This document shows, one piece after another, positions 1 to 64,000 of a stretch of DNA of 64,000 bases. The notes beneath the pieces are model-generated. The model saw nothing but the letters and a program-made list of their open reading frames with translations, was not told the origin of the DNA and did not search any database. The position numbers were made by a program, and so were the translations under genes. Source of the stretch: Xanthomonas vesicatoria ATCC 35937. GTDB lineage: Bacteria > Pseudomonadota > Gammaproteobacteria > Xanthomonadales > Xanthomonadaceae. Positions within the stretch are counted from its first letter, which is position 1, and the number at the start of each line of letters is the position of its first letter. The DNA is taken from positions 3,658,001 through 3,722,000 of the forward strand of contig NZ_CP018725.1 in the NCBI RefSeq assembly GCF_001908725.1, read 5' to 3'.

Positions 1-1211
1 TGGATGGCGCCTGGCGCGACGTCAATCCGTCCCTGTGCGGCATTCTCGGCTACTCGCGCGAGCAATTGCTGCGTACCACCTTCCAGCAGATCACCCACCC
101 GGACGATCTGGAAATGGACCTGCAACTCGTGCAGCAACTGATCGCCGGCAAGCGCGATAGCTACAGCCTGGCCAAGCGTTACATCAGCCAGCAAGGCGCA
201 GTGATCTGGGCCCAGTTGTCGGTGTCGCTGGTGCGCGACGGCAGCGGCGCACCGGTGCATTTGGTTTCGCAGATCCAGGATGTCACCGAGCGCCATGTGG
301 CGGCCGAACGTCTGGCCGAAAGCGAAGCGCGCTTGCGCGCCATCAGCGACGCCACTCCGGCGCTGGTCAGCCAGTTCGATGCCAGCCAACGCTGCCTGTT
401 TGCCAACGAAGCGCATCGCGACTGGTTGGGGGTGGAGCCGGCCAGCCTGGTTGGACTGCCGATCGCGCATCTGCTGGGCGCGCCGCTCAGCGCGACCGCA
501 CGCACTGCATTGGCGCAAGTAGCCGAAGGGCAGCGCGCCAGTTTCGAGCACGTGTTGCACGTGGGTGGCAGTGCACGCGATATGGAGATCACCCTGGTGC
601 CGGAAGCCCGACGCCTGCTCGGCGGTGCGCAAGGGTTTTTTCTGATGGCGCAGGACGTCACCGCGCACAAGACCTTGCACCGCCTGATGCACGAGCGCGC
701 CACCCGCGATGCGCTGACCGGCCTGCCCAACCGCCACGCGTGGACCGAGGCATTGCAAAACGCCGTCCTGCAGGCGCATCAGTTACAACGCGCGGTAGCG
801 GTGATGTTTCTGGACCTGGATGGCTTCAAGCGCATCAATGACACTTACGGCCACCGCGCTGGCGACGCGGTGCTGGTACAGTTCGGCCAGTGTCTGCAAC
901 GCGCGGTGGAAGGCCGTTACCTGGTGGCGCGCCTGGCCGGCGACGAATTCGTGGTGCTGCTGGACAATCTGCAAACGCCCGAGGTCGATTGCGCCTGGGT
1001 TGCCGATCGCATTCGCCACGCGGCGTCCGCAGGCGCCCTGTTTGGCGAGCAGCGGCTACCGATCCAACCCAGCATCGGCGTCGCCTGGCAACACGGTAAA
1101 CAGGCCGAGGCGGCAAGCCTGATGCATGCCGCAGACGAAGCGATGTACGCCGCAAAGAACGCGCGCTGCAGCAAGGATGCGGCAATGAACAGCGGCGACG
1201 CTGCCCGCTGA
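1..1211 (+). CDS. PAS-PAS-GGDEF diguanylate cyclase (5' end outside window)
   Basis: This is the C-terminal part of a multidomain signalling protein; the reading frame is open from base 3, so the start lies upstream of the window. Two PAS domains come first (the first with a typical PAC end, LVSQIQDVTERH), followed by a GGDEF domain over about the last 165 residues (DALTGLPNRHAW, then FLDLDGFKRINDTYGH). The family makes cyclic di-GMP from two GTP. The signature is AGDEF rather than GGDEF; such variants can be active. The RxxD product-inhibition site expected five residues before it is absent (EGRY stands there), so I infer an active or weak cyclase without feedback control. No EAL domain follows. 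The sensed ligand is unknown. Confidence 0.9.
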   Translation, partial: DGAWRDVNPSLCGILGYSREQLLRTTFQQITHPDDLEMDLQLVQQLIAGKRDSYSLAKRYISQQGAVIWAQLSVSLVRDGSGAPVHLVSQIQDVTERHVAAERLAESEARLRAISDATPALVSQFDASQRCLFANEAHRDWLGVEPASLVGLPIAHLLGAPLSATARTALAQVAEGQRASFEHVLHVGGSARDMEITLVPEARRLLGGAQGFFLMAQDVTAHKTLHRLMHERATRDALTGLPNRHAWTEALQNAVLQAHQLQRAVAVMFLDLDGFKRINDTYGHRAGDAVLVQFGQCLQRAVEGRYLVARLAGDEFVVLLDNLQTPEVDCAWVADRIRHAASAGALFGEQRLPIQPSIGVAWQHGKQAEAASLMHAADEAMYAAKNARCSKDAAMNSGDAAR

Positions 1212-1698
1212 GGTCGGCGGCGATAGCCGTTTCTTCTCCCTGGGGAGAAGGTGCCCCAAAAGCGGATGAGAGTACGTCAGCGCAGAGCGCACTCGCGAGC
1301 CATCCGCTGGCGGTGCAGCTTGCTCGAGGTGGTGCTGTTGCATCACGACCACCTACTCCAAGCGTTGGCACCACCTCATTGTGCAGTCCGTTGGACGCGG
1401 TAGTGCTGCGCCAACGCAGGCTGCGCGGGAGTTGATCATCTGAGTGCCAATGCGCGTGTGATGTAACGCGGGATACCGACCTATCGATTGCGGATGCGGC
1501 CCTGCTGATTGGCAATGCGGAAGTTTTCGTGGCGACGCATATCGGCCGCCGGGGCACCCTCAGCCCAGCCCCTCTCCCGGTGGGAGAGGGGTTTGGATAA
1601 CCAGTTGCTCGGTGCTGTTCCCCCTTGGGAGAAACAGCCCGAAGCACCGATGAGCGTGCGTCAGCGCGAAGCGCAAACCGCAAGTCATCCCCCGCCTA
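1212..1698. repeat. Intergenic region with palindromic REP-like modules
   Basis: No credible gene lies in these 487 bases between the convergent cyclase and chemoreceptor genes. Two perfect hairpins stand out: CTTCTCCC-TG-GGGAGAAG at 1233-1250 and CCCCTCTCCC-GGT-GGGAGAGGGG at 1569-1591. Each is followed by a related stretch (GCGGATGAGAGTACGTCAGC near 1262 and ACCGATGAGCGTGCGTCAGC near 1646), so a repeat module occurs twice. A reverse-complement relative lies at about 46062-46095. These are dispersed proteobacterial palindromes and may also serve as terminators for the convergent genes. Confidence 0.7.
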
Positions 1699-3891
1699 CT
1701 ACGCAGCTTGCTCGACGCTATGGCGCTGCATCGACGCAGGCTGCGCCGGTGCCAGCCGGAAGACGGCCACCGCACGCGTCAGATCCGCTGCCTGGTCTTC
1801 CAGGCTGCGCGCGGCCGCGGTGGCTTCTTCCACCAGCGCTGCGTTCTGCTGGGTCATTTCGTCCAGCTGCATCACTGTGGTGCTGACTTGTTCGATCCCT
1901 GCGCTCTGTTCGGTGCTCGCAGCGGTGATCTCGGCCATGATGTCGGTGACACGCTTCACCGAGCTGACCACCTCGGTCATGGTGCTGCCGGCCTGTTGCA
2001 CCAGGCCCGAGCCCTGTTCCACCTTTTCCACCGAGTCGGAAATCAACTGTTTGATCTCCTTGGCAGCGCCCGCCGAGCGCTGTGCCAGGGCACGCACTTC
2101 ACTGGCCACCACGGCAAAGCCACGGCCCTGCTCGCCGGCCCGCGCCGCTTCCACTGCCGCATTCAACGCCAGGATGTTGGTCTGGAAGGCGATGCCGTCG
2201 ATCACCCCGATGATGTCGGAAATGCGTGCAGAGGACTGGGTGATCGCCAGCATGGTGCTCACCACTTCCTGCACCACGCGGCCGCCGCTTTCGGCCACCT
2301 CACCGGTGCCCTTGACCAGTTGGTTGGCCTGGCGTGCGTTGTCGGCGTTCTGGCGCACGGTGGAGGTGAGCTCTTCCATCGATGCGGCGGTTTCTTCCAG
2401 ATTTGCGGCCTGATGTTCGGTGCGCGTGGACAGATCGGCGTTGCCGCTGGCGATCTCGCCGGCGGCGGTATTGATCATCTCGGCCGAGTGCTGGATGCCT
2501 TGCACGATGCTGGTGAGCTGGATCGCGGTACGGTTGGCGGCATTGGCCAGGCGGCCGAAAGCACCTTCGTAATGCGATTCCACGCGTTGCGACAGATCAC
2601 CATCGGCAATTGCAGCCATGATGCGGCCCACATCGTCCAGACCGGCATCGGCCTGCTGCATCAAGCGGTTCAAGGCCTGCACCATTTCTGCAAATGCGAA
2701 CTGATAACGCGCCTGCTCGCCGCGTGCGGAGAAGTCGCCACGCGCGGCGGCATCGGCCAGGCGCGCGATATCGCTATTGATCGCCGACAGATTGCTCTTC
2801 ACCGTATCCAACGCTTCGTGCAAGGCAGCGCGCTGACCAGGCAGGCGGCGCATGTCGCGACGAAGATCGCCACGGCCGTATTCGCCCATGACCTCCATCG
2901 CCTCGTTGATGGCATCCAGGTGTTCGAACACCACGGTGTTTACGCCATGCGCCAGGCTGCCGTAATCGCCGGGGAAATCCTCCGGGATGCGGTGTGCGAT
3001 ATTTTCGCCCTGCTGCAGGCGGATCATGGTTTGCATCTCGCCGTTGAAGCGCTGCAGCTGGTTCTGCATCTGCTGCATGCTGTGCATCAACTGGCCGGTT
3101 TCGTCGCGCGATTCCACCCGGATATCGTTGTCGAAACGCCCCGAGGCAATTGCCTCGGCGGTGCGCGAGGCGGCGCGCAACGGTGCGGCCATCGCCGAGG
3201 CAATCAACCAGCACAGGCCAATCACCAGGGCGACCAGTGCGGCGCCGATCAAGGTCAGCGTTCGCGTAAAGCCCCAGGCCTGCACCTGGATGTCTTCGGC
3301 GTACACGCCCATCACCAGCACCCAGTTCCAGGCCGGAAACGTCTTGGCATAGCTGATCTTGGGCAGTTGTTCCTTCTTGCCGGGTTTGGGGGCATCGTAG
3401 TAGCTGAAGCCATCGCCGCTGTCGATCGCGGTCTTGATGTCGCGATAGACGTACTGCCCGGCATCGCTCTTGTAGTCGCTCATGTCGGTACCGACCGGGC
3501 GCTTGGGATGCATCAGGATGCGCATCTGCGGGTCGACAATGAAAAAGTAATCCACGCCATCGTTGGCGCGCATGTCCGCAAGCGTGGTGCGTGCCGCTTC
3601 TTTTGCCTGATCTGCAGTGAGCTCGCCGCTTTTGACCTTGTCGGCGTAGTGCTGCATCACGGTCAGGCCCATCTCGACCTCGGTCTTGACGCTGAGTTTG
3701 CGCGCCTCGATCAGATCCAGATATTGCAGACGCGCCGCAGCAACTGCGAGCAGGATCACGCCCACCGTCAACAACGTGCACAACAGGACGAATTTGCGGG
3801 TCAACGGGAGATTGGCAACATGGCGACGCAACAGGGAGACAACGGGCATGGCAACGGTATCCAGAACGCGCCGCGCAGGGCGCCATGTCAT
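1699..3891 (-). CDS. Methyl-accepting chemotaxis protein with single Cache sensor
   Basis: A 730-residue inner-membrane chemoreceptor. TM1 lies at about residues 32-52. It is followed by a periplasmic single-Cache type sensor (the stretch around [20 protein letters not shown] is diagnostic), TM2 at about 205-230, a HAMP linker, and a long cytoplasmic coiled coil ending in the MCP signalling hairpin ([20 protein letters not shown]). It relays ligand state to CheA/CheW. Cache sensors usually bind small organic acids or amino acids; the ligand here is not predictable. No CheR-docking pentapeptide is seen at the C-terminus (it ends SVEQAA). I chose the ATG at 3891 (MTWRPARR); the frame stays open further upstream, but that stretch reads as non-coding. 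An ATG at 3849 is also possible. Confidence 0.93.
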
Positions 3892-4188
3892 GGATAACGG
3901 CTGATTCACATGCGGGTTGAATACTGATTGCGGAAGCGTCTGCTTGTAAAAACACGCAGTGCCAACGCAACGTCTAGCGCACCTGGGCGCGATGCGGCAT
4001 GACCAGTAAAGCCTCGTCGGGCCCAGGTGCGTTCCTACAAGGGTCTGCTGACGTTGGACAGATCGCAGGCGACGCATCGCTCGACAGATGGATCGATCAA
4101 TCGCGACGCGGCCGCACCTTCTAAATATGCAGGCGGGCGATCGCGCGCGATATGAAGGCGGACAAGCACTGCATGCCCGCCTTCCACA
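3892..4188. other. Intergenic region between endoglucanase and chemoreceptor genes
   Basis: The 297 bases hold no supported gene. A short copy of a genus-typical motif (CCAGGTGCGTTCCTACAAG near 4022) resembles the GGCCAGGTCCGTTCCTACAG repeat at about 17600. The promoter of the chemoreceptor must lie here, but no convincing boxes were recognised. Confidence 0.4.
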
Positions 4189-5628
4189 TCAGCTTGCTGC
4201 GCAGAAGCCGAACTCGGCCGTTGCACCGGCGGCCAGCGTGCGGTTGAAATCCACACCGCTTGCACGCAGGGTGCTGCCGCTCTGCGACCACACCACATTC
4301 CACGCGTTGTTGACCGTGCCGGTGACAGGCACCGTCACCGACCAGGTGCCGCTGCCGGTTCCGGTGTTGGTGACCTGCACGCGGTTGCACGCGCCACCGC
4401 TCCAACTGCTGTCCACGATGACCTTGGTGCTGAAGGTGCTGGTGCCGGTGCCCGGGGTTGGAGTCGGAGTTGGGGTAGGTGTCGGAGTAGGCGTAGGAGT
4501 CGGAGTAGCGTCGCTCACCGTGCCCCACAGGGTGCGCAGCAGCGTCATCTTGTCCTGACGCACGGTGGTCCAGTCGTCGCGCAGGATGCCGCCGGTATCG
4601 CCGCTGTTGGGGTTCCAGGACCAGTAGAAGCCTTCGTTGATGCCCTTGCTGCGCAGGTACTTCACCAGCGCGTCCTGCCAGACCTTGTCGCGTGCATCGC
4701 CTTCGCCGTACTTGCCGCCAAACTCGCCCAACAGCAGCGCGTACTTGCCGGCGAACTGCCCGAAGTGGCGGTCCCAGATGGCCGGCATGTTGTTGGGGAA
4801 GTTGCTGTCGTTGAAGTACGACTGCACGAATACGTCCGGCCCGTACACGTGCGGCGCCAGCAGCAGGCGGTTGGCCGGAATGTTCAACGGGGTGCAGGCC
4901 AGCGGCTGCAGGTTGCCGCCCCAGTAGATGCCGCCATTGGTCGAGCACACCGGGTTATCGGTGATGCCTTCCACCGCGATGATCCACTTCGGCGCCACGG
5001 CCAGCACCGCGGCCGACCCGCGCTCGGCGGCCTTGTTCCAGTCGGTCGCGGCGTTGCCGGTGCCCCAGGTGGCGGCGCCATGCGGTTCGTTCTTCAGATC
5101 CAGGCCGAGCACGTACGGCACGTTCTTGTAGCGGTTGGCTACAAAGCGCAGATCGGCCAGCCACTGCGCTTCGGTGTAGGAGCCGGTGTACCAGAGCTCG
5201 GAAATGCCGGCGCAATCGGGGGTGTGGTGATCCAGCAGCACGTACATGCCGCGCGCGTTGAATTCGTTGATCACCTTGTCGAGGATCTGCAGCGAGGTCA
5301 GGCCCTGCAGGTCGGCGTTGCGGCTGTAGTCGATGCTGCTGGGCATGGTGTCGCTACGCAGCGTGGCCGGGCAGAACGGCAGGCGCACCGCATTGAAGCC
5401 CAGGCCCTGCATCTGGATGATCATGTCTTTCCAGTTGCGCGCCCACAGGCCATGCATAACGTGGTTGCCGGTCTCGAAACCAAACACGTTGACGCCCTTG
5501 AGCTGCACCACCTTGCCACTGTCGTCGACGATCTTGTTGTTGCTGATGGAATAGCTGAAAGCCGGCGTGGCGGCCAGGGCCATCGCAGTAGCCAGTGCGA
5601 GCGTACTTGCAGTCCTGAAAATGGACAT
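4189..5628 (-). CDS. engXCA: Secreted endoglucanase, GH5 with C-terminal CBM2
   Basis: A 479-residue extracellular cellulase that cleaves internal beta-1,4-glucan bonds. Parts in order: Sec signal peptide (residues 1-25, ending ATPAFS); GH5 catalytic domain to about residue 370, with acid/base Glu181 in LDLKNEP and nucleophile Glu302 in LLLGEFGG; a Thr-Pro linker (about 375-390); and a family 2 cellulose-binding module (about 395-479) bounded by two cysteines. In Xanthomonas this enzyme leaves the cell through the type II (Xps) system and contributes to attack on plant walls. The start at 5628 follows AGGGAGA at good spacing; the open frame upstream is non-coding. It is divergent from the SulP gene. 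The architecture closely matches EngXCA of X. campestris, hence the symbol. Confidence 0.93.
   Translation of the reverse strand: MSIFRTASTLALATAMALAATPAFSYSISNNKIVDDSGKVVQLKGVNVFGFETGNHVMHGLWARNWKDMIIQMQGLGFNAVRLPFCPATLRSDTMPSSIDYSRNADLQGLTSLQILDKVINEFNARGMYVLLDHHTPDCAGISELWYTGSYTEAQWLADLRFVANRYKNVPYVLGLDLKNEPHGAATWGTGNAATDWNKAAERGSAAVLAVAPKWIIAVEGITDNPVCSTNGGIYWGGNLQPLACTPLNIPANRLLLAPHVYGPDVFVQSYFNDSNFPNNMPAIWDRHFGQFAGKYALLLGEFGGKYGEGDARDKVWQDALVKYLRSKGINEGFYWSWNPNSGDTGGILRDDWTTVRQDKMTLLRTLWGTVSDATPTPTPTPTPTPTPTPTPGTGTSTFSTKVIVDSSWSGGACNRVQVTNTGTGSGTWSVTVPVTGTVNNAWNVVWSQSGSTLRASGVDFNRTLAAGATAEFGFCAAS
4457..4508 (-). repeat. Degenerate hexanucleotide repeat coding the Thr-Pro linker
   Basis: About eight tandem copies of a 6-base Thr-Pro unit (on the plus strand GGAGTT/GGGGTA/GGTGTC/GGAGTA variants) encode the linker between the GH5 domain and CBM2 of the endoglucanase. 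Repeats of this type readily gain or lose whole units without breaking the frame, so linker length is expected to vary among strains. Confidence 0.8.
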
Positions 5629-5839
5629 GGTGGTCTCCCTAGAGAACCGAACTCGACACCCGAGCCCAGTGAGGGGGGCATCTTGGTCTGCGTCCGCGTC
5701 GCGCGGCGTGATCGCAGCCACAAAAAGGCGCATTGGCGCATGCATCACAGGCGCGCTGCGGGCACGGTCGCTTTCCCGCACACTATCCCCACTGCGCACT
5801 GTCCGCAGGTTGTCCTTTTTGTCCCCGGAGTGTCCCCCA

Positions 5840-7327
5840 ATGTCTTTCCTGCGTGCCGAACTGGCGCAATGGCGCGCTTCACCTGCGCGCGAACTGATGG
5901 CCGGTGCGGTCGCAACCTTTGCCCTGATTCCCGAAGTGATTGCGTTCGCATTCGTGGCTGGCGTCGACCCGCAGGTCGGCCTGTTCGCCTCGTTCGTCAT
6001 CGGCATCGTCATCGCGTTTTGTGGCGGGCGCCCGGCGATGATTTCTGCCGCGGCAGGCTCGGTGGCGCTGGTGGCCGCACCGCTGGTGGCGGCGCACGGC
6101 CTGCCGTATCTGCTGGCCGCCGGGCTGCTGGCCGGTGCGGTGCAGATCCTGTTCGGGCTGTTGCGGTTGGGCGTGTTGATGCGCTTTGTCAGCAGCTCGG
6201 TGCGCACCGGTTTCGTCAACGCACTGGCGGTGCTGATCTTCGCTGCGCAGCTGCCGCATCTGCTGGGTGCCAACTTCACCACCTGGGCCATGCTCGGTGT
6301 GGGGCTGGCGATCATTTACGGGCTGCCGCGGTTGCGCGTGCCCGGGCTGTCGGCGATTCCCTCGCCGCTGTTGTGCATCCTGCTGTTGACCATCGCCGGC
6401 ACTGCCCTGCACCTGCCGCTCAAGACCGTGGCTGATCTGGGCAAGCTGCCCAATGCGCTGCCGTTCCTGCAGTGGCCGGCGGTGCCGATGACGCTGGAGA
6501 CGCTGCGCATCATCGCCTTGCCGGCCTTGGCCATCGCCATGGTGGGCCTGCTCGAATCGCTGATGACCGCGCGGGTAGTCGACGAGCTGACCGACACCCC
6601 CAGCAACAAGAACCGTGAGTGCACCGGGCTGGGCATCGCTAACGCGGCGGCCAGCCTGTTCGGCGGCATCGCCGGCTGCGGCATGATCGGCCAGACCGTG
6701 GGCAACGTGAAGTACGGCGGCCGCGGCCGGCTATCGACGTTGTTCGCCGGCGTGTTCCTGCTGATCCTGATGGTGTTGCTCAAACCGTGGGTGTCGCAGG
6801 TGCCGGTGGTGGCCTTGGTGGCGATCATGGTGATGGTGTCGGCCGAGACCTTCGACTGGCGCTCGCTGCGCACCGTGGTGACCCACCCGCGGACCTCCAG
6901 CGTGGTGATGCTCGCCACGGTGGCGGTGACCTTGATCACCCACAACTTGGCCGCCGGGGTGGCGGTGGGCGTGGTGCTGAGCGGAGTGTTCTTCACCTTC
7001 AAGGTGGCCGGCCTGCTGCAGATCGCCCACGGCGACGGCGCGGACGGCGTGCGCACCTACACCGTGCGCGGACAGGTGTTCTTCGCCTCGGCCGATGTGT
7101 TCATCGACGCCTTCGATGCGCGCGAGGTACCCGGCCGTGCGGTGGTGATCGACGTCAGCCGCGCGCATTTCTGGGACATCACCGCGGTGGCAGCGCTGGA
7201 CAAGGTTGTGCAGCGGCTGCGCCACCACGATCTGGACGTGCAGGTGAAAGGTCTGAATGCCGGTAGCCGCCGGCTGATGCAGCGGCATGCCCTGGGCGAG
7301 GACGCACTGGAATCCGCGCTGCCCTGA
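5840..7327 (+). CDS. SulP-family anion transporter with STAS domain
   Basis: A 495-residue inner-membrane protein. The first ~390 residues form the hydrophobic SulP transport domain with many membrane helices (opening ELMAGAVATFALIPEVIAFA). A C-terminal STAS domain follows (about 400-490, with VIDVSRAHFWDITAVAALD). SulP proteins move sulfate, bicarbonate, dicarboxylates or related anions by symport or exchange; the substrate cannot be read from the sequence. The length is at the short end of bacterial SulP proteins. The start at 5840 is supported by GGAG at 5827-5830 and by the beginning of family similarity; the frame is open further upstream without matching a protein. No partner carbonic anhydrase gene lies beside it. 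Confidence 0.92.
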   Translation: MSFLRAELAQWRASPARELMAGAVATFALIPEVIAFAFVAGVDPQVGLFASFVIGIVIAFCGGRPAMISAAAGSVALVAAPLVAAHGLPYLLAAGLLAGAVQILFGLLRLGVLMRFVSSSVRTGFVNALAVLIFAAQLPHLLGANFTTWAMLGVGLAIIYGLPRLRVPGLSAIPSPLLCILLLTIAGTALHLPLKTVADLGKLPNALPFLQWPAVPMTLETLRIIALPALAIAMVGLLESLMTARVVDELTDTPSNKNRECTGLGIANAAASLFGGIAGCGMIGQTVGNVKYGGRGRLSTLFAGVFLLILMVLLKPWVSQVPVVALVAIMVMVSAETFDWRSLRTVVTHPRTSSVVMLATVAVTLITHNLAAGVAVGVVLSGVFFTFKVAGLLQIAHGDGADGVRTYTVRGQVFFASADVFIDAFDAREVPGRAVVIDVSRAHFWDITAVAALDKVVQRLRHHDLDVQVKGLNAGSRRLMQRHALGEDALESALP

Positions 7328-7567
7328 GTGCTCCAGGACGTCCGCCGCCACCGGCGTCGGGAGCGGTTGTGTCCGTGGTGCCGCGGCGGCTGGCCGCGCG
7401 CTGAGCGTGGCCGGGCAGCGACCTCAAGTTTGCTGGTGGGACGCCGATGAACCGGCATCCCGATTGCCGGTCGTTGTCGTGAAGCCTGCGCATTGCCACA
7501 TCACTTGTCCGCCAGCCCGCGGTGTCCCGCAGGACGCGCCTGCGTTTGCGTACCGGCTGCGCCGCCG

Positions 7568-8548
7568 ATGAGCGCCACGCCATTGCTGGAACGGATGGTG
7601 GACATGACCGCCATCCGCGACGCCGATCTGCTTGATCTGAGCCTGTTGCGCACCATGCGCGAGGTCTGCGCCGCCGAGGAATTGTCGCTGCTGCGCATCG
7701 CCCCGGACGGCCGCACCATGGCCGAAACCCGCCTGCACGACGATGGCCGCCTGTCGTTGACGGTGGCCGAACTCAAGGATGCGCAGATGCGTGCGCGGCT
7801 GGCCGACGTGCATGGCCCTGGCGATGTGGTGCGCCTGCAGCAGGATGGCCACGCGTTATTGCTCTACCCGATGATGGAGGCGCGCGGCATCCGCACCTGC
7901 CTGCGGGTGGGCGGTGCGCGCCCGCCCGGTATTGCCGAACAGGCGATGCTGCAGGGCTTTGCACGCTTCTTCCAGAACTATCGCAGCCTGCTCGACGATG
8001 CGCAGCGCGACGCGTTGACCGGGCTGCGCAATCGCAAGACTTTCGACGATGTGATTCTGCGGTTGTTTGCAGGCGGGGCAGACGCGCCGGCCAACGACCA
8101 GGTCTGGTTGGGCATCGTCGATATCGATCACTTCAAGCGTGTCAACGACACCTTCGGCCATCTGTACGGCGACGAGGTGCTGCTGCTGGTGGCGCAGCTG
8201 ATGCAGCGCGCGTTCCGTCAGGACGATCTGCTGTTCCGCTTCGGCGGCGAAGAGTTCGTGATCGTGCTGCGTGGGGTGGATCGCGATGTTGCGGTCAGCC
8301 TGTTCGAGCGCTTCCGCCTGGCCGTCGCCGAGCACGTGTTCCCGCAGGTTGGCCAGGTCACGCTCAGCACCGGCATCGTGGAGCTGACCCACGGGCGCCT
8401 GATCAGCCAACTGCTGGACGAAGCGGACAAGGCGCTGTACTGGGCCAAGCAGCACGGCCGCAATCGCGCCGTGGTGTATTCCGAGCTGATCACCAGCGGG
8501 CAACTGCTGCAGACCACGCAACAAACCGGCAGCGTGGACCTGTTCTAA
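7568..8548 (+). CDS. Diguanylate cyclase (GGDEF) with uncharacterised N-terminal domain
   Basis: A 326-residue soluble protein. The first ~155 residues match no domain I can name and look like a GAF-like sensory module. The GGDEF domain follows (DALTGLRNRKTFDD, IVDIDHFKRVNDTFGH, FRFGGEEFVIVL). The catalytic signature is intact as GGEEF. An RxxD inhibitory site (RQDD) lies exactly five residues before it, so product inhibition by cyclic di-GMP is expected. I infer an active cytoplasmic cyclase. The ATG at 7568 (MSATPLLERM) was preferred over an upstream in-frame start at 7493, whose translation reads as low-quality non-coding sequence. Confidence 0.9.
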   Translation: MSATPLLERMVDMTAIRDADLLDLSLLRTMREVCAAEELSLLRIAPDGRTMAETRLHDDGRLSLTVAELKDAQMRARLADVHGPGDVVRLQQDGHALLLYPMMEARGIRTCLRVGGARPPGIAEQAMLQGFARFFQNYRSLLDDAQRDALTGLRNRKTFDDVILRLFAGGADAPANDQVWLGIVDIDHFKRVNDTFGHLYGDEVLLLVAQLMQRAFRQDDLLFRFGGEEFVIVLRGVDRDVAVSLFERFRLAVAEHVFPQVGQVTLSTGIVELTHGRLISQLLDEADKALYWAKQHGRNRAVVYSELITSGQLLQTTQQTGSVDLF

Positions 8549-8842
8549 GCGTCGGTAACAAAACGACCGTGCTCACCGCCAGGCGGGCGAGGCCGGTGTT
8601 CGGTGCGGCATGTGCCCCTCGTGCACTGAGGTCTTGCGTGCGCGGTCTGCACCCACCTGACGACGGCGCGCTACGGTTTGCTAGCCGCTCCGGGCGCGAG
8701 CATCGCCGGTGTCGCATCGTGCACGCATGTGCCGCCGCTCCCAGGCAATGCACAGCCAGCGCAGGCTGTAATCCCGCGACATGCCGCCGCTTGCACCCGC
8801 GGGTGGCTACACTCCAGGGCTGTCTGATATCTGGGGTATGCA
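8549..8842. repeat. Intergenic region with a dispersed ~50-base repeat
   Basis: No supported gene. Bases 8570-8615 (GCTCACCGCCAGGCGGGCGA then GGCCGGTGTTCGGTGCGGCATG) reappear as a near-perfect reverse complement at about 37170-37215, and the GGTGCGGCATGTGCC end recurs near 10538-10552. This identifies a short dispersed intergenic element. Confidence 0.55.
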
Positions 8843-10492
8843 ATGAAGCGACTTGCCGTGGGACTCTTGGCAATGGCGGTCTCGACCGCAGTGATGGCGC
8901 AGGCGCCGAGCTTCGATGGCGCGCGCATCTCGCGCGACGTCAAGGAGCTGGCGTCCGATGCCTATGAAGGGCGCGGCCCGGCCACTGCCGGCGAAGAAAA
9001 AACCATCGCCTATCTGAGCAAACGATTTGCCGACGCGGGCCTGCAGCCCGGCGGCGATCTCAAGGATGGCAAGCGGCTGTGGACCCAGGCGGTGCCATTG
9101 CGCCGCGCCGATATCGTCGGTACGCCGACGCTTGCGCTGGCCAGTGCCGGCAAGCCGCAAGCGCTAACGCAGGGCAAGCAGATCGCCATCCGCGCCGCGC
9201 TCGATGGCTCGTCCAAGGTCGACATCGCCAACGCGCCGCTGGTGTTCGTCGGCTACGGCGTCAAGGCGCCGGAGCGTGATTGGGACGACTTCAAGGGCGT
9301 GGACCTGAAGGGCAAGATCGCGGTGGTGCTGATCAACGACCCGGACTTCGAAACCGGCAAGGGCGCCTTCGACGGCGCCGGCATGACCTACTACGGCCGC
9401 TGGACCTACAAGTACGAAGAAGGCGCACGTCAGGGCGCGCTCGGCGTGCTGGTGGTGCACGAAACCGCGCCGGCCTCGTACGGCTGGGACACCGTGGCCA
9501 GCTCCAACACCAACACGATGTTCGATGTGGTGCGCGACAACCCGCGCGCCGCCCATCCCACCGTGGAAGGCTGGATCCAGCGCGATCTGGCCACCGACCT
9601 GTTCAAGCGCGCCGGGCTGGATTTCGACGCCCTGAAGAAGCAGGCGCAGACCCGCGGCTTCAAGCCGGTCGAGCTCAAGGGGCAGAGCCTGAGCGCCAGC
9701 TACCAGGTCAAGTCCGACGTGATCACCTCGCACAACGTGGTTGCGCGCCTGGAAGGCAGCAAGCGCCCCGACGAGACGCTGATCTACAGCGCGCATTGGG
9801 ACCATATCGGCGTGGGCAAGCCGGACGCACGGGGAGACACCATCTTCAACGGCGCGCTGGATAACGCCAGCGGCACTGCGGCGCTGCTGGAGCTGGCACG
9901 CGGGTTTGCCAGCGGGCCCAAGCCGGAGCGCTCGGTGGTGTTCCTGGCCGTCACAGCAGAAGAAAAGGGCTTGCTGGGCTCGGAATTCTACGCTTCCAAG
10001 CCGCTGTACCCGTTGGATACCACGGTGGCGGTGATCAACATGGACGGCATGAACCCCTTCGTGCCGTCCCGCGATTTCGGCATCTACGGCACCGCAAAGC
10101 TCGAGTTGCTCGATCAGCTCAAGACCGTGGCCGCGCAATCCAAGCTGCGCTACACGCCCGACCCCAAGCCGCAGGCCGGCTATTTCTTCCGCTCCGACCA
10201 TTTCTCCTTCGCCAAGCGCGGCGTGCCGGCACTGTCGTATGCGGCCGGGCAGGATTGGGAAGTGGGCGGCATTGCCGCAGGCAAGGCGGCATCGGACGAC
10301 TACACCGCCAAGCGCTATCACCAGCAAGGCGATGAGTGGAAGCCGGATTGGACCTTCGCCGGTGCCGCGCGCGATCTGGGCGTGCTGTACACGCTGGGCC
10401 AGCAGTTGGCCGATTCGCGCCAGTGGCCGAACTGGAGCAGCGATTCGGAATTCCGCGCCACCCGCGATGCCAGCGAAGCGGCGCGCAAGTAA
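8843..10492 (+). CDS. Secreted M28-family zinc aminopeptidase with PA domain
   Basis: A 549-residue exported metallopeptidase. The N-terminal signal peptide (MKRLAVGLLAMAVSTAVMAQ) is cleaved near residue 19. An inserted protease-associated (PA) domain lies at about residues 130-280, and the M28 catalytic core follows. The two-zinc site is visible in order: His/Asp in SAHWDHIG, bridging Asp in GALDNASG, catalytic Glu pair in TAEEKG, Asp in NMDGMN, His in RSDHFSF. Such enzymes release N-terminal amino acids from peptides in the periplasm or outside the cell. The gene stands alone between repeat-bearing intergenic regions. Confidence 0.94.
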   Translation: MKRLAVGLLAMAVSTAVMAQAPSFDGARISRDVKELASDAYEGRGPATAGEEKTIAYLSKRFADAGLQPGGDLKDGKRLWTQAVPLRRADIVGTPTLALASAGKPQALTQGKQIAIRAALDGSSKVDIANAPLVFVGYGVKAPERDWDDFKGVDLKGKIAVVLINDPDFETGKGAFDGAGMTYYGRWTYKYEEGARQGALGVLVVHETAPASYGWDTVASSNTNTMFDVVRDNPRAAHPTVEGWIQRDLATDLFKRAGLDFDALKKQAQTRGFKPVELKGQSLSASYQVKSDVITSHNVVARLEGSKRPDETLIYSAHWDHIGVGKPDARGDTIFNGALDNASGTAALLELARGFASGPKPERSVVFLAVTAEEKGLLGSEFYASKPLYPLDTTVAVINMDGMNPFVPSRDFGIYGTAKLELLDQLKTVAAQSKLRYTPDPKPQAGYFFRSDHFSFAKRGVPALSYAAGQDWEVGGIAAGKAASDDYTAKRYHQQGDEWKPDWTFAGAARDLGVLYTLGQQLADSRQWPNWSSDSEFRATRDASEAARK

Positions 10493-11911
10493 CAACGGCT
10501 AGCCAGACTCCGTCGTGGCGATCAGGCGGCGTTGCCCGGTGCGGCATGTGCCACGTATGCATGCCGCGTTAGCTCCCACGAGCGGTGAGGGCGCCGCGCA
10601 CTCGAGGTCTTGGCGTTTGCTGAAGGGCCCTTGCCCGCCCACCATCGCAGGACACGCTGCAAGTACGTCCTTAGTAAGCTCCTTGGCGGCATCCATGCCG
10701 CCAAGGGTCCCGCGACGGTGGGCGGGCAAGGATCAGTCGCGTTGGTCGGTGCTCAGGGTTTCGGCACAGCAATCAGCAACCAGCCACTCCTAACCTCAAG
10801 ACGCGGTGGTTTCGTTCTTCGGTAAAACACCAGCCAACCGTCTGGTGCGGTGTTCTCGCCGCTTGCGGGACCGTGTGGCGGCATGGATGCCGCCACCGAG
10901 CCTCCATGGACGGATTCACGGCGTGTCCCGCGAGCGGTGAGGGCACCGCGCCCTCGAGGTCTTCGCGTCTGCTGCAGGGCCCTTGCCCGCCCACCATCGC
11001 GGGACACGCTGCAAGTACGTCCCTGTAAGCTCCGTGGCGGCATCCATGCCGCCAAGGGTCCCGCGACGGTGGGCGGGCAAGGACCAGTCGCGTTGGTCGG
11101 TGCTCAGGGTTTCGGCACAGCAACCAGCCACTCCTAAACCGCGCGACGCAGTGATTTCGTTCTTCGGTAAAAACACCAGCAAACGGTCTGGTGCGGTGTC
11201 CTCGCCGCTTGCGGGACCGTTGGCGGCATGGATGCCGCCATCGAGCCCCCATGGACGGGTTTACGGCGTGTCCCGCGAGCGGCGAGGGCGCCGCATCCTC
11301 GAATCGCCAAGCGTTTGATCGCATCTGAACCTCGCACCGACTCAGAACCCGGCTGTTTCCAAAGCGTTTGGAGGACGCGAAACGCAGCGTTCCTAGCCTG
11401 CGCGAGGTCGCTGCAGGAGCCGTCTCGCTTATTCCCATCGACCATGAGGTGCCCGTGTCTTCGCATTTCAGTCAGCGTCATTGCCATGATCTGCAGCGTC
11501 GGCACATTGGAAATGCAACCGATTGCACTTGCTGGCACATGATTTGCAATTGCCTGACAGGAAAGCAAGGCGCGCTGCCCGTGACAGTGCGCGCGCCAGA
11601 CTGCAATCTGTTGGGGTTGCGTTCGGTCGTTACCGCGTAGTCTGCCGCGCGGTCCTCGTCGGGAGGGGCGAAGACTGCACGATGGCCTTCGTTTCCTTTA
11701 ACGGTCGATTCTTTAGGATGAGCCGCGACGTCGCGTCGCCGCCAGGAGAGTTTGTGCATCGGAGTGGTTTCATAGCTGCCAATACCGCGACCTGGTCGCA
11801 CGTCGCCCGGCGCCTTGCCCGTGCGATGTGCTTTGCACGATCGCTACGCGTGGCGGGGATGGACCTCCCGCTGCAGCCCGCACTGTCGCACTCATGCGAC
11901 GGGCAGCCTTG
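10493..11911. other. 1.4-kb gene-free stretch upstream of opgH
   Basis: No open frame here reads as a protein. The left two thirds is the tandem palindromic repeat described separately. The right part (about 11310-11911) is unique sequence without recognised genes; it could hold the opgH promoter and leader or an undetected small RNA. I see no tRNA, insertion-sequence transposase or CRISPR array. Confidence 0.6.
10571..11305. repeat. Tandem ~350-bp repeat containing large nested palindromes
   Basis: Two direct copies follow one another: the anchor AGCGGTGAGGG starts at 10581 and 10933, and as AGCGGCGAGGG at 11278, giving periods of 352 and 345. Each copy contains a ~103-bp palindrome with arms CCTTGCCCGCCCACC... 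(10629-10653 against 10707-10731, two mismatches in 25). At its centre is a perfect hairpin, CCTTGGCGGCAT-CC-ATGCCGCCAAGG (10681-10706). A second palindrome type has arms of CTCGCCGCTTGCGGGAC / TCCCGCGAGCGGTGAG around a GGCGGCATGGATGCCGCC core (about 10853-10945). Both palindrome types recur at 35406-35760. No transposase is present, so the element is non-autonomous. Confidence 0.85.
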
Positions 11912-13849
11912 ATGGACGGTACCGTGACCCTTCCCCCCGCACCAACCGCAATCCCCCCCAAGTCCGCCCTCGACGCTGGCCAACCCACATTGCCGCCGGA
12001 AGCGCCGTTGGCGATGCCCGAACAATCGCTGCGCGAGGGCCAGTTGAAGGTGCCGCACCAGCGCACCTCGCCGGTCGGCATCGGCGTGCGCCGTTTCTAT
12101 CTGATCGGCGGCACCTTCGCCACGACCGCCATCGCGGTGTGGGTGATGCTCAGCGTGCTCTGGCCCGACGGCATCAGCGTGTTGGAAGGCTGCCTGCTGG
12201 GCCTGTTCGTGCTGCTGTTTGCATGGATCGCGATGTCGTTCGCCAGCGCCGTTGCCGGTTTCATCACCGTGGTGGCGCGCGCCGGGCGCAAGCTCGGCAT
12301 CGACCCGGAGCAGCCGCTGCCCGTGCTGCGCTCGCGCACCGCGTTGTTGATGCCCACCTACAACGAAGACCCGCGCCGCCTGCTGGCCGGCCTGCAGGCG
12401 ATCTACGAATCGGTGGCCGACACCGGCCAGCTGGAGCACTTCGATTTCTTCGTGCTCAGCGATACCACCCGCGATCACATCGGGCGTGCTGAAGAACTGG
12501 TCTACAACGAGCTGTGCGACCGCGTTGGCGGGCATGGCCGCATCTTCTACCGCCGCCGCGCCGACAATGCTGCGCGCAAGGCCGGCAACGTGGCCGACTG
12601 GGTGCGCCGCTTCGGCGGCAGCTACCCGCAGATGCTGATCCTGGACGCCGACAGCGTGATGACCGGCGACACCATCGTGCGGCTGGTCGCCGGCATGGAA
12701 AACAACCCGGACGTGGGCCTGATCCAGACCCTGCCGGCGGTGGTCAACGGCCAGACGCTGTTTGCGCGCATGCAGCAGTTCGGTGGCCGCGTGTACGGCC
12801 CGATCATCGCCTTTGGCGTGGCCTGGTGGCATGGCGCCGAGAGCAATTACTGGGGCCATAACGCCATCATCCGCACCCAGGCCTTCGCCGATCACGCCGG
12901 CCTGCCGTCGCTGCGCGGGCGCAAGCCGTTCGGCGGGCATGTGCTCAGCCACGACTTTGTGGAAGCGGCGCTGATGCGCCGCGGCGGCTGGGCCATGCAC
13001 ATGGTGCCGTACCTGCAGGGCAGCTACGAAGAAGGCCCGCCCACGCTCACCGACCTGCTGATCCGCGACCGTCGCTGGTGCCAGGGCAACCTGCAGCACG
13101 CCAAGGTGGTCGGCGCCAAGGGCCTGCACTGGATCAGCCGCATGCACATGCTGATCGGCATCGGGCATTACTTCACCGCACCGATGTGGGGCCTGTTGAT
13201 GCTGATCGGCATCGGCATTCCGCTGGCCGGCGGCGGCATCGATCTGGCCGGCGACCTGCCGTTCTCGCCTGCGCGCTATTGGCACGGCAGCAGCCAGGGC
13301 AATGCGATCTGGATCTTCGTCTGCACCATGTTCGTGTTGCTGGCGCCCAAGCTGCTGGGCTACATCGCATTGCTGCTCAACCCGCGCGAAATGAAGGCCT
13401 GCGGCGGCGCCATTCGCGCGCTCCTGAGCATCCTTCTGGAAACCGTGCTGGCCGCGCTGATGGCGCCGGTGGTGATGTACCTGCAGTCGCGTGGCGTGTT
13501 CGAAGTGCTGGCCGGCAAGGATTCGGGCTGGGATGCGCAGGTGCGCGACGACGGCAAGCTGTCGTGGCCGGCGCTGTTGCGCAGCTATGGCGGGCTGACC
13601 GTGTTCGGCTTGTTCATGGGTGCGGTGGCGTACACCGTCTCGCCCTCGCTGGCGGCCTGGATGGCGCCGGTGATCGTGGGCATGGCAGTGTCGATCCCGG
13701 TGGTGGCGCTGACCTCGCTGCGTCGCAGCGGTCTGGCGCTGCGCCGTGCCGGCATCTTCTGCATCCCCGAAGAGCTCGACCCGCCCAAGGTGTTGGTGCG
13801 TGCCTCCGAACTACGCCGCGCCGCGGCGCTGGAACCCTCGCTGATCTGA
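11912..13849 (+). CDS. opgH: Glucans biosynthesis glucosyltransferase H (HrpM)
   Basis: A 645-residue inner-membrane family 2 glycosyltransferase that elongates the beta-glucan backbone of osmoregulated periplasmic glucans from UDP-glucose. In Xanthomonas and Pseudomonas it is known as HrpM/MdoH and is needed for virulence. Two N-terminal membrane helices (about 55-110) precede the catalytic domain, with [27 protein letters not shown] and a QxxRW-type motif seen as RDRRWCQGN. Several C-terminal helices follow. I chose the ATG at 11912 ([11 protein letters not shown]), which gives the usual family length; in-frame ATGs at 11894 and 11828 are alternatives. No opgG lies beside it. Confidence 0.93.
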
Positions 13850-14090
13850 GTGGCGGCGCCGGCCGGGTCGGTTAGATGCAGCGTGCTGTGCCGAGCCTTG
13901 CCAACCGCGCTGTGTCGCCATTACCGGACGCTGCGTCACAGCCTCCTTGACGAAGAGCGCGGCCCGCGGGCAGTACATGCCACTCATCAAGTTTGCGGGC
14001 GCGCTCCGGGTGATCGGCGCGTTCGAGTCCACGTGATCGGCCAGGACCGGCGCGCAAGGCATAATGCCCGGCCCCAAGCGGAGCTGGATG

Positions 14091-14756
14091 ATGCTGGAAG
14101 TGATCGAACGCGAGACCGGACCCAACCCGCAATGGACCGTGCTGTGGCTGCACGGCTTGGGTGCCGATGGCAGCGATTTCGCCCCGATGGTGCCGGAACT
14201 GGTACGCCCGCACTGGCCGGCGCTGCGCTTTGTGTTCCCGCATGCGCCGATCCGCCCGATCACCATCAACAACGGCGTGCGCATGCGCGGCTGGTACGAC
14301 ATCGTCGGTATGGACTTCGCCAGCCGTGCCGACAAGGCGGGCATCGCCGAATCGGTCGCCCAGGTCGACGCCTTGATCGCCCATGAGCAGGCCCGCGGCA
14401 CGCCGCCCGAGCGCATCCTGCTTGCCGGGTTTTCGCAAGGCGGCGCAGTGACCTTGGCCGCGGGGCTGCAGCGCAGCGTGCCGCTGGCCGGGCTGATCGC
14501 GCTGTCGACCTATTTGCCGGACCCGGCTGCCGCAGCCACCCAGCTGCAGCCGGCCGCCACTGGCCAACCGGTGTTCATGGCCCACGGCAGCGCCGATCCC
14601 GTAGTGCCGTTCGCGGCAGGCCAGGCCAGCATGCAGGCCCTGCGCACGCTTGGCTTCGACCTGCAATGGCAGACCTACCCGATGGGCCATCAAGTCTGTC
14701 TGGAAGAAATCGAAGCCCTGCGCGACTGGATGCAGGCGCGCTTCACCTCCGCCTGA
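14091..14756 (+). CDS. Carboxylesterase/phospholipase, alpha/beta hydrolase
   Basis: A 221-residue cytoplasmic serine hydrolase of the acyl-protein thioesterase/carboxylesterase (abhydrolase_2) family. The triad is visible as Ser115 in AGFSQGG, Asp169 in HGSADPVVP and His200 in YPMGHQV. The oxyanion region is LHGLGADG. Family members cleave short acyl esters or thioesters. The ATG at 14091 was preferred to the adjacent ATG at 14088 and to 14064, because GGAG at 14080-14083 sits seven bases upstream. It ends four bases before algZ, so it may share that transcript, although no functional link is evident. Confidence 0.92.
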   Translation: MLEVIERETGPNPQWTVLWLHGLGADGSDFAPMVPELVRPHWPALRFVFPHAPIRPITINNGVRMRGWYDIVGMDFASRADKAGIAESVAQVDALIAHEQARGTPPERILLAGFSQGGAVTLAAGLQRSVPLAGLIALSTYLPDPAAAATQLQPAATGQPVFMAHGSADPVVPFAAGQASMQALRTLGFDLQWQTYPMGHQVCLEEIEALRDWMQARFTSA

Positions 14757-14760
14757 GCCC

Positions 14761-15813
14761 ATGGCCACCGGCGCCCCGCAGATCACCTGGATGCCGGACC
14801 TGTGCCGGCTGCCACGATTGGGTGCCATGCTGGGGTTGGCCGAGCTGGTGGTGCTGGTGGTGACCTTGGTGCCCGATGCCGGCGCCGCGCGCAGCATCAC
14901 CTTGTCGCGCTTCGTCTCGGCCAGCGGGCTGGCGCTGTGGCTGGCGCTGGCGGTCACCGTGTTGCTGTGCGTGCTACGGCCGTCGTTGTCGCGGCTACCG
15001 CCCAAGCTGGGTGGGCTGGCGGCGCTGCTGATTGCCGCGCTGGTGGCGATGCTGGGCGCAGGCATCGTGCATGGGCTGTATGCCGTACTGGGACAGGCCC
15101 CGCTTGGATCGCTGGTCGGCTTCTGGCGCTTCACCCTGGGCAGTGCGGCCACGGTGGTGCTGATCACCGCGCTGGCGCTGCGCTATTTCTACGTCAGCGA
15201 CCGCTGGGAAGCGCAGGTGCAGGCCAACGCGCGTGCCGAAGCCGACGCGCTGCAGGCGCGCATCCGCCCGCACTTCCTGTTCAACAGCATGAATCTGATT
15301 GCCAGCCTGCTGCGGCGCGATCCGGTGGTCGCCGAGCAGGCAGTGCTGGATCTGTCGGATCTGTTCCGCGCTGCGCTGGGCGCCGGCGAAGGCGTGTCCA
15401 CCCTGCGCGCCGAATGCGAGCTGGCCGAGCGCTATCTGGCCATCGAGTCGTTGCGCCTTGGCGAACGCCTGCAGGTGCGCTGGCACCGCCAGGAACCGTT
15501 GCCCTGGGAGCTGCCGATGCCGCGCCTGGTGCTGCAGCCGTTGGTCGAAAACGCGGTGCTGCATGGGGTCTCGCGCATGCCCGAAGGTGGCACGCTGTAC
15601 CTGTCGCTGCGTCAGCGCGGCAGCCAGTTGCAGATCCGCATCGTCAACCCGGCCCCGCAACCGGGAACCCAGTTGCCGCTGCTTGCCGGTGCAGGGCATG
15701 CGCAGGCCAGCATCTCGCACCGGCTAGCGTTTCAGTTCGGTGCCGGAGCACGGATGGCGGCCAGCTGGAACGAAGGCTACTATGCCTGCGAGATCACATT
15801 GCCGCTGCCGTGA
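14761..15813 (+). CDS. algZ: LytS-type sensor histidine kinase AlgZ/FimS
   Basis: A 350-residue membrane protein with four predicted helices in the first ~145 residues. The His_kinase domain (HPK8/LytS class) follows, with phosphoacceptor His171 in RPHFLFNSMN and the N-box LVLQPLVENAVLHG. The glycine-rich ATP-binding end is weak, as in AlgZ/FimS proteins of pseudomonads. It lies directly before the LytTR regulator algR and hemC, the same order as in Pseudomonas. There AlgZ/AlgR controls alginate, type IV pili and virulence genes; Xanthomonas does not make alginate, so here the role is probably surface or virulence control. The start at 14761 is just after the esterase stop. Confidence 0.9.
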   Translation: MATGAPQITWMPDLCRLPRLGAMLGLAELVVLVVTLVPDAGAARSITLSRFVSASGLALWLALAVTVLLCVLRPSLSRLPPKLGGLAALLIAALVAMLGAGIVHGLYAVLGQAPLGSLVGFWRFTLGSAATVVLITALALRYFYVSDRWEAQVQANARAEADALQARIRPHFLFNSMNLIASLLRRDPVVAEQAVLDLSDLFRAALGAGEGVSTLRAECELAERYLAIESLRLGERLQVRWHRQEPLPWELPMPRLVLQPLVENAVLHGVSRMPEGGTLYLSLRQRGSQLQIRIVNPAPQPGTQLPLLAGAGHAQASISHRLAFQFGAGARMAASWNEGYYACEITLPLP

Positions 15814-15844
15814 CGGGGGAGTCGCGTTAGCAAGGGGGATGTCC

Positions 15845-16582
15845 ATGACGGCCACGCAAGTGCGGGTGCTGATCGCCGATGACGAGCCACTGGCGCGCGA
15901 GCGCCTGCGCATGCTGCTGGGCGAGCATCTGCAGGTCGAGGTGATTGGCGAGGCCGAAAACGGCCAGCAGGTGCTGCAGCAGTGCGAACAGCTGCACCCG
16001 GACCTGGTGCTGCTGGATATCGCCATGCCCGGCGTCGACGGCCTGGAAACCGCGCGGCTGCTGCGCCAAAGCCAGCCGCCGCCGGCGGTAGTGTTCTGCA
16101 CGGCCTACGACCAGCATGCGCTGTCGGCGTTCGACGCCGCCGCGCTGGATTACCTGATGAAACCGGTGCGCCCGGAACGCCTGGCCGCAGCCCTGGAAAA
16201 AGTGGCCACCTTCCTGGCCGGGCGCGTCCCCGGCGTCGCGCCACGGCCGTTGCGCACCCATCTGTGCGCGCGCCTGCGCGGCAGCCTGCGGCTGATCGCC
16301 ATCGGCGACATCCGCTACCTGCAGGCCGAAGAGAAGTACGTCATCGTCCACCACACCCGTGGCGAGGACCTGATCGAAGAGTCGCTCAAGTCGCTGGAGG
16401 ACGAATTCGCCGACCGGCTGGTGCGCATCCATCGCAATTGCCTGGTCGCCCGCGACGAGCTGGTGGAGCTGCGCCGCAGCGGCGATGGACAGGTGCACGC
16501 CGTGCTGCGCAATGTTCCACAGACCCTGGAAGTGAGCCGGCGCTGCGTCGCCAGCCTGCGCGATCAACTGCGCCATGTATGA
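15845..16582 (+). CDS. algR: LytTR response regulator AlgR
   Basis: A 245-residue DNA-binding response regulator. The receiver domain (residues 1-120) has acidic Asp12/Asp13, phospho-acceptor Asp58 (LLDIAMPG), Thr87 and Lys106 (MKPV). A LytTR DNA-binding domain follows (about 140-243, EEKYVIVHH, LVRIHRNCLV). It is the partner of AlgZ 31 bases upstream. The ATG at 15845 is supported by AAGGGGG at 15832-15838 six bases upstream; an ATG two codons earlier is possible. LytTR proteins bind paired 9-12 base direct repeats. Confidence 0.92.
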   Translation: MTATQVRVLIADDEPLARERLRMLLGEHLQVEVIGEAENGQQVLQQCEQLHPDLVLLDIAMPGVDGLETARLLRQSQPPPAVVFCTAYDQHALSAFDAAALDYLMKPVRPERLAAALEKVATFLAGRVPGVAPRPLRTHLCARLRGSLRLIAIGDIRYLQAEEKYVIVHHTRGEDLIEESLKSLEDEFADRLVRIHRNCLVARDELVELRRSGDGQVHAVLRNVPQTLEVSRRCVASLRDQLRHV

Positions 16583-16612
16583 GTTACGGGTCCGGTCCGC
16601 GATAATGGCCGG

Positions 16613-17527
16613 ATGACAACGCTCCGCATCGCCACCCGCAAGAGCCCGCTCGCCCTTTGGCAGAGTGAACATGTCGCCGCCGCGCTGCGCCAGCACCATC
16701 CCGGCCTGGAGGTGGTGCTGGTGCCGATGAGCACCCGTGGCGACGAAGTGCTGGACCGCTCGCTGGCGGCAATCGGCGGCAAGGGCCTGTTTTTGAAGGA
16801 ACTAGAGCTGGCCATGCTGCGCGGCGAGGCCGATTGCGCGGTGCATTCGCTCAAGGATGTGCCGATGGAGCTGGACGACCCATTCGTGCTGCCGGCGATC
16901 CTTGGCCGCGGCGATGCAGCCGATGCGCTGGTGTCCAATCTCTACGCCAGCCTGCAGGCGTTGCCGCTGGGCGCGCGGGTGGGCACCTCGTCTTTGCGGC
17001 GCCAGGCCCAGTTGCGTGCCGCGCGCCCGGACCTGGAGCTGATCGACCTGCGCGGCAACGTCAACACGCGTCTGGCCAAACTCGACAACGGCGGCTACGA
17101 CGCCATCGTGCTGGCCTGCGCCGGCCTGCAGCGGCTGGGCCTGGACGCGCGCATCAGTGCGCGGCTGGACGCGCCGGACTGGTTGCCGGCACCGGCACAG
17201 GGCGCGGTGGCGGTGGAATGCCGTGGCGACGATGCGCGTATCCATGCGCTGCTGGCCGTGCTGGATGCGCCCACCACCCGCGTTTGCGTGGAAGCCGAGC
17301 GGGCGATGAATCGCGCCCTGCACGGCAGCTGCCATGTACCTGTGGCTGCTTTTGCGACCTGGGAAGGCGAGGGGTTGTATCTGCAGGGCATGGTCGGCAG
17401 TGCCAGCGATGGCCGCCTGATCCACGCCGATGCGCACGGCAGCGCTGGAGACACCGAGGAATTGGGCCGCCGCGTCGCTCAAGGCCTGTTCGACAAGGGC
17501 GCCGCCCAACTACTGGCCGAGCTGTAA
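16613..17527 (+). CDS. hemC: Porphobilinogen deaminase (hydroxymethylbilane synthase)
   Basis: A 304-residue cytoplasmic enzyme of heme synthesis that joins four porphobilinogen units into hydroxymethylbilane. The sequence opens with the family start [14 protein letters not shown]. It contains the active-site stretches [17 protein letters not shown] and [10 protein letters not shown]. Cys240 in HGSCHVP carries the dipyrromethane cofactor. It lies 30 bases after algR, as in other gammaproteobacteria. No hemD follows here. Confidence 0.97.
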
Positions 17528-17835
17528 CCCCGATTGGCCGCCGCGTCGTAGGGCGGCCAAGGTCGCGTGGGGAGTTATCGCCCAAGCCCGGGGCGGCCAG
17601 GTCCGTTCCTACAGATGCGTAGTTGCGTAGGTACCAGAAGCCGCCACTGAATCGTAGGGGTGGACCTGGCTGCGATGGCATTAGCTGGGAAACCCTGTCG
17701 CGGCCAGGGCCGCTCCTACAGACGCGCGATTGCGTAGTTGCCGGCAGCTCCACCGAATCGAAGGAGCAGCCGGCCGCGAGCGCATGACCGATAACTAGCC
17801 CCCGCGCCCAAGCCCGCAAGACCCTGACCGAGCGC
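17528..17835. repeat. Intergenic repeat pair between convergent hemC and DUF481 genes
   Basis: Two direct copies about 107 bases apart begin with GCGGCCAGG(T/G)CCG(T/C)TCCTACAG (about 17593 and 17700) and run through CACTGAATCGTAGG / CACCGAATCGAAGG. Each copy has inverted arms, for example GGCCAGGTCC near 17597 against GGACCTGGC near 17671, so each can fold into a long imperfect hairpin. Lying between convergent genes, they could act as a two-way terminator. Confidence 0.65.
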
Positions 17836-18642
17836 TTACTTGAACGTGTAGACCAGGTTCACCGTGGTCAGCGTGTCGGTCTTCTTGTCGCCGTCGCTGA
17901 CCTCGCTGTTGTGGCGCATCTGCCAGGCGGCCTTGAGCGCGAAGTGCGAGTTCATGCTGACCTGCACGCCAAAATCGTTTTGCGCATAGGTGTTGTATTC
18001 GCCCGATTCCACCAGCAGCGTGTTGATCAGGTCGGTGTTGTCGGTGACCGTGTATTTCAGGTCGAACAGGCCGCGTCCGATCAGGCCGGTTTCGTTGCGG
18101 TCTTCGTCGCTGTTGTGCGCGCGGCGGATACCCGGGCCGATCTGCGCGTCCAGATAGAAGCGCTCGGCATCGATCAGGCGCGTGCCGTAACCGATACCGA
18201 AGGTGGCCAGGCGGTCATAGGTGGCGAAGTCGTCGTGTTCGTAACGGCCGGTGGCGGTGAGCTGGCGGTGTTCGCCTAGCTGCAACGCACTGCCGGCGCT
18301 GCCGGTGTAACGCTCGGCGGTGGTCTGGCGCTCGCGTTCGGTGCTGCCGTCGTCGTTGGTGTTGGTGTATTCCGAGCTCGAACGCAGCGCGGTGGCATCC
18401 AGGCTGTGGATCCAGTCGCCGTCGGTGTAGCGCAGGCGCACGCGGCCGTTGAGGCTGTCGGTGGTGCTGTTGCCGTGGGCAGCGGCATAGCCCAGCTCAC
18501 CGCTGCTGCCACTCCAGGGCGAGGGCACAAGCGCAGCAGCAGGGTCAACCGGCGTCGGCGCGACCGCGATCGACTGGGCCCAGACGGTGGGCGTGATCAA
18601 CAGCAGGGGCAGCAGGACAGACAACGGGGCACGGCGGGACAT
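17836..18642 (-). CDS. DUF481 outer-membrane beta-barrel protein (YdiY-like)
   Basis: A 268-residue exported protein. It has a signal peptide (residues 1-22, ending TVWAQ). The mature part is alternating amphipathic strands typical of a DUF481/YdiY barrel (GELGYAAAHGNSTTDSLNGRVRL at the start, LTTVNLVYTFK at the end). The terminal aromatic-rich strand fits outer-membrane insertion. The family has no settled biochemical role; some members are acid- or salt-induced. Confidence 0.85.
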   Translation of the reverse strand: MSRRAPLSVLLPLLLITPTVWAQSIAVAPTPVDPAAALVPSPWSGSSGELGYAAAHGNSTTDSLNGRVRLRYTDGDWIHSLDATALRSSSEYTNTNDDGSTERERQTTAERYTGSAGSALQLGEHRQLTATGRYEHDDFATYDRLATFGIGYGTRLIDAERFYLDAQIGPGIRRAHNSDEDRNETGLIGRGLFDLKYTVTDNTDLINTLLVESGEYNTYAQNDFGVQVSMNSHFALKAAWQMRHNSEVSDGDKKTDTLTTVNLVYTFK

Positions 18643-18908
18643 GGGCGGCTCGCTTGAGGGCAGGGCGGGAGGATGGAAGCGATTTCATGATAGCGGACTG
18701 TGCGGCACGTCATGACCCGGTGAACGCCGCGCTTCATTGGCGGTTCTGGCGCTGGGAGCTGTCGCGTTCGGTTACGGGCAACGCCAGGACCCTGCGCACG
18801 GCGCCTTCGCGATTGGCGCAAGCCGGCCAGCCGGGACGGGCGGTGCTCTGCACCAGAGTGCATAGCGGCGCTCACCCCGCGGCGCGAAGAACCGGACATA
18901 ATCGGCGC

Positions 18909-19874
18909 ATGGATCGCTATGAACGTATCAACTCCCTGCATCGCCTGCTCAAGTCGGCGCGCTACCCGGTCACGGTGGCGCGGCTGCAGGATGAGCTGAG
19001 CTGCTCCCGCGCCACCGTGTATCGCGACCTGGCGTTCCTGCGCGACGCGCTGATGGCGCCGGTGGAAGGCGATGGCGAATCGGGCTTTCGCTATCTGTCC
19101 GGCGAAAGCGATCGCTTCGAGCTGCCCGGACTGTGGCTGAGTTCGGAAGAACTGCACGCGCTGCTGGCGTCCCAGCAATTGCTTGCGCGCACCGGCGGCG
19201 GGGTGCTGTCGTCGATGCTGGCGCCGCTGCAGCAGCGCATCGAAGGGCTGCTGGCGGCGCAGGCCGGTGTCTCGCAATGGCCGGTAGATCGCGTGCGGGT
19301 GATTCCGCATCGCGGCCGCAAGCTGGACGAAGCCAGCTTCCGCACCGTGGCCTCCGGGGTGCTGGAGCGCAAGCAGCTGAGCTTCGATTACCGCGCACGC
19401 TCCACCGACGAATCGACCAAGCGCACCGTGTCACCACAACGCATCACCCACTACCGCGATAACTGGTACCTGGATGCCTGGGACCACGGCCGTGATGGCG
19501 TGCGCAGCTTCGCGGTGGACCGCATCAACCATGCGCGCCTGCTTGATGCCGCGCCGCGCGATGTGCCCGATAGCGAACTGGATGAGCAGCTGGCCGCCAG
19601 CTACGGCATCTTTTCCGGCGCACCCAAAGGCTGGGCGACCATTGTGTTCAGCGCCAAGGCCGCACGCTGGGTGGCCGACGAGCATTGGCATTCCAAGCAG
19701 CAGGGCCGGTTTTTGCCCGACGGCCGCTATGAGCTCAAATTGCCATACAGCAATTCGCGCGAGCTGCTGATGGACGTGCTGCACTACGGCTCGGACGCGG
19801 AAATCGTTGAGCCCGTCTCGCTGCGCGAGCAGGCCAAGGCCCTGCTGTCGCTGGCGCTGAGCAATTACGATTGA
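18909..19874 (+). CDS. WYL-domain transcriptional regulator (YafY/PafC type)
   Basis: A 321-residue cytoplasmic regulator. Residues 1-60 form an HTH_11/DeoR-like winged helix (LQDELSCSRATVYRDLAFLRDAL). The WYL domain spans about 140-225 (KQLSFDYRARSTDES, NWYLDAWDHGRDGVRSFAVDRI), and a WCX C-terminal extension follows. WYL proteins bind nucleic-acid or nucleotide ligands and often answer DNA damage or control defence genes. No defence genes adjoin it, so the target is unknown. The ATG at 18909 fits the domain start; a longer in-frame opening upstream is non-coding. Confidence 0.9.
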   Translation: MDRYERINSLHRLLKSARYPVTVARLQDELSCSRATVYRDLAFLRDALMAPVEGDGESGFRYLSGESDRFELPGLWLSSEELHALLASQQLLARTGGGVLSSMLAPLQQRIEGLLAAQAGVSQWPVDRVRVIPHRGRKLDEASFRTVASGVLERKQLSFDYRARSTDESTKRTVSPQRITHYRDNWYLDAWDHGRDGVRSFAVDRINHARLLDAAPRDVPDSELDEQLAASYGIFSGAPKGWATIVFSAKAARWVADEHWHSKQQGRFLPDGRYELKLPYSNSRELLMDVLHYGSDAEIVEPVSLREQAKALLSLALSNYD

Positions 19875-19978
19875 GCTTGGCCGGCATTTGGGTCGTTGTG
19901 CGGAGGCCCGATCGCGGCAAGGGCGTGCAGTTCTACGAGACGCATCCCAGCCTAATGCGCTGGGATTGAGTCAATGAC

Positions 19979-20038
19979 GCTCAACCCCTGAATCGAGCCT
20001 GCCCGCGAAGCGAGTTTGGCTTGAATGAATTGTTAGGC
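19979..20038 (-). other. Integron attC recombination site
   Basis: On the minus strand this 60-base site begins GCCTAAC (20038-20032, matching RYYYAAC) and ends GTTGAGC (19985-19979, matching GTTRRRY). Inner arms TTCATTCAAGCC and GGCTCGATTCAG pair at 8 of 12 positions around a short TCGCTTCGCGGG centre. It starts eight bases after the stop codon of the minus-strand gene at 20046-20573, exactly where an attC belongs in a gene cassette. Confidence 0.85.
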
Positions 20039-20608
20039 GCGTGCTTCATATCTTGCCCTCGAGGCGCGCCTGCGTGATTACCCGTTGATCTGCTCGAAGC
20101 TGCTCCCGGGCAACATCATCTGCAGCAAGTGAACTTTGGTACTTGCCAGCAAGTTGAGCGACTTGACGCTGAAGCTTGTGAACCGTGACAAGTCGCGCCT
20201 CGAGCTCTGCTTGAGAGAATGCCAAACAGTCAATGTCCAGGACGGACGCGCCCTCGCCGAGCGAGTTGGCATCTGCCAAGTCTGCATCCCATTGAGTGAG
20301 CCAATGCTTTGTAGCGCCAGAATGATAGGCGCCTTGAGCGGCAGCTAGCCGCGTCCGTGAGGCCTTTGCGCTCTCCAGCAGGGGAGCCAGACCGTGGATA
20401 TCCGATTGCAACGTGCTTTCGGTGCGACGGAGCTCTAGCCGAAGATCAAGAGATTTGAGCTGGCCAGTGCGTCGAAGCGCCATGAAGGCAAGAACAGCCC
20501 CAGCGATGCCAGTAACTGCGCCGATGATGCCCGCAATTGCTCCGGTGTAAGCAAGCCAACTTTGTTCTGACATTGCTTGGCCCGCGAGAAAGATAGTTTA
20601 GCGCCTAA
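19985..20608 (-). mobile_element. Solitary integron gene cassette (624 bp)
   Basis: The stretch has the anatomy of a mobile gene cassette. It is bounded by GTTAGGC on one side (minus strand 20609-20603) and GTTGAGC on the other (19985-19979). Integrase cuts between G and TT of GTTRRRY, giving a unit of 19985-20608. The upstream TTAGGC complements the cassette's own GCCTAAC at 20038-20032, as expected if one circular attC was split by insertion. It carries one gene, a ~30-base leader and no promoter that I can see. No integrase gene lies in the window, so it sits at a secondary site. Its base composition is visibly less GC-rich than its neighbours. Confidence 0.82.
20046..20573 (-). CDS. Cassette-borne hypothetical membrane-anchored protein
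   Basis: A 175-residue protein of unknown function. Residues 7-32 form one glycine/alanine-rich membrane helix (YTGAIAGIIGAVTGIAGAVL). About 140 charged residues follow that read as a helical, probably coiled-coil cytoplasmic or periplasmic domain (for example QLRADQRVITQARLEGK at the end). It has no recognised catalytic motif. It is the only gene of the integron cassette, is read toward the attC site as is normal, and ends eight bases before it. Lower GC and more varied codons than the surrounding genes suggest recent acquisition. Without a visible promoter, expression may depend on the lipocalin transcript reading through from upstream. Confidence 0.75.
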   Translation of the reverse strand: MSEQSWLAYTGAIAGIIGAVTGIAGAVLAFMALRRTGQLKSLDLRLELRRTESTLQSDIHGLAPLLESAKASRTRLAAAQGAYHSGATKHWLTQWDADLADANSLGEGASVLDIDCLAFSQAELEARLVTVHKLQRQVAQLAGKYQSSLAADDVAREQLRADQRVITQARLEGKI

Positions 20609-21174
20609 CGCTTGTTCGGCACTTCAAAGCCCAGGCGGTCCACCTGCTCGCGCAGCTGCGGCACGCGCTTGAGTTTGTCGGTGTAGATGGAATAGTCGTC
20701 GCGCATCTTGTTGACCAGCGTGCGGTACTGCTCGCGGCTCATGTCCGGCTTGCGCGCGAAGATCCAGGCCAGATCGCGGCCCGGGTAGGAGATCAGCATC
20801 CATGAGCCATCCGGTGCGATTTCCAGGATGCGCTGCTTGGCCGGAATCACCTTGTAGAACCACACTCGCCAATCGCGATTGCCGCTTTCCGCATCCACCG
20901 ACGCACGTGCGCTGACTTCCTTTTCCGGCTCGCCAAAACCTTCGCGATACAGATAGCGCACCGCTACCTTGCCGTCTTCGTCCAGGGTGTATTCGTCGCG
21001 GCTGGTGACGTGACCGCGCTCTACCGGATTGGGCATGCGCGCAATCACGTACCAGGTGCCCATGATCTTGGACAGATCGATCGCCGGCTCGGTGGTGGAT
21101 GTGTCCTTGGCATGCGCCACGGGCAGGCCGAGGACGAGCAGGAAAGCGAGGGCGATCGTAACGGTCAGGCGCAT
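20605..21174 (-). CDS. Periplasmic lipocalin (Blc-like)
   Basis: A 189-residue exported lipocalin. It has a signal peptide of about 22 residues ending PVAHA, with no lipobox cysteine, so it is soluble in the periplasm, unlike the lipoprotein Blc of E. coli. The family signature GTWYVIARMPNP follows, then WRVWFYKVIPAKQRILEI and the RKPDMSREQYRTL end typical of bacterial lipocalins. The family binds lysophospholipids or fatty acids and is linked to membrane stress. The stop codon TAG (20607-20605) lies inside the cassette-derived TTAGGC, so the inserted cassette supplies the stop. The start at 21174 precedes a good signal peptide; an in-frame upstream extension is unlikely. Confidence 0.9.
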   Translation of the reverse strand: MRLTVTIALAFLLVLGLPVAHAKDTSTTEPAIDLSKIMGTWYVIARMPNPVERGHVTSRDEYTLDEDGKVAVRYLYREGFGEPEKEVSARASVDAESGNRDWRVWFYKVIPAKQRILEIAPDGSWMLISYPGRDLAWIFARKPDMSREQYRTLVNKMRDDYSIYTDKLKRVPQLREQVDRLGFEVPNKR

Positions 21175-21470
21175 CGCAACATCACAAAGGGGCAATAGGT
21201 GCAGCACACTACCGCATGCAGGGGGCAAGTTCGCGTCAACGGTCGGGTCTGGCGTCGGCAATGGGGTCGTCGGCCACTGGCATCACTCCCGCGATCCTCA
21301 CCCCGGGCTAGCGGATGCCGGACCTGAGTTGCCAATCCCTACCCTACGCGCGTCCCGCGGCGCCTGACCTCGCACAGGCGCAACATTTCGCCTCCCAGGT
21401 CGCAATCGGTGAGATGGGGACAGGCAATTCTGCCGGCCTGTCTTCATCCCTTCTGCCACGGAGTGCCGTC

Positions 21471-21782
21471 ATGTCGCATCGTCCTTCCTCTCGTTCCGAA
21501 CGACCCGACCCGCGGGTGCTGCGCCCGGTGCGGCAGATCGCCCTGGCCGGCCTGGCGCTGGTGCTGGTATGGCCAGCGGCACGCGGGCACAGCGAGTGGA
21601 TCGGCTGGCTGCCGCTGTGGCTGGTCGGCATGCCGATGCTGGCCTGGTGGAGCCTGCACCGTTTCGCGCTGCCCGCATTGGCGCGTCCGGGCGCGCGGCG
21701 GGCCTTGCCGCGTCGGCGTGGTCCGCAGGCGCAACGTCGGCGCGTCACTTCGCGGGCAGCGACACCGGCGCGGGCGGCCTGA
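21471..21782 (+). CDS. Small basic two-helix membrane protein, unknown function
   Basis: A 103-residue protein. It has a basic N-terminus (SHRPSSRSERPDPRVLRP), two hydrophobic segments (about 24-42 and 46-65, with GWLPLWLVGMPMLAWWSL) and a strongly basic arginine-rich tail. No family is recognised. The start is supported by GGAG at 21460-21463 seven bases before the ATG. The tail's extreme basicity could reflect nucleic-acid or lipid-headgroup contact, but this is speculative. It lies 69 bases before the prolyl oligopeptidase gene. Confidence 0.6.
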   Translation: MSHRPSSRSERPDPRVLRPVRQIALAGLALVLVWPAARGHSEWIGWLPLWLVGMPMLAWWSLHRFALPALARPGARRALPRRRGPQAQRRRVTSRAATPARAA

Positions 21783-21851
21783 CCTTCGGCAGGGGAGGCC
21801 GGGCAAGGGGCTGTGTTAGGTTTTCCGGCATTGGTTTTTCCGGAAAAACAC

Positions 21852-23945
21852 ATGCCCAAGTTCGCCTCGATCTGCCTGGTCGCCGGCCTGATCACCGCTG
21901 GCGCCGTCTCTGCAGAGGAAACCGCCGTGTCCAACGACCCCTACGCCTGGCTGGAAGATGTCACCGGCGCCAAGCCGCTGGACTGGGTCAAGGCCCAGAA
22001 CGCCAAGACCGAAGCGCGCCTGGCCACCACGCCGGCGTTCAAGCAGATGGAAACCAGCATCCGCGAGGTGCTGGATTCGGACGCCAAGATTCCTGGCGTG
22101 CAGAAGATCGGCGCGTTCTATTACAACTTCTGGAAGGACAAGCAGCACGAGCGCGGCCTGTGGCGGCGCACCACGCTGGACGAATACCGCAAGGCTTCGC
22201 CGAATTGGGAAACGGTGCTGGACCTGGATGCGCTCAACAAGGCAGAGGGCGAAAACTGGGTCTGGCACGGCGCCGACTGCCTGCGCCCGGATTACCAGCG
22301 CTGCCTGATCGCGCTGTCGCGCGGGGGCGCCGACGCCGATGTCACCCGCGAGTTCGACCTGGCCGGAAAGCAATGGGTCAAGGACGGCTTCTTCCGTCCC
22401 GAATCCAAGGGCGGGCTGGGCTGGATCGACAAGGACACCGTCTACGTCTTCACCGATTTCGGTGCCGGCAGCATGACCAGCTCCGGCTACCCGCGCGTCG
22501 CCAAGCAGTGGAAGCGCGGCACCCCGCTCAGCGCTGCCGCGGTGGTGTACGAAGGCAAGCCGACCGATATGTATATCGCGGCGATGCACGACGACACCCC
22601 CGGGTTCGAACGCGATTTCGTCAGCCGGACGCTGGCTTTCTACAACGACGAGCTGTATCTCAAGGGCGCCGACGGCACGCTGGTGAAGGTGGATGTGCCC
22701 AACTCGGCCAGCAAGTCGGTCAAGCGGCAGTGGCTGACGCTGGAATTGCGCGAGCCGTGGACGGTGGGGGGCAAGACCTACACCGCCGGCTCGCTGCTGG
22801 CCACGCGCTTTGACGACTTCATGGCCGGCAAGCGCAGCTTCGATGTGTTGTTCGAACCGACCGACACCACCTCGCTGGCGGGCGTGGCATGGACCAAGTC
22901 GCACCTTGTCTTGAACGTGCTCGAAGACGTCAAGAATCGGCTCAGCGTCATCACTCCATCGCAGGACGGCTGGAAAAAGAGTGCGTTTGTCGGCGCGCCG
23001 GCGTTCGGCACGGTCGATGTCAGCGCCGTGGACAGCGACGACAGCGACGCGCTGTGGCTCACCGTCACCGATTACCTGACTCCCACCACCCTGGCGTGGG
23101 TCGAGGTGGGCAGCGCGCCGCAGCCGCTCAAGGCCATGCCGGCGTTTTTCGATGCGGGCAAGGACAGCATCGAGCAGCACTTCGCCACCAGCAAGGACGG
23201 CACCCGCGTGCCGTATTTCCTGGTGCGCCCCAAGAACCTCACGCTCGATGGCAGCGCGCCGACGCTGCTGTATGGCTACGGCGGTTTTGAAATCTCGATG
23301 ACGCCGAACTATTCCGGCGCATTGGGCCGCGCCTGGCTGGACAAGGGCGGCGTCTACGTGGTGGCCAACATCCGTGGCGGTGGCGAATACGGCCCGCGCT
23401 GGCACCAGGCTGCGCTCAAGCAAAACCGCCACAAGGCCTACGAAGACATGGCCGCGGTGGCCAAGGATCTGGTTGCGCGCAAGATCACCTCGACCAAGCA
23501 TCTGGGCGTGCAGGGCGGCAGCAACGGCGGCCTGATGACCGGCAACATGCTGACCCAATATCCGGAGCTGTTCGGTGCGGTGGTGGTGCAGGTGCCATTG
23601 CTGGACATGAAGCGTTACAGCCATCTGTTGGCAGGCGCTTCGTGGATGGCCGAATACGGCAACCCGGACACCGACGACTGGAAATTCATCCAGACCTTCT
23701 CGCCGTATCACCTGTTCGACCCGAAGAAGACCTACCCGCCGGTGATCTTCCTGACCTCCACACGAGACGACCGCGTACACCCGGGCCATGCGCGCAAGAT
23801 GGCGGCCAAAATGATCGAGGCCGGCAAGGACGTGACTTACTACGAGAACATCGAAGGCGGCCACGGCGGCGCAGCCAACAATGCGCAGGCTGCGCATATG
23901 TCGGCACTGGCGTATAGCTTTCTGTGGGAGCGCTTGGCCGACTGA
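21852..23945 (+). CDS. Exported prolyl oligopeptidase (S9A family)
   Basis: A 697-residue serine peptidase that cleaves small proline-containing peptides on the carboxyl side of proline. A signal peptide of about 20 residues precedes an N-terminal beta-propeller gate (about 70-420) and a C-terminal alpha/beta hydrolase domain. The triad is visible as Ser557 (QGGSNGGLM), the Asp639/Asp640 pair (TRDDRVHPG) and His671 (EGGHGGA). The ATG at 21852 starts the signal peptide. A second, more OpdB-like S9 enzyme is encoded 2.6 kb downstream, so the organism invests doubly in periplasmic oligopeptide breakdown. Confidence 0.94.
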   Translation: MPKFASICLVAGLITAGAVSAEETAVSNDPYAWLEDVTGAKPLDWVKAQNAKTEARLATTPAFKQMETSIREVLDSDAKIPGVQKIGAFYYNFWKDKQHERGLWRRTTLDEYRKASPNWETVLDLDALNKAEGENWVWHGADCLRPDYQRCLIALSRGGADADVTREFDLAGKQWVKDGFFRPESKGGLGWIDKDTVYVFTDFGAGSMTSSGYPRVAKQWKRGTPLSAAAVVYEGKPTDMYIAAMHDDTPGFERDFVSRTLAFYNDELYLKGADGTLVKVDVPNSASKSVKRQWLTLELREPWTVGGKTYTAGSLLATRFDDFMAGKRSFDVLFEPTDTTSLAGVAWTKSHLVLNVLEDVKNRLSVITPSQDGWKKSAFVGAPAFGTVDVSAVDSDDSDALWLTVTDYLTPTTLAWVEVGSAPQPLKAMPAFFDAGKDSIEQHFATSKDGTRVPYFLVRPKNLTLDGSAPTLLYGYGGFEISMTPNYSGALGRAWLDKGGVYVVANIRGGGEYGPRWHQAALKQNRHKAYEDMAAVAKDLVARKITSTKHLGVQGGSNGGLMTGNMLTQYPELFGAVVVQVPLLDMKRYSHLLAGASWMAEYGNPDTDDWKFIQTFSPYHLFDPKKTYPPVIFLTSTRDDRVHPGHARKMAAKMIEAGKDVTYYENIEGGHGGAANNAQAAHMSALAYSFLWERLAD

Positions 23946-24062
23946 GCGGTTGGCACAGGCCGCATGATGCGCAGTGCGACACGAGGCCGCCGGCACACTG
24001 CAGCGGCCTCGTGACGTTTGCGATCGAACGAAAGCAAACGTGGACGACGCGGAGTGTGAGCG

Positions 24063-24542
24063 ATGTTGGGCGTGATGATGACTTTGGCGGTCGGCGCGTG
24101 CGCGGTCGAGAATGCACGCTATGTGCTGCGCGACGATGCCGACGTGCAAGCCCGCTTTCTGGCGGTCGCCAGCGGTCCACACTGGCCGGCGCAGGTGGTC
24201 TTGCGGCTACATGCTTCGCGCACCGGAGCGGATGTATGGTTTTTGCCGTGGAGCGGCGGCAGCGATGACAGCCAGCACCTGGCGTCCACCACCGATGTGA
24301 CCGCGCCGGGTTGGCAGCCTCCGGATCCCGATGGTGGGCCGCGCCCTTTGGGCGATGTGGGCTACATCGGCACCGATGCGAGCTATCGTGTTCTGAGCGA
24401 GGTTCCCCGTGCCGGCATGCCGGCGCCTGCGCATTTCCTGTTGCCCGACTTGCGTGAAACGTTGTGGTATCGCGCGGCGCCAGGCGAGCGGCAAGCGATG
24501 GCACGGCAGTTCTTCAATCTGGACAGCTGCGCAACGCAGTAA
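24063..24542 (+). CDS. Hypothetical exported protein
   Basis: A 159-residue protein without a recognised family. The N-terminal 18 residues (MLGVMMTLAVGACAVENA) resemble a short signal sequence, possibly a lipoprotein (VGAC), but the basic n-region is missing. The remainder is acidic to neutral, with many tryptophan and proline residues (DVWFLPWSGGSDD). The GGAG at 24051-24054, eight bases before the ATG, supports this start. It lies between the S9 peptidase and a frameshifted kinase-like gene. Confidence 0.55.
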   Translation: MLGVMMTLAVGACAVENARYVLRDDADVQARFLAVASGPHWPAQVVLRLHASRTGADVWFLPWSGGSDDSQHLASTTDVTAPGWQPPDPDGGPRPLGDVGYIGTDASYRVLSEVPRAGMPAPAHFLLPDLRETLWYRAAPGERQAMARQFFNLDSCATQ

Positions 24543-24613
24543 GACGGTGCGGCGCGTTGGTGCCAAGTCTTCGTCGCTGCGTTTGGCCGCGAGCGATATC
24601 AGGAAGGGGCGGA

Positions 24614-25154
24614 ATGAAATGGGACGAGCTGGGTCCGCGAATCTGCATTCTGGGACCGTCCAATAGCGGTAAATCGACCTTGGCGCAAGCGATTGCGCGC
24701 AAGCACGGATGCGCATGCGTGTATTTGGATCAGCTGCATCATTCCCCAAGCACTGCCTGGCTACCTCGTCCCAGGCAGGAATTTTTCGCGCTTCACGATG
24801 CAGCCATCGCCGCAGAGCAGTGGGTGATGGATGGCAATTACCTGGGGTGCCCGTCCAGCGTCTGGCGCGTGCAACGGGCCTTGTTCTATTGGACGTCGCG
24901 GTGACGACCAGCCTGGTGCGCTATCTGCGCCGAACCTGGTTTGAGCAGCACCGTTGCGGCGGCCTGGATGGCGCCAGGGAGCAGCTGCGTTGGGAGATGC
25001 TGCGCCACATCGCGGTCACTGAACGCAGAAGCGAAAAGAGCTTGCATGGGTGTTAGAGCGCAGCAGCTTGCCGAAGATCGTGTTACTGACGATGCCGGCA
25101 ATCGATCAGTTCTATCGCTTTGAAAATTTGAGCAGGCACGGTCTGCGCGAGTGA
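24614..25154 (+). pseudogene. Frameshifted P-loop kinase (FlaR/topology-modulation-like)
   Basis: The gene starts well (AGGAAGGGG before the ATG) and encodes a Walker A loop, GPSNSGKSTLA, then YLDQLHHSP and WVMDGNY as in adenylate-kinase-like proteins annotated as DNA topology modulation protein FlaR. The first frame stops at 24904. The coherent continuation (ATGLVLLDVAVTTSLVRYLRRT, then LRWEMLRHIAV) lies in another frame from about 24870. The C-terminus (LAWVLERSSLPKIVLLTMPA, then YRFENLSRHG) lies in the third frame from about 25030 to the stop at 25152-25154. Two frameshifts make a working protein unlikely unless they are sequencing errors. Confidence 0.8.
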
Positions 25155-25257
25155 TAGCGGTTCTCAGTGCAGCGTCTTGCAAGGAGGCGATTGACCGCGA
25201 GGTCACGCTCACAACGCTTTCTGGATTGCAGTGCTCTTGGCGTCATGCAAGATGCGT

Positions 25258-26442
25258 CTACAGACTACGTAACCCGCGCGCAATGCGCTCCACTGCCTGT
25301 TCCAGGCGCGGCAGGCTTTGGGTGTAGGCAATGCGCACGTGCTGGTTGGCGCGATGGAAACCGAAGTCGACGCCGGGGGTGAAGGCGACGTGCTCGGTTT
25401 CCAGGAAGTGCGCGCAGAACGCCTGCGCGTTGTCCGAAAACGCGCTGATATCGGCGTAGAGATAGAACGCGCCTTGTGGCTCGACGGCGATGTGGAAGCC
25501 TAGTCCGCGCAGGGCGGGCAGCAGAAAGTCGCGACGTTGCTGGAACTGCGCGCGGCGCGCTTCGAAGATGGCGATGCTCTCTGGTGTGAAACACGCAAGC
25601 GCTGCGTGCTGCGCAATGGTCGAGGCGCTGATGTAGAGATTCTGCGCAAGTTTCTCCAGCTCGGGCACGGCGTCGGGCGGGGCGATCAGCCAACCCAGGC
25701 GCCAGCCGGTCATGCCGAAGTACTTGGAAAAACTGTTCAAGACGAATGCACCGTCGTCGACTTCCAGCACGCTATGCGCGTCCAGGCCATAGGTCAGGCC
25801 ATGGTAAATCTCGTCCACCACCAGGTGCCCGCGGCGTGCACGCAACGCCTGCGACAACGCGGCCAGTTGCGTGCGCGATAGCACACTGCCGGTCGGATTG
25901 GCCGGCGACGCCACCAGGGCACCGACGCTATCGGCGTTCCAACACGCGTCCACCAGTGCTGGTGTCAGCTGATAGTCGGTGTCCGGCCCGACCGGCACCA
26001 GCTGCGCAGCACCTTCGACCAGGCGCAGGAAGTGCCGGTTGCACGGATACCCCGGGTCGGCGAGCAGCCAGTGTTTGCCCGGGTCCACCAACAGGCTGCT
26101 GGCCAATAGCAGCGCGCCCGAGCCGCCTGGCGTAACCAGGATCCGCTCCGGGTCGACGCTGTGGCCATAACGTTGCGCGTAAAACCCGGCAATCGCCTCG
26201 CGCAGTGCGGGCAGCCCGCGTGCGGCGGTGTAGCGGGTATGGCCGGCGGCCAATGCGGCTTGCCCGGCGGCCACGATCGGCGCGGCAGTGGTGAAATCGG
26301 GCTCGCCGATTTCCAGGTGGATCACATCATGACCGGCCTGTTCGAGCGCATTGGCGCGGGCCAGCAGCGACATCACATGGAACGGCGCGATGTCCTGGCT
26401 GCGGCGGCTGTAGCCCGGCGCGGGCGAAAGCAAGGAGTCCAT
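25258..26442 (-). CDS. PLP-dependent class I/II aminotransferase
   Basis: A 394-residue cytoplasmic fold-type I aminotransferase. The PLP-binding lysine is Lys240 in NSFSKYFGMTGWRLG. Other motifs are EIGEPDF, ADPGYPCNRH, SPANPTGS and VVDEIYHGL. It resembles aspartate/alanine-type aminotransferases; the amino donor cannot be assigned. The start at 26442 (MDSLLSPAPGYSRR) follows the family N-terminus; the frame is open a further 21 codons upstream. It is divergent from the oligopeptidase B gene, with starts about 110 bases apart. Confidence 0.92.
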   Translation of the reverse strand: MDSLLSPAPGYSRRSQDIAPFHVMSLLARANALEQAGHDVIHLEIGEPDFTTAAPIVAAGQAALAAGHTRYTAARGLPALREAIAGFYAQRYGHSVDPERILVTPGGSGALLLASSLLVDPGKHWLLADPGYPCNRHFLRLVEGAAQLVPVGPDTDYQLTPALVDACWNADSVGALVASPANPTGSVLSRTQLAALSQALRARRGHLVVDEIYHGLTYGLDAHSVLEVDDGAFVLNSFSKYFGMTGWRLGWLIAPPDAVPELEKLAQNLYISASTIAQHAALACFTPESIAIFEARRAQFQQRRDFLLPALRGLGFHIAVEPQGAFYLYADISAFSDNAQAFCAHFLETEHVAFTPGVDFGFHRANQHVRIAYTQSLPRLEQAVERIARGLRSL

Positions 26443-26551
26443 AACGAAGATGATAGACCAGCATGACCTAGGACACATGACGCCCGGCGACAGGCTCTTC
26501 CACACTCGGGTGCTGGGATGGCATTGCGTTCATCCAACGGACCCCAATCTG

Positions 26552-28663
26552 ATGAAGCCTGTCCTGACCTTGTTGATCGCCAGCCTGATGACTACATCCG
26601 CTCCCTCTTTTGCTGCTCTTCCGTCGCCGCCAGACGTCGCCAAGCATCCGCACGTGGTCAAGGCGCCGTTTGGTGCCACCCGCAACGACGACTATTACTG
26701 GTTGCGCGACGACAAGCGCGAAGACAAGGCGATGCTGGCCTATCTGGACGCCGAAAATGCCTACACCGACACGGTGATGGCGCCGCTCAAGGCGTTGGAA
26801 GACACGCTCTATACCGAGATCGTCGGGCGCATCAAGCAGGACGATGCCAGCGTGCCGTATCGCGAACGCGGCTATTGGTATTACACCCGCTTCGAAGCCG
26901 GTAAGGACTACCCGATCCAGGCGCGTCGCAAGGGCGGCATGGAGGCGCCGGAAGAAATCCTGCTGGACGTCAACCAGCTGGCGCAAGGCAAGGGGTATTT
27001 CAGCGTGGGCGAGACGGCGGTCAGTCAGGACAACCGCATTCTCGCCTGGGCCGACGATGCCATCGGCCGCCGTCAATACACCATTCGCTTCAAGAATCTG
27101 GACACGGGCGAGATCTATCCGGACAGCGTGGAAGGCGTCTCCCCGAACGTGGTGTGGGCCGACGACAACAAGACCGTTTTCTACGTCGAAAACGACCCGG
27201 AAACGCTGCTCACCGTGCGCGTCAAGAAACACGTCCTGGGCACTGCGTCCAAGGACGACGTGCTGGTCTATGAAGAGAAGGACGACAGTTTCTACATGGG
27301 CGTGGGGCGTACCCGCGACGACAAGTACATCACCATCGCCGTGGAAAGCACGGTGTCGTCGGAAACACGTTATGCGCTGGCCGCCAAGCCGGACACCTTC
27401 AAGGTGCTGGCCAAGCGCGAGCGCGACGTGGAGTACAGCGCAGAGCATTTCGACGGGCGTTGGGTGATCCGCACCAATGCCGATGGCGCCGAGAACTTCA
27501 AGCTGGTAACCGCGCCCACCGATGCCACCACGCGCAAGCAGTGGACCGACTGGGTGGCGCACGACGACAACGTCTACATCGAAAACTTCGAGCTGTTCGA
27601 TGGGTTCACCGCCATCGAAGAACGTTCCGGCGGCCTGGAGCGCGTGCGGCTGCTCAAGCGCGATGGCAGCCACGAGTATGTCAAGGCCGACGAGCCGGCG
27701 TATTCGATGGGGCTGTCGGTCAACCCCGAACCGGACACCGCGTGGCTGCGTTACAGCTACACCTCGCTGACTACGCCGGCCACCACCTACGAACTCAACA
27801 CCGCCACCGGCGAGCGCAAGTTGCTCAAGCAGCAGCCGGTGATCGGCTACGACCCAAGCAAGTATGTGACCGAACGCGTGTGGGTCACGGCCCGCGACGG
27901 CGTCAAGGTGCCGGTATCGCTGGTCTACAAGAAAGGCTTCAAGAAAGACGGCACTGCCGCGTTGTTCCAGTACGCGTACGGCAGCTACGGCATGTCGATG
28001 GACCCGTCGTTCAATCTGCCGGCGGTCAGCCTGCTGGACCGTGGTGTGGTGTACGCCATCGCGCACATCCGCGGCGGCCAGGAAATGGGTCGCAAGTGGT
28101 ACGACGACGGCAAGCTGCTGCACAAGAAGAACACCTTCAACGATTTCGTGGACGTCACCCGCGGGCTGGTCGCACAGGGCTATGCCTCCAAGGAGCGCGT
28201 GGCGGCGTCCGGCGGCAGCGCCGGCGGCCTGTTGATGGGCGCGGTAGCCAACATGGCGCCGCAGGATTACCGCGTGCTGGTGGCGCAGGTGCCATTCGTC
28301 GATGTGGTCACCACCATGCTGGACGCCAGCATTCCGTTGACCACCAACGAATACGACGAGTGGGGCAATCCGGAAACCAAGGACTACTACGACTACATGC
28401 TGTCGTATTCGCCCTACGACAACGTGCGCAAGCAGGCGTACCCGGCCATGTTCGTCGGCACCGGTCTGTGGGATTCGCAGGTGCAGTATTGGGAGCCGGC
28501 CAAGTGGGTGGCCAAGCTGCGCGATGACAACACCGGCAAGGATCCGATTGTGTTCCGCACCAATATGGAAGCCGGGCATGGCGGCAAGTCCGGCCGTTTC
28601 CGCCGTTACCGCGAATTGGCGGAGTCGTATGCGTTCGTGCTGGACCAGTTGGGGGTCAAGTAG
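26552..28663 (+). CDS. ptrB: Exported oligopeptidase B-like S9 peptidase
   Basis: A 703-residue serine peptidase closest to oligopeptidase B, which cuts peptides after basic residues. It carries an N-terminal signal peptide (about 21 residues, ending PSFA), a beta-propeller domain to about 420 and a hydrolase domain. The triad is visible as Ser556 (SGGSAGGLLMG), Asp in GLWDSQVQYWEP and His676 (EAGHGGKSGRF). The GLWDSQVQYWEPAKW stretch is characteristic of oligopeptidase B. Classical PtrB is cytoplasmic, so an exported version is typical of Xanthomonadaceae rather than enterics. Confidence 0.9.
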   Translation: MKPVLTLLIASLMTTSAPSFAALPSPPDVAKHPHVVKAPFGATRNDDYYWLRDDKREDKAMLAYLDAENAYTDTVMAPLKALEDTLYTEIVGRIKQDDASVPYRERGYWYYTRFEAGKDYPIQARRKGGMEAPEEILLDVNQLAQGKGYFSVGETAVSQDNRILAWADDAIGRRQYTIRFKNLDTGEIYPDSVEGVSPNVVWADDNKTVFYVENDPETLLTVRVKKHVLGTASKDDVLVYEEKDDSFYMGVGRTRDDKYITIAVESTVSSETRYALAAKPDTFKVLAKRERDVEYSAEHFDGRWVIRTNADGAENFKLVTAPTDATTRKQWTDWVAHDDNVYIENFELFDGFTAIEERSGGLERVRLLKRDGSHEYVKADEPAYSMGLSVNPEPDTAWLRYSYTSLTTPATTYELNTATGERKLLKQQPVIGYDPSKYVTERVWVTARDGVKVPVSLVYKKGFKKDGTAALFQYAYGSYGMSMDPSFNLPAVSLLDRGVVYAIAHIRGGQEMGRKWYDDGKLLHKKNTFNDFVDVTRGLVAQGYASKERVAASGGSAGGLLMGAVANMAPQDYRVLVAQVPFVDVVTTMLDASIPLTTNEYDEWGNPETKDYYDYMLSYSPYDNVRKQAYPAMFVGTGLWDSQVQYWEPAKWVAKLRDDNTGKDPIVFRTNMEAGHGGKSGRFRRYRELAESYAFVLDQLGVK

Positions 28664-29050
28664 CTGAGGAGCCGGAAGTGGGGAGTCGGGAGTCGGGATT
28701 GGTCAAAGCGGAGGGCTGAGGTTTTGGTGGTTGGTGCAGTGCGTTGGGCTGGGCGGCTGGTTTCCGTTCTCCGTCCCGTGCTGCTGCCTTCTACCGTTGC
28801 TTCCGCTTGAGTGCGTTGCTCTTGCCTCTTGCTCCTCCCGTTGCTCGAAAGCGAGCCGAGCACCGCAGCCACGCGTGGCCGACAAGGCACCCTCGTCTGG
28901 GCGTAGCGCGATTTGGCGCCTCGCCCCGTCTGGCGAGGTGCGTGGGGAACGGTGCTGCTGTGTGGCCAACGCCTCCAGCGGCCCCGCAGTGCTGCACCGG
29001 TAGCGCGCAGGCCAGACCACCTCACCCCGCTCTGGCCGTATCATTTGCGC
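28664..29050. other. Intergenic region with GGGAGTCGGGA-type repeat arm
   Basis: No supported gene in 387 bases. The left edge (about 28672-28706, GTGGGGAGTCGGGAGTCGGG) is one arm of the GGGAATCGGGAAT element family found elsewhere in the window; the complementary C-rich arm is not clear here. The promoter of the DUF454 gene should lie near the right end. Confidence 0.5.
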
Positions 29051-29449
29051 ATGACGCGACCGAACCGATTTCGCTGGGCCTGGTGGTTGCTGGCGTATGC
29101 CAGCCTGGCGACCGGCATCGTCGGGATCTTTGTGCCGGGGCTGCCGACCACCGTGTTCATTCTGATCTCGGCCTGGGCGGCGTCGCGCGGGTCCGAACGC
29201 CTGCATGGATGGCTGTTGTCGCATCCGCGCTTCGGGCCGGCGATCGTGGAGTGGCAGACCTATCGGGCGGTCAGTCGCAAGGCCAAGTGGATGGCGACAC
29301 TGACGATGACCGTCTGCGCCGGCATCATGCTGTGGTGCGTTCCGGTGTCCTGGGTGAAATGCCTGTCGATCGGCAGCATGGCAGTGGTGGCGATCTGGCT
29401 GTGGCTGCGCCCGGAGCCGCCGCCGCGCGCGCTGCAAGCCCCGCACTGA
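29051..29449 (+). CDS. DUF454 (YbaN) family inner-membrane protein
   Basis: A 132-residue protein with three to four membrane helices. It carries the DUF454/YbaN signature of a first helix followed by GIVGIFVPGLPTTVFILISAW, then the conserved soluble stretch SERLHGWLLSHPRFGPAI and a VSRKAKWMA loop. The function is unknown. It ends 39 bases before lptM, so it may be the first gene of the dapF cluster. Confidence 0.9.
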   Translation: MTRPNRFRWAWWLLAYASLATGIVGIFVPGLPTTVFILISAWAASRGSERLHGWLLSHPRFGPAIVEWQTYRAVSRKAKWMATLTMTVCAGIMLWCVPVSWVKCLSIGSMAVVAIWLWLRPEPPPRALQAPH

Positions 29450-29488
29450 GCGCACGGCAGTCAGGGTGTTCTGGCTATACTTCGGTCC

Positions 29489-29737
29489 ATGAGCATCATG
29501 TCCCGACCTTCCGTTCGTCTCGCACTGGTTGGTGCGACCTTTGTCCTGCTTGCCGCCTGCGGCAACAAGGGCCCGCTGGTGATGCCGCAGAAGCCGGTGC
29601 CGGTGGAAGCCCAGCCCGTGCCGCAGCCGCCGGATGCGCCACAACCGCTGGACGAGTCCACGCCTGCGCCGGTAGAGACCGACACCAAGCCCGCATCCAC
29701 CACCGACCAGCCCGCTAGCAGCGGCAATGAGCGCTGA
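29489..29737 (+). CDS. lptM: LPS translocon maturation lipoprotein LptM (YifL)
   Basis: An 82-residue lipoprotein. The lipobox LLAAC puts the acylated cysteine at residue 24, followed at once by GNKGPL, the conserved motif of LptM/YifL that mimics LPS and helps the LptDE outer-membrane translocon mature. The rest is a proline-rich flexible tail. Position directly upstream of dapF, overlapping it by 11 bases, matches E. coli yifL-dapF and supports the assignment. Confidence 0.88.
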
Positions 29738-30578
29738 CGGCCGCAGCGAGCGTCTGCGTTTCACCAAAATGCATGGCGCCGGTAACGATTTCGTGGTGCT
29801 GGACCTGCGCGACGGCACGCCCCCACCGGACGCCGTACTGGCGGCACGCCTCGCAGACCGGCATTTCGGGGTCGGCTGCGATCAGATCCTGACCATCGAG
29901 GCGCCGCGCAGCGAAGACGCCGTGGCCGCCTACGGCATCTGGAATTCCGATGGCTCGGCCGCGCGTCAATGCGGCAACGGTGCACGCTGCGTCGCGGCCT
30001 GGCTGGTGCGCGACGGAACCGCACACGGCGAGCGTTTCATCATCGACAGCCCGGTCACCGCGCATGCGGTGGAGCGGGTGGACGCGGAAACCTACTCGGT
30101 CGCCATGGGCGTGCCACAGTTCGAGCCTGCGCAGATTCCGCTGGCGGGATTCGCGCATGCGCGCGACGAATATGCACTGCCCGTGCACGGCGAGACGGTC
30201 CGCTTTGGCGCAGTGTCGATGGGCAACCCTCATGCCGTGCTGGAGGTAGGCCGTGTCGACGCCGCCCCGGTCGAGCGTGTGGGCGCCTTGCTGCAGCAAA
30301 ACGCTGCATTCCCCAATTCGGTCAACGTAGGGTTTGCGCAGGTCGTGGACTCCACGCACGTGCGTCTGCGCGTGTTCGAGCGCGGCGTCGGCGAAACGCT
30401 GGCCTGCGGCAGCGGAGCGTGTGCGGCTGCGGCGGTACTGATGCAGCGCGGCCGGGTCGAACGCGACGTGCGCGTGTCGTTGCCCGGCGGCGAGCTGCGC
30501 ATCCGCTGGCCAGGCGATGCGCAGGAAGTGGTGATGTCCGGCCCGGCGGTGTTTGTCTTCGATGGAGAATGGAACTGA
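29727..30578 (+). CDS. dapF: Diaminopimelate epimerase
   Basis: A 283-residue cytoplasmic enzyme converting LL- to meso-diaminopimelate for lysine and peptidoglycan. The two catalytic cysteines are Cys82 (RQCGNGARC) and Cys227 (LACGSGACA). The N-terminal [13 protein letters not shown] is diagnostic. The start lies inside the end of lptM and the stop overlaps the DUF484 start by one base, so the genes are translationally coupled. Confidence 0.97.
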
Positions 30579-31249
30579 TGAGCGACAACACGGACAAGTT
30601 CGGTGCGCATGAAGTCGCGACCTGGTTGCGTCGCCATCCCACCTTTCTCAAGCAGTTCCCTGATCTGGCGGTGAGCCTGCTGGTGCCGCGCGACGACGGC
30701 CCTACCGCGTCGCTGGCGACCTATCAGCTGGAAGTGTTGCGCGACAAGAACCGCGAGCTGTCGCGGCGTCTGCACGAGCTGGGCAGCAATGCGCAGGTCA
30801 ATGAGCGGCTGGCGGTGCGCACCCATCAACTCACGCTGGCATTGATGCGCCAGAGCACGGCCGCCGATACGCTCAAGGCGATGGCTGCGTCGCTGGCGGA
30901 AGATTTCAACGGCGAGCTGGTGCGGCTGGTAGTGCTCGCGCCGGTCGCAGGGCTTGAAGCCGATTGGCTGCAGGTGATCGCCGCCGACGATGCACGGCTG
31001 GCCCCGTTTCGCGACTGCCTGAGCGATGGCGAACCGATCTGCGGCCGGCTGCAGGCCGAAAAACATGCGCTGCTGTATGCCGACCAGGCCGACGTTGTGC
31101 AATCCACGGCGTTGCTGCCATTGCCGGGAATCGGCTTGATCGCGGTCGGCAGCAGCGATGCCAACCGGTTTTACCCCGGCATGGGCACCTTGTTCCTGCG
31201 CATGATGGGCGAGTCGCTCGGCGTGGCGCTGCAGCGTTTCGCGGCGTGA
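30578..31249 (+). CDS. DUF484 family protein
   Basis: A 223-residue cytoplasmic protein of the DUF484 family, a GAF-like fold of unknown role. It opens with VATWLRRHPTFLKQFPDLAVSL, then a coiled-coil segment (LEVLRDKNRELSRRLHEL) and a GAF-like core ending FYPGMGTLFLRMMGE. It is encoded between dapF and xerC in many gammaproteobacteria, and here its ATG shares a base with the dapF stop (ATGA-type junction). Confidence 0.92.
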   Translation: MSDNTDKFGAHEVATWLRRHPTFLKQFPDLAVSLLVPRDDGPTASLATYQLEVLRDKNRELSRRLHELGSNAQVNERLAVRTHQLTLALMRQSTAADTLKAMAASLAEDFNGELVRLVVLAPVAGLEADWLQVIAADDARLAPFRDCLSDGEPICGRLQAEKHALLYADQADVVQSTALLPLPGIGLIAVGSSDANRFYPGMGTLFLRMMGESLGVALQRFAA

Positions 31250-31324
31250 TCCTGGTGGCAGGCCATGCAGTGTGCGGCCTGCTGTACACCGCAGCGTCGA
31301 TGCTGCGGCAGCAGAACCGTTGAG

Positions 31325-32233
31325 ATGTCGTCGGTCGAAGCCTTCCTGGCGTACCTGCAGGTCGAACGTCAGGTGTCGGCACACACGCTGGATGCGTATC
31401 GGCGCGATCTTGCTGCGCTGCTGAGCTGGGCGGCCGAGCAGAAGAATGATGCGGGTGTTGCGGTTGCGTTGGATGTCGCACAACTGGACAGCGCGCAGCT
31501 GCGCCAGTTTGTTGCGGCAGAACACCGGCGCGGCCTGTCCGCCAAGAGCCTGCAACGGCGCCTGTCCGCCTGCCGCAGCTATTACGCCTGGTTGCTCAAG
31601 CATGGCCGTATTACGGCCAGCCCCGCAGCGGCGTTGCGTGCGCCCAAGGCGCCGCGCAAGCTGCCGCAGGTGCTCGATGCCGATGAGGCCGTGCGCCTGG
31701 TCGAAGTGCCCACCGATGCGCCGCTAGGGTTACGCGACCGCGCCTTGCTGGAACTGTTCTATTCGTCGGGGCTGCGCTTGAGCGAACTCTGCGCGCTGCG
31801 CTGGCGCGACCTGGATCTGGCCAGCGGCTTGGTGATGGTGCTGGGCAAGGGCGGCAAACAGCGCCTGGTGCCGGTGGGCTCGCATGCGATCGCGGCCTTG
31901 CGCGAGTGGCAGCGCGACAGCGGCGGGCGTGCCGAAACGCATGTCTTCCCCGGGCGCGCTGGCGGTGCGATTTCGCAGCGTGCGGTGCAGATCCGCATCA
32001 AGCAACTGGCCGTGCGCCAAGGCATGTTCAAGGACGTGCATCCGCATATGCTGCGGCACAGTTTTGCCAGCCATATCCTCGAATCGTCCGGTGACCTGCG
32101 CGGCGTGCAGGAATTGCTCGGTCATTCCGATATCGCCACCACGCAGATCTACACGCACCTGGATTTCCAGCACCTGGCCAAGGTCTACGACGCCGCGCAT
32201 CCACGGGCCAGGCGCAAGAAAGCTGCCGAGTGA
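31325..32233 (+). CDS. xerC: Site-specific tyrosine recombinase XerC
   Basis: A 302-residue recombinase that, with XerD, resolves chromosome dimers at dif. The N-terminal SAM-like core-binding domain (about 1-90) contains YLQVERQVSAHTLDAYRRDL. The catalytic domain has Arg in GLRLSELCAL, Lys in GKGGKQRLVPV, HMLRHSFA, GHSDIATTQIYTH and the nucleophile Tyr in that last motif. The start at 31325 gives the usual family length. A role in moving the nearby integron cassette is not implied, because cassettes need IntI. Confidence 0.96.
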   Translation: MSSVEAFLAYLQVERQVSAHTLDAYRRDLAALLSWAAEQKNDAGVAVALDVAQLDSAQLRQFVAAEHRRGLSAKSLQRRLSACRSYYAWLLKHGRITASPAAALRAPKAPRKLPQVLDADEAVRLVEVPTDAPLGLRDRALLELFYSSGLRLSELCALRWRDLDLASGLVMVLGKGGKQRLVPVGSHAIAALREWQRDSGGRAETHVFPGRAGGAISQRAVQIRIKQLAVRQGMFKDVHPHMLRHSFASHILESSGDLRGVQELLGHSDIATTQIYTHLDFQHLAKVYDAAHPRARRKKAAE

Positions 32234-32476
32234 GTTGGGCGCGGTGCCTGACGTCGCGGATCGGGGCGTGTGCCGCGCAGGAGGTTGCCGATTGAGGTGC
32301 GTGCAGCCACGCGCGGTTGACGGGCGTGGCTGACTGACCGTTGCAGGCATCGGTACCCAAGCCTCTCCCGCAGTGGAAGAGTTGCTTGAGCGAACTTACG
32401 CGCTGCCATGTCCGAAGACGGCGAGCAGGGTCGGCAGGCGCGCGTCACGCTGCGCCTCCCTCTCCGGAAGATCGCC

Positions 32477-32965
32477 ATGGCCTCGTTTCGTTTGACCGGA
32501 CTCGATCCGGCCCTGTTCGCCCATCTGCACGTCCTTGATGAGGTTGCGTTGACCAGCCACCAGGCAGTGCGCGTGATCGCTGATGCCGACCACGGATTTC
32601 CGTGTCGTGTCAGCCTGCAGGACGCGCGCGCGGGTGAGCACTTGCTGCTGTTGCCGTATCTGCATCAGGCGGCCGATTCGCCGTACCGCGCGAGCGGGCC
32701 GATCTTTGTGCGCGCCGTAGCGGCGCTTGCGCAGCTGGAACCGGATGCAGTGCCGGCGGCGATTCGATCGCGGCTGATCTCGCTACGGGCTTACGATCAC
32801 CGCCATCATCTGGCGACCGCCGAGGTGTGTGCAGGCGAGCACGTCGCAGCGTGGCTGCACGCATGTCTGGACGACGCGCAGATCGCCTACGTGCATCTGC
32901 ATCATGCGCGTCAGGGCTGCTACGCGTGTCGCGCAGATCGCGCCGCAGGCGCTGCGTCTGACTGA
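32477..32965 (+). CDS. DUF1203 domain protein
   Basis: A 162-residue cytoplasmic protein of family DUF1203. It carries the conserved GFPCRVSLQDARAGEHLLLL and SPYRASGPIFVR stretches and a histidine-rich C-terminal half (YDHRHHLA, YVHLHHARQGCYACRAD) that could bind metal. The function is unknown. The ATG at 32477 is favoured by GGAAG six bases upstream and by the family start (MASFRLTGLDP); an in-frame start at 32408 would add 23 residues. It lies between xerC and hslV, a place this family does not usually hold. Confidence 0.85.
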   Translation: MASFRLTGLDPALFAHLHVLDEVALTSHQAVRVIADADHGFPCRVSLQDARAGEHLLLLPYLHQAADSPYRASGPIFVRAVAALAQLEPDAVPAAIRSRLISLRAYDHRHHLATAEVCAGEHVAAWLHACLDDAQIAYVHLHHARQGCYACRADRAAGAASD

Positions 32966-33227
32966 ATGCCTCGTACGGGCTCCGGGGCGTGTGGCGCGAC
33001 CGTGCGCTCGAGTGATGGATCGGCCAACGGCAAGCCGGTCGCGATGCAACAGCTCGCAGCGGACCTGCGCGAAGCAGGCCTGCACGCGTTGATCCGCCGC
33101 CCACATGCCGGTGGCGGTCACGGGTAAGCGCTGCCCGCGCGTGCGCTCCCTGCCGATGCGGCGCATGGTCGCAGCGCTTGAACCCGGCAGGGGCGTCCCC
33201 ACCTCATTGGAAACCCCCGGAGGACCC

Positions 33228-33779
33228 ATGGACCCCAGCCAGAATCCCAACATCGTTCACGCCACCACCATCATTTCGGTTCGGCGTGGTGGGCACGTCG
33301 CCGTGGCCGGCGATGGCCAGGTCACGCTCGGCCACACCGTCATGAAGGGCAATGCGCGCAAGGTGCGCCGGCTCGGTCGCGAGGGTCAGGTGCTGGCCGG
33401 GTTTGCCGGTGCTGCCGCCGATGCGTTTACGCTGTTCGAACTGTTCGAAGCCAAGCTCGACAAGCATGGGCAGTTGACCCGCGCTGCCGTGGAGCTGGCC
33501 AAGGATTGGCGCACCGAGCGCCGCCTGGGCAAGCTGGAAGCATTGCTGGCCGTCGCCGACAAAGAGACCTCGTTGATCATCAGCGGCACCGGCGATGTGA
33601 TCGAGCCGGAAGACGGCATCATCGCGATCGGTTCCGGTGGCTCCTATGCCTTGTCGGCCGCACGCGCGCTGCTGGCGCATACCGAACTGGACGCCAAGAC
33701 CATCGCCACCGAGGCGATCAACATCGCCGGCGATATCTGCATCTATACCAATCGCAACGTGGTGGTCGAAGAGCTGTGA
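33228..33779 (+). CDS. hslV: ATP-dependent protease subunit HslV
   Basis: A 183-residue threonine peptidase of the HslUV (ClpQY) proteasome-like complex. The propeptide (12 residues) is removed to expose Thr13 of [11 protein letters not shown]. The [20 protein letters not shown] and [15 protein letters not shown] stretches are conserved. CCGGAGGA eight bases before the ATG gives a strong ribosome site. hslU follows after a 110-base spacer that carries a repeat element. Confidence 0.97.
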
Positions 33780-33889
33780 TTCGGTAGTGGGGAATCGGGA
33801 ATCGCAACAGCGGTTTCGTCTCCACTTCAACGACCCAGACTCTTGCATCCCGCTCTTGCGATTCCCCTTCCCTATTTTCGATTCTCCCA
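33780..33889. repeat. GGGAATCGGGAATC inverted-repeat element between hslV and hslU
   Basis: The spacer starts GTGGGGAATCGGGAATCGCAAC (33787-33808) and ends GCGATTCCCCTTCCC...CGATTCTCCC (33869-33889), so the ends can pair into a stem with a ~60-base loop. The same element family occurs at 55787-55882, 60596-60760 and inside mreC. Its position between two co-transcribed genes suggests a possible effect on the HslV:HslU ratio. Confidence 0.7.
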
Positions 33890-35257
33890 ATGCCAAATCC
33901 TGATACCTCAACCATGACCCCGCGCGAAATCGTGCAGGAGCTCGACCGTCATATCGTTGGCCAGCACGACGCCAAGCGCGCGGTGGCCATTGCGCTGCGC
34001 AATCGTTGGCGCCGCATGCAGTTGCCCGAAGAGCTGCGTAACGAAGTGATGCCCAAGAACATCCTGATGATCGGCCCCACCGGCGTCGGCAAGACCGAGA
34101 TCGCGCGACGTCTGGCGACCCTGGCCAACGCACCGTTCGTCAAGGTGGAGGCCACGCGCTTTACCGAAGTCGGTTACGTGGGCAAGGACGTGGAGCAGAT
34201 CATTCGCGATCTGGCCGACACCTCGGTCAAGTTGTATCGCGAACAGGCCAAGGTGCGCGTGCGCAACCAGGCCGAAGAGCGTGCCGAAGATCGCATTCTT
34301 GATGCGCTGTTGCCGCGCCGCGCAGCAGGGATTGGTTTCGATCCCGAAGCCGCGCGCAACGAGCCGTCGTCGCAAGACAACGACACCCGCATCAAGTTCC
34401 GCCGCATGCTGCGCAATGGCGAGCTGGACGAGCGCGAGATCGAACTGGAAGTTGCCGTCAATGCCAGCATGGACATCATGACCCCGCCGGGCATGGAAGA
34501 AATGGGCCAACAGCTGCGGCAGATGTTTTCCAATCTGGGCAGCGGCAAGTCGCAGAAACGCAAGCTCACCATCAAGGCAGCGCGCCCGCTCTTGATCGAA
34601 GAAGAAGCCGGCAAGCTGGTCAACGAAGACGATGTGCGCGCAGCGGCGATCGAGGCTTGCGAGCAGCACGGCATCGTGTTCATCGATGAAATCGACAAGG
34701 TCGCCAAGCGCGGCGAAGCCGGATCCAATGGCGGCGATGTCAGTCGCGAAGGCGTGCAGCGCGATCTGCTGCCGCTGGTGGAAGGCTCCAACGTGTCGAC
34801 CAAGTACGGCACGGTCAAGACCGACCATATCCTGTTCATCGCCTCTGGCGCCTTCCATCTGGCAAAGCCCAGCGACCTGATTCCGGAGTTGCAGGGCCGC
34901 TTTCCGATCCGGGTGGAATTGACCGCGCTGACCAAGGCCGATTTCGTGCGCATTCTCACCGAGCCCAAGGCCGCGTTGATCAAGCAGTACGAAGCCCTGC
35001 TGCAGACCGAGGGCGTGACGCTGACGTTCGGTGCGGATGCTGTTGACCGCCTGGCCGAGATTGCCGCGCAGGTCAACGAGCGGCAGGAGAATATCGGTGC
35101 GCGCCGTTTGCACACCGTGCTTGAGCGTTTGCTCGACGTGCTGAGTTACGAAGCGCCGGACCGCGACGGCCAGAGCGTCACCGTGGACGCGGCGTATGTG
35201 GATGCGCAGTTGGGTGAGCTGGTGCAGGACCCGGACCTGAGCCGCTACATCCTCTGA
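33890..35257 (+). CDS. hslU: HslU ATPase unfoldase
   Basis: A 455-residue AAA+ ATPase that unfolds substrates for HslV. It starts near [20 protein letters not shown]. Walker A is GPTGVGKTE, the pore motif [17 protein letters not shown] follows, then the inserted I-domain (about 110-240), Walker [10 protein letters not shown] and sensor arginines at the C-terminal end. The ATG at 33890 gives the usual length in Xanthomonas; an in-frame ATG at 33914 is a possible alternative. It forms an operon with hslV. Confidence 0.97.
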
Positions 35258-35997
35258 TCGCAGCGCACCTGCGCGCCGATGCCGAGTGCAATCCGCAGAC
35301 GCGCCGAGTGCGTTGCGCACCAGTAACGGATCGCGAGACGGCGCTGGGGCGGTGGTTTTGTCAGCCGCATCTCCCAGATGCGGTCAACGCTGAGTCGGTC
35401 GAGGGCGCGGCGCCCTCACCGCTCGCGGGACACGCCGTAAATCCTTCCCTGGAGGCTCCTCGGCGGCATCGATGCCGCCGCAGGGTCCCGCAATCGGTGA
35501 GGACACCGCGCCAGGACGTTGGTCCGCTGCTTTCTTAACGCGGGCTCGTTGCTCGGTGTGCCTCGGGAAGATTACCGGACGCGTTGGTCACCAGCAGACG
35601 CCATGCCTTGCTTGCGCCACGCACACCGACCATCTTCGATGGCCCTTGCCCGCCCATCGTCGCGGAACCTTGCCGGACCTTGAGCGGCATGGATGCCGCG
35701 CCAGAGCCTACACGGACGTACCTGCGGCGTGTCCTGCGATGGTGGGCGGGCAAGGGCCCTGCAGCCAGCCTGCAGATCAGTCCCCCGAAACGAAGGCCCA
35801 ACTGGTCGGCTCTGCAATAGACCGGCTTGGAGTCGTCTGTCAGCCGCCCAAGCCAAGCGCATTACGCCACACGACTGCCTTCTCGTTGCAGTCTTCCGTT
35901 CCCGCGCGTGCAGCGGAAAGTGCACGAAGGACGGATGCAGGCAGCACCTCAGCTGTCACCCGCACCGCACATTTGCCCGTTCCATCTCGCAAACCGC
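35258..35997. repeat. Gene-free region with two large palindromic repeats
   Basis: No supported gene in 740 bases. Element one (about 35406-35512) has arms GCCCTCACCGCTCGCGGGA and TCCCGCAATCGGTGAGG around a perfect 20-base palindrome CGGCGGCATCGATGCCGCCG (35461-35480). Element two (about 35641-35758) has arms GGCCCTTGCCCGCCCAT / ATGGTGGGCGGGCAAGGGCC around GCGGCATGGATGCCGC (35684-35699). These are the same two palindrome types that make up the tandem repeat at 10571-11305. They may terminate hslVU and the convergent deaminase operon. Confidence 0.75.
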
Positions 35998-36453
35998 TCA
36001 GTCCTCGCCGATGTCTTCGTTCCAGACATCCGGATTGGCAGCGATATAGCCGCCCAGCAGGTCGATGCATTCCTGGCTTTGCAGGTCGATCACGTTGACG
36101 CCATGTTCGCGTAGCCAGGCGATGCCACCCTGGAAGGTGACCGACTCGCCCACCACCACGGTGCCGATGTTGAACTGGCGCACCAGCCCGCTGCAGTACC
36201 AGCACGGCGCCAGCGTGGTCACCATGATGGTGTCCTTGTAGCGGCGCTGGCGGCCAGCCTTGCGGAAAGCATCGGTTTCGCCGTGCACGGACGGGTCGTT
36301 TTCCTGCACGCGGCGGTTGTGGCCGCAGCCGAGCAGGCGCCCGTCGTTGTGATACAGCGCCGCACCAATCGGGATGCCGCCTTCGGCCAGGCCCTGGCGG
36401 GCTTCGGCAATGGCGGTATCGAGCAATGCGCGGTAGTCGGGGGTGGTGATCAT
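35998..36453 (-). CDS. Nucleoside/cytosine deaminase family protein
   Basis: A 151-residue zinc enzyme of the cytidine/deoxycytidylate deaminase superfamily. The zinc site and proton shuttle are visible as His57-Ala-like HGE (VHGETDAFRKAGRQ, Glu59) and Cys84/Cys87 (APCWYC). The HGETDAFRKAGR stretch is closest to yeast-type cytosine deaminase (Fcy1), which converts cytosine to uracil; guanine deaminases are the next alternative. The start at 36453 overlaps the stop of the upstream acetyltransferase by four bases (ATGA), so the two are translationally coupled. Confidence 0.87.
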   Translation of the reverse strand: MITTPDYRALLDTAIAEARQGLAEGGIPIGAALYHNDGRLLGCGHNRRVQENDPSVHGETDAFRKAGRQRRYKDTIMVTTLAPCWYCSGLVRQFNIGTVVVGESVTFQGGIAWLREHGVNVIDLQSQECIDLLGGYIAANPDVWNEDIGED

Positions 36454-36950
36454 GTGGACTCCATCGTGGCCGCGCCGGCAGGGCGCAGCATGTCGAGATG
36501 CGGGATGCCGTCTTCCAGATACGGCGCGGACGACGGCGCAAACCCATGCGCCGCGTAGAACGATTGCAGATGCGCCTGCGCACCGAGCTGGATCGCGCTG
36601 CCCGGCCAGTGCATGTGCACCAACCGGATGCCTTCGCGCAACAGCGCGTGCGCCACGCCAGTGCCGCGAGACGCAGCGGCGACCACCACGCGGCCGATGC
36701 TGGGTTCGGCATAACTCAGGCCCGGCGGCAGCACGCGCAGGTAGGCCGCCAACGCAGTGGCGTGGGTGGTGCCCAGGACATGTAGCACGCCAGGATCGGT
36801 GTCCTTGCCATCCAGCTCCGGGTAGGCGCATTGCTGCTCCACCACGAACACGTCCGTGCGCAGCTGCAGCAACGCGTACAACTGCGTTGTGCTCATCTGC
36901 GCAAAGCGCAGCTGCTGCCAGTGCAAGGGATGCGTGGGTGTGGAGGACAT
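36450..36950 (-). CDS. GNAT acetyltransferase, ElaA family
   Basis: A 166-residue acetyltransferase. The N-terminal half has the ElaA hallmark LYALLQLRTDVFVVEQQCAYPELDGKD (first 20 residues of it are the most conserved). The acetyl-CoA loop is seen as VVVAAASRGTGVAHALL, a variant of R/QxxGxG/A. The C-terminal LQSFYAAHGFAPSSAPYLEDGIPH is typical. The acceptor is unknown. It is the first gene of a two-gene operon with the deaminase. Confidence 0.9.
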   Translation of the reverse strand: MSSTPTHPLHWQQLRFAQMSTTQLYALLQLRTDVFVVEQQCAYPELDGKDTDPGVLHVLGTTHATALAAYLRVLPPGLSYAEPSIGRVVVAAASRGTGVAHALLREGIRLVHMHWPGSAIQLGAQAHLQSFYAAHGFAPSSAPYLEDGIPHLDMLRPAGAATMEST

Positions 36951-37258
36951 CGGCGCATGATAACGGCATCGCCTGCGCGCGGCAGACAGATGAGCGCTGT
37001 GCGGACAACACGCATCGCGGGCGACTGGGGCGTGGGCGCTGAAGCAAGTATTGATGTCCTCGATGCTGTCGCCGTCTGCCGTCCCGATCGCATGGAGCGC
37101 CTAAAAAACGTAGCGTGCAGTCGTCCGCTAGGTATGGACTGCGGACGCAGAGCCGCAGTGGATGCATGGTCCATGCCGCACCGAACACCGGTCGCGCCGG
37201 TCTGGCGGTGAGCGCAGTCGCTCTGCTAGCTGCCGTTGGCGCGTGGCGTCGTCAGCGT
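36951..37258. repeat. Intergenic region with dispersed repeat
   Basis: No supported gene in 308 bases. Bases about 37170-37215 (CATGCCGCACCGAACACCGG then GGTCTGGCGGTGAGCGCAGTCG) match the reverse complement of 8556-8604 at about 85 percent by eye. Nothing else was recognised. Confidence 0.55.
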
Positions 37259-38347
37259 TCAATCGGTCGTGCTGTCTGTATCGACCGCCACCACGACCGA
37301 CATGCCCGGGCGCAGGCGCGGCGCCAGCGGCTGGTCGGGATCGACGCTGATGCGCAGCGGAATGCGCTGGGCGATCTTGACGAAGTTGCCGGTGGCGTTG
37401 TCGGCCGGCAGCACGCTGAATTCCGAGCCGGCGGCCGGGGAGATTTCCTGCACGCGGCCTTGCAGGCGTGCGTTATCCAGCGCATCGACGGTAAAGCTGG
37501 CGCGTTGGCCGATGCGGATCTTCGCCATCTGGGTTTCCTTGAAATTGGCCACGATCCACAGCGTGTCCGGCACCAGCGCCATCAACTGCGTGCCGTTGGT
37601 GACATAGGCGCCCTGGCGCACGCCGAGCTGGCCGAGCTGGCCGTCGCGCGGGGCGAGGATGCGCGTGTTGTCCAGGTTGATCTGCGCCAGTTGCACCGCC
37701 GCCTGCGCATTGGCTACCGCCGCTTCCAGCGCGGCGCGATTGACGGTGACGCTGCCTGCGTTTTCCTCCGCGGCCTGCACCGCCGCACGCGCCTGCGCCA
37801 CGCCGGCATCGGCCTGCGCACGCGCAGCGAAGGCGGTGTCGCGGTCCTGCTCGGATACCAGTTTCTGGTTGGCCAGCTGTTGCGCACGCGCATACGCCGA
37901 GCGGGTGCGATCGCGTAGGGCCTGATTGCTGCTCAGCGCTGCGCGTTGTTCGGTAATGGCCGCCTCTGCGCTATGGCGTTGCTGCTCCCAATTGGCGAGG
38001 TTGGCCTGCGCGGTCTGCACCTGCGCCTTGGCCTGTTCGAGCTGCTGGGCGTAGATGCGGTTGTCGATGGTGGCCAGCAGTTGGCCGCGTGTGACATGCG
38101 CAAAATCCTGCACCGGCACCTCGGTGACATAGCCGCTGACCTGCGGCGCAATCACGGTGATCTGCCCGTGCACCATGGCGTTTTCGGTGCGCTCGATGGC
38201 GCTGACGAACGGCGGCAGCCGCCATGCGTACAGCACCAGCGCCACGCCGACCAGGGCCAGCCCGCCAAAGCCAATCGCGCCGGTGATGCGACGGCGGCGA
38301 CGACGGGCGCGGTTGGTATCGGCAGTGGGGTCGGCAGAGGTAGTCAT
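37259..38347 (-). CDS. emrA: HlyD/EmrA-type membrane fusion protein
   Basis: A 362-residue periplasmic adaptor for a tripartite efflux pump. A basic cytoplasmic start (RARRRRRRI) precedes one membrane helix (about 23-42). The biotinyl-lipoyl-like half-motif (AMVHGQITVIAPQVSGYVTEVPV), a long alpha-helical hairpin (about 95-215), and the second lipoyl half with the beta-barrel (NTRILAPRDGQLGQLGVRQGAYV) follow. It is coupled to the downstream side of an EmrB-like transporter by a four-base overlap. The symbol is by family; the transported compounds are unknown. No outer-membrane channel gene adjoins it. Confidence 0.88.
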   Translation of the reverse strand: MTTSADPTADTNRARRRRRRITGAIGFGGLALVGVALVLYAWRLPPFVSAIERTENAMVHGQITVIAPQVSGYVTEVPVQDFAHVTRGQLLATIDNRIYAQQLEQAKAQVQTAQANLANWEQQRHSAEAAITEQRAALSSNQALRDRTRSAYARAQQLANQKLVSEQDRDTAFAARAQADAGVAQARAAVQAAEENAGSVTVNRAALEAAVANAQAAVQLAQINLDNTRILAPRDGQLGQLGVRQGAYVTNGTQLMALVPDTLWIVANFKETQMAKIRIGQRASFTVDALDNARLQGRVQEISPAAGSEFSVLPADNATGNFVKIAQRIPLRISVDPDQPLAPRLRPGMSVVVAVDTDSTTD

Positions 38348-39993
38348 GGGCGCGCGGTGGAAGCAGAAGGGGAGGGTGATACGGGAGGGCGCAGATAGCG
38401 TCGCCACACCAGCACGGACAGGATCCACAGCCCGGTGGCGATGGCGATACAGCCGATCAGCAGAAACACGTCGTTATAAGCCAGTACGTTGGCTTCGCGC
38501 GTGGCAATACCGCCCAGCGTGCGCACGCCCTGCGCCTGGCGCAGCGTCGGGTCACCGATGCTGCGACCATACAGGCTTGCATATGCCTGCACGCGCGCAG
38601 CCACCTGCGGATCGGTCAGCACCAGATGCTCGACCAACTGACTGGAATGGTATTTTTCGCGCAGGATCTGCACACTGCCGAGCAGGGCGCTGCCGAGCAG
38701 CCCGCCCATATTCTGCGCCATGCCAAACAGCACGATGAAGCTGATCAGATTGCCCGGCTGTGCAATCACTCGGCCGAGGCCCGCTACCATCGCCGGCCCA
38801 ATGAAGAAGGTGCTGCCGAAGGCGAGCAGAAACTGGCTGACATACATCTGCTCCGGGCGGGTGAGACTGGTGGCATCGGCATCCATGAAGCACCCGACAC
38901 AGATCGCCGCAACGGCGATGATCAGGTGCTCGGCGATGCGCGCCGGATTGATCAGCCACGCGCTCGCTGCCACTCCGGCGACTGCACCCAGCAACATCAG
39001 CGCGAACAACGTCTGCAGCTGATCGTTGGCCAGCCCCAGGGTCTGGAAGAAGCCGATCGCGCCGGTGCTTTGTTCCGAGAGCACCAGCCGGATCAGCAGA
39101 ATCGCCAACCCCAGCCGCAGCATGTCCGCACTGGCCAGCCAGCGGGTATTGATCATCGGGTTGCGGCGGTTGTGTTCGATCCACGCCGCCGCACACAGCA
39201 GCACGATGGATATCGCCAGCACCACGCCCAGCCACGGCGTGCTGCTCCACCACAGCAGCCGTCCCAGCGACAGCACCGCCGCCAGCCCGGCCGCGCCGGC
39301 CGCAAACAGGGAGAAGGTGACAAAGTCCAGCGGCTCGAACACCCGGTAGCGGTCGCTGGGGGGCAGCTTGAGCGCCAGCACGCAGGCCAGCGCGAAGATC
39401 GCCAGCCCGAACTCGAACAGGTACAAGCCCTGCCACTGCCCGAATTCCAGCAGGTCGGTAGAGAACACCCGCGCCAGCGGCAACGCCAACTGGGTCACAC
39501 CCAGACCCAGCACCACCGCTTTGAGCCGATACTTGTTGGGAAAGGCCTGGATCACGTAATACAGGCCCAGCGAGCTGAGCGCCGCGCCGACCAAGCCATG
39601 CGCCGCGCGCACGGTGATTGCCGAACTCAGGCTGTGCACGAACAAGTGCGCCAGCGCGATGGCTGCATACAGCGCCAGAAAAATCTCGGTGAAGCGGCGC
39701 AGCCCGAACTGCTGGCGAAACTTCACCAGCAACAGGTTGGCCGACATGTTGGTCATCACGTAGGCCGCCGGCAGCCAGGCCATTTCGGTGGCGTAGGCGC
39801 CGAGGCTGCCTTGCAGGTAGGGCAGGTTGGCGGTGACCAACGCATTGCTCAGCCCGCCGGTCAGTGCCACCACCAGGCCGACCAGGCCGTACTGGATGCG
39901 GCGTCGGGTCGGGTGCAGCGGCGTGGAGGCCGACCCCGGCAGGGTGGGCTTTTCGTGGGGCTGCCAGTCGCGTGGGGCGTACTTGTCGGGCAC
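38344..39993 (-). CDS. emrB: EmrB-type MFS drug:H+ antiporter (DHA2)
   Basis: A 549-residue inner-membrane transporter with about 14 helices, typical of the DHA2 (EmrB/QacA) branch of the major facilitator superfamily. The first helices contain [24 protein letters not shown] and the motif region [20 protein letters not shown]. Together with the adaptor encoded downstream it should expel hydrophobic toxic compounds, in this niche plausibly plant phenolics. The stop overlaps the adaptor start by four bases (ATGA at 38347-38344). Confidence 0.9.
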
Positions 39994-40080
39994 GCAATGC
40001 TCGCAGGGCCGGTTGCGGAAGAGTCCGCGATTGTGGTCCCGTTGCGGTCATGGTGGCGTCAGCAGTGCGATAATCCAGGA

Positions 40081-40842
40081 ATGAGCGAATCCCCCTATAC
40101 CTCCGGTACCACCCATTTCGGCTTTCGCGATGTCGCTGCCAAGGACAAGCAGAAGCTGGTCGGCGAGGTGTTCACCTCGGTCGCGCGCAACTACGACCTG
40201 ATGAACGACCTGATGAGTCTGGGCGTCCATCGCGCATGGAAACGCTACTTCGTGGCGACCGCGCAGGTGAAGCCGGGCGACCGCGTGCTGGATCTGGCTG
40301 GCGGCACCGGCGACATCGCCGTGCTGCTCAAGGAGCGCGTGGGCGATGAAGGCGCCGTGGTGCTTGGCGACATCAACGCCGGCATGTTGTCGGTGGGCCG
40401 TGACCGCCTGACCAACCGCGGCCTGGTGGCTGGCTTCGACTACGTGCAATGCAATGCCGAAGCGCTGCCATTCCCGGATCAGAGCTTCGATCTGGTGACC
40501 ATCTCCTTTGGCCTGCGCAATGTCACCGACAAGGATGCCGCACTGCGCGAGATGTATCGCGTGTTGAAGGTGGGCGGCCAGGCACGTGTGCTGGAATTCT
40601 CCGAAGTCACCGCTGAGTGGTTCAAGCCGATCTACGACTTCCACTCGTTCAAGATCCTGCCCAAGCTGGGACAGCTGTTCGCACGCGATGCCGACAGCTA
40701 TCAGTACCTGGCCGAAAGCATCCGCAAGCATCCGCCGCAGGATTCGCTCAAGGGCATGATGGGCGATGCCGGATTCGCGCGCTGCCACTACAAAAATCTC
40801 ACTGGCGGTATCGTGGCGATTCACTCCGGCTACAAGATCTGA
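40081..40842 (+). CDS. ubiE: Ubiquinone/menaquinone methyltransferase UbiE
   Basis: A 253-residue SAM-dependent C-methyltransferase of ubiquinone synthesis. It has the signatures [18 protein letters not shown] near the start, the SAM motif LDLAGGTGD, and the C-terminal [13 protein letters not shown]. The gene stands alone, divergent from the efflux operon. The ATG at 40081 gives the usual length. Confidence 0.96.
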
Positions 40843-41035
40843 ACCCGGTCCACGCTTGATGGCCGACGCGGCGCGTGCATCGCGCCGCGCGTCTCGCACA
40901 CAGGCGTCGCTTGTGTTCGCTTGATGCGGTCTTGTCGTTCGTACGCGTACGCGCACCAACGAATTTCTGAGACTTTCGTCGCATTGGCTCCCCTATCTGT
41001 CGGCGACACTAGGCGCTCTTTTGCCGGAGAGTTTG

Positions 41036-41926
41036 ATGCGCTTGTACGCCGGGCTCTCGCGCGTGTTTCCCCGTTCCTTCAGCGCCAAGTTGCTGGCGGT
41101 GACCTTCGTCGGGATCCACCTGCCGCTGCTGTTGTTGATCGCGTGGCTGGCATCGCAGAGCGAGCTGGAAGGGCGTCTGCTGTGGTCGGTGATCATCGTC
41201 GCCCTGCTTGCCACGCTGGCGGGCACTGCCTTGACGCTGTCTGCGCTGTATCGCCTGCTGGCGCCGTTGCGCATCGCCGCCGACGCGCTGGACACCTACT
41301 ACGCCGATCAACGCCTGCCCAGCTTGCCCGAGCATGGCGACGACGAGCTGGGCCGCTTGCTGCGCGGGATCAACCGCAGCTTGCGCGGGATCGATGCCGG
41401 CATGCGCGATCTCAAGAAGCATGCCCTGTTCGACCCGCTCACCGAAGCGCTGAACCGGCGCGGCTGCGAACAGGCGATGCGCGATTCGGTGACTGCCGCC
41501 CAGCGTGAAGGTTGGCCGTTCGTGTTGTTCGTGCTGGACATGGACAACCTCAAGCCGATCAACGACCGCTTCGGCCACCTGGCCGGCGACCGCGTGTTGG
41601 TGCGGCTGGTGGAGTCGGCCTACGGCTGGCTGGGCGCGCAGGACTGGATCGGACGCTGGGGTGGCGACGAATTCCTGATCGGCGTGCACGCCAGCGAAGA
41701 CGAGGCCACGCTCAAGCTCAATCAATGGCTATCGATGCTAGAACGCGAAGATGGCGAAGAAGCACCGTTGCATCTGAGTGCCGGCAGCGCGATCTGCGAG
41801 CAAGGCGTGGACGCCACGGAACTGTATCGGCGTGCGGATGCGGCGATGTATCGCGCCAAATTTTCAGGCGGGCGGCGCCTGGTGCGCGATGGGCACGACA
41901 CGCCGCGCAGTCACCCGGTGACCTGA
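41036..41926 (+). CDS. Membrane diguanylate cyclase, HAMP-GGDEF
   Basis: A 296-residue inner-membrane protein. Two membrane helices (about 18-38 and 45-72) enclose only a handful of periplasmic residues, so there is no real periplasmic sensor. A HAMP-like linker (about 73-125) and a GGDEF domain (about 130-290) follow. The signature GRWGGDEFLIG is intact. The RxxD inhibitory site is not (GAQD at that place). I infer an active cyclase lacking feedback inhibition. GGAG six bases before the ATG at 41036 supports this start over TTG 41021. Confidence 0.88.
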   Translation: MRLYAGLSRVFPRSFSAKLLAVTFVGIHLPLLLLIAWLASQSELEGRLLWSVIIVALLATLAGTALTLSALYRLLAPLRIAADALDTYYADQRLPSLPEHGDDELGRLLRGINRSLRGIDAGMRDLKKHALFDPLTEALNRRGCEQAMRDSVTAAQREGWPFVLFVLDMDNLKPINDRFGHLAGDRVLVRLVESAYGWLGAQDWIGRWGGDEFLIGVHASEDEATLKLNQWLSMLEREDGEEAPLHLSAGSAICEQGVDATELYRRADAAMYRAKFSGGRRLVRDGHDTPRSHPVT

Positions 41927-42015
41927 CCGCATTAGCGCGGCAACGCGGGCAAGCTGCGGTCATCGCTTGCGCCCCCACGCGATTGCACGGGCAGGCATCG
42001 GCGCAGGGCGCTAAA

Positions 42016-44022
42016 ATGGCCAATTCCCTTGCTGCGGTGCCGTCGATGCGCTTCCCGTCCCTGTCGCTGTCCCTGGCCGTGTCCATTGCGCTGGCCGGCT
42101 GTTCCAACGATTCCACATCGCCGGCTGCCACCACCGCTGCGCCGGCCGCCACCGCCAAGGCTCCCGTGAAAGCAGACGCCCGCAACCACGACGAAAGTTC
42201 CTACGCCCAGCCGCAGTTGGTCGTGATCAAGGATCTGGCGCTGGATCTGAAGCTGGATTTCGATGCCAAGCAGATCGGCGGCACCGCGACCTACACGCTG
42301 GAGTGGAAGGACAAGGCCGCCAAACAGCTGGTGCTGGATACGCGCGAGCTGAGCATTGCGCAGGTGCAGGCCGACGACGGCAAGGGCGGCCTGACGCCGC
42401 TGCAGTTCGCGCTGGCGCCGGTCGACAAGACCTTCGGCAGCAAGCTCACCATCGAGGCCCCGAACCAGCCCGCCAAGGTCGTGATCACCTATCACACCGC
42501 ACCGACCGCCTCGGGCCTGCAGTGGCTTGAGCCGTCGATGACCGAAGGCAAGCAGTTGCCTTTCATGTTCAGCCAGTCGCAGGCGATCCATGCGCGCAGC
42601 TGGGTGCCGCTGCAGGACACCCCGAGCGTGCGCTTCACCTATAGCGCGCATGTGACCTCGCGCCCGGACGTGATGGTGCTGATGAGCGCCGACAACGACC
42701 CCAAGGCCGCACGCGACGGCGATTACAGCTTCAAGATGCCCGAGCCGATTCCGTCGTATCTGCTGGCGATCGCCGCCGGCGACGTGGTGTTCAAGCCGAT
42801 CTCCGCACGCTCGGGCGTGTGGGCCGAGCCGGCCATGGCCGACAAGGCCGCCAAGGAATTCGAAGACACCGAAAAGATGATCGGTGCCGCCGAAAAACTC
42901 TATGGCCCGTATCGCTGGGGCCGTTACGACATGCTGGTGCTGCCGCCGTCGTTCCCGTTCGGCGGCATGGAGAACCCGCGCCTGACTTTCGCCACGCCGA
43001 CGGTGATCGTCGGCGACAAATCGCTGGTGTCGTTGGTCGCGCACGAGTTGGCGCATAGCTGGTCCGGCAACCTGGTGACCAACGCCAGCTGGAAGGATAT
43101 CTGGCTCAACGAGGGCTTCACCACCTACGTGCAGGCCCGCATCACCGAGGCGCTGTACGGCGCGGAGATGGCCGAGATGGAGCGTGAGATCGACCAGGGC
43201 GATCTGCTGGCCGAAGTGAAGGAGATGCCGTCGGCCGACCAGGTGCTGGAGTTGCCGCCGCTGGCGCAGCGCGACCCCGACGACGCCTTGAGCCAGGTGG
43301 CCTACGTCAAGGGCGCCTGGTTCCTGCAGTTCCTGGAGCAGCGTTTCGGCCGCGAGGTGTTCGACCCGTTCCTGCGCGGCTGGTTCGACGATCACGCCTT
43401 CCAGAGCGCCACCACCGACCAGTTCGTCGATTACCTCAAGAAGAACCTGCTGGACAAGCATCCCAACACCGTGAGCGCGGCCGAAGTGGATGCGTGGCTG
43501 AAGCAGCCGGGCATCCCGGCTTTTGCGGCCAAGGCACGTTCGCGCAGCTTCTCGATCGTCGACACCGCACGCATCGCCTGGAGCGGTAGCGGCACGCTGC
43601 CGAGCAAGCAGGTCACCGGCGAATGGGGCACGCAGGAATGGGTGCATTTCCTCAGCGGCATGGGCGCCACCTTGACGCCCGAGCAGCTCAAGCAGCTGGA
43701 CGATGCCTACCACTTCACCGGCACGCCGAACGGCGAGATCGCCATGCGCTGGTACCCGCTGGCACTCCGCAGCGGCTATACCGATGCACGTCCTGCCGCC
43801 GGTGAGTTCATCGAACGCGTGGGCCGTCGCAAGCTGGTGTTGCCGATCTATGCCGAACTATTGAAGACCCCGGACGGCATCGCCTTCGCCGAACAGGCCT
43901 TCGAAAAAGCCAAACCCAGCTATCACCCGATCACCACCGCCTCGGTGGCCGAGATGATCGCCAAGGCCAAGGCGGCGGTACCTTCTGCTGGGCCATCGGC
44001 GCCGACGCCGACGCAGCAGTAA
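42016..44022 (+). CDS. M1-family aminopeptidase lipoprotein (LTA4-hydrolase type)
   Basis: A 668-residue zinc aminopeptidase. The lipobox IALAGC puts an acylated cysteine at residue 29, followed by an Ala/Thr-rich tether, so it is membrane-attached outside the cytoplasm. Catalytic motifs are FPFGGMENPRL (exopeptidase), HELAHSW and WLNEGFTTY (zinc ligands and Glu). An ARM-like C-terminal domain resembles that of leukotriene A4 hydrolase. The start is either 42016 or the in-frame ATG at 42046; both leave a usable signal peptide. It is followed by a clear terminator. Confidence 0.93.
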   Translation: MANSLAAVPSMRFPSLSLSLAVSIALAGCSNDSTSPAATTAAPAATAKAPVKADARNHDESSYAQPQLVVIKDLALDLKLDFDAKQIGGTATYTLEWKDKAAKQLVLDTRELSIAQVQADDGKGGLTPLQFALAPVDKTFGSKLTIEAPNQPAKVVITYHTAPTASGLQWLEPSMTEGKQLPFMFSQSQAIHARSWVPLQDTPSVRFTYSAHVTSRPDVMVLMSADNDPKAARDGDYSFKMPEPIPSYLLAIAAGDVVFKPISARSGVWAEPAMADKAAKEFEDTEKMIGAAEKLYGPYRWGRYDMLVLPPSFPFGGMENPRLTFATPTVIVGDKSLVSLVAHELAHSWSGNLVTNASWKDIWLNEGFTTYVQARITEALYGAEMAEMEREIDQGDLLAEVKEMPSADQVLELPPLAQRDPDDALSQVAYVKGAWFLQFLEQRFGREVFDPFLRGWFDDHAFQSATTDQFVDYLKKNLLDKHPNTVSAAEVDAWLKQPGIPAFAAKARSRSFSIVDTARIAWSGSGTLPSKQVTGEWGTQEWVHFLSGMGATLTPEQLKQLDDAYHFTGTPNGEIAMRWYPLALRSGYTDARPAAGEFIERVGRRKLVLPIYAELLKTPDGIAFAEQAFEKAKPSYHPITTASVAEMIAKAKAAVPSAGPSAPTPTQQ

Positions 44023-44057
44023 GCACGGCGGCGGCGTCACTGCCCGCACCTGCGATG

Positions 44058-44084
44058 AAAAGGGAGCTTTGTGCTCCCTTTTTA
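44058..44084 (+). terminator. Rho-independent terminator after the M1 peptidase gene
   Basis: A perfect ten-base stem, AAAAGGGAGC (44058-44067) and GCTCCCTTTT (44073-44082), encloses the loop TTTGT and runs into a T-rich tail. It lies 36 bases after the peptidase stop. It is the only textbook intrinsic terminator I found in the window. Confidence 0.92.
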
Positions 44085-44509
44085 TTGGTCGCTTGATAGT
44101 TGGCTGCTCGGCGCCTGGGTCGCAGCGTGCCGCTGCGGTACGTGACCGGTGTAGAAGGCGCGCCCGGAAGATCACGGTGGGCAAGGGATCGAAGGCCACG
44201 GACCGACGTTGCTGCATGCGGTCATCGCGTATCGCTCAATGCACAGGCGTGCGTGTCGTCGATCGACGTTATGGCACAGGGCAAGCACCATGCAGCGCCA
44301 GCCATCCTCGCGAGCACGAGCGGAAGATCTGCACGCCAGACGGCGCGCTGCACTGGCGCCTGCCCATGATCCGGTAGCGCGTCGCCACATGGCATTGCGC
44401 CGGTCCCTTCGCATTGCAGACGCGCAAGCGACGCTCGCCGGCATGCATGCGATGTGCAACGGCAGACTGCTATTGTTGTGGGCGGTTTCCACGTCTTCCG
44501 GAGTCGACG
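44085..44509. other. Gene-free stretch before the lipoprotein gene
   Basis: About 425 bases in which no frame reads as a convincing protein and no repeat family was recognised. The promoter for the following lipoprotein gene should be near the right end. Confidence 0.4.
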
Positions 44510-45229
44510 ATGAAGTATCTGTTGAGCGCGATCTTGTGCGTCGCGGCCCTGAGTGCCTGCACCGACCGCGAGGCGCAACGCAAGGCGCAGGAAACCGCGC
44601 AGGCACAGGCGAAAGAAACCCAGGCCGATGCGCTCGCCAAGCAATACGACGAAGCGGTCAAGGCGCAGAACTGGGACATGGCGCGAGCGCACGGTGCGGC
44701 CTTGATCGAAGGCTATGCCGGCACTGCCGCCGCCACGCGCATCGAGCCCGGCTATGCCGACATCAAGGCCAAGGGCGAGCAGGCGCGCGAACTGCGTCGC
44801 ATGCAGGGGCTCTGGCAGTACTCGCAGGTGCCGGCAAAGGGCGGCACCCAGCGCTCGGCGATGATCGATGCCAAGGAACGCGTGGATGTGGATGGCAGCG
44901 GCCCCAAGCCGGTGAGCCTGGTCTTCCGCGATCACCCGCAGTGGAAGCGTCACAGCTACCTCGTGCTCAAGGCCGGCGATTTTGATTGCTACCGCGGCTG
45001 CAAGGTGCAGGTAGTCGCCGATGGCGGCGCATCACGCGCGATGGCCGCGCATCGTCCCGATACCGACGAGGCGATCGCCATGTTCATCGATGACGACAAG
45101 GCGCTGTGGAAAGTGGTGCGCAACGCCAAGCGCATCAGCATCGCCTTTCCGGTCAAGGCCGGCGGCACGCGCACCGCAGAGTTCGAGGTCGGCGGGCTGG
45201 ATACCACCCAGATGCCGGGCTGGAAATAA
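44510..45229 (+). CDS. Lipoprotein of unknown function
   Basis: A 239-residue lipoprotein. The signal peptide has lipobox LSAC, with the acylated cysteine at residue 17. A strongly charged helix follows (residues 20-60, Q/A/E/K-rich, coiled-coil-like). The C-terminal domain is beta-rich with a conserved-looking pair DCYRGCKVQV. No family is recognised. The start is supported by GGAG six bases upstream (44500-44503). The HAD phosphatase gene begins three bases after its stop, so they share a transcript. Confidence 0.7.
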   Translation: MKYLLSAILCVAALSACTDREAQRKAQETAQAQAKETQADALAKQYDEAVKAQNWDMARAHGAALIEGYAGTAAATRIEPGYADIKAKGEQARELRRMQGLWQYSQVPAKGGTQRSAMIDAKERVDVDGSGPKPVSLVFRDHPQWKRHSYLVLKAGDFDCYRGCKVQVVADGGASRAMAAHRPDTDEAIAMFIDDDKALWKVVRNAKRISIAFPVKAGGTRTAEFEVGGLDTTQMPGWK

Positions 45230-45232
45230 TCC

Positions 45233-45862
45233 ATGGATGGCGCAAGCACTGCCCGGTTGCCGTTGTCTGCCTACCGGCATTGGGTATTCGACATGGACGG
45301 CACGCTCACGCTGCCGGTGCACGATTTCGCGTTGATCCGGCGCGCGCTGGAGATCCCGCCCGAAGACGACATCCTGCAGCACCTGGCTGCATTGCCCGCC
45401 GATCAGGCGCAGGCCAAGCACGCCTGGTTGCTGGAGCACGAGCGTGGCCTGGCTGAAGCCGCGCAGCCCGCGCCCGGCGCGCAGGAACTGGTACGCGCGC
45501 TGCACGCCGACGGCTGCCGCCTCGGCATGCTGACCCGCAACGCACGCAGTCTGGCGAAGGTGACGCTGGAGGCGATCGGCCTGCACGATGCCTTTGCCTG
45601 GGACGACATCGTCGGCCGCGACGAGGCCGCGCCTAAACCCGCGCCCGATGGCCTGCGGTATTTCCAGCAGCGCTGGTCGGTGCATGGCAGCGCCTTGGTC
45701 ATGGTCGGCGACCACCACAACGACCTGGCCTGCGGTCGCGCAGTCGGCGCAGGCACCGTACTGGTCAATACCCCCGGCGATCCCTGGCCGGGCCTGGCCG
45801 ACTGGCGCCTGCGCGATTGCAGCGACCTGTTGCAGCGATGGCAGTCCCGCGTAGACGGCTGA
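45233..45862 (+). CDS. HAD-superfamily phosphatase (Gph-like)
   Basis: A 209-residue cytoplasmic HAD hydrolase. Motif I is FDMDGTLT, with nucleophile Asp20 and acid/base Asp22. Motif II is MLTRNAR, the motif III lysine is in APKPAPDG, and motif IV is GDHHNDLACG. The helical cap between motifs I and II marks the phosphoglycolate-phosphatase-like subfamily. The substrate is unknown. It is encoded three bases after the lipoprotein gene. Confidence 0.9.
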   Translation: MDGASTARLPLSAYRHWVFDMDGTLTLPVHDFALIRRALEIPPEDDILQHLAALPADQAQAKHAWLLEHERGLAEAAQPAPGAQELVRALHADGCRLGMLTRNARSLAKVTLEAIGLHDAFAWDDIVGRDEAAPKPAPDGLRYFQQRWSVHGSALVMVGDHHNDLACGRAVGAGTVLVNTPGDPWPGLADWRLRDCSDLLQRWQSRVDG

Positions 45863-46661
45863 GCTTGCGTTAGTCGCTTCTGTGCGACCGAGCGCACTGC
45901 CATGTCGGCCGCATCTCCGCAACGGAGAGCAATGAGGCTCGCTGCCCGGCACGCGTCGATATGCCAAGTGTCTCTTTCCCCGCGGGAGGCGATCGGGGGC
46001 GAGGGTACGGGGGCGAAGCCGCGGTGCCGCTGCAACTGCATGGGGCTGCGCACATCCCCTCATCCGCCCCTTCTGGGCACCTTGAACAGCCGCGTAGCGC
46101 AGCGCTCTAGCCCCTTTCCCCCGCGGGGAGCGGGTGAGGGTAAGGATCAACAGTCCCTTAGATCCCAGGACCTCGCTTCAAAAGCACGGCGGCAAAATGC
46201 ATCGACTTCGGCAGCAGGGCCCCTCGTCCGACACTCGGCTGCATTCTCGAATGACATGACAACTGCAGTTGCCGGCGGCTGTGCTGCTTGACGTTGCTGG
46301 TGACAGAGCAACGCCGCATCGTTGCCCTCCCATTGTCGCTGCTCCAGAAATCACAGGCGCAGTACACACATCGGTTGTCCAGTTACCAAGTGCTTCCGCT
46401 GCGTCCCGCCGAAGTGCCCCGTCCAACCTGTTCCATCGTTGTTACAGCACGCTCGGCGCAAAGTGTGCCAAAACCGATACACCGCTCGCGCCGCGTCCAC
46501 ACAAAGCCCTGACACGGCGAGGTGCTGCGGCGCAACAGCGCGCTGGCACGCACTGTGCTCTGTCCTCTTGCGGTACCCACCCGTTTGCGCCGCCGTTGCG
46601 TGCCTCAAACGCCAGTGGCTGTTCGTTCGATTGGATTGTTCACCGAGAGGGGTAGACGCAT
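45863..46661. other. Long upstream region of the PQQ dehydrogenase operon
   Basis: No supported gene in 799 bases. The left part (about 45960-46140) carries palindromic repeat sequences, including CCCTCATCCGCCCCTTCTGG then GCACCTTG (46063-46090), related in reverse to 1243-1275, and CCCCTTTCCCCCGCGGGGAG. The right part holds the sigma-54 promoter at 46544-46558. An inverted repeat CTGT-N12-ACAG at 46428-46447, about 100 bases upstream of that promoter, is in the right place for an activator site but is too short to be sure. Confidence 0.6.
46544..46558 (+). promoter_or_regulatory. Sigma-54 (RpoN) -24/-12 promoter of the PQQ operon
   Basis: TGGCACG (46544-46550), four bases, then GTGC (46555-46558) matches the consensus TGGCACG-N4-TTGC at all but one position, with the invariant GG and GC ten bases apart. 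It lies 104 bases before the dehydrogenase ATG. A sigma-54-dependent activator is encoded at the far end of the same cluster, which supports a functional reading. Confidence 0.75.
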
Positions 46662-48680
46662 ATGCACCAATCTTCCTGTCGCAGTGTCCGCAGCGGTGCG
46701 CTGCTGATGCTTGCGCTGAGCGCCGTGTTGGCCGGCTGCAAGAAAGACACACCGGCCGAAACCGCAGCGCCTGCACCTGCAGCCGCATCGACTGCTACGC
46801 CGCCAGCCGCTGCCGTGGTCGACACCGATACCGAATTCACCGCCAACGCCAGCAATGCGGATAACTGGGGTGGCGTCGGTCGCGACTTCGGGCTCACCCG
46901 GCACAGCCCGCTGGCCGAAATCAATCGCGACAACGTCAAGAACCTGAAGATGTCGTGGGAAATGAAAACCGACGCCACGCGCGGACATGAAGGCCAGCCG
47001 CTGGTGATCGGCAGCATCATGTACATGGTCAGCGCGTATCCGAACAATGTGTTCGCGATCGATCTGGCAGCGCAGGAAGACGGCGGCAAGGTGTTGTGGA
47101 AATACACCCCGCAACAGGACGAACGCTCGGTGGCGGTGGCCTGCTGTGATACCGTCAACCGCGGTGCGTCGTATGCCGATGGCAAGCTGGTGTTCGGCAG
47201 CCTGAGCGGCGATGTGATTGCGCTCGATGCCAAGAGCGGCAAGGAAGTGTGGAAGCAGAAACTCGCGCACCCTGACAAGGGCGAAACCATCACCATGGCG
47301 CCGATCATTGCCGACGGCAAAGTGGTGGCCGGCATCAGCGGCAACGAGTTCGGCGTGCTTGGGCGCGTAGCCGCCTACAACCTGTCTGACGGCAAGCAGG
47401 CGTGGTCCTGCGATGCGGCCGGTACCGACAAAGCGATCTGCCTTGGCCCGGACTTCAACAAAGCCAATCCGCAGCATGGCCAGCTCGGCGATCTGGGCGT
47501 CAAGACCTTCCCCAACGACGAATGGAAGCGTGGCGGCGGCGCCGCCTGGGGTTGGTACAGCTACGACCCGAAGTTGAAGCTGGTCTATTACGGTACCGGC
47601 AATCCCGGCCTGTGGAGCCCGTCGTATCGCTGCGGCAAGACCTCGCATGAGGAGTGCAACAACGGCGAGCACGATAACAAGTGGTCGATGACGCTGTTCG
47701 CGCGCAAGATCGACACCGGCGAGGCGGTGTGGGGCTATCAAAAGACCCCGTTCGACCAGTGGGATTACGACGGCATCAACGAGCCGATCCTGGTGGACCT
47801 GACCATCGACGGCAAGCAGGTTCCGTCGGTGGTGCAGTTCGATCGCAACGGCTTTGCCTACGTGCTCGATCGCCGCGATGGCACGCTGCTGCGTGCGCAC
47901 AAGTTCGTGCCGGCCAACTGGGCCGAACGCATCGACATGAAGACCGGTCGCCCAGTGAAAGTGGCGGCGCATTCCCCGCTGGAACGCGGCAAGAAGGTCC
48001 AGGCGTTTCCGTCGGCGATGGGCGGCAAGGACCAGCAGCCGTGCTCGGTGGATCCGTCCAATTCGGCGGTGTTCTTCTGCGGCACCAACAACTGGCACAT
48101 GGAATTGGAGCCGCAGGAACGCGGCAACACCATGATGGGCCTGCCGTATGTGTTCGCCAACGTGATGATGAAGCCCAACGAGCCCGGCGCGCTGGGCATC
48201 GTCAAGGCGTTCGACGTGGTGGAAGGCAAGTCCAAGTGGGAGATCAAGGAGAAGTTCCCGGTCTGGAGCGGCACCCTGGTCACCGATGGCGGGCTGGTGT
48301 TCTACGGCACGCTGGATGGCTGGTTCCGTGCGGTGGACAAGGACACCGGCAAGAAGCTGTGGGAGATGAAGTTGCCGTCCGGCATCATCGGCAACCCGAT
48401 CGCCTACAAGGCCAACGGCCATCAGTACGTAGCGGTGTTCTCCGGCATCGGTGGCTGGATCGGTCTGCCGGTCGCGGCAGGTCTGGACCCGGCTGATCCC
48501 TACGGCGCGCTAGGCGCCGCCGGGTTGGCGTTCGGTGCCGGCTTCGACAAGATCCCGCTCGGTGGCATGGTGCACACCTTCCGTATCGACGGCGCTGGCA
48601 AGACCGTGACCGCGAGTGCAACTGCCACGGCGGCTGCCGGTGGTGGTACCGCCAATGCAGCAGCGAAGACGGCACGATGA
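46662..48680 (+). CDS. PQQ-dependent alcohol dehydrogenase, XoxF-like, lipoprotein
   Basis: A 672-residue quinoprotein of the methanol/ethanol dehydrogenase family that oxidises alcohols in the periplasm and passes electrons to a cytochrome c. The signal peptide ends in lipobox LAGC (Cys26), and an Ala/Pro tether follows. Eight-bladed propeller features are visible: the vicinal disulfide Cys161-Cys162 (VACCDTVNRG), metal ligands Glu229 (SGNEFGV) and Asn314 (YGTGNPG), and catalytic Asp368 in WDYDG. Asp370, two residues on, is the extra acidic ligand known from lanthanide-dependent XoxF/PedH enzymes and absent from calcium-dependent MxaF. The lipid anchor and the Ala/Gly/Thr-rich C-terminal tail are unusual. 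GAGAGGGG lies eight bases before the ATG. It is the first gene of a six-gene operon. Confidence 0.9.
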   Translation: MHQSSCRSVRSGALLMLALSAVLAGCKKDTPAETAAPAPAAASTATPPAAAVVDTDTEFTANASNADNWGGVGRDFGLTRHSPLAEINRDNVKNLKMSWEMKTDATRGHEGQPLVIGSIMYMVSAYPNNVFAIDLAAQEDGGKVLWKYTPQQDERSVAVACCDTVNRGASYADGKLVFGSLSGDVIALDAKSGKEVWKQKLAHPDKGETITMAPIIADGKVVAGISGNEFGVLGRVAAYNLSDGKQAWSCDAAGTDKAICLGPDFNKANPQHGQLGDLGVKTFPNDEWKRGGGAAWGWYSYDPKLKLVYYGTGNPGLWSPSYRCGKTSHEECNNGEHDNKWSMTLFARKIDTGEAVWGYQKTPFDQWDYDGINEPILVDLTIDGKQVPSVVQFDRNGFAYVLDRRDGTLLRAHKFVPANWAERIDMKTGRPVKVAAHSPLERGKKVQAFPSAMGGKDQQPCSVDPSNSAVFFCGTNNWHMELEPQERGNTMMGLPYVFANVMMKPNEPGALGIVKAFDVVEGKSKWEIKEKFPVWSGTLVTDGGLVFYGTLDGWFRAVDKDTGKKLWEMKLPSGIIGNPIAYKANGHQYVAVFSGIGGWIGLPVAAGLDPADPYGALGAAGLAFGAGFDKIPLGGMVHTFRIDGAGKTVTASATATAAAGGGTANAAAKTAR

Positions 48681-50452
48681 GATCCACGCAAGGCGTTGGG
48701 CGCGCGCGTCGGCAGATGTCTGCCGGCGTGCGCGGCATCACCCGGCACCTGCGTAAGGTGCTGGTGGTTTGCAGCCTCGGACTCGTCGCCGCAGGTTGCA
48801 CACGCGAGCCGTCTTCACCGACGGCTCGCGCTTCTGATTCCGATGCGGCGCACACAGCGGCGCCTGCATCCACTGCAGCGGCAGCCTCTGTGCAAATGCC
48901 TGCCAACACGCCGCCGCCTGCGCCCGATCCCACGGTGCTGCGCGTCTGCGCCGACCCGGGCAACATGCCGTTGTCCAACAAGGCCGGCGAAGGTTTCCAG
49001 AACAAGATTGCGCAAGTGGTTGCCGATGCGATGGGCCGTCGCCTGGAATACGAATGGCGCACCTATTACCAACGCGGGCTGGCGCGCAGCACCATCAATG
49101 CCGGGCGCTGCGATCTGCTGATGGATCTCAACAGCGACTTCGAGCAGGGACTGACCACGCGTCCGCTGTATCGCTCGGCCTACGTGCTGGTGACACGCAA
49201 GGGGTTGAATCTGGTGCCCACGTCGCTGGACGACCCGGCGCTGAAAAAGCTGCGACTGGGCGTGTTTCAGAGCTCACCCGCGCGCCAGGCGCTGTACGAG
49301 CACGGCATTAGCGGCGAGGTGCAGTACCTGTTCTACGACTCGGCCACCGCGCCGGAAGAACATCCGGGCAAACTGGTCGAGCGGGTGGCCGCCAATGAAC
49401 TGGATGCGGCCGAATCCTGGGGCCCGGTGGCCGGTTACTACGCCGCGCGTAACAGCCTGGGCGTGGTGCCGTTGAACACCATCGACGATGCGGTGCTGGA
49501 ATATTCGATGGCGTGGGCGGTATCGCGCAAGAACGCCGCGTTGCGCGATGCGTTGAACACGGCGCTGCAGGACAACGCGGCAAAGATCGCCGAGATTCTG
49601 CGCAGTTATCACGTGCCGCTGGTGCGTTGCAGCGACTGCATCGTGGCTGGCGATCTGCCATCGCATGGGCCTTACACCACGCCGGCCGCCGCACCGACTG
49701 CGCCCAGTCCTGCTGCCTCGTCGCAGGAGCTGGCGCAACTGCAATTGCGCATCGCCGACGGCGCCGACCCCAACCAGGAACTGGCACATGCGCTGGATGC
49801 CGGCGATGCCGTGCGTGCTGCGTGGTTGCTGCGGCACGGTGCCGATGCCAATACGCCCAACTTGCTCGGCGAGCCGCCATTGCATCAGGCCATCCGCAAT
49901 CAGGAGCCGGATCTGGTCGGATTGCTGCTGGATGCCGGTGCTCGGCTGGAGGCGCGCGATGCCAGCGGCTGGACCGCGCTGATGAAAGCCGCATGGGCCA
50001 ACGATGCCGATAGCGTGACCCGGCTCGTGGGCAAACGCGCGCCGGTCGACACGGTGTCCGGCGATGGCTGGAGCGCCTTGGATCTGGCGGTCTCCTATGC
50101 CGACGCCAGCGTGGTGCAGGCATTGCTTGCCGCGGGGGCGAACGTGAAGCGCGCCAATGCCAAGGGATTCACGCCGGTGATGTTCGCAGTGGCGCGCGAC
50201 GACCCGGCCATTCTCGACGCGCTGCTCGCGCGCGGCGCCGACGTGGGGCACGCCAACCAGGCGGGTGTCACGGCATTGATGCTGGCCGCCGCGGCCGGGC
50301 GCGACGACGTCGCCAAGCGTCTGCTGGCAGCCGGTGCCGACCCGGCGGCGCGCAACCGCGGTGGCAAGACCGCTGCGACATTGGCACAGGACCGAGGCGA
50401 TGCCGCATTGGCGGCGCTCCTCAGCGAGGCCAGGCGCCCTGCCAGACGCTGA
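48677..50452 (+). CDS. XoxJ/MxaJ-type binding protein fused to ankyrin repeats, lipoprotein
   Basis: A 591-residue exported protein. After a long signal peptide with lipobox VAAGC comes an Ala/Pro tether. A periplasmic solute-binding-like domain follows (about 90-320: VLRVCADPGNMPLSNKAGEG, AGRCDLLMDLNS, GLTTRPLYRSAYVLVTRKG), the type found next to quinoprotein dehydrogenases (MxaJ/XoxJ). A CxxC pair (Cys318, Cys321) closes it. Residues about 350-585 are six or so ankyrin repeats (for example SGWTALMKAAWANDADSVTRL), not part of known XoxJ proteins. XoxJ is thought to help activate or mature the dehydrogenase; the ankyrin part may dock a partner. The start overlaps the dehydrogenase stop by four bases. 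Confidence 0.87.
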   Translation: MRSTQGVGRARRQMSAGVRGITRHLRKVLVVCSLGLVAAGCTREPSSPTARASDSDAAHTAAPASTAAAASVQMPANTPPPAPDPTVLRVCADPGNMPLSNKAGEGFQNKIAQVVADAMGRRLEYEWRTYYQRGLARSTINAGRCDLLMDLNSDFEQGLTTRPLYRSAYVLVTRKGLNLVPTSLDDPALKKLRLGVFQSSPARQALYEHGISGEVQYLFYDSATAPEEHPGKLVERVAANELDAAESWGPVAGYYAARNSLGVVPLNTIDDAVLEYSMAWAVSRKNAALRDALNTALQDNAAKIAEILRSYHVPLVRCSDCIVAGDLPSHGPYTTPAAAPTAPSPAASSQELAQLQLRIADGADPNQELAHALDAGDAVRAAWLLRHGADANTPNLLGEPPLHQAIRNQEPDLVGLLLDAGARLEARDASGWTALMKAAWANDADSVTRLVGKRAPVDTVSGDGWSALDLAVSYADASVVQALLAAGANVKRANAKGFTPVMFAVARDDPAILDALLARGADVGHANQAGVTALMLAAAAGRDDVAKRLLAAGADPAARNRGGKTAATLAQDRGDAALAALLSEARRPARR

Positions 50453-50513
50453 CCGTTTCATCCACCGCGTGCACGGGGTGCGCGGTGTTCCCTCCGATCA
50501 GAAAGGTTCGTTC

Positions 50514-51134
50514 ATGCGCAAGTTCACCATGGGTTTTATCGATCGTTCCATGCACGCGCCGCTATGCGCGTTGTTGCTGAGCACACTGCTGGTTGCGTGC
50601 GGAAAAGACGCTCCGCCGGCACCGGCGTCCGATGCGGCGCCACCACCAGCCGCCAGCGCGCCCGCACCGGCTGCCGATGCCGCCGCGCCACCTCCGCCCG
50701 CAGCTGCACCCGCGGCAATGCCCAATCCGGCCGCAGGGCCCGCGCCCGATCTGGCCACGCCGGCCGCACCCCCGGCCACGGTGACACCGGTTCCGAAGGG
50801 GCCGGAGGTCAAGGTCACCCCGGAGCTGATCGCCGAGGGCAAGAAAATCTATTTCTCTGCCGGCTGCAACGCCTGCCACGGTGGCACCGGTGGCGGTGGC
50901 ATGTGCCCGCCGCTGACCAACGACATCTGGGTGTACGGCAGCGACGACGACACCTTGCGCACCCTGATCAGCGAAGGCACCGCGGCCATGATCACGCATG
51001 GCAAGACCCGCATCGGGCATGAAAAAGTCGTGGGGCAGATGCCGCCGTTCGCACCGGTGCTCAAGCCGGGTGACACCGAAAAATTGCTGGCTTTCATCCA
51101 TTCGATCAACAAGACCGCGGGCAAGGCGCAATGA
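50514..51134 (+). CDS. Cytochrome c lipoprotein, likely electron acceptor of the dehydrogenase
   Basis: A 206-residue lipoprotein. A signal peptide with lipobox LLVAC is followed by ~70 residues of almost pure Ala/Pro, then one class I cytochrome c domain. Heme attachment is Cys118-x-x-Cys121-His122 (GCNACHGG), and the likely axial ligand is Met176 (GQMPPF). In methanol dehydrogenase operons the matching role is XoxG/MxaG, which takes electrons from PQQH2. The long tether would let the domain reach the lipid-anchored dehydrogenase. It is 61 bases after the preceding gene and overlaps the next by four. Confidence 0.9.
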   Translation: MRKFTMGFIDRSMHAPLCALLLSTLLVACGKDAPPAPASDAAPPPAASAPAPAADAAAPPPPAAAPAAMPNPAAGPAPDLATPAAPPATVTPVPKGPEVKVTPELIAEGKKIYFSAGCNACHGGTGGGGMCPPLTNDIWVYGSDDDTLRTLISEGTAAMITHGKTRIGHEKVVGQMPPFAPVLKPGDTEKLLAFIHSINKTAGKAQ

Positions 51135-52201
51135 CGCAAGGCGCACTGCGATCGGTAGCCGGTAGTTGGCAGCGTGCCTGTGCGCTGATTGCATCGGGCG
51201 CGTTGCTGCTGATCGTCGGTTGCCAGCGTGATGCTGCTGCACCGGCGGCCGCAGCGTCGGCATCGCCGGCGGCGGCCAGCAGCGCGGCGCCCGCGCCGTC
51301 AGCCGCAGCGGTGTTGGCCTACGTCCCCAATCAACGCAGCGGTACGGTGTCGGTGATCGACACCGGCACCGATACGGTGGTGCGCACGCTCACTGCACAA
51401 GGCCAGCTTGGCAAGCGTCTGCAGCAGGTGCTGCCCGGCCCGCAGGGGCAGTTGTATCTGATCGACGCCGAGCATCACCGCCTGATCGAACTCGACACCG
51501 CCAAGGACGCAGTGCTGCGCCAGGTCGACATTGGCGAAAACGCAGAAGGCATCGCGTTGTCGCCCGATGGCAAGCAGTTCGCGGTGTGCGTGGAAGGGCA
51601 GAACCAGGTGATGCTGATCGATGCCGCGCAGTTCCGCGTGCAGCAGGTCATCGCCACGCGTGGGCAGGCGCCGGAACATTGCGCATATACGCCCGATGGA
51701 AGGTGGCTGCTGACCAGCAACGAAGGCTCCAACGACATGGACATGATCGAGCTGGCCACGCAGCAGTCGCGCGGTGTGGTCGCCACTAGTGGCCATCCGC
51801 GCGGCATGGCGTTTGCACCTGATGGTCGCAGCGTCTACATCGCGCAGGAAACCGCCAATGTGGTGGATGTGATCGACCTGCAGACCCGCACGCGTCGCGC
51901 CAGTCTGCCGGCCGGTGTGCGAACCGCCGGCGTGACGTTATCGGCCGACGGTACACGGCTGTACGCCTCCAACGGAGGTGCTGGCACGGTCAGCGTGATC
52001 GACACCGCCACCGCGCGCAGCCTGGCTGAAATCCCGGTGGGACTACGGCCCTGGAATCCGGCGCTCACGCCGGCCGGCGACAAGCTGTATGTGGCCAATG
52101 GACGCTCCAATACGGTGAGCGTGATCGATACCGTGAGCTTGCGCGAACTCAAACAGATCCCCGTCGGCGAACTGCCGTGGGGCGTGGTCATCGCGCGCTG
52201 A
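51131..52201 (+). CDS. YVTN-type beta-propeller lipoprotein associated with PQQ catabolism
   Basis: A 356-residue lipoprotein. The lipobox is LLLIVGC (Cys31), followed by an Ala/Ser tether. Seven YVTN-like blades then follow, with repeats such as [40 protein letters not shown] and [20 protein letters not shown]. Such propellers accompany PQQ-dependent alcohol oxidation clusters in other bacteria; their task is unproven, perhaps scaffolding or protecting the dehydrogenase. The start overlaps the cytochrome stop (ATGA). Confidence 0.85.
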
Positions 52202-52236
52202 GTGCCGGGCATGCCGATGCGCGCCGGGGAGGCGGA

Positions 52237-53343
52237 ATGAAGACACGTGCTGCGGTCGCCTGGGCCCCGCATCAACCGCTGACCATCGAAGAGGTGGACC
52301 TGCAGCCGCCGCGTCCCGGCGAAGTGCTGGTGCGGCTGATTGCCAGCGGCATCTGTCATGGTGATGCGCACGCGCTGGCGCATGGGCATGCAAGCAGCTT
52401 CCCGGCGATCCTGGGGCAGGAGGGCGCAGGGATTGTCGAAGACGTGGGCATTGGCGTGACCAGCGTTCGCGCTGGCGATCACGTCATCCCGCTCTACATG
52501 CCCGAATGCGGCGTGTGCAAGTTCTGCCGCTCTGGGCGCACCAACTTGTGCCAGGCGATTCGCAGCAGCCAGGAGCGTGGCCTGATGCCCGACGGCAGCA
52601 GCCGGTTTTCGTTGAACGGGCGGCCGATCCTGCATCACATGGGCACCAGCACGTTTTCCGAATACACCGTGTTGCCGGAGATCGCGGTGGCGCGCATCCA
52701 TCCGGACGCGGCACTCGACCAGGTCTGCCTGCTCGGCTGCACGGTCACGACCGGTGTTGGAGCGGTGCTCAATAGCACCCATGTGCGGCCTGGCGATTGC
52801 GTTGCGGTATTCGGGCTGGGCGGGATCGGCCTGTCGGTGGTGCAGGGCGCGGTGCTGGCCAAGGCCGGGCGCATCATTGCGGTGGACATCGACCCAGGCA
52901 AGTTCGCGCTGGCGCGCGCGCTGGGTGCCACCGACTGCCTGGACCCGCGCGACTACGGCGCACCGATCCAGCAGGTGATCGTTGACCTCACCGATGGTGG
53001 CGCGGACCACAGTTTCGAATGTGTGGGCGATGTCGGGGCGATGCGCGCGGCACTGGAGTGCTGCCACAAGGGCTGGGGCGAGAGCGTCATTCTCGGTGTG
53101 GTCGACGATGCACAGGAAATCAGCACGCGGCCGTTTCAGCTGGTGACCGGCCGGGTGTGGCGTGGAAGCGCTTTTGGCGGCGTAAAAGGGCGCAGCGAGT
53201 TGCCCGGCTATGTAGAGCGCTATCTGCGGGGCGACATCCAGCTGGCGCCGCTGATCACCCGCACCCTGGCATTGGACGACATCAATCAGGCGCTGGCGGA
53301 TCTGCATGCGGCGCGCGGTATCAAATCGATCGTGCTGTATTGA
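52237..53343 (+). CDS. Class III alcohol/formaldehyde dehydrogenase-like protein with altered zinc site
   Basis: A 368-residue cytoplasmic medium-chain dehydrogenase closest to S-(hydroxymethyl)glutathione dehydrogenase. The structural zinc cysteines ([17 protein letters not shown]) and the class III stretch [20 protein letters not shown] are present, as is the NAD-binding [13 protein letters not shown]. Catalytic zinc ligands Cys40 (GICHGDA) and Cys168 (LLGCTV) are kept. The usual histidine of GHEGAG is glutamine here (Gln61, codon CAG at 52417-52419). It may therefore have altered activity. In the operon it would remove the aldehyde made by the dehydrogenase. GGGGAGG precedes the ATG. Confidence 0.85.
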
Positions 53344-53353
53344 AGGGGACGAC

Positions 53354-55786
53354 ATGACGTCGACGCACTACCTGCGGTCTTGCCGCGGCACACCGCCACT
53401 TCGCGCCGCACGTCAGGGGCCCGACGCCTTGCAAAAACATCGGCTCACCGGCGCATGCACAGTGTTGCTGTGTACTGCCATGATTGGTCCGGTGCTTGCC
53501 GACGACACGCCGCAAGTTACCTGGCTGGATCGCATCGAGGTCACTGCCACACCGATCCCGGGCAGCACGATCGACGCGGCGCAGTTGCCGTACATGGTGC
53601 AATCGGCGACCAATGCGGAGTTGTCGCGTGGGCGCAGCAACAACATCAGCGATCTGCTGCAACGGCGCTTTGTCGGTGTGGATGGCAACGATGTACAGGG
53701 CAGCGCATTTCAGAACGACCTCACCTTCCATGGCTTTCGCGCATCGGCCTTGCCGGGCGCCTCGCAGGGTGTGTCGGTGTATCTGGATGGCGTCCGCGTC
53801 AACGAACCGTTCGCCGATATCGTCAGTTGGGACATGCTGCCCGAATCGGCCATCACCGCGGTGACCCTGATGCCTGGTTCCAACCCGTTGTTCGGGCCGA
53901 ACACACTCGGCGGTGCGGTGGTGTTGTCCACCGCATCCGGACTCACTGCGCCTGGATTGCAGGGCGAACTGACCATCGGCAGCGGCGCGCGCAAGCGGCT
54001 GGACGCCAGTTATGGCGTGGCCGGCGGCGATGGCTGGCATGGCTTTATCGCAGTGACCGGCTTCGACGAAAACGGCTGGCGCGATGCGTCCGAAGGACGC
54101 CTGGGCACGGTGTTCGGCAAGCTCGGCCGGCAAGGCGATGACACCGACTGGAGTGTGTCGCTGCTGCACGGGCGTAGCCGCCTGATCGGCAATGGGTTGT
54201 TGCCTGATACCCGCTACACCGATGAAGGTCCGGAGCCCGGCTTGTATCGCGCCGACCGCCGCGCGGTGTACACCTCGCCCGACCTCACCCGCAATCGCAA
54301 CACGCTGCTAACCGCGCAACTGGATCACCGCTTCGATGCCGACACCGCGCTGCACGCGTTGGCGTACTCGCGGGTGGGGCGGCGCGACACCGTCAACGGC
54401 GACATCGGCGAGGACTACGAAGAGTTCGTCGAGGAGTGCGCCTCCGGCTACGCCGCCGACGGCAGCGCCCTGGATGCCGATTGCGAGGTGGCGCGGGCCG
54501 ATGCCGATGCGCTGCACACTGGCGCCCTCAATACCACCCAGATGCGCCAGGAAGCGCAGGGGCTTGCGCTCAACCTGAGCAAGCAATGGGGCGCGCATGC
54601 GCTCAGTGCCGGTGTCACCTTCGACCGCGGCCATGTGCGTTACCTGCAATTCGCCCGCGATGGCTGGGTGCAGCAGGACCGTTCGGTGCAGGCAGACCGC
54701 GATGCCGAGCGCGCATTTTTCTCCGGCGTGCGCGGCAGCACCAAGACGCTGGGTGCCTTTCTGGCGGACACGTGGGAGTTGGACGCGGCCACCCATCTCA
54801 CCGCCGCAGTGCGCTGGAACCGGGTGGTAGTCGACAACATCCTCTCCACCGCCGAGGACGGCGACCGTCCGCGCGAGCGCTTCGTCTACGCCAAGGCCAA
54901 CCCGTCGCTGGGGATCACCCATCGGCTCGACTCCGGCCTGACCGTCTACGGCTCGGTGGCGCAGAACACCCGCGCCCCGACGGCCATCGAATTGGGTTGC
55001 GCCGACCCCACCCAGCCGTGCCGGCTGCCGACCGGCCTGCAGGCCGACCCGCGTCTGGAGCAGATCGTCTCGCGGACTGTCGAGTTGGGCGCACGCTGGT
55101 CGCCATGGGCCGACAGCAACGCAACGGTGTCGGTGTATCGCGCCGACAATCGCGACGACATCTTGTTTTTGCGTGCGCCGGATACGCAGCTGGGCTACTT
55201 CGACAACGTGGGCCGCACCCGCTATCAAGGCGTCGACGCTGCGCTGCACCTGCGCAGCGGCGATTGGCAATGGTCGGCCGGCTACAGCTATCTGGACGCG
55301 ACCTATCGCAGCGAAGGCGAACTGCTGTCCGGCGAGCGTGTGATCGCACTGCGGCCGGGGCTGCGGATCTCAGCGCTACCGCGGCACAACCTCAAGTTCG
55401 GGGTGGAGTGGCAACGCGATGCGCTAACGTTGGGCGCGGGCGTGCGTGCGGTCTCCGGACGCGTGGCTAGCGGTAACGAAGATGGGCAAGTCGACAATGC
55501 CGAAGAGGGCGAAGCCGCGCCCGGGCGCGTGGATATCGGCACCGCCGGCTATGCGCTGGTGGACCTGCAGGCGCGTTGGGCCATCACTGCGCGCGTGTCG
55601 CTGTTCGCGCGCATCGACAATCTGTTCGATCGCCAGTACGCCACCTATGCCGCCGTGGCTGAAGATGTGTTCCCCGACGGTGAACTTGCTCGCCCGCAAG
55701 ATGCACCGGTTGAAACCGGTCCGGCGCGTTTTCTCGCGCCAGGTGTGCCCCGGCAGTATCTGATTGGCTTGCGGTGGGCGCTTTGA
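53354..55786 (+). CDS. TonB-dependent outer-membrane receptor
   Basis: An 810-residue outer-membrane receptor. A signal peptide (cleavage near residue 49, ending VLA-DD after an unusually long n-region) is followed by a plug domain (about 60-175: LDRIEVTATPIPGS, DGVRVNEPFADI, FGPNTLGGAVVLST) and a 22-strand barrel with NLFDRQYATYAAV near the end. It ends RWAL rather than in the usual terminal aromatic residue. Co-expression with a PQQ enzyme suggests uptake of PQQ (compare PqqU/YncD) or of a lanthanide chelate (compare LutH/LanA); neither can be chosen from sequence. AAGGGG lies before the ATG at 53354. It is the last gene of the operon. Confidence 0.9.
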   Translation: MTSTHYLRSCRGTPPLRAARQGPDALQKHRLTGACTVLLCTAMIGPVLADDTPQVTWLDRIEVTATPIPGSTIDAAQLPYMVQSATNAELSRGRSNNISDLLQRRFVGVDGNDVQGSAFQNDLTFHGFRASALPGASQGVSVYLDGVRVNEPFADIVSWDMLPESAITAVTLMPGSNPLFGPNTLGGAVVLSTASGLTAPGLQGELTIGSGARKRLDASYGVAGGDGWHGFIAVTGFDENGWRDASEGRLGTVFGKLGRQGDDTDWSVSLLHGRSRLIGNGLLPDTRYTDEGPEPGLYRADRRAVYTSPDLTRNRNTLLTAQLDHRFDADTALHALAYSRVGRRDTVNGDIGEDYEEFVEECASGYAADGSALDADCEVARADADALHTGALNTTQMRQEAQGLALNLSKQWGAHALSAGVTFDRGHVRYLQFARDGWVQQDRSVQADRDAERAFFSGVRGSTKTLGAFLADTWELDAATHLTAAVRWNRVVVDNILSTAEDGDRPRERFVYAKANPSLGITHRLDSGLTVYGSVAQNTRAPTAIELGCADPTQPCRLPTGLQADPRLEQIVSRTVELGARWSPWADSNATVSVYRADNRDDILFLRAPDTQLGYFDNVGRTRYQGVDAALHLRSGDWQWSAGYSYLDATYRSEGELLSGERVIALRPGLRISALPRHNLKFGVEWQRDALTLGAGVRAVSGRVASGNEDGQVDNAEEGEAAPGRVDIGTAGYALVDLQARWAITARVSLFARIDNLFDRQYATYAAVAEDVFPDGELARPQDAPVETGPARFLAPGVPRQYLIGLRWAL

Positions 55787-55882
55787 AGCGGGAATTGGGG
55801 ATTGGCAACATCGAATGCCGGCACCGACGCTGCGCCGGCGTTTACGAATCCCCAATGCCGAATCCCCAATCCCAGCCCCACT
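55787..55882. repeat. GGGAATTGGGGATTGG inverted repeat between convergent genes
   Basis: G-rich arm GGGAATTGGGGATTGG (about 55792-55807) faces the C-rich CGAATCCCCAATGCCGAATC then CCCAATCCC (about 55845-55874). It belongs to the same family as the hslVU spacer, the mreB-mreC spacer and the mreC tail. Its place between converging genes would suit a two-way terminator. Confidence 0.7.
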
Positions 55883-57856
55883 TCACCCGGTATCCAACCC
55901 GTGCTTGCGCAGCTTGCGATACAGCGTATTGCGGCTGATGCCCAGTGCGTCGGCGGTGCGGCTGACATTCCAGCGATGGCGTTCGAGTTGTTGCTGCAAC
56001 ACCAGGCGTTCGGCCTGATCCAGCGCGACCCGGCCCGGCATATCGTCGGCGGCCACTGCACCGCCGTCGACCAGGCACGGCGCGCTGCCGGCGTCGACGA
56101 TTTCCTGCGGCAGGTTAGGCAGGCGGATCATGCCGTCGCTGCACAGCACTGCGGCCGTGCGCAGCACATTGCGCAATTGACGCAGGTTGCCCGGCCAGGC
56201 GTAACTGAGCAGTTTGTGCATGGCCTCTTCGCTGATCCGCACGCTGTGCTCTGCGTTTTCTTCGCGCAGCAGGGTGCGGATCAACTCGGCTTTGTCGCTG
56301 CGCTCGCGCAGGGGCGGCAGATGCAAGACCACGCCATTTAGCCGGTAATACAGGTCCTCGCGGAATTCGCCTGCGGCCACGCGCTGTGCCAGGTCGCGAT
56401 GGCTTGCGCTGATGACGTGCAGTTCCAGCGGCACCGCACGTTCGCTACCCAGCGGGGTGACGCTTTGTTCTTCCAGCACGCGCAGCAGGCGGCTTTGCAA
56501 GGGCAGCGGCATGTCGCCGATTTCATCCAGAAACAGCGTGCCACCGCTGGCTTGCAGCAATTTGCCATGCCTCCCTTCGCGCGCCGCATCGGTGAATGCC
56601 CCACGCGCATAACCGAACAACTCGCTTTCGATCAGCGCCTCCGGGATGGCGGCGCAATTGATCGCGACAAACGCGCCGCTGGCCCAGGGCGAACCACGGT
56701 GCACAGCCTTGGCGAATTCTTCCTTGCCGGTGCCGGTGTCCCCGCGCAGCAGGATCGAGACGCGATGGGCGGCCAGTTTCAGCGCATTGGCCAGGTTATG
56801 ACGCATGCGCGGATCCGAGCCGACGTGCTCGCCGGGTTGCAGGTCCGAATCCGATGCGGCCTGCGCCGGCCCGCCCACCGCCGGTAGCGCCGGGCGCGCG
56901 CGTGGCGGGCGTACCAGCGCGTAGAAGCGCCGCCCGTGGCAGGCGCAGCGGATCGACCACAAGGTGCCTGCGTCGCTGCCGGCGCGGTGTTCGATGGTGT
57001 CAAAATCCAGCTGCATCACCTGCGAGATGTCGCGGCCCACCAACTGGCTGCGGTCGATCTTGCCAAGCTGCTCCAGCACCGCTTCGTTGACCGCCAGCAC
57101 GCGGCCATCGGCGCCGATGGCGATCAGCGCTTCATGCAACAACCCGGCAAATTCCGGGCGGCTATGAAAGCGCAGGATGAAGGCGTGGCCGAACTGGTTG
57201 AGAAAATGCGAGCGCGAGATCTGCGCGGCCGACATGCTCACCAGCGCTACGGTATGGCGCTGGATCTGCTTGCCGTCCTGGGCGTTGGGGGTGGACGCAT
57301 CCAGCACTGCCAGCAGCCCACCATGCGGGTCCAGGATCGGCGCGCCGCTGCAGGACAGCGGCAGGTGACGGGTCAGGTAGTGCTCGCCGCGATGTACGCT
57401 GACGGGGATGCGCTCGGCCGCGCACGTGCCCAGACCGTTGGTCCCCTGGTGGCATTCGGCCCAGCTGGCGCCACAGAACAGCCCCGCCTGACGGAATTCG
57501 CGCAACAAGGTGGAGTCCTGCACGCTGTGCAAGACGGTGGCCTCGGCATCACCAAAGATCACCGCATACCCGCTACCTGCGATCTGCTCGTACAGGTTTT
57601 CCATTTCCACCTTGGCGATGCGCAGCACCTCGCCCAGCCGCTGCTGACGCTCACGCACATGCAGGGCGTCGTGCACCAACGGCTCAGGTGTCGCCTCAGG
57701 GAGCAGCGCAAAGTCATCCAGGCAGCGCCGCCACGACCGCGACAGCGGTGGCGCCAGCGGCGCAATGTCGCGCAGCCGTCTGATCTGCCGGAGAACATCC
57801 GGTTCGATCTCCGGCAGGGTGACGGAAGGAGCGGCGACAACGCTTGGCTCTGACAT
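55883..57856 (-). CDS. AcoR-type sigma-54-dependent transcriptional activator
   Basis: A 657-residue enhancer-binding protein. An N-terminal GAF-like sensory region (about 60-230) is followed by a PAS-like segment (about 230-320). The AAA+ domain (about 340-570) has Walker A LRGDTGTGKEE, the sigma-54 contact loop as GAFTDA (GAFTGA in most relatives) and Walker B GGTLFLDEIGDMP. A Fis-type HTH ends it (WNVSRTADALGISRNTLYRKL). AcoR relatives respond to acetoin, alcohols or aldehydes. It is convergent with the PQQ operon, whose promoter matches sigma-54, so it is the likely activator. Confidence 0.92.
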   Translation of the reverse strand: MSEPSVVAAPSVTLPEIEPDVLRQIRRLRDIAPLAPPLSRSWRRCLDDFALLPEATPEPLVHDALHVRERQQRLGEVLRIAKVEMENLYEQIAGSGYAVIFGDAEATVLHSVQDSTLLREFRQAGLFCGASWAECHQGTNGLGTCAAERIPVSVHRGEHYLTRHLPLSCSGAPILDPHGGLLAVLDASTPNAQDGKQIQRHTVALVSMSAAQISRSHFLNQFGHAFILRFHSRPEFAGLLHEALIAIGADGRVLAVNEAVLEQLGKIDRSQLVGRDISQVMQLDFDTIEHRAGSDAGTLWSIRCACHGRRFYALVRPPRARPALPAVGGPAQAASDSDLQPGEHVGSDPRMRHNLANALKLAAHRVSILLRGDTGTGKEEFAKAVHRGSPWASGAFVAINCAAIPEALIESELFGYARGAFTDAAREGRHGKLLQASGGTLFLDEIGDMPLPLQSRLLRVLEEQSVTPLGSERAVPLELHVISASHRDLAQRVAAGEFREDLYYRLNGVVLHLPPLRERSDKAELIRTLLREENAEHSVRISEEAMHKLLSYAWPGNLRQLRNVLRTAAVLCSDGMIRLPNLPQEIVDAGSAPCLVDGGAVAADDMPGRVALDQAERLVLQQQLERHRWNVSRTADALGISRNTLYRKLRKHGLDTG

Positions 57857-58340
57857 GGGCCAGCGTTCCTCAGTGGGCGCGAGGGGTCAGTAGAGGCACA
57901 AACCGGCCCTATGCTCAAACTGCATTGCAGCAAACTACGGTGCGCGGCTTGCGATACAGGTCTTCAGGCTGGCTGCCAGAGCGTGTCTGGGACGTTGGCC
58001 GATGCCGCGCGCGTAGTTTCCAGCGTGGCCGACATGCGGTTCTCTTGGCGGTATGAGAAGACAAACTTGGCGGCTGCGGCGCTCGGTTTAAGCGCCAGTA
58101 GCGCGAAAGGCAAGTAGGGACGACGGTACGAGGGTCCTTTTCGGCGCGCTGGCGGCGTTCCGGCTGTCCTCAGGCTTCGCGGGTACCGCATCACCCCGGA
58201 GAGGCGCCTTCCCGGCGGGAAGAGAGCGGGCCAATTGCTTCTGGGTGCCCGCGTCACGACGCGGGCCGGGCTAGCGCATGGGATGCGTCGGGCATGCGGC
58301 GCGCACCTGAAGTGCCGCACCCCTGCCGCTCAGGGCATGC
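57857..58340. other. Intergenic region upstream of the activator gene
   Basis: No supported gene in 484 bases between the activator and the kinase gene, both on the minus strand. One short hairpin CTTCCC-GGC-GGGAAG (about 58208-58222) resembles the dispersed CTTCTCCC-type palindromes. Nothing else was recognised. Confidence 0.45.
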
Positions 58341-59273
58341 CTACAGCGCGTAACCGAACTGCTGCTTGAACTGGTCGTTGAACTCGGCGAAGTCGAAACG
58401 CTGATTCTGCGTGCCGGGGTGTTCGACCTTCAGCGCGCCCATGAGGTTGCCCATGCGGCCGATCGTCAGCCAGTCGTAGTTGTGCTGGATGCCGTAGATC
58501 AGGCCGGCGCGGAACGCATCGCCGCAGCCGGTGGGGTCGACCACGCGGCGTTCGTGCGCCGGCGGGATGTCGTAGGTCTTTTCGGGCGTATGCACCAGCG
58601 CGCCCTTCGGGCCTTGCGTGGTGATGTAGGCCTGGACGCGCGAGACGATGTCCTTTTCGTTCCAGCCGGTGCGTTCCTGCAGCAGGTTGGACTCGTAGTC
58701 GTTGACCACCACATAGTCGGCCTGCTCGATGAACTCACGCAGCTCCGGTCCGTTGAACAACGGCATCGCCTGGCCCGGATCGAAGATGAAGGGAATGCCG
58801 CCGGCAGCGAACTCTTCCGCGTTCTGGATCATGCCTTCGCGCCCGTCCGGGCCGACTAGGCCCAGGGTAACGCCCGGCACGTCGCGCACGTGATTCTCGT
58901 AGCTGCGCATCATCGCGCCCGGGTGGAAGGCGGTGATCTGGTTATTGTCGTGGTCGGTGGTGATGAACGCCTGTGGGGTGAACAGGTCGTCGATGATCTT
59001 CACGCGCGACAGGTCGATGCCCAGCGTTTCGAAATGTTCGCGGTACGGGCCGAAATCCTGGCCCACCGTGCCCATCGGAATCGGCGCGCCGCCGAGCAGG
59101 TGCAGGTTGTAGGCGATGTTGCCGGCGCAGCCGCCGAACTCGCGGCGCATGCGCGGCACCAGGAACGACACATTCAGGATATGCACCTTGTCCGGCAGGA
59201 TGTGATTCTTGAACTGGTCCGGGAACACCATGATGGTGTCGTAGGCGAGGGAACCACAGATCAGTGCGGACAT
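58341..59273 (-). CDS. PfkB-family carbohydrate/adenosine kinase
   Basis: A 310-residue cytoplasmic kinase of the ribokinase/PfkB family. It starts ALICGSLAYDTIM. The N-terminal substrate motif is MRREFGGCAGNIAYNLHLLGG. The C-terminal signature VVDPTGCGDAFRAGLIYG contains the catalytic Asp. The best match in kind is adenosine kinase or a related sugar kinase. The start at 59273 matches the family start; a long in-frame extension upstream is not credible. It is divergent from mreB. Confidence 0.92.
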   Translation of the reverse strand: MSALICGSLAYDTIMVFPDQFKNHILPDKVHILNVSFLVPRMRREFGGCAGNIAYNLHLLGGAPIPMGTVGQDFGPYREHFETLGIDLSRVKIIDDLFTPQAFITTDHDNNQITAFHPGAMMRSYENHVRDVPGVTLGLVGPDGREGMIQNAEEFAAGGIPFIFDPGQAMPLFNGPELREFIEQADYVVVNDYESNLLQERTGWNEKDIVSRVQAYITTQGPKGALVHTPEKTYDIPPAHERRVVDPTGCGDAFRAGLIYGIQHNYDWLTIGRMGNLMGALKVEHPGTQNQRFDFAEFNDQFKQQFGYAL

Positions 59274-59404
59274 CGAGTCAGGCCTTTGCGTAAGGAAATA
59301 CCCGCCAATTGCCGGCATGGCGGCGGGACGGCGCCAACGCCGCGGCGCAAAGGGTAACGGCTGTGATCGATCAGGGCCACAACCGCGTGCCATCTCCGGC
59401 GTGA

Positions 59405-60595
<1,191 letters not shown>

Positions 60596-60760
60596 AGCGT
60601 TCGGGATTAGGGAGTCGGCCTTCGGGATTCGCCAAGCGTGTCCCGGCCTTCGGTCTTGACCGATTGCGGTGCAGCCCTGTTTGTCTAACGCTTAGTCTTA
60701 CCGGGGGCAGCGAGCTGCTCCTCGAATCCCCAATCCCTAATCCCAGATCCCGGCCTTAAA
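60596..60760. repeat. GGGATTAGGGAGTCGG element between mreB and mreC
   Basis: G-rich arm TTCGGGATTAGGGAGTCGG (60601-60619) plus TTCGGGATTCGCC faces the C-rich CGAATCCCCAATCCCTAATC then CCAGATCCC (60723-60751). This is another copy of the inverted element found at 33780-33889 and 55787-55882, placed just upstream of the GTG start of mreC. Confidence 0.7.
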
Positions 60761-62008
60761 GTGCCCTCCTACGCCGGTCCTCCCGTCGCCTCCCGTCCGG
60801 GCGAAGTCACCTCCACGCTGCGGCTGCTGGTCTATCTGGTGCTGGCGATCACGCTGATCGCGCTCGATAGCCGGGGCGGCTGGCTGAGCCAGGTGCGGAT
60901 GCAGGCCAATCTGTTGATCCAGCCGATCTGGGCGGTGGCCGGGTTACCGGGGCGCATCGGGTCGCAGGTGCGCGATAACGCTGCCACGCACGCGCAGCTG
61001 GTGGAAGAAACCCGCGACCTGCGCAATCAGCTGCTTGTCGCCAACGCGCGTTTGACCCGGCTGCAGACCGCCGCGTTGGACAACGCACAGCTGCGCGAGC
61101 TGCTCAACGTGGCCGAGCGTCGTGGCCTGGACGTGCAGTTGGCGCCGATCCTGGATATCGACCTGGACCCGACCCGCCAACGCCTGCTGCTGGATGCCGG
61201 CAGCCGCGATGGCGTGCTGATGGGCCAGGCGGTGATCGATGCCGGCGGCCTGATGGGCCAGGTGATCGAAGTGACCCCGCTGCATTCGACCGTGTTGCTG
61301 TTGACCGACCCCGACCATGCGGTACCGGTCAGCGTGGCACGCAACGGCGTGCGCCTGATCGTCTACGGCCGCGGCGATCGACTGGAGCTGCGCGACATCC
61401 CGCTGAGCGCCGGCGTGCAGGTGGGCGACGAAATCGTCACCTCTGGCCTGGGCGGTCGCTTCCCGGCCGGCTTCCCAGTCGGCAAGGTCTCCGAACTGCA
61501 TCCCGACGACACCCACGCCTTCCTGGTCGGCGAGCTGACCCCGGCCGCCAAGCTGGACCGCGGCCGCGACGTGTTGTTGTTGCGCGCCGGCAAACCACTG
61601 CGAGTGGTGCCGGGAATCGGGAATGGGGAGACGGGAATGGGGAGTGGCAACGGCCGCGGTGCCGCATCGGTGCCGGCCTCGACGCCGACCGGACAGGCCG
61701 CTGCTCCCGTTCCGCTGCAGGGAAGTGCGCCTGCCAAGCTGTCGGGGATGGGGAATGAGGGAGCGGGAATCGGGAATAGCAACGGCAACGCTGCTGCATC
61801 GATGCCGTCCTTGCGATTGACTAGGCAAGGCGTAGCACCTGCATCGTCGCAAGCGGCCGCGCCTGCCGATTCCCGACTTCCAATTCCCGATTCCCGGCCC
61901 CGAAACAACCAGGGCGCAGCCACCGTGCCGCCGCAGAGTACCGCTCCTACCGATTCCCCATTCCCGAATCCCCAATCCCGTCCGGCTCCACCGGAGACGG
62001 ACCGATGA
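60761..62008 (+). CDS. mreC: Rod-shape protein MreC with long low-complexity C-terminal tail
   Basis: A 415-residue bitopic protein linking MreB to the periplasmic wall-synthesis enzymes. One membrane helix (about 20-38) is followed by a coiled coil (about 65-105) and the MreC beta-barrel core, ending LLLRAGKPLRVVPG near residue 284. The start is GTG at 60761, since no ATG fits the family N-terminus. Residues ~285-415 are an unusual Gly/Ala/Pro/Ser tail with phrases such as GIGNGETGMGSGN, GAGIGNSNGN, DSRLPIPDSRP and DSPFPNPQSRP. These are translations of the GGGAATCGGGAAT / GATTCCCGATTCCC repeat arms. mreD overlaps by four bases. Confidence 0.95.
   Translation: MPSYAGPPVASRPGEVTSTLRLLVYLVLAITLIALDSRGGWLSQVRMQANLLIQPIWAVAGLPGRIGSQVRDNAATHAQLVEETRDLRNQLLVANARLTRLQTAALDNAQLRELLNVAERRGLDVQLAPILDIDLDPTRQRLLLDAGSRDGVLMGQAVIDAGGLMGQVIEVTPLHSTVLLLTDPDHAVPVSVARNGVRLIVYGRGDRLELRDIPLSAGVQVGDEIVTSGLGGRFPAGFPVGKVSELHPDDTHAFLVGELTPAAKLDRGRDVLLLRAGKPLRVVPGIGNGETGMGSGNGRGAASVPASTPTGQAAAPVPLQGSAPAKLSGMGNEGAGIGNSNGNAAASMPSLRLTRQGVAPASSQAAAPADSRLPIPDSRPRNNQGAATVPPQSTAPTDSPFPNPQSRPAPPETDR
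61613..61980 (+). repeat. Intergenic-type repeat arms inside the mreC coding sequence
   Basis: Four arms lie in frame. G-rich arms are at 61613-61659 (GGGAATCGGGAATGGGGAGA) and 61743-61780 (GGGATGGGGAATGAGGGAGC then GGGAATCGGGAATAGCAAC). C-rich arms are at 61868-61896 (GATTCCCGACTTCCAATTCC then CGATTCCCGG) and 61952-61980 (GATTCCCCATTCCCGAATCC). G arms end in the same GGCAAC/GCAAC as the extragenic copies. The order G-G-C-C suggests two nested or tandem elements absorbed into the gene. Confidence 0.85.
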
Positions 62009-62490
62009 CCCGCATGCGCAATACCTGGATCCTGCCGGTGAGCATCTTCATCGCGCTGGTGCTGGGCCTGCTGCCGCTGCCGGCGGTGGTTCAACCGCTG
62101 CGCCCGTACTGGGTGGCGCTGGTGCTCGCCTACTGGGTGATCGAGGAACCGGACCGGGTGGGGCTGGGTGTGGCCTTCGTGGCCGGCGTGCTGGCCGATC
62201 TGCTGTACGGCGGGCTGCTTGGGGAGCAAGCGCTGCGGCTGGTGATCATGACCTTCATCCTGCAGCGCTTCCGTGCGCGCATGCGCTTCTTTCCGGTGTC
62301 GCAGCAGGCGCTGGCGATCGGCGGGCTGCTGCTCAACGACCGCATCGTGTCTTCGGCCGTACATCTGGCGATCGGCGAGCCGACCCTGCCGTGGAGTTAC
62401 TGGTGGGCGCCGCTGCTGGGCATGGCGTTGTGGCCGCCGCTGTTCGTGTTGCTGGATGCGGTGCGCCTGGGCAAGCGGAGCAAGAAGTAG
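62005..62490 (+). CDS. mreD: Rod-shape protein MreD
   Basis: A 161-residue inner-membrane protein with five hydrophobic segments, typical of MreD (opening WILPVSIFIALVLGLLPLPA; VGLGVAFVAGVLADLLYGGLLGEQALRL in the middle, the most conserved part). It works with MreC and MreB in the elongasome. It starts within the mreC stop (ATGA) and ends three bases before mrdA. Confidence 0.95.
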   Translation: MTRMRNTWILPVSIFIALVLGLLPLPAVVQPLRPYWVALVLAYWVIEEPDRVGLGVAFVAGVLADLLYGGLLGEQALRLVIMTFILQRFRARMRFFPVSQQALAIGGLLLNDRIVSSAVHLAIGEPTLPWSYWWAPLLGMALWPPLFVLLDAVRLGKRSKK

Positions 62491-62493
62491 CCC

Positions 62494-64000
62494 ATGCACG
62501 GCCGGCGCCAACCCAAGAACCCGCACGCCGAGGCCGAGCAGTTCCGCCGTCGCGCGGTGCTGGGGTTTGTGATGGTGGTGATCTGCCTGGTCGGCCTGGG
62601 CGGTTGGTATTTCAAGCTGCAGGTGCTCGACCACGAGGTCTATGCCACCCGCTCGGAAGCCAACCGCATCAAGCCCAAGCCGGTGGTGCCCGGGCGCGGC
62701 ATGATCTACGACCGCACGGGCCGCCTGCTGGCCGAGAACGTGCCGGCGTTCCGCCTGGACGTGACCCCGGACAAGGTCGCCGACATGGACGCCATGCTGG
62801 CCGCGCTGGGCAAGGTGATCCCGATCGCGCCGGAAGACCTGGAGCGCTTCAATCGCGAACGCAAGGCACGCCGCAGCTTCCTGCCGGTGACGCTCAAGCT
62901 GCGCATGAGCGATGAGGAAATGGCGCGCTTTGCAGTGGAGCGCTGGCGCTTCCCCGGCGTGGAGCTGGAACCGTACCTGACCCGGCGCTACCCGTACGGG
63001 CCGTTGTTCGCGCACATCATCGGCTACGTTGGCCGCATCGACGAAAAAGACCTGGCGGTGCTGGGTGAGGGCAATGCCGCACTCACCCATATGGGCAAGT
63101 CCGGCCTGGAGCGTTATTACGAACAGGACCTGCGCGGGCAGGTGGGCTACGAACAGGTCGAGACCAATGTGCAGGGGCGGGCGATTCGCACCGTCGGCCG
63201 GGTCGCGCCGCAGTCGGGTGCGGACCTGCGGCTGTCGGTGGATGCCGATTTGCAGCGCGCCATGGTGGCGGCGTTCGGCGAACACGAAGGTGCGGCCATT
63301 GCGATGGACCCGCGCACCGGCGAAATCCTGGGCATGGTCAGCCTGCCCAGCTACGACCCCAATCTATTCGTCAACGGCATCTCGCACACCGACTTCAAGA
63401 TGCTCAACGACAACCCGTCGCGGCCGCAGTTCAACCGGCTGGTGCTGGGCGGCGTGGCGCCGGGTTCCACGCTCAAGCCGCTGATTGCGCTGGCCGGCCT
63501 GGACAGCGGCCTGCGCCGGCCGGAAGACCGCGTGCTGTCCACCGGCATGTTCTATCTGCCCGGCGTCAGCCGCGGCTGGGGCGATTCGCACCGTGGCGGC
63601 CACGGCTGGACTGATCTGCGCAAGTCCATCGCCCAGTCGGTCAATACCTACTACTACCGCCTGGCGGTGGACATGGGCATCGAGCGCTTCGACCAGTACA
63701 TGGGCGGCTACGGGTTCGGCGCGCCCACCGGAGTGGACCTGCTGGGCGAAATCGGCGGCATCCTGCCGTCGCCGGCCTACAAGTACAAGACGCGCAAGGA
63801 GCGCTGGTACCCCGGCGATACCGTCAACATCGCCATCGGCCAGGGCGATTGGAAGGTGACCCCATTGCAACTGGTGCGCGGTGTCTCGGCGATCGCCAGC
63901 GGCCTGCTGTTGCGTCCGCATCTGGTGCTGGAAGAGCGCACCGGCTTCGATCACCCCTGGCAGCCGATGATCCAGCCGCCGGGCAAGCCGATCAGCCCGA
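62494..64000 (+). CDS. mrdA: Penicillin-binding protein 2 (3' end outside window)
   Basis: The first 502 codons of the elongasome transpeptidase PBP2. One membrane helix (about 22-42) is followed by the pedestal domain (PVVPGRGMIYDRTGRLLAEN, then LTRRYPYGPLFAHIIGYVG) and the transpeptidase domain. The latter has the catalytic SxxK as Ser325-Thr-Leu-Lys328 (PGSTLKP) and the SxN motif in QSVNTYYYRLA. The KTG motif lies beyond the window end. Reading is uninterrupted to base 64000. It cross-links wall peptides during elongation with RodA, whose gene would be expected next. Confidence 0.96.
   Translation, partial: MHGRRQPKNPHAEAEQFRRRAVLGFVMVVICLVGLGGWYFKLQVLDHEVYATRSEANRIKPKPVVPGRGMIYDRTGRLLAENVPAFRLDVTPDKVADMDAMLAALGKVIPIAPEDLERFNRERKARRSFLPVTLKLRMSDEEMARFAVERWRFPGVELEPYLTRRYPYGPLFAHIIGYVGRIDEKDLAVLGEGNAALTHMGKSGLERYYEQDLRGQVGYEQVETNVQGRAIRTVGRVAPQSGADLRLSVDADLQRAMVAAFGEHEGAAIAMDPRTGEILGMVSLPSYDPNLFVNGISHTDFKMLNDNPSRPQFNRLVLGGVAPGSTLKPLIALAGLDSGLRRPEDRVLSTGMFYLPGVSRGWGDSHRGGHGWTDLRKSIAQSVNTYYYRLAVDMGIERFDQYMGGYGFGAPTGVDLLGEIGGILPSPAYKYKTRKERWYPGDTVNIAIGQGDWKVTPLQLVRGVSAIASGLLLRPHLVLEERTGFDHPWQPMIQPPGKPISP

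What the first reader, a model, noticed from the sequence alone, without database searches (positions are those of the whole stretch)
19979..20610. Lone integron cassette inserted exactly at a lipocalin stop codon, with the stop preserved
Seen: minus-strand G^TTAGGC (20609-20603), a promoterless gene, then attC GCCTAAC...G^TTGAGC ending at 19979. Removing 19985-20608 joins CG to TTGAGC, so the pre-insertion gene read CGT TGA and the present gene reads CGT TAG: same last residue, new stop. GCCTAAC is the exact complement of the displaced TTAGGC half, as integrase insertion predicts. Known: Xanthomonas integrons lie near ilvD; here no intI is present. Because GTTRRRY contains a possible in-frame stop, 3' ends of genes may be safe landing sites.
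Basis: partly seen in the sequence, partly recalled or inferred. Interest (0 to 1): 0.85.

Follow-up and report, generated by a model that had tools for sequence, protein, structure and literature searches.

The report
Integron cassettes replacing a gene's stop
A small mobile gene cassette sits exactly at the end of a lipocalin gene in a Xanthomonas genome and supplies that gene's new stop codon, and eight related species carry cassettes at the same spot, so the end of an ordinary gene seems to have become a long-lived parking place for integron cassettes.

Summary
The attC (20038-19979, minus) scores 57 bits, E 1.6e-13; the next hit in the window is E 0.54. The cassette (19985-20608) starts inside the lipocalin's last codon; its R box gives the stop TAG, and the old TGA lies at 19983-19981.

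The genome has a complete integron with full-length intI at ilvD, about 340 kb away. Nine of 35 Xanthomonas genomes hold cassettes at this site: seven different first cassettes, up to four attC, always lipocalin-Arg-TAG. The flank behind the last attC is mostly shared among them; that of X. floridensis and X. pisi aligns full-length with the empty X. cissicola locus. So this is an old cassette site with turnover, probably not a fresh lone insertion.

Empty sites read CGC TGA in 24 of 26, not CGT TGA. 'Gene ends are safe landing sites' is not supported as a rule: of 36 array starts examined, only this one has a matching box at an ORF stop. The mechanism (attC with a secondary or attG site) is known; the stop renewed by each first cassette looks like a new variant.

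The parts
20605..21174 (-). lipocalin (Blc-like, PF08212), 189 aa from the ATG at 21174 (start chosen by me); last codon CGT, stop TAG 20607-20605 supplied by the cassette
20603..20609 (-). left junction, R box G^TTAGGC; crossover after the G at 20609
   Evidence: similarity to the lipocalin side of 34 relatives ends 0-8 bases past this G
19985..20608 (-). integron cassette, 624 bp
20046..20573 (-). cassette ORF, 175 aa, hydrophobic N-terminal helix and helical rest; family of unknown function
19979..20038 (-). attC, 60 bp; R'' GCCTAAC 20038-20032, R' G^TTGAGC 19985-19979
   Evidence: 57 bits, E 1.6e-13
19981..19983 (-). displaced original lipocalin stop TGA
   Evidence: TGAGCG also follows the last codon in empty relatives such as X. 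cissicola
19944..19966 (-). hairpin behind the cassette, possibly the former end of the lipocalin transcript; no U run
   Evidence: z -3.7 for 19930-19975, but 0.29 for the longer 19875-19985; one search found no terminator-like site here
18654..19874 (+). WYL-domain regulator ORF as listed (true start may lie further in), convergent with the lipocalin; right boundary of the locus

Best explanation
The lipocalin's last-codon/stop junction (CG^YTGA) served as a secondary (attG-type) target of the Xanthomonas integron integrase. Long ago a cassette was joined after the G of the last codon. From then on the G^TTRRRY at the left edge of whichever cassette comes first has supplied T-TAG, so the protein is unchanged and the original TGA is pushed to the far end of the cassettes. 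The site was kept while its cassettes were gained, lost and exchanged, so species now hold different cassettes there; the window's 175-aa cassette is one occupant. The cassettes lie in the lipocalin's direction between two convergent genes, so they are probably read from the lipocalin promoter. Shown: attC, junctions, an empty site in a relative, a largely shared far flank, modular cassette content in four genomes, TAG in all nine. Inferred: integrase as agent, direction and number of events, read-through expression.
For: attC found by a model that excluded it. Similarity of the lipocalin side ends 0-8 bases past the junction G in the 34 relatives. Nine of 35 genomes occupied, ending CGT TAG (8) or CGC TAG (X. 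euvesicatoria). Modular order: X. pisi C1-C2-C3-C4, X. floridensis C1-C4, X. phaseoli and X. euvesicatoria C2-C4; window, G011, X. fragariae, Leaf148 and X. dyei hold others. Far flanks of occupied genomes are similar: 61 of 72 directed comparisons z 5 or more; those of X. floridensis and X. pisi align full-length with empty X. cissicola. Of 115 Xanthomonas attC (model-building ones included), 92 have an R' box that would give a stop in this frame. A full-length intI lies in the same genome.
Against: No relative examined shows the exact product of excision (CGTTGAGCGTCATTGACC). The crossover base G of the last attC is changed in seven of nine occupied genomes (all but window and Leaf148). 11 of 72 far-flank comparisons fall below z 5, the lowest 0.7 (Leaf148 with X. 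euvesicatoria), and the window's own flank matches X. euvesicatoria at only z 1.5-2.8 and empties at 4.9 or less, so one founding event is not shown for all nine. Occupied species are scattered over the local tree (6 Fitch changes). No transcript data; the promoter and terminator scan is uninformative.
Confidence: 0.8

Rival explanations
1. One insertion arose in one lineage and the occupied allele spread between Xanthomonas species by homologous recombination through the flanking genes.
For: Occupied species sit in separate places of the five-gene tree. The X. pisi lipocalin 3' end matches the window (98%) and X. floridensis (97%), not its sister G007 (90%), while its WYL gene is closest to G007 and sp. 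3793. Cassette stretches of X. pisi and X. floridensis are 95-96% identical.
Against: Across clades, occupied-occupied pairs are within 2 points of occupied-empty pairs in all lipocalin and WYL stretches examined, except the last 12 alignment columns of the lipocalin, 97.0 against 92.6%. X. fragariae flanking genes match its empty sister G019 throughout.
Confidence: 0.35
2. Ancestral occupancy with many independent losses, inherited vertically.
For: Sequence shared by distant clades at moderate DNA identity: C4 plus far flank, phaseoli-pisi 80%; last attC plus far flank, fragariae-Leaf148 86%, about what I would expect of non-coding DNA between these species (inference).
Against: By my reading of the tree (not computed) it needs about ten losses, each also ending in CGC TGA or the like with a different intergenic sequence; a clean integrase excision would leave CGTTGAGC.
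Confidence: 0.4
3. Repeated independent insertions into the same attG hotspot.
For: Seven different first cassettes in nine genomes; Leaf148 and X. fragariae have a shorter far flank of their own type, weakly or not similar to those of X. phaseoli and X. euvesicatoria.
Against: Most far flanks, and in four genomes the last cassette C4, are shared, so most of the variation lies inside an existing site.
Confidence: 0.2
4. One reading: a recent lone cassette landing in a lipocalin that ended CGT TGA.
For: The window's last attC keeps an intact G^TT. No match to the cassette's coding part appears among the matches listed for the other 34 genus genomes (DNA, list cut off at weak matches). CGT TGA occurs in 5 of 18 lipocalins of related genera.
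Against: The far flank is similar to those of older multi-cassette loci (X. dyei z 21.5, X. pisi 18.3, X. floridensis 14.7). CGT TGA occurs in one of 26 empty genus genomes only, with an unrelated flank.
Confidence: 0.1

Closest known systems
CALIN / SALIN (clusters or single attC lacking integron-integrase)
   Same: attC cassettes away from intI, in a genome with a full-length intI elsewhere. Conserved CALIN positions are reported in Xanthomonas (seven loci; named lamG, secF, recD, an oxidoreductase gene, an outer membrane protein gene; PMC12444791, abstract and passages). 115 SALINs in 41 Shewanella genomes (PMC9229058, passages).
   Different: The left junction is the stop codon of a host gene. 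The word lipocalin does not occur in the main text of PMC12444791 (0 occurrences), which counted CALINs from two attC up and so passes over lone cassettes; its supplements were not read.
Cassette insertion at secondary / attG sites (Loot et al. 2024, Nat Microbiol; not held; recalled and seen only in other papers' reference lists)
   Same: attC joined to a non-attI site with G^(N)T core; secondary-site consensus GWTMW or GNT (PMC4618277, passages).
   Different: Natural, old, found in several species, and with cassette turnover at one site.
dfrA1 single cassette 21 bp downstream of strB in plasmid p61CH-1m (PMC11213556, passages)
   Same: Lone cassette directly behind a host gene, same direction; the authors infer expression as an operon.
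   Different: Lies 21 bp after the gene; does not replace its stop codon.

Membership tests
integron gene cassette | attC with R''/R' core and L''/L' stem | tested here: met
   57 bits, E 1.6e-13; 18 of 22 pairs; single-sequence folding gave no support
integron gene cassette | left edge GTTRRRY complementary to R'' | tested here: met
   GTTAGGC / GCCTAAC, 0 mismatches
integron gene cassette | mobilised by IntI (excision, insertion) | not testable with these tools
   full-length intI in the genome; homologues of the cassette protein in other species and genera
SALIN | single attC with no integrase beside it | tested here: met
   only attC in the window; the genome's full-length intI is about 340 kb away
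CALIN | two or more attC without integrase | tested here: not met
   one attC in this genome's locus; met at the same locus in X. pisi, Leaf148 and X. floridensis
attG insertion | empty site in a relative with crossover at a G of GNT | tested here: met
   X. cissicola CGC|TGAGCG, flank aligned full-length with X. floridensis and X. pisi; for the window's own flank the match is weaker (score 33, z 3.9)
attG insertion | integrase-dependent insertion shown by experiment | not tested
   needs a laboratory assay

The most novel reading that the evidence does not exclude
Any gene ending in xGN-stop carries a GNT target whose use is self-repairing: the first cassette's R box restores xGT plus, usually, TAG, so the gene end can act as a stand-in attI with the host promoter as Pc, letting cassettes be exchanged for long times without harm. 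The lipocalin locus would be a natural example, spread over the genus, of such a promoter-supplied secondary cassette platform.
Probability: 0.4. Interest if true: 0.65.

Novelty: new variant of a known kind. Interest (0 to 1): 0.5.

Why it matters
How cassettes that land outside integrons persist and become expressed is open. A site where the first cassette itself renews the host gene's stop, with different cassettes in different species, is a testable natural case. It also shows that screens starting at two attC miss real loci: X. fragariae, reported without intI or attC in PMC12444791, has one attC match, and it is here.

Tried and rejected
Single-sequence DNA folding of the attC: no excess stability in either strand. 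Rfam scan: nothing at the locus. Pfam and NCBIfam for the cassette protein: nothing near a cut-off; PADLOC: no family. AlphaFold model, pLDDT 82.6, all helical; no PDB match at E 0.001 or better. Plasmid search with the cassette protein: one hit, 36% identity over 75%, E 7e-7, Paraburkholderia. Model R1 on the nearest homologue's locus L180: 12.5 bits, no clear attC. Pattern search over 297 family genomes with 2 mismatches: too loose to use. Long recombination tracts: no general signal.

General stop-codon rule: one search was given 36 array or lone-cassette starts from 18 genomes, this one included (40 regions were fetched, six near contig ends were left out, and two older loci added). One, the lipocalin, has a box with at most one mismatch to the complement of R'' at the stop of an ORF of 60 aa or more; only ORFs on the array's own strand were tested. 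Four others (L144, L154, L162, L163) have a GTTRRRY with two or more mismatches at the stop of an ORF of 79-167 aa and were not followed up. One search looked at 8 of the 36, those with such a box within 700 bp; a ninth (L166, box 1365 bp away) was left out. Only 22 of 35 genomes were listed attC by attC.

Limits of other counts: the tree is of five local genes, not of the genome; X. dyei has two and X. pisi three of the five. The far-flank comparison with empties used 20 of 26 (four not in the stored set, two over 320 bp), printed the best five per row, and used 60 mononucleotide shuffles although its heading says 100. In one search one of 116 attC was dropped as cut short, and the gene models are crude. 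Loci of genus g8 were partly in the wrong orientation; of 16 only L197, L200, L203, L206 and L207 could be read, and they end CCC TGA or CCC TAG.

Full report
What is there. On the minus strand the lipocalin gene (PF08212, 145 bits) ends ...GTG CCG AAC AAG CGT TAG, and the TAG belongs to the box G^TTAGGC (20609-20603). Then come a 175-aa ORF and a 60-bp attC that ends G^TTGAGC at 19979. A covariance model made from 19 other Xanthomonas attC finds this attC at 57.0 bits, E 1.6e-13; the only other hit up to E 1 is at E 0.54. The WYL regulator gene beyond it is convergent with the lipocalin gene.

The genome. The window lies in a 5.35-Mb genome of three contigs. That genome has a complete integron: full-length intI (507 bits) beside ilvD with a long cassette array, and a second cluster of attC near secF; one search lists 37 attC matches in all at E 0.01, weak ones and one opposite-strand duplicate included. 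So a source of integrase and cassettes exists about 340 kb from the finding. The array near secF does not begin at the secF stop.

The same site in relatives. All 35 genus genomes searched have the lipocalin flank, and in the 34 others its similarity to the window ends 0-8 bases past the junction G. Nine of 35 carry cassettes there: the window, G011, X. dyei, X. euvesicatoria, X. floridensis, X. fragariae, X. phaseoli, X. pisi and X. sp. Leaf148. Model hits at the locus: X. pisi four, Leaf148 four, X. floridensis two, X. dyei three (the locus is broken over two contigs, and one hit is in reverse near a contig end), one each in the others; those of G011, X. phaseoli and the far attC of X. pisi, X. 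floridensis and X. dyei are weak (24.6-31.6 bits). In X. fragariae it is the only attC match in the genome at E 0.01, and no intI is seen: its best matches, 76 bits and less, are of a kind found in every genome, and all 14 control genomes ring too, none over the cut-off. PMC12444791 reports X. fragariae as lacking both, with a threshold of two attC.

What the nine share. All read CG-T-TAG or (X. euvesicatoria) CG-C-TAG, so the lipocalin keeps its last Arg and gets its stop from the first cassette. There are seven different first cassettes. This needs no special selection: of 115 aligned Xanthomonas attC, model-building ones included, 92 have an R' box that gives a stop in this frame, 12 give a sense codon, 11 lack the TT of the core. 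Content is modular: X. pisi C1-C2-C3-C4, X. floridensis C1-C4, X. phaseoli and X. euvesicatoria C2-C4; the C4 reading frame looks shortened or shifted in X. floridensis and X. phaseoli. Other occupants include genes like orphan immunity proteins (Imm35 in G011, SMI1/KNR4 in Leaf148). The far flank beginning TTGAGCGTCATTGACCGCATC or a variant is similar among occupied genomes: 61 of 72 directed comparisons reach z 5 or more, 11 do not, the lowest 0.7.

The empty site. The far flank of X. floridensis and X. pisi aligns from TGAGCG to the WYL end with the whole intergenic sequence of the empty X. cissicola (score 48; z 7.2 and 5.6). There the lipocalin reads CGC|TGAGCG. So the original stop was displaced to the far end of the cassettes, and the crossover is after the G of the last codon. 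For other occupied flanks the best match to an empty is weaker or elsewhere: window z 4.9 with X. prunicola and 3.9 with X. cissicola, X. euvesicatoria 3.6, Leaf148 2.2. Of 26 empty genomes 24 end CGCTGA, one CGCTAA, one CGTTGA. Of 18 lipocalins from related genera, 6 end CGC TGA and 5 CGT TGA.

History. In a tree of five local genes the occupied species fall in four places with empty relatives among them; 6 Fitch changes against a shuffled mean of 8.2, with 3% of 2000 shuffles as low. X. pisi shows a break between lipocalin and WYL affinities; X. fragariae does not. Whether the site is ancestral with many losses or spread by recombination is open.

Is it a rule? Among 36 array or lone-cassette starts in 18 genomes only the lipocalin start has a box matching its R'' at an ORF stop; seven others with a box of at most one mismatch within 700 bp are not at stops, and some of those look like one orthologous place. 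In the window, 12 of 46 modelled genes offer GNT, 2 GTT and 1 GTTRRRY (the lipocalin itself) across last codon and stop, against 1581, 262 and 13 wholly intergenic sites. Hitting a stop by chance among such harmless sites is thus about 1% for GNT or GTT and about 7% for the full box, for one event that was picked because it looked striking. No rule follows.

The cassette protein. 59 homologues at E 1e-3 or better, up to 93% identical, in Xanthomonas, Stenotrophomonas, a Burkholderiales MAG, Mangrovitalea and unnamed metagenome contigs, but in only two other genomes of 299 sampled in the order, one of them a weak match. This patchy spread fits a mobile cassette. Conserved residues mostly follow the hydrophobic helix (K40, L42, D43, R45, R49, S72, W91, D98). 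Its function is unknown; a small helical protein, probably membrane-anchored, is the most that the model allows.

Expression. The cassette is promoterless by inspection, and the simple scan found no sigma-70-type site in 19700-21400, where 0.3 were expected by chance, so the scan says little. A hairpin lies behind the attC (z -3.7 for 46 nt, but 0.29 when 111 nt are folded). Read-through from the lipocalin is inferred only.

Literature. Read as abstract or passages only: PMC12444791, PMC12901181, PMC12690207, PMC11023631, PMC11641012, PMC4618277, PMC9229058, PMC11213556. Loot et al. 2024 on attG is not held and is recalled. The searches listed no title or abstract start about cassettes replacing a host gene's stop; that is a statement about those listings only.

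Noticed in passing
L098 (G000:C1:3325000-3340000): Complete integron of the window's genome: ilvD, full-length intI and a long attC array
   Followed up: partly
L139 (G000:C1:3075820-3076770): A further small attC cluster in the window's genome (two weak hits), with a degenerate first attC
   Followed up: no
L023 / L136 (X. fragariae, G020): The only attC match of a genome without a recognisable intI is the one at the lipocalin stop; its cassette has no ORF of 60 aa or more
   Followed up: partly
G011:C6:2998198-2999452 and 5064815-5066069: Two attC clusters with identical scores in opposite orientation, apparently a duplication
   Followed up: no
L052 7310-7369 (X. dyei): attC in reverse orientation near a contig end inside the lipocalin locus; assembly break or rearrangement
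   Followed up: no
L013/L044 (Leaf148) and L050 (G011): SMI1/KNR4 and Imm35 genes as cassettes at the same site, like orphan immunity genes
   Followed up: partly
L054 and L068 (X. floridensis, X. phaseoli): The shared last cassette C4 seems to have a shortened or shifted reading frame
   Followed up: no
window 8610-8686: Xanthomonas sRNA sX9 (Rfam RF02228)
   Followed up: no
L154, L162, L144, L163: GTTRRRY boxes at ORF stops ahead of other attC clusters, with two or more mismatches to the complement of the first R''
   Followed up: no
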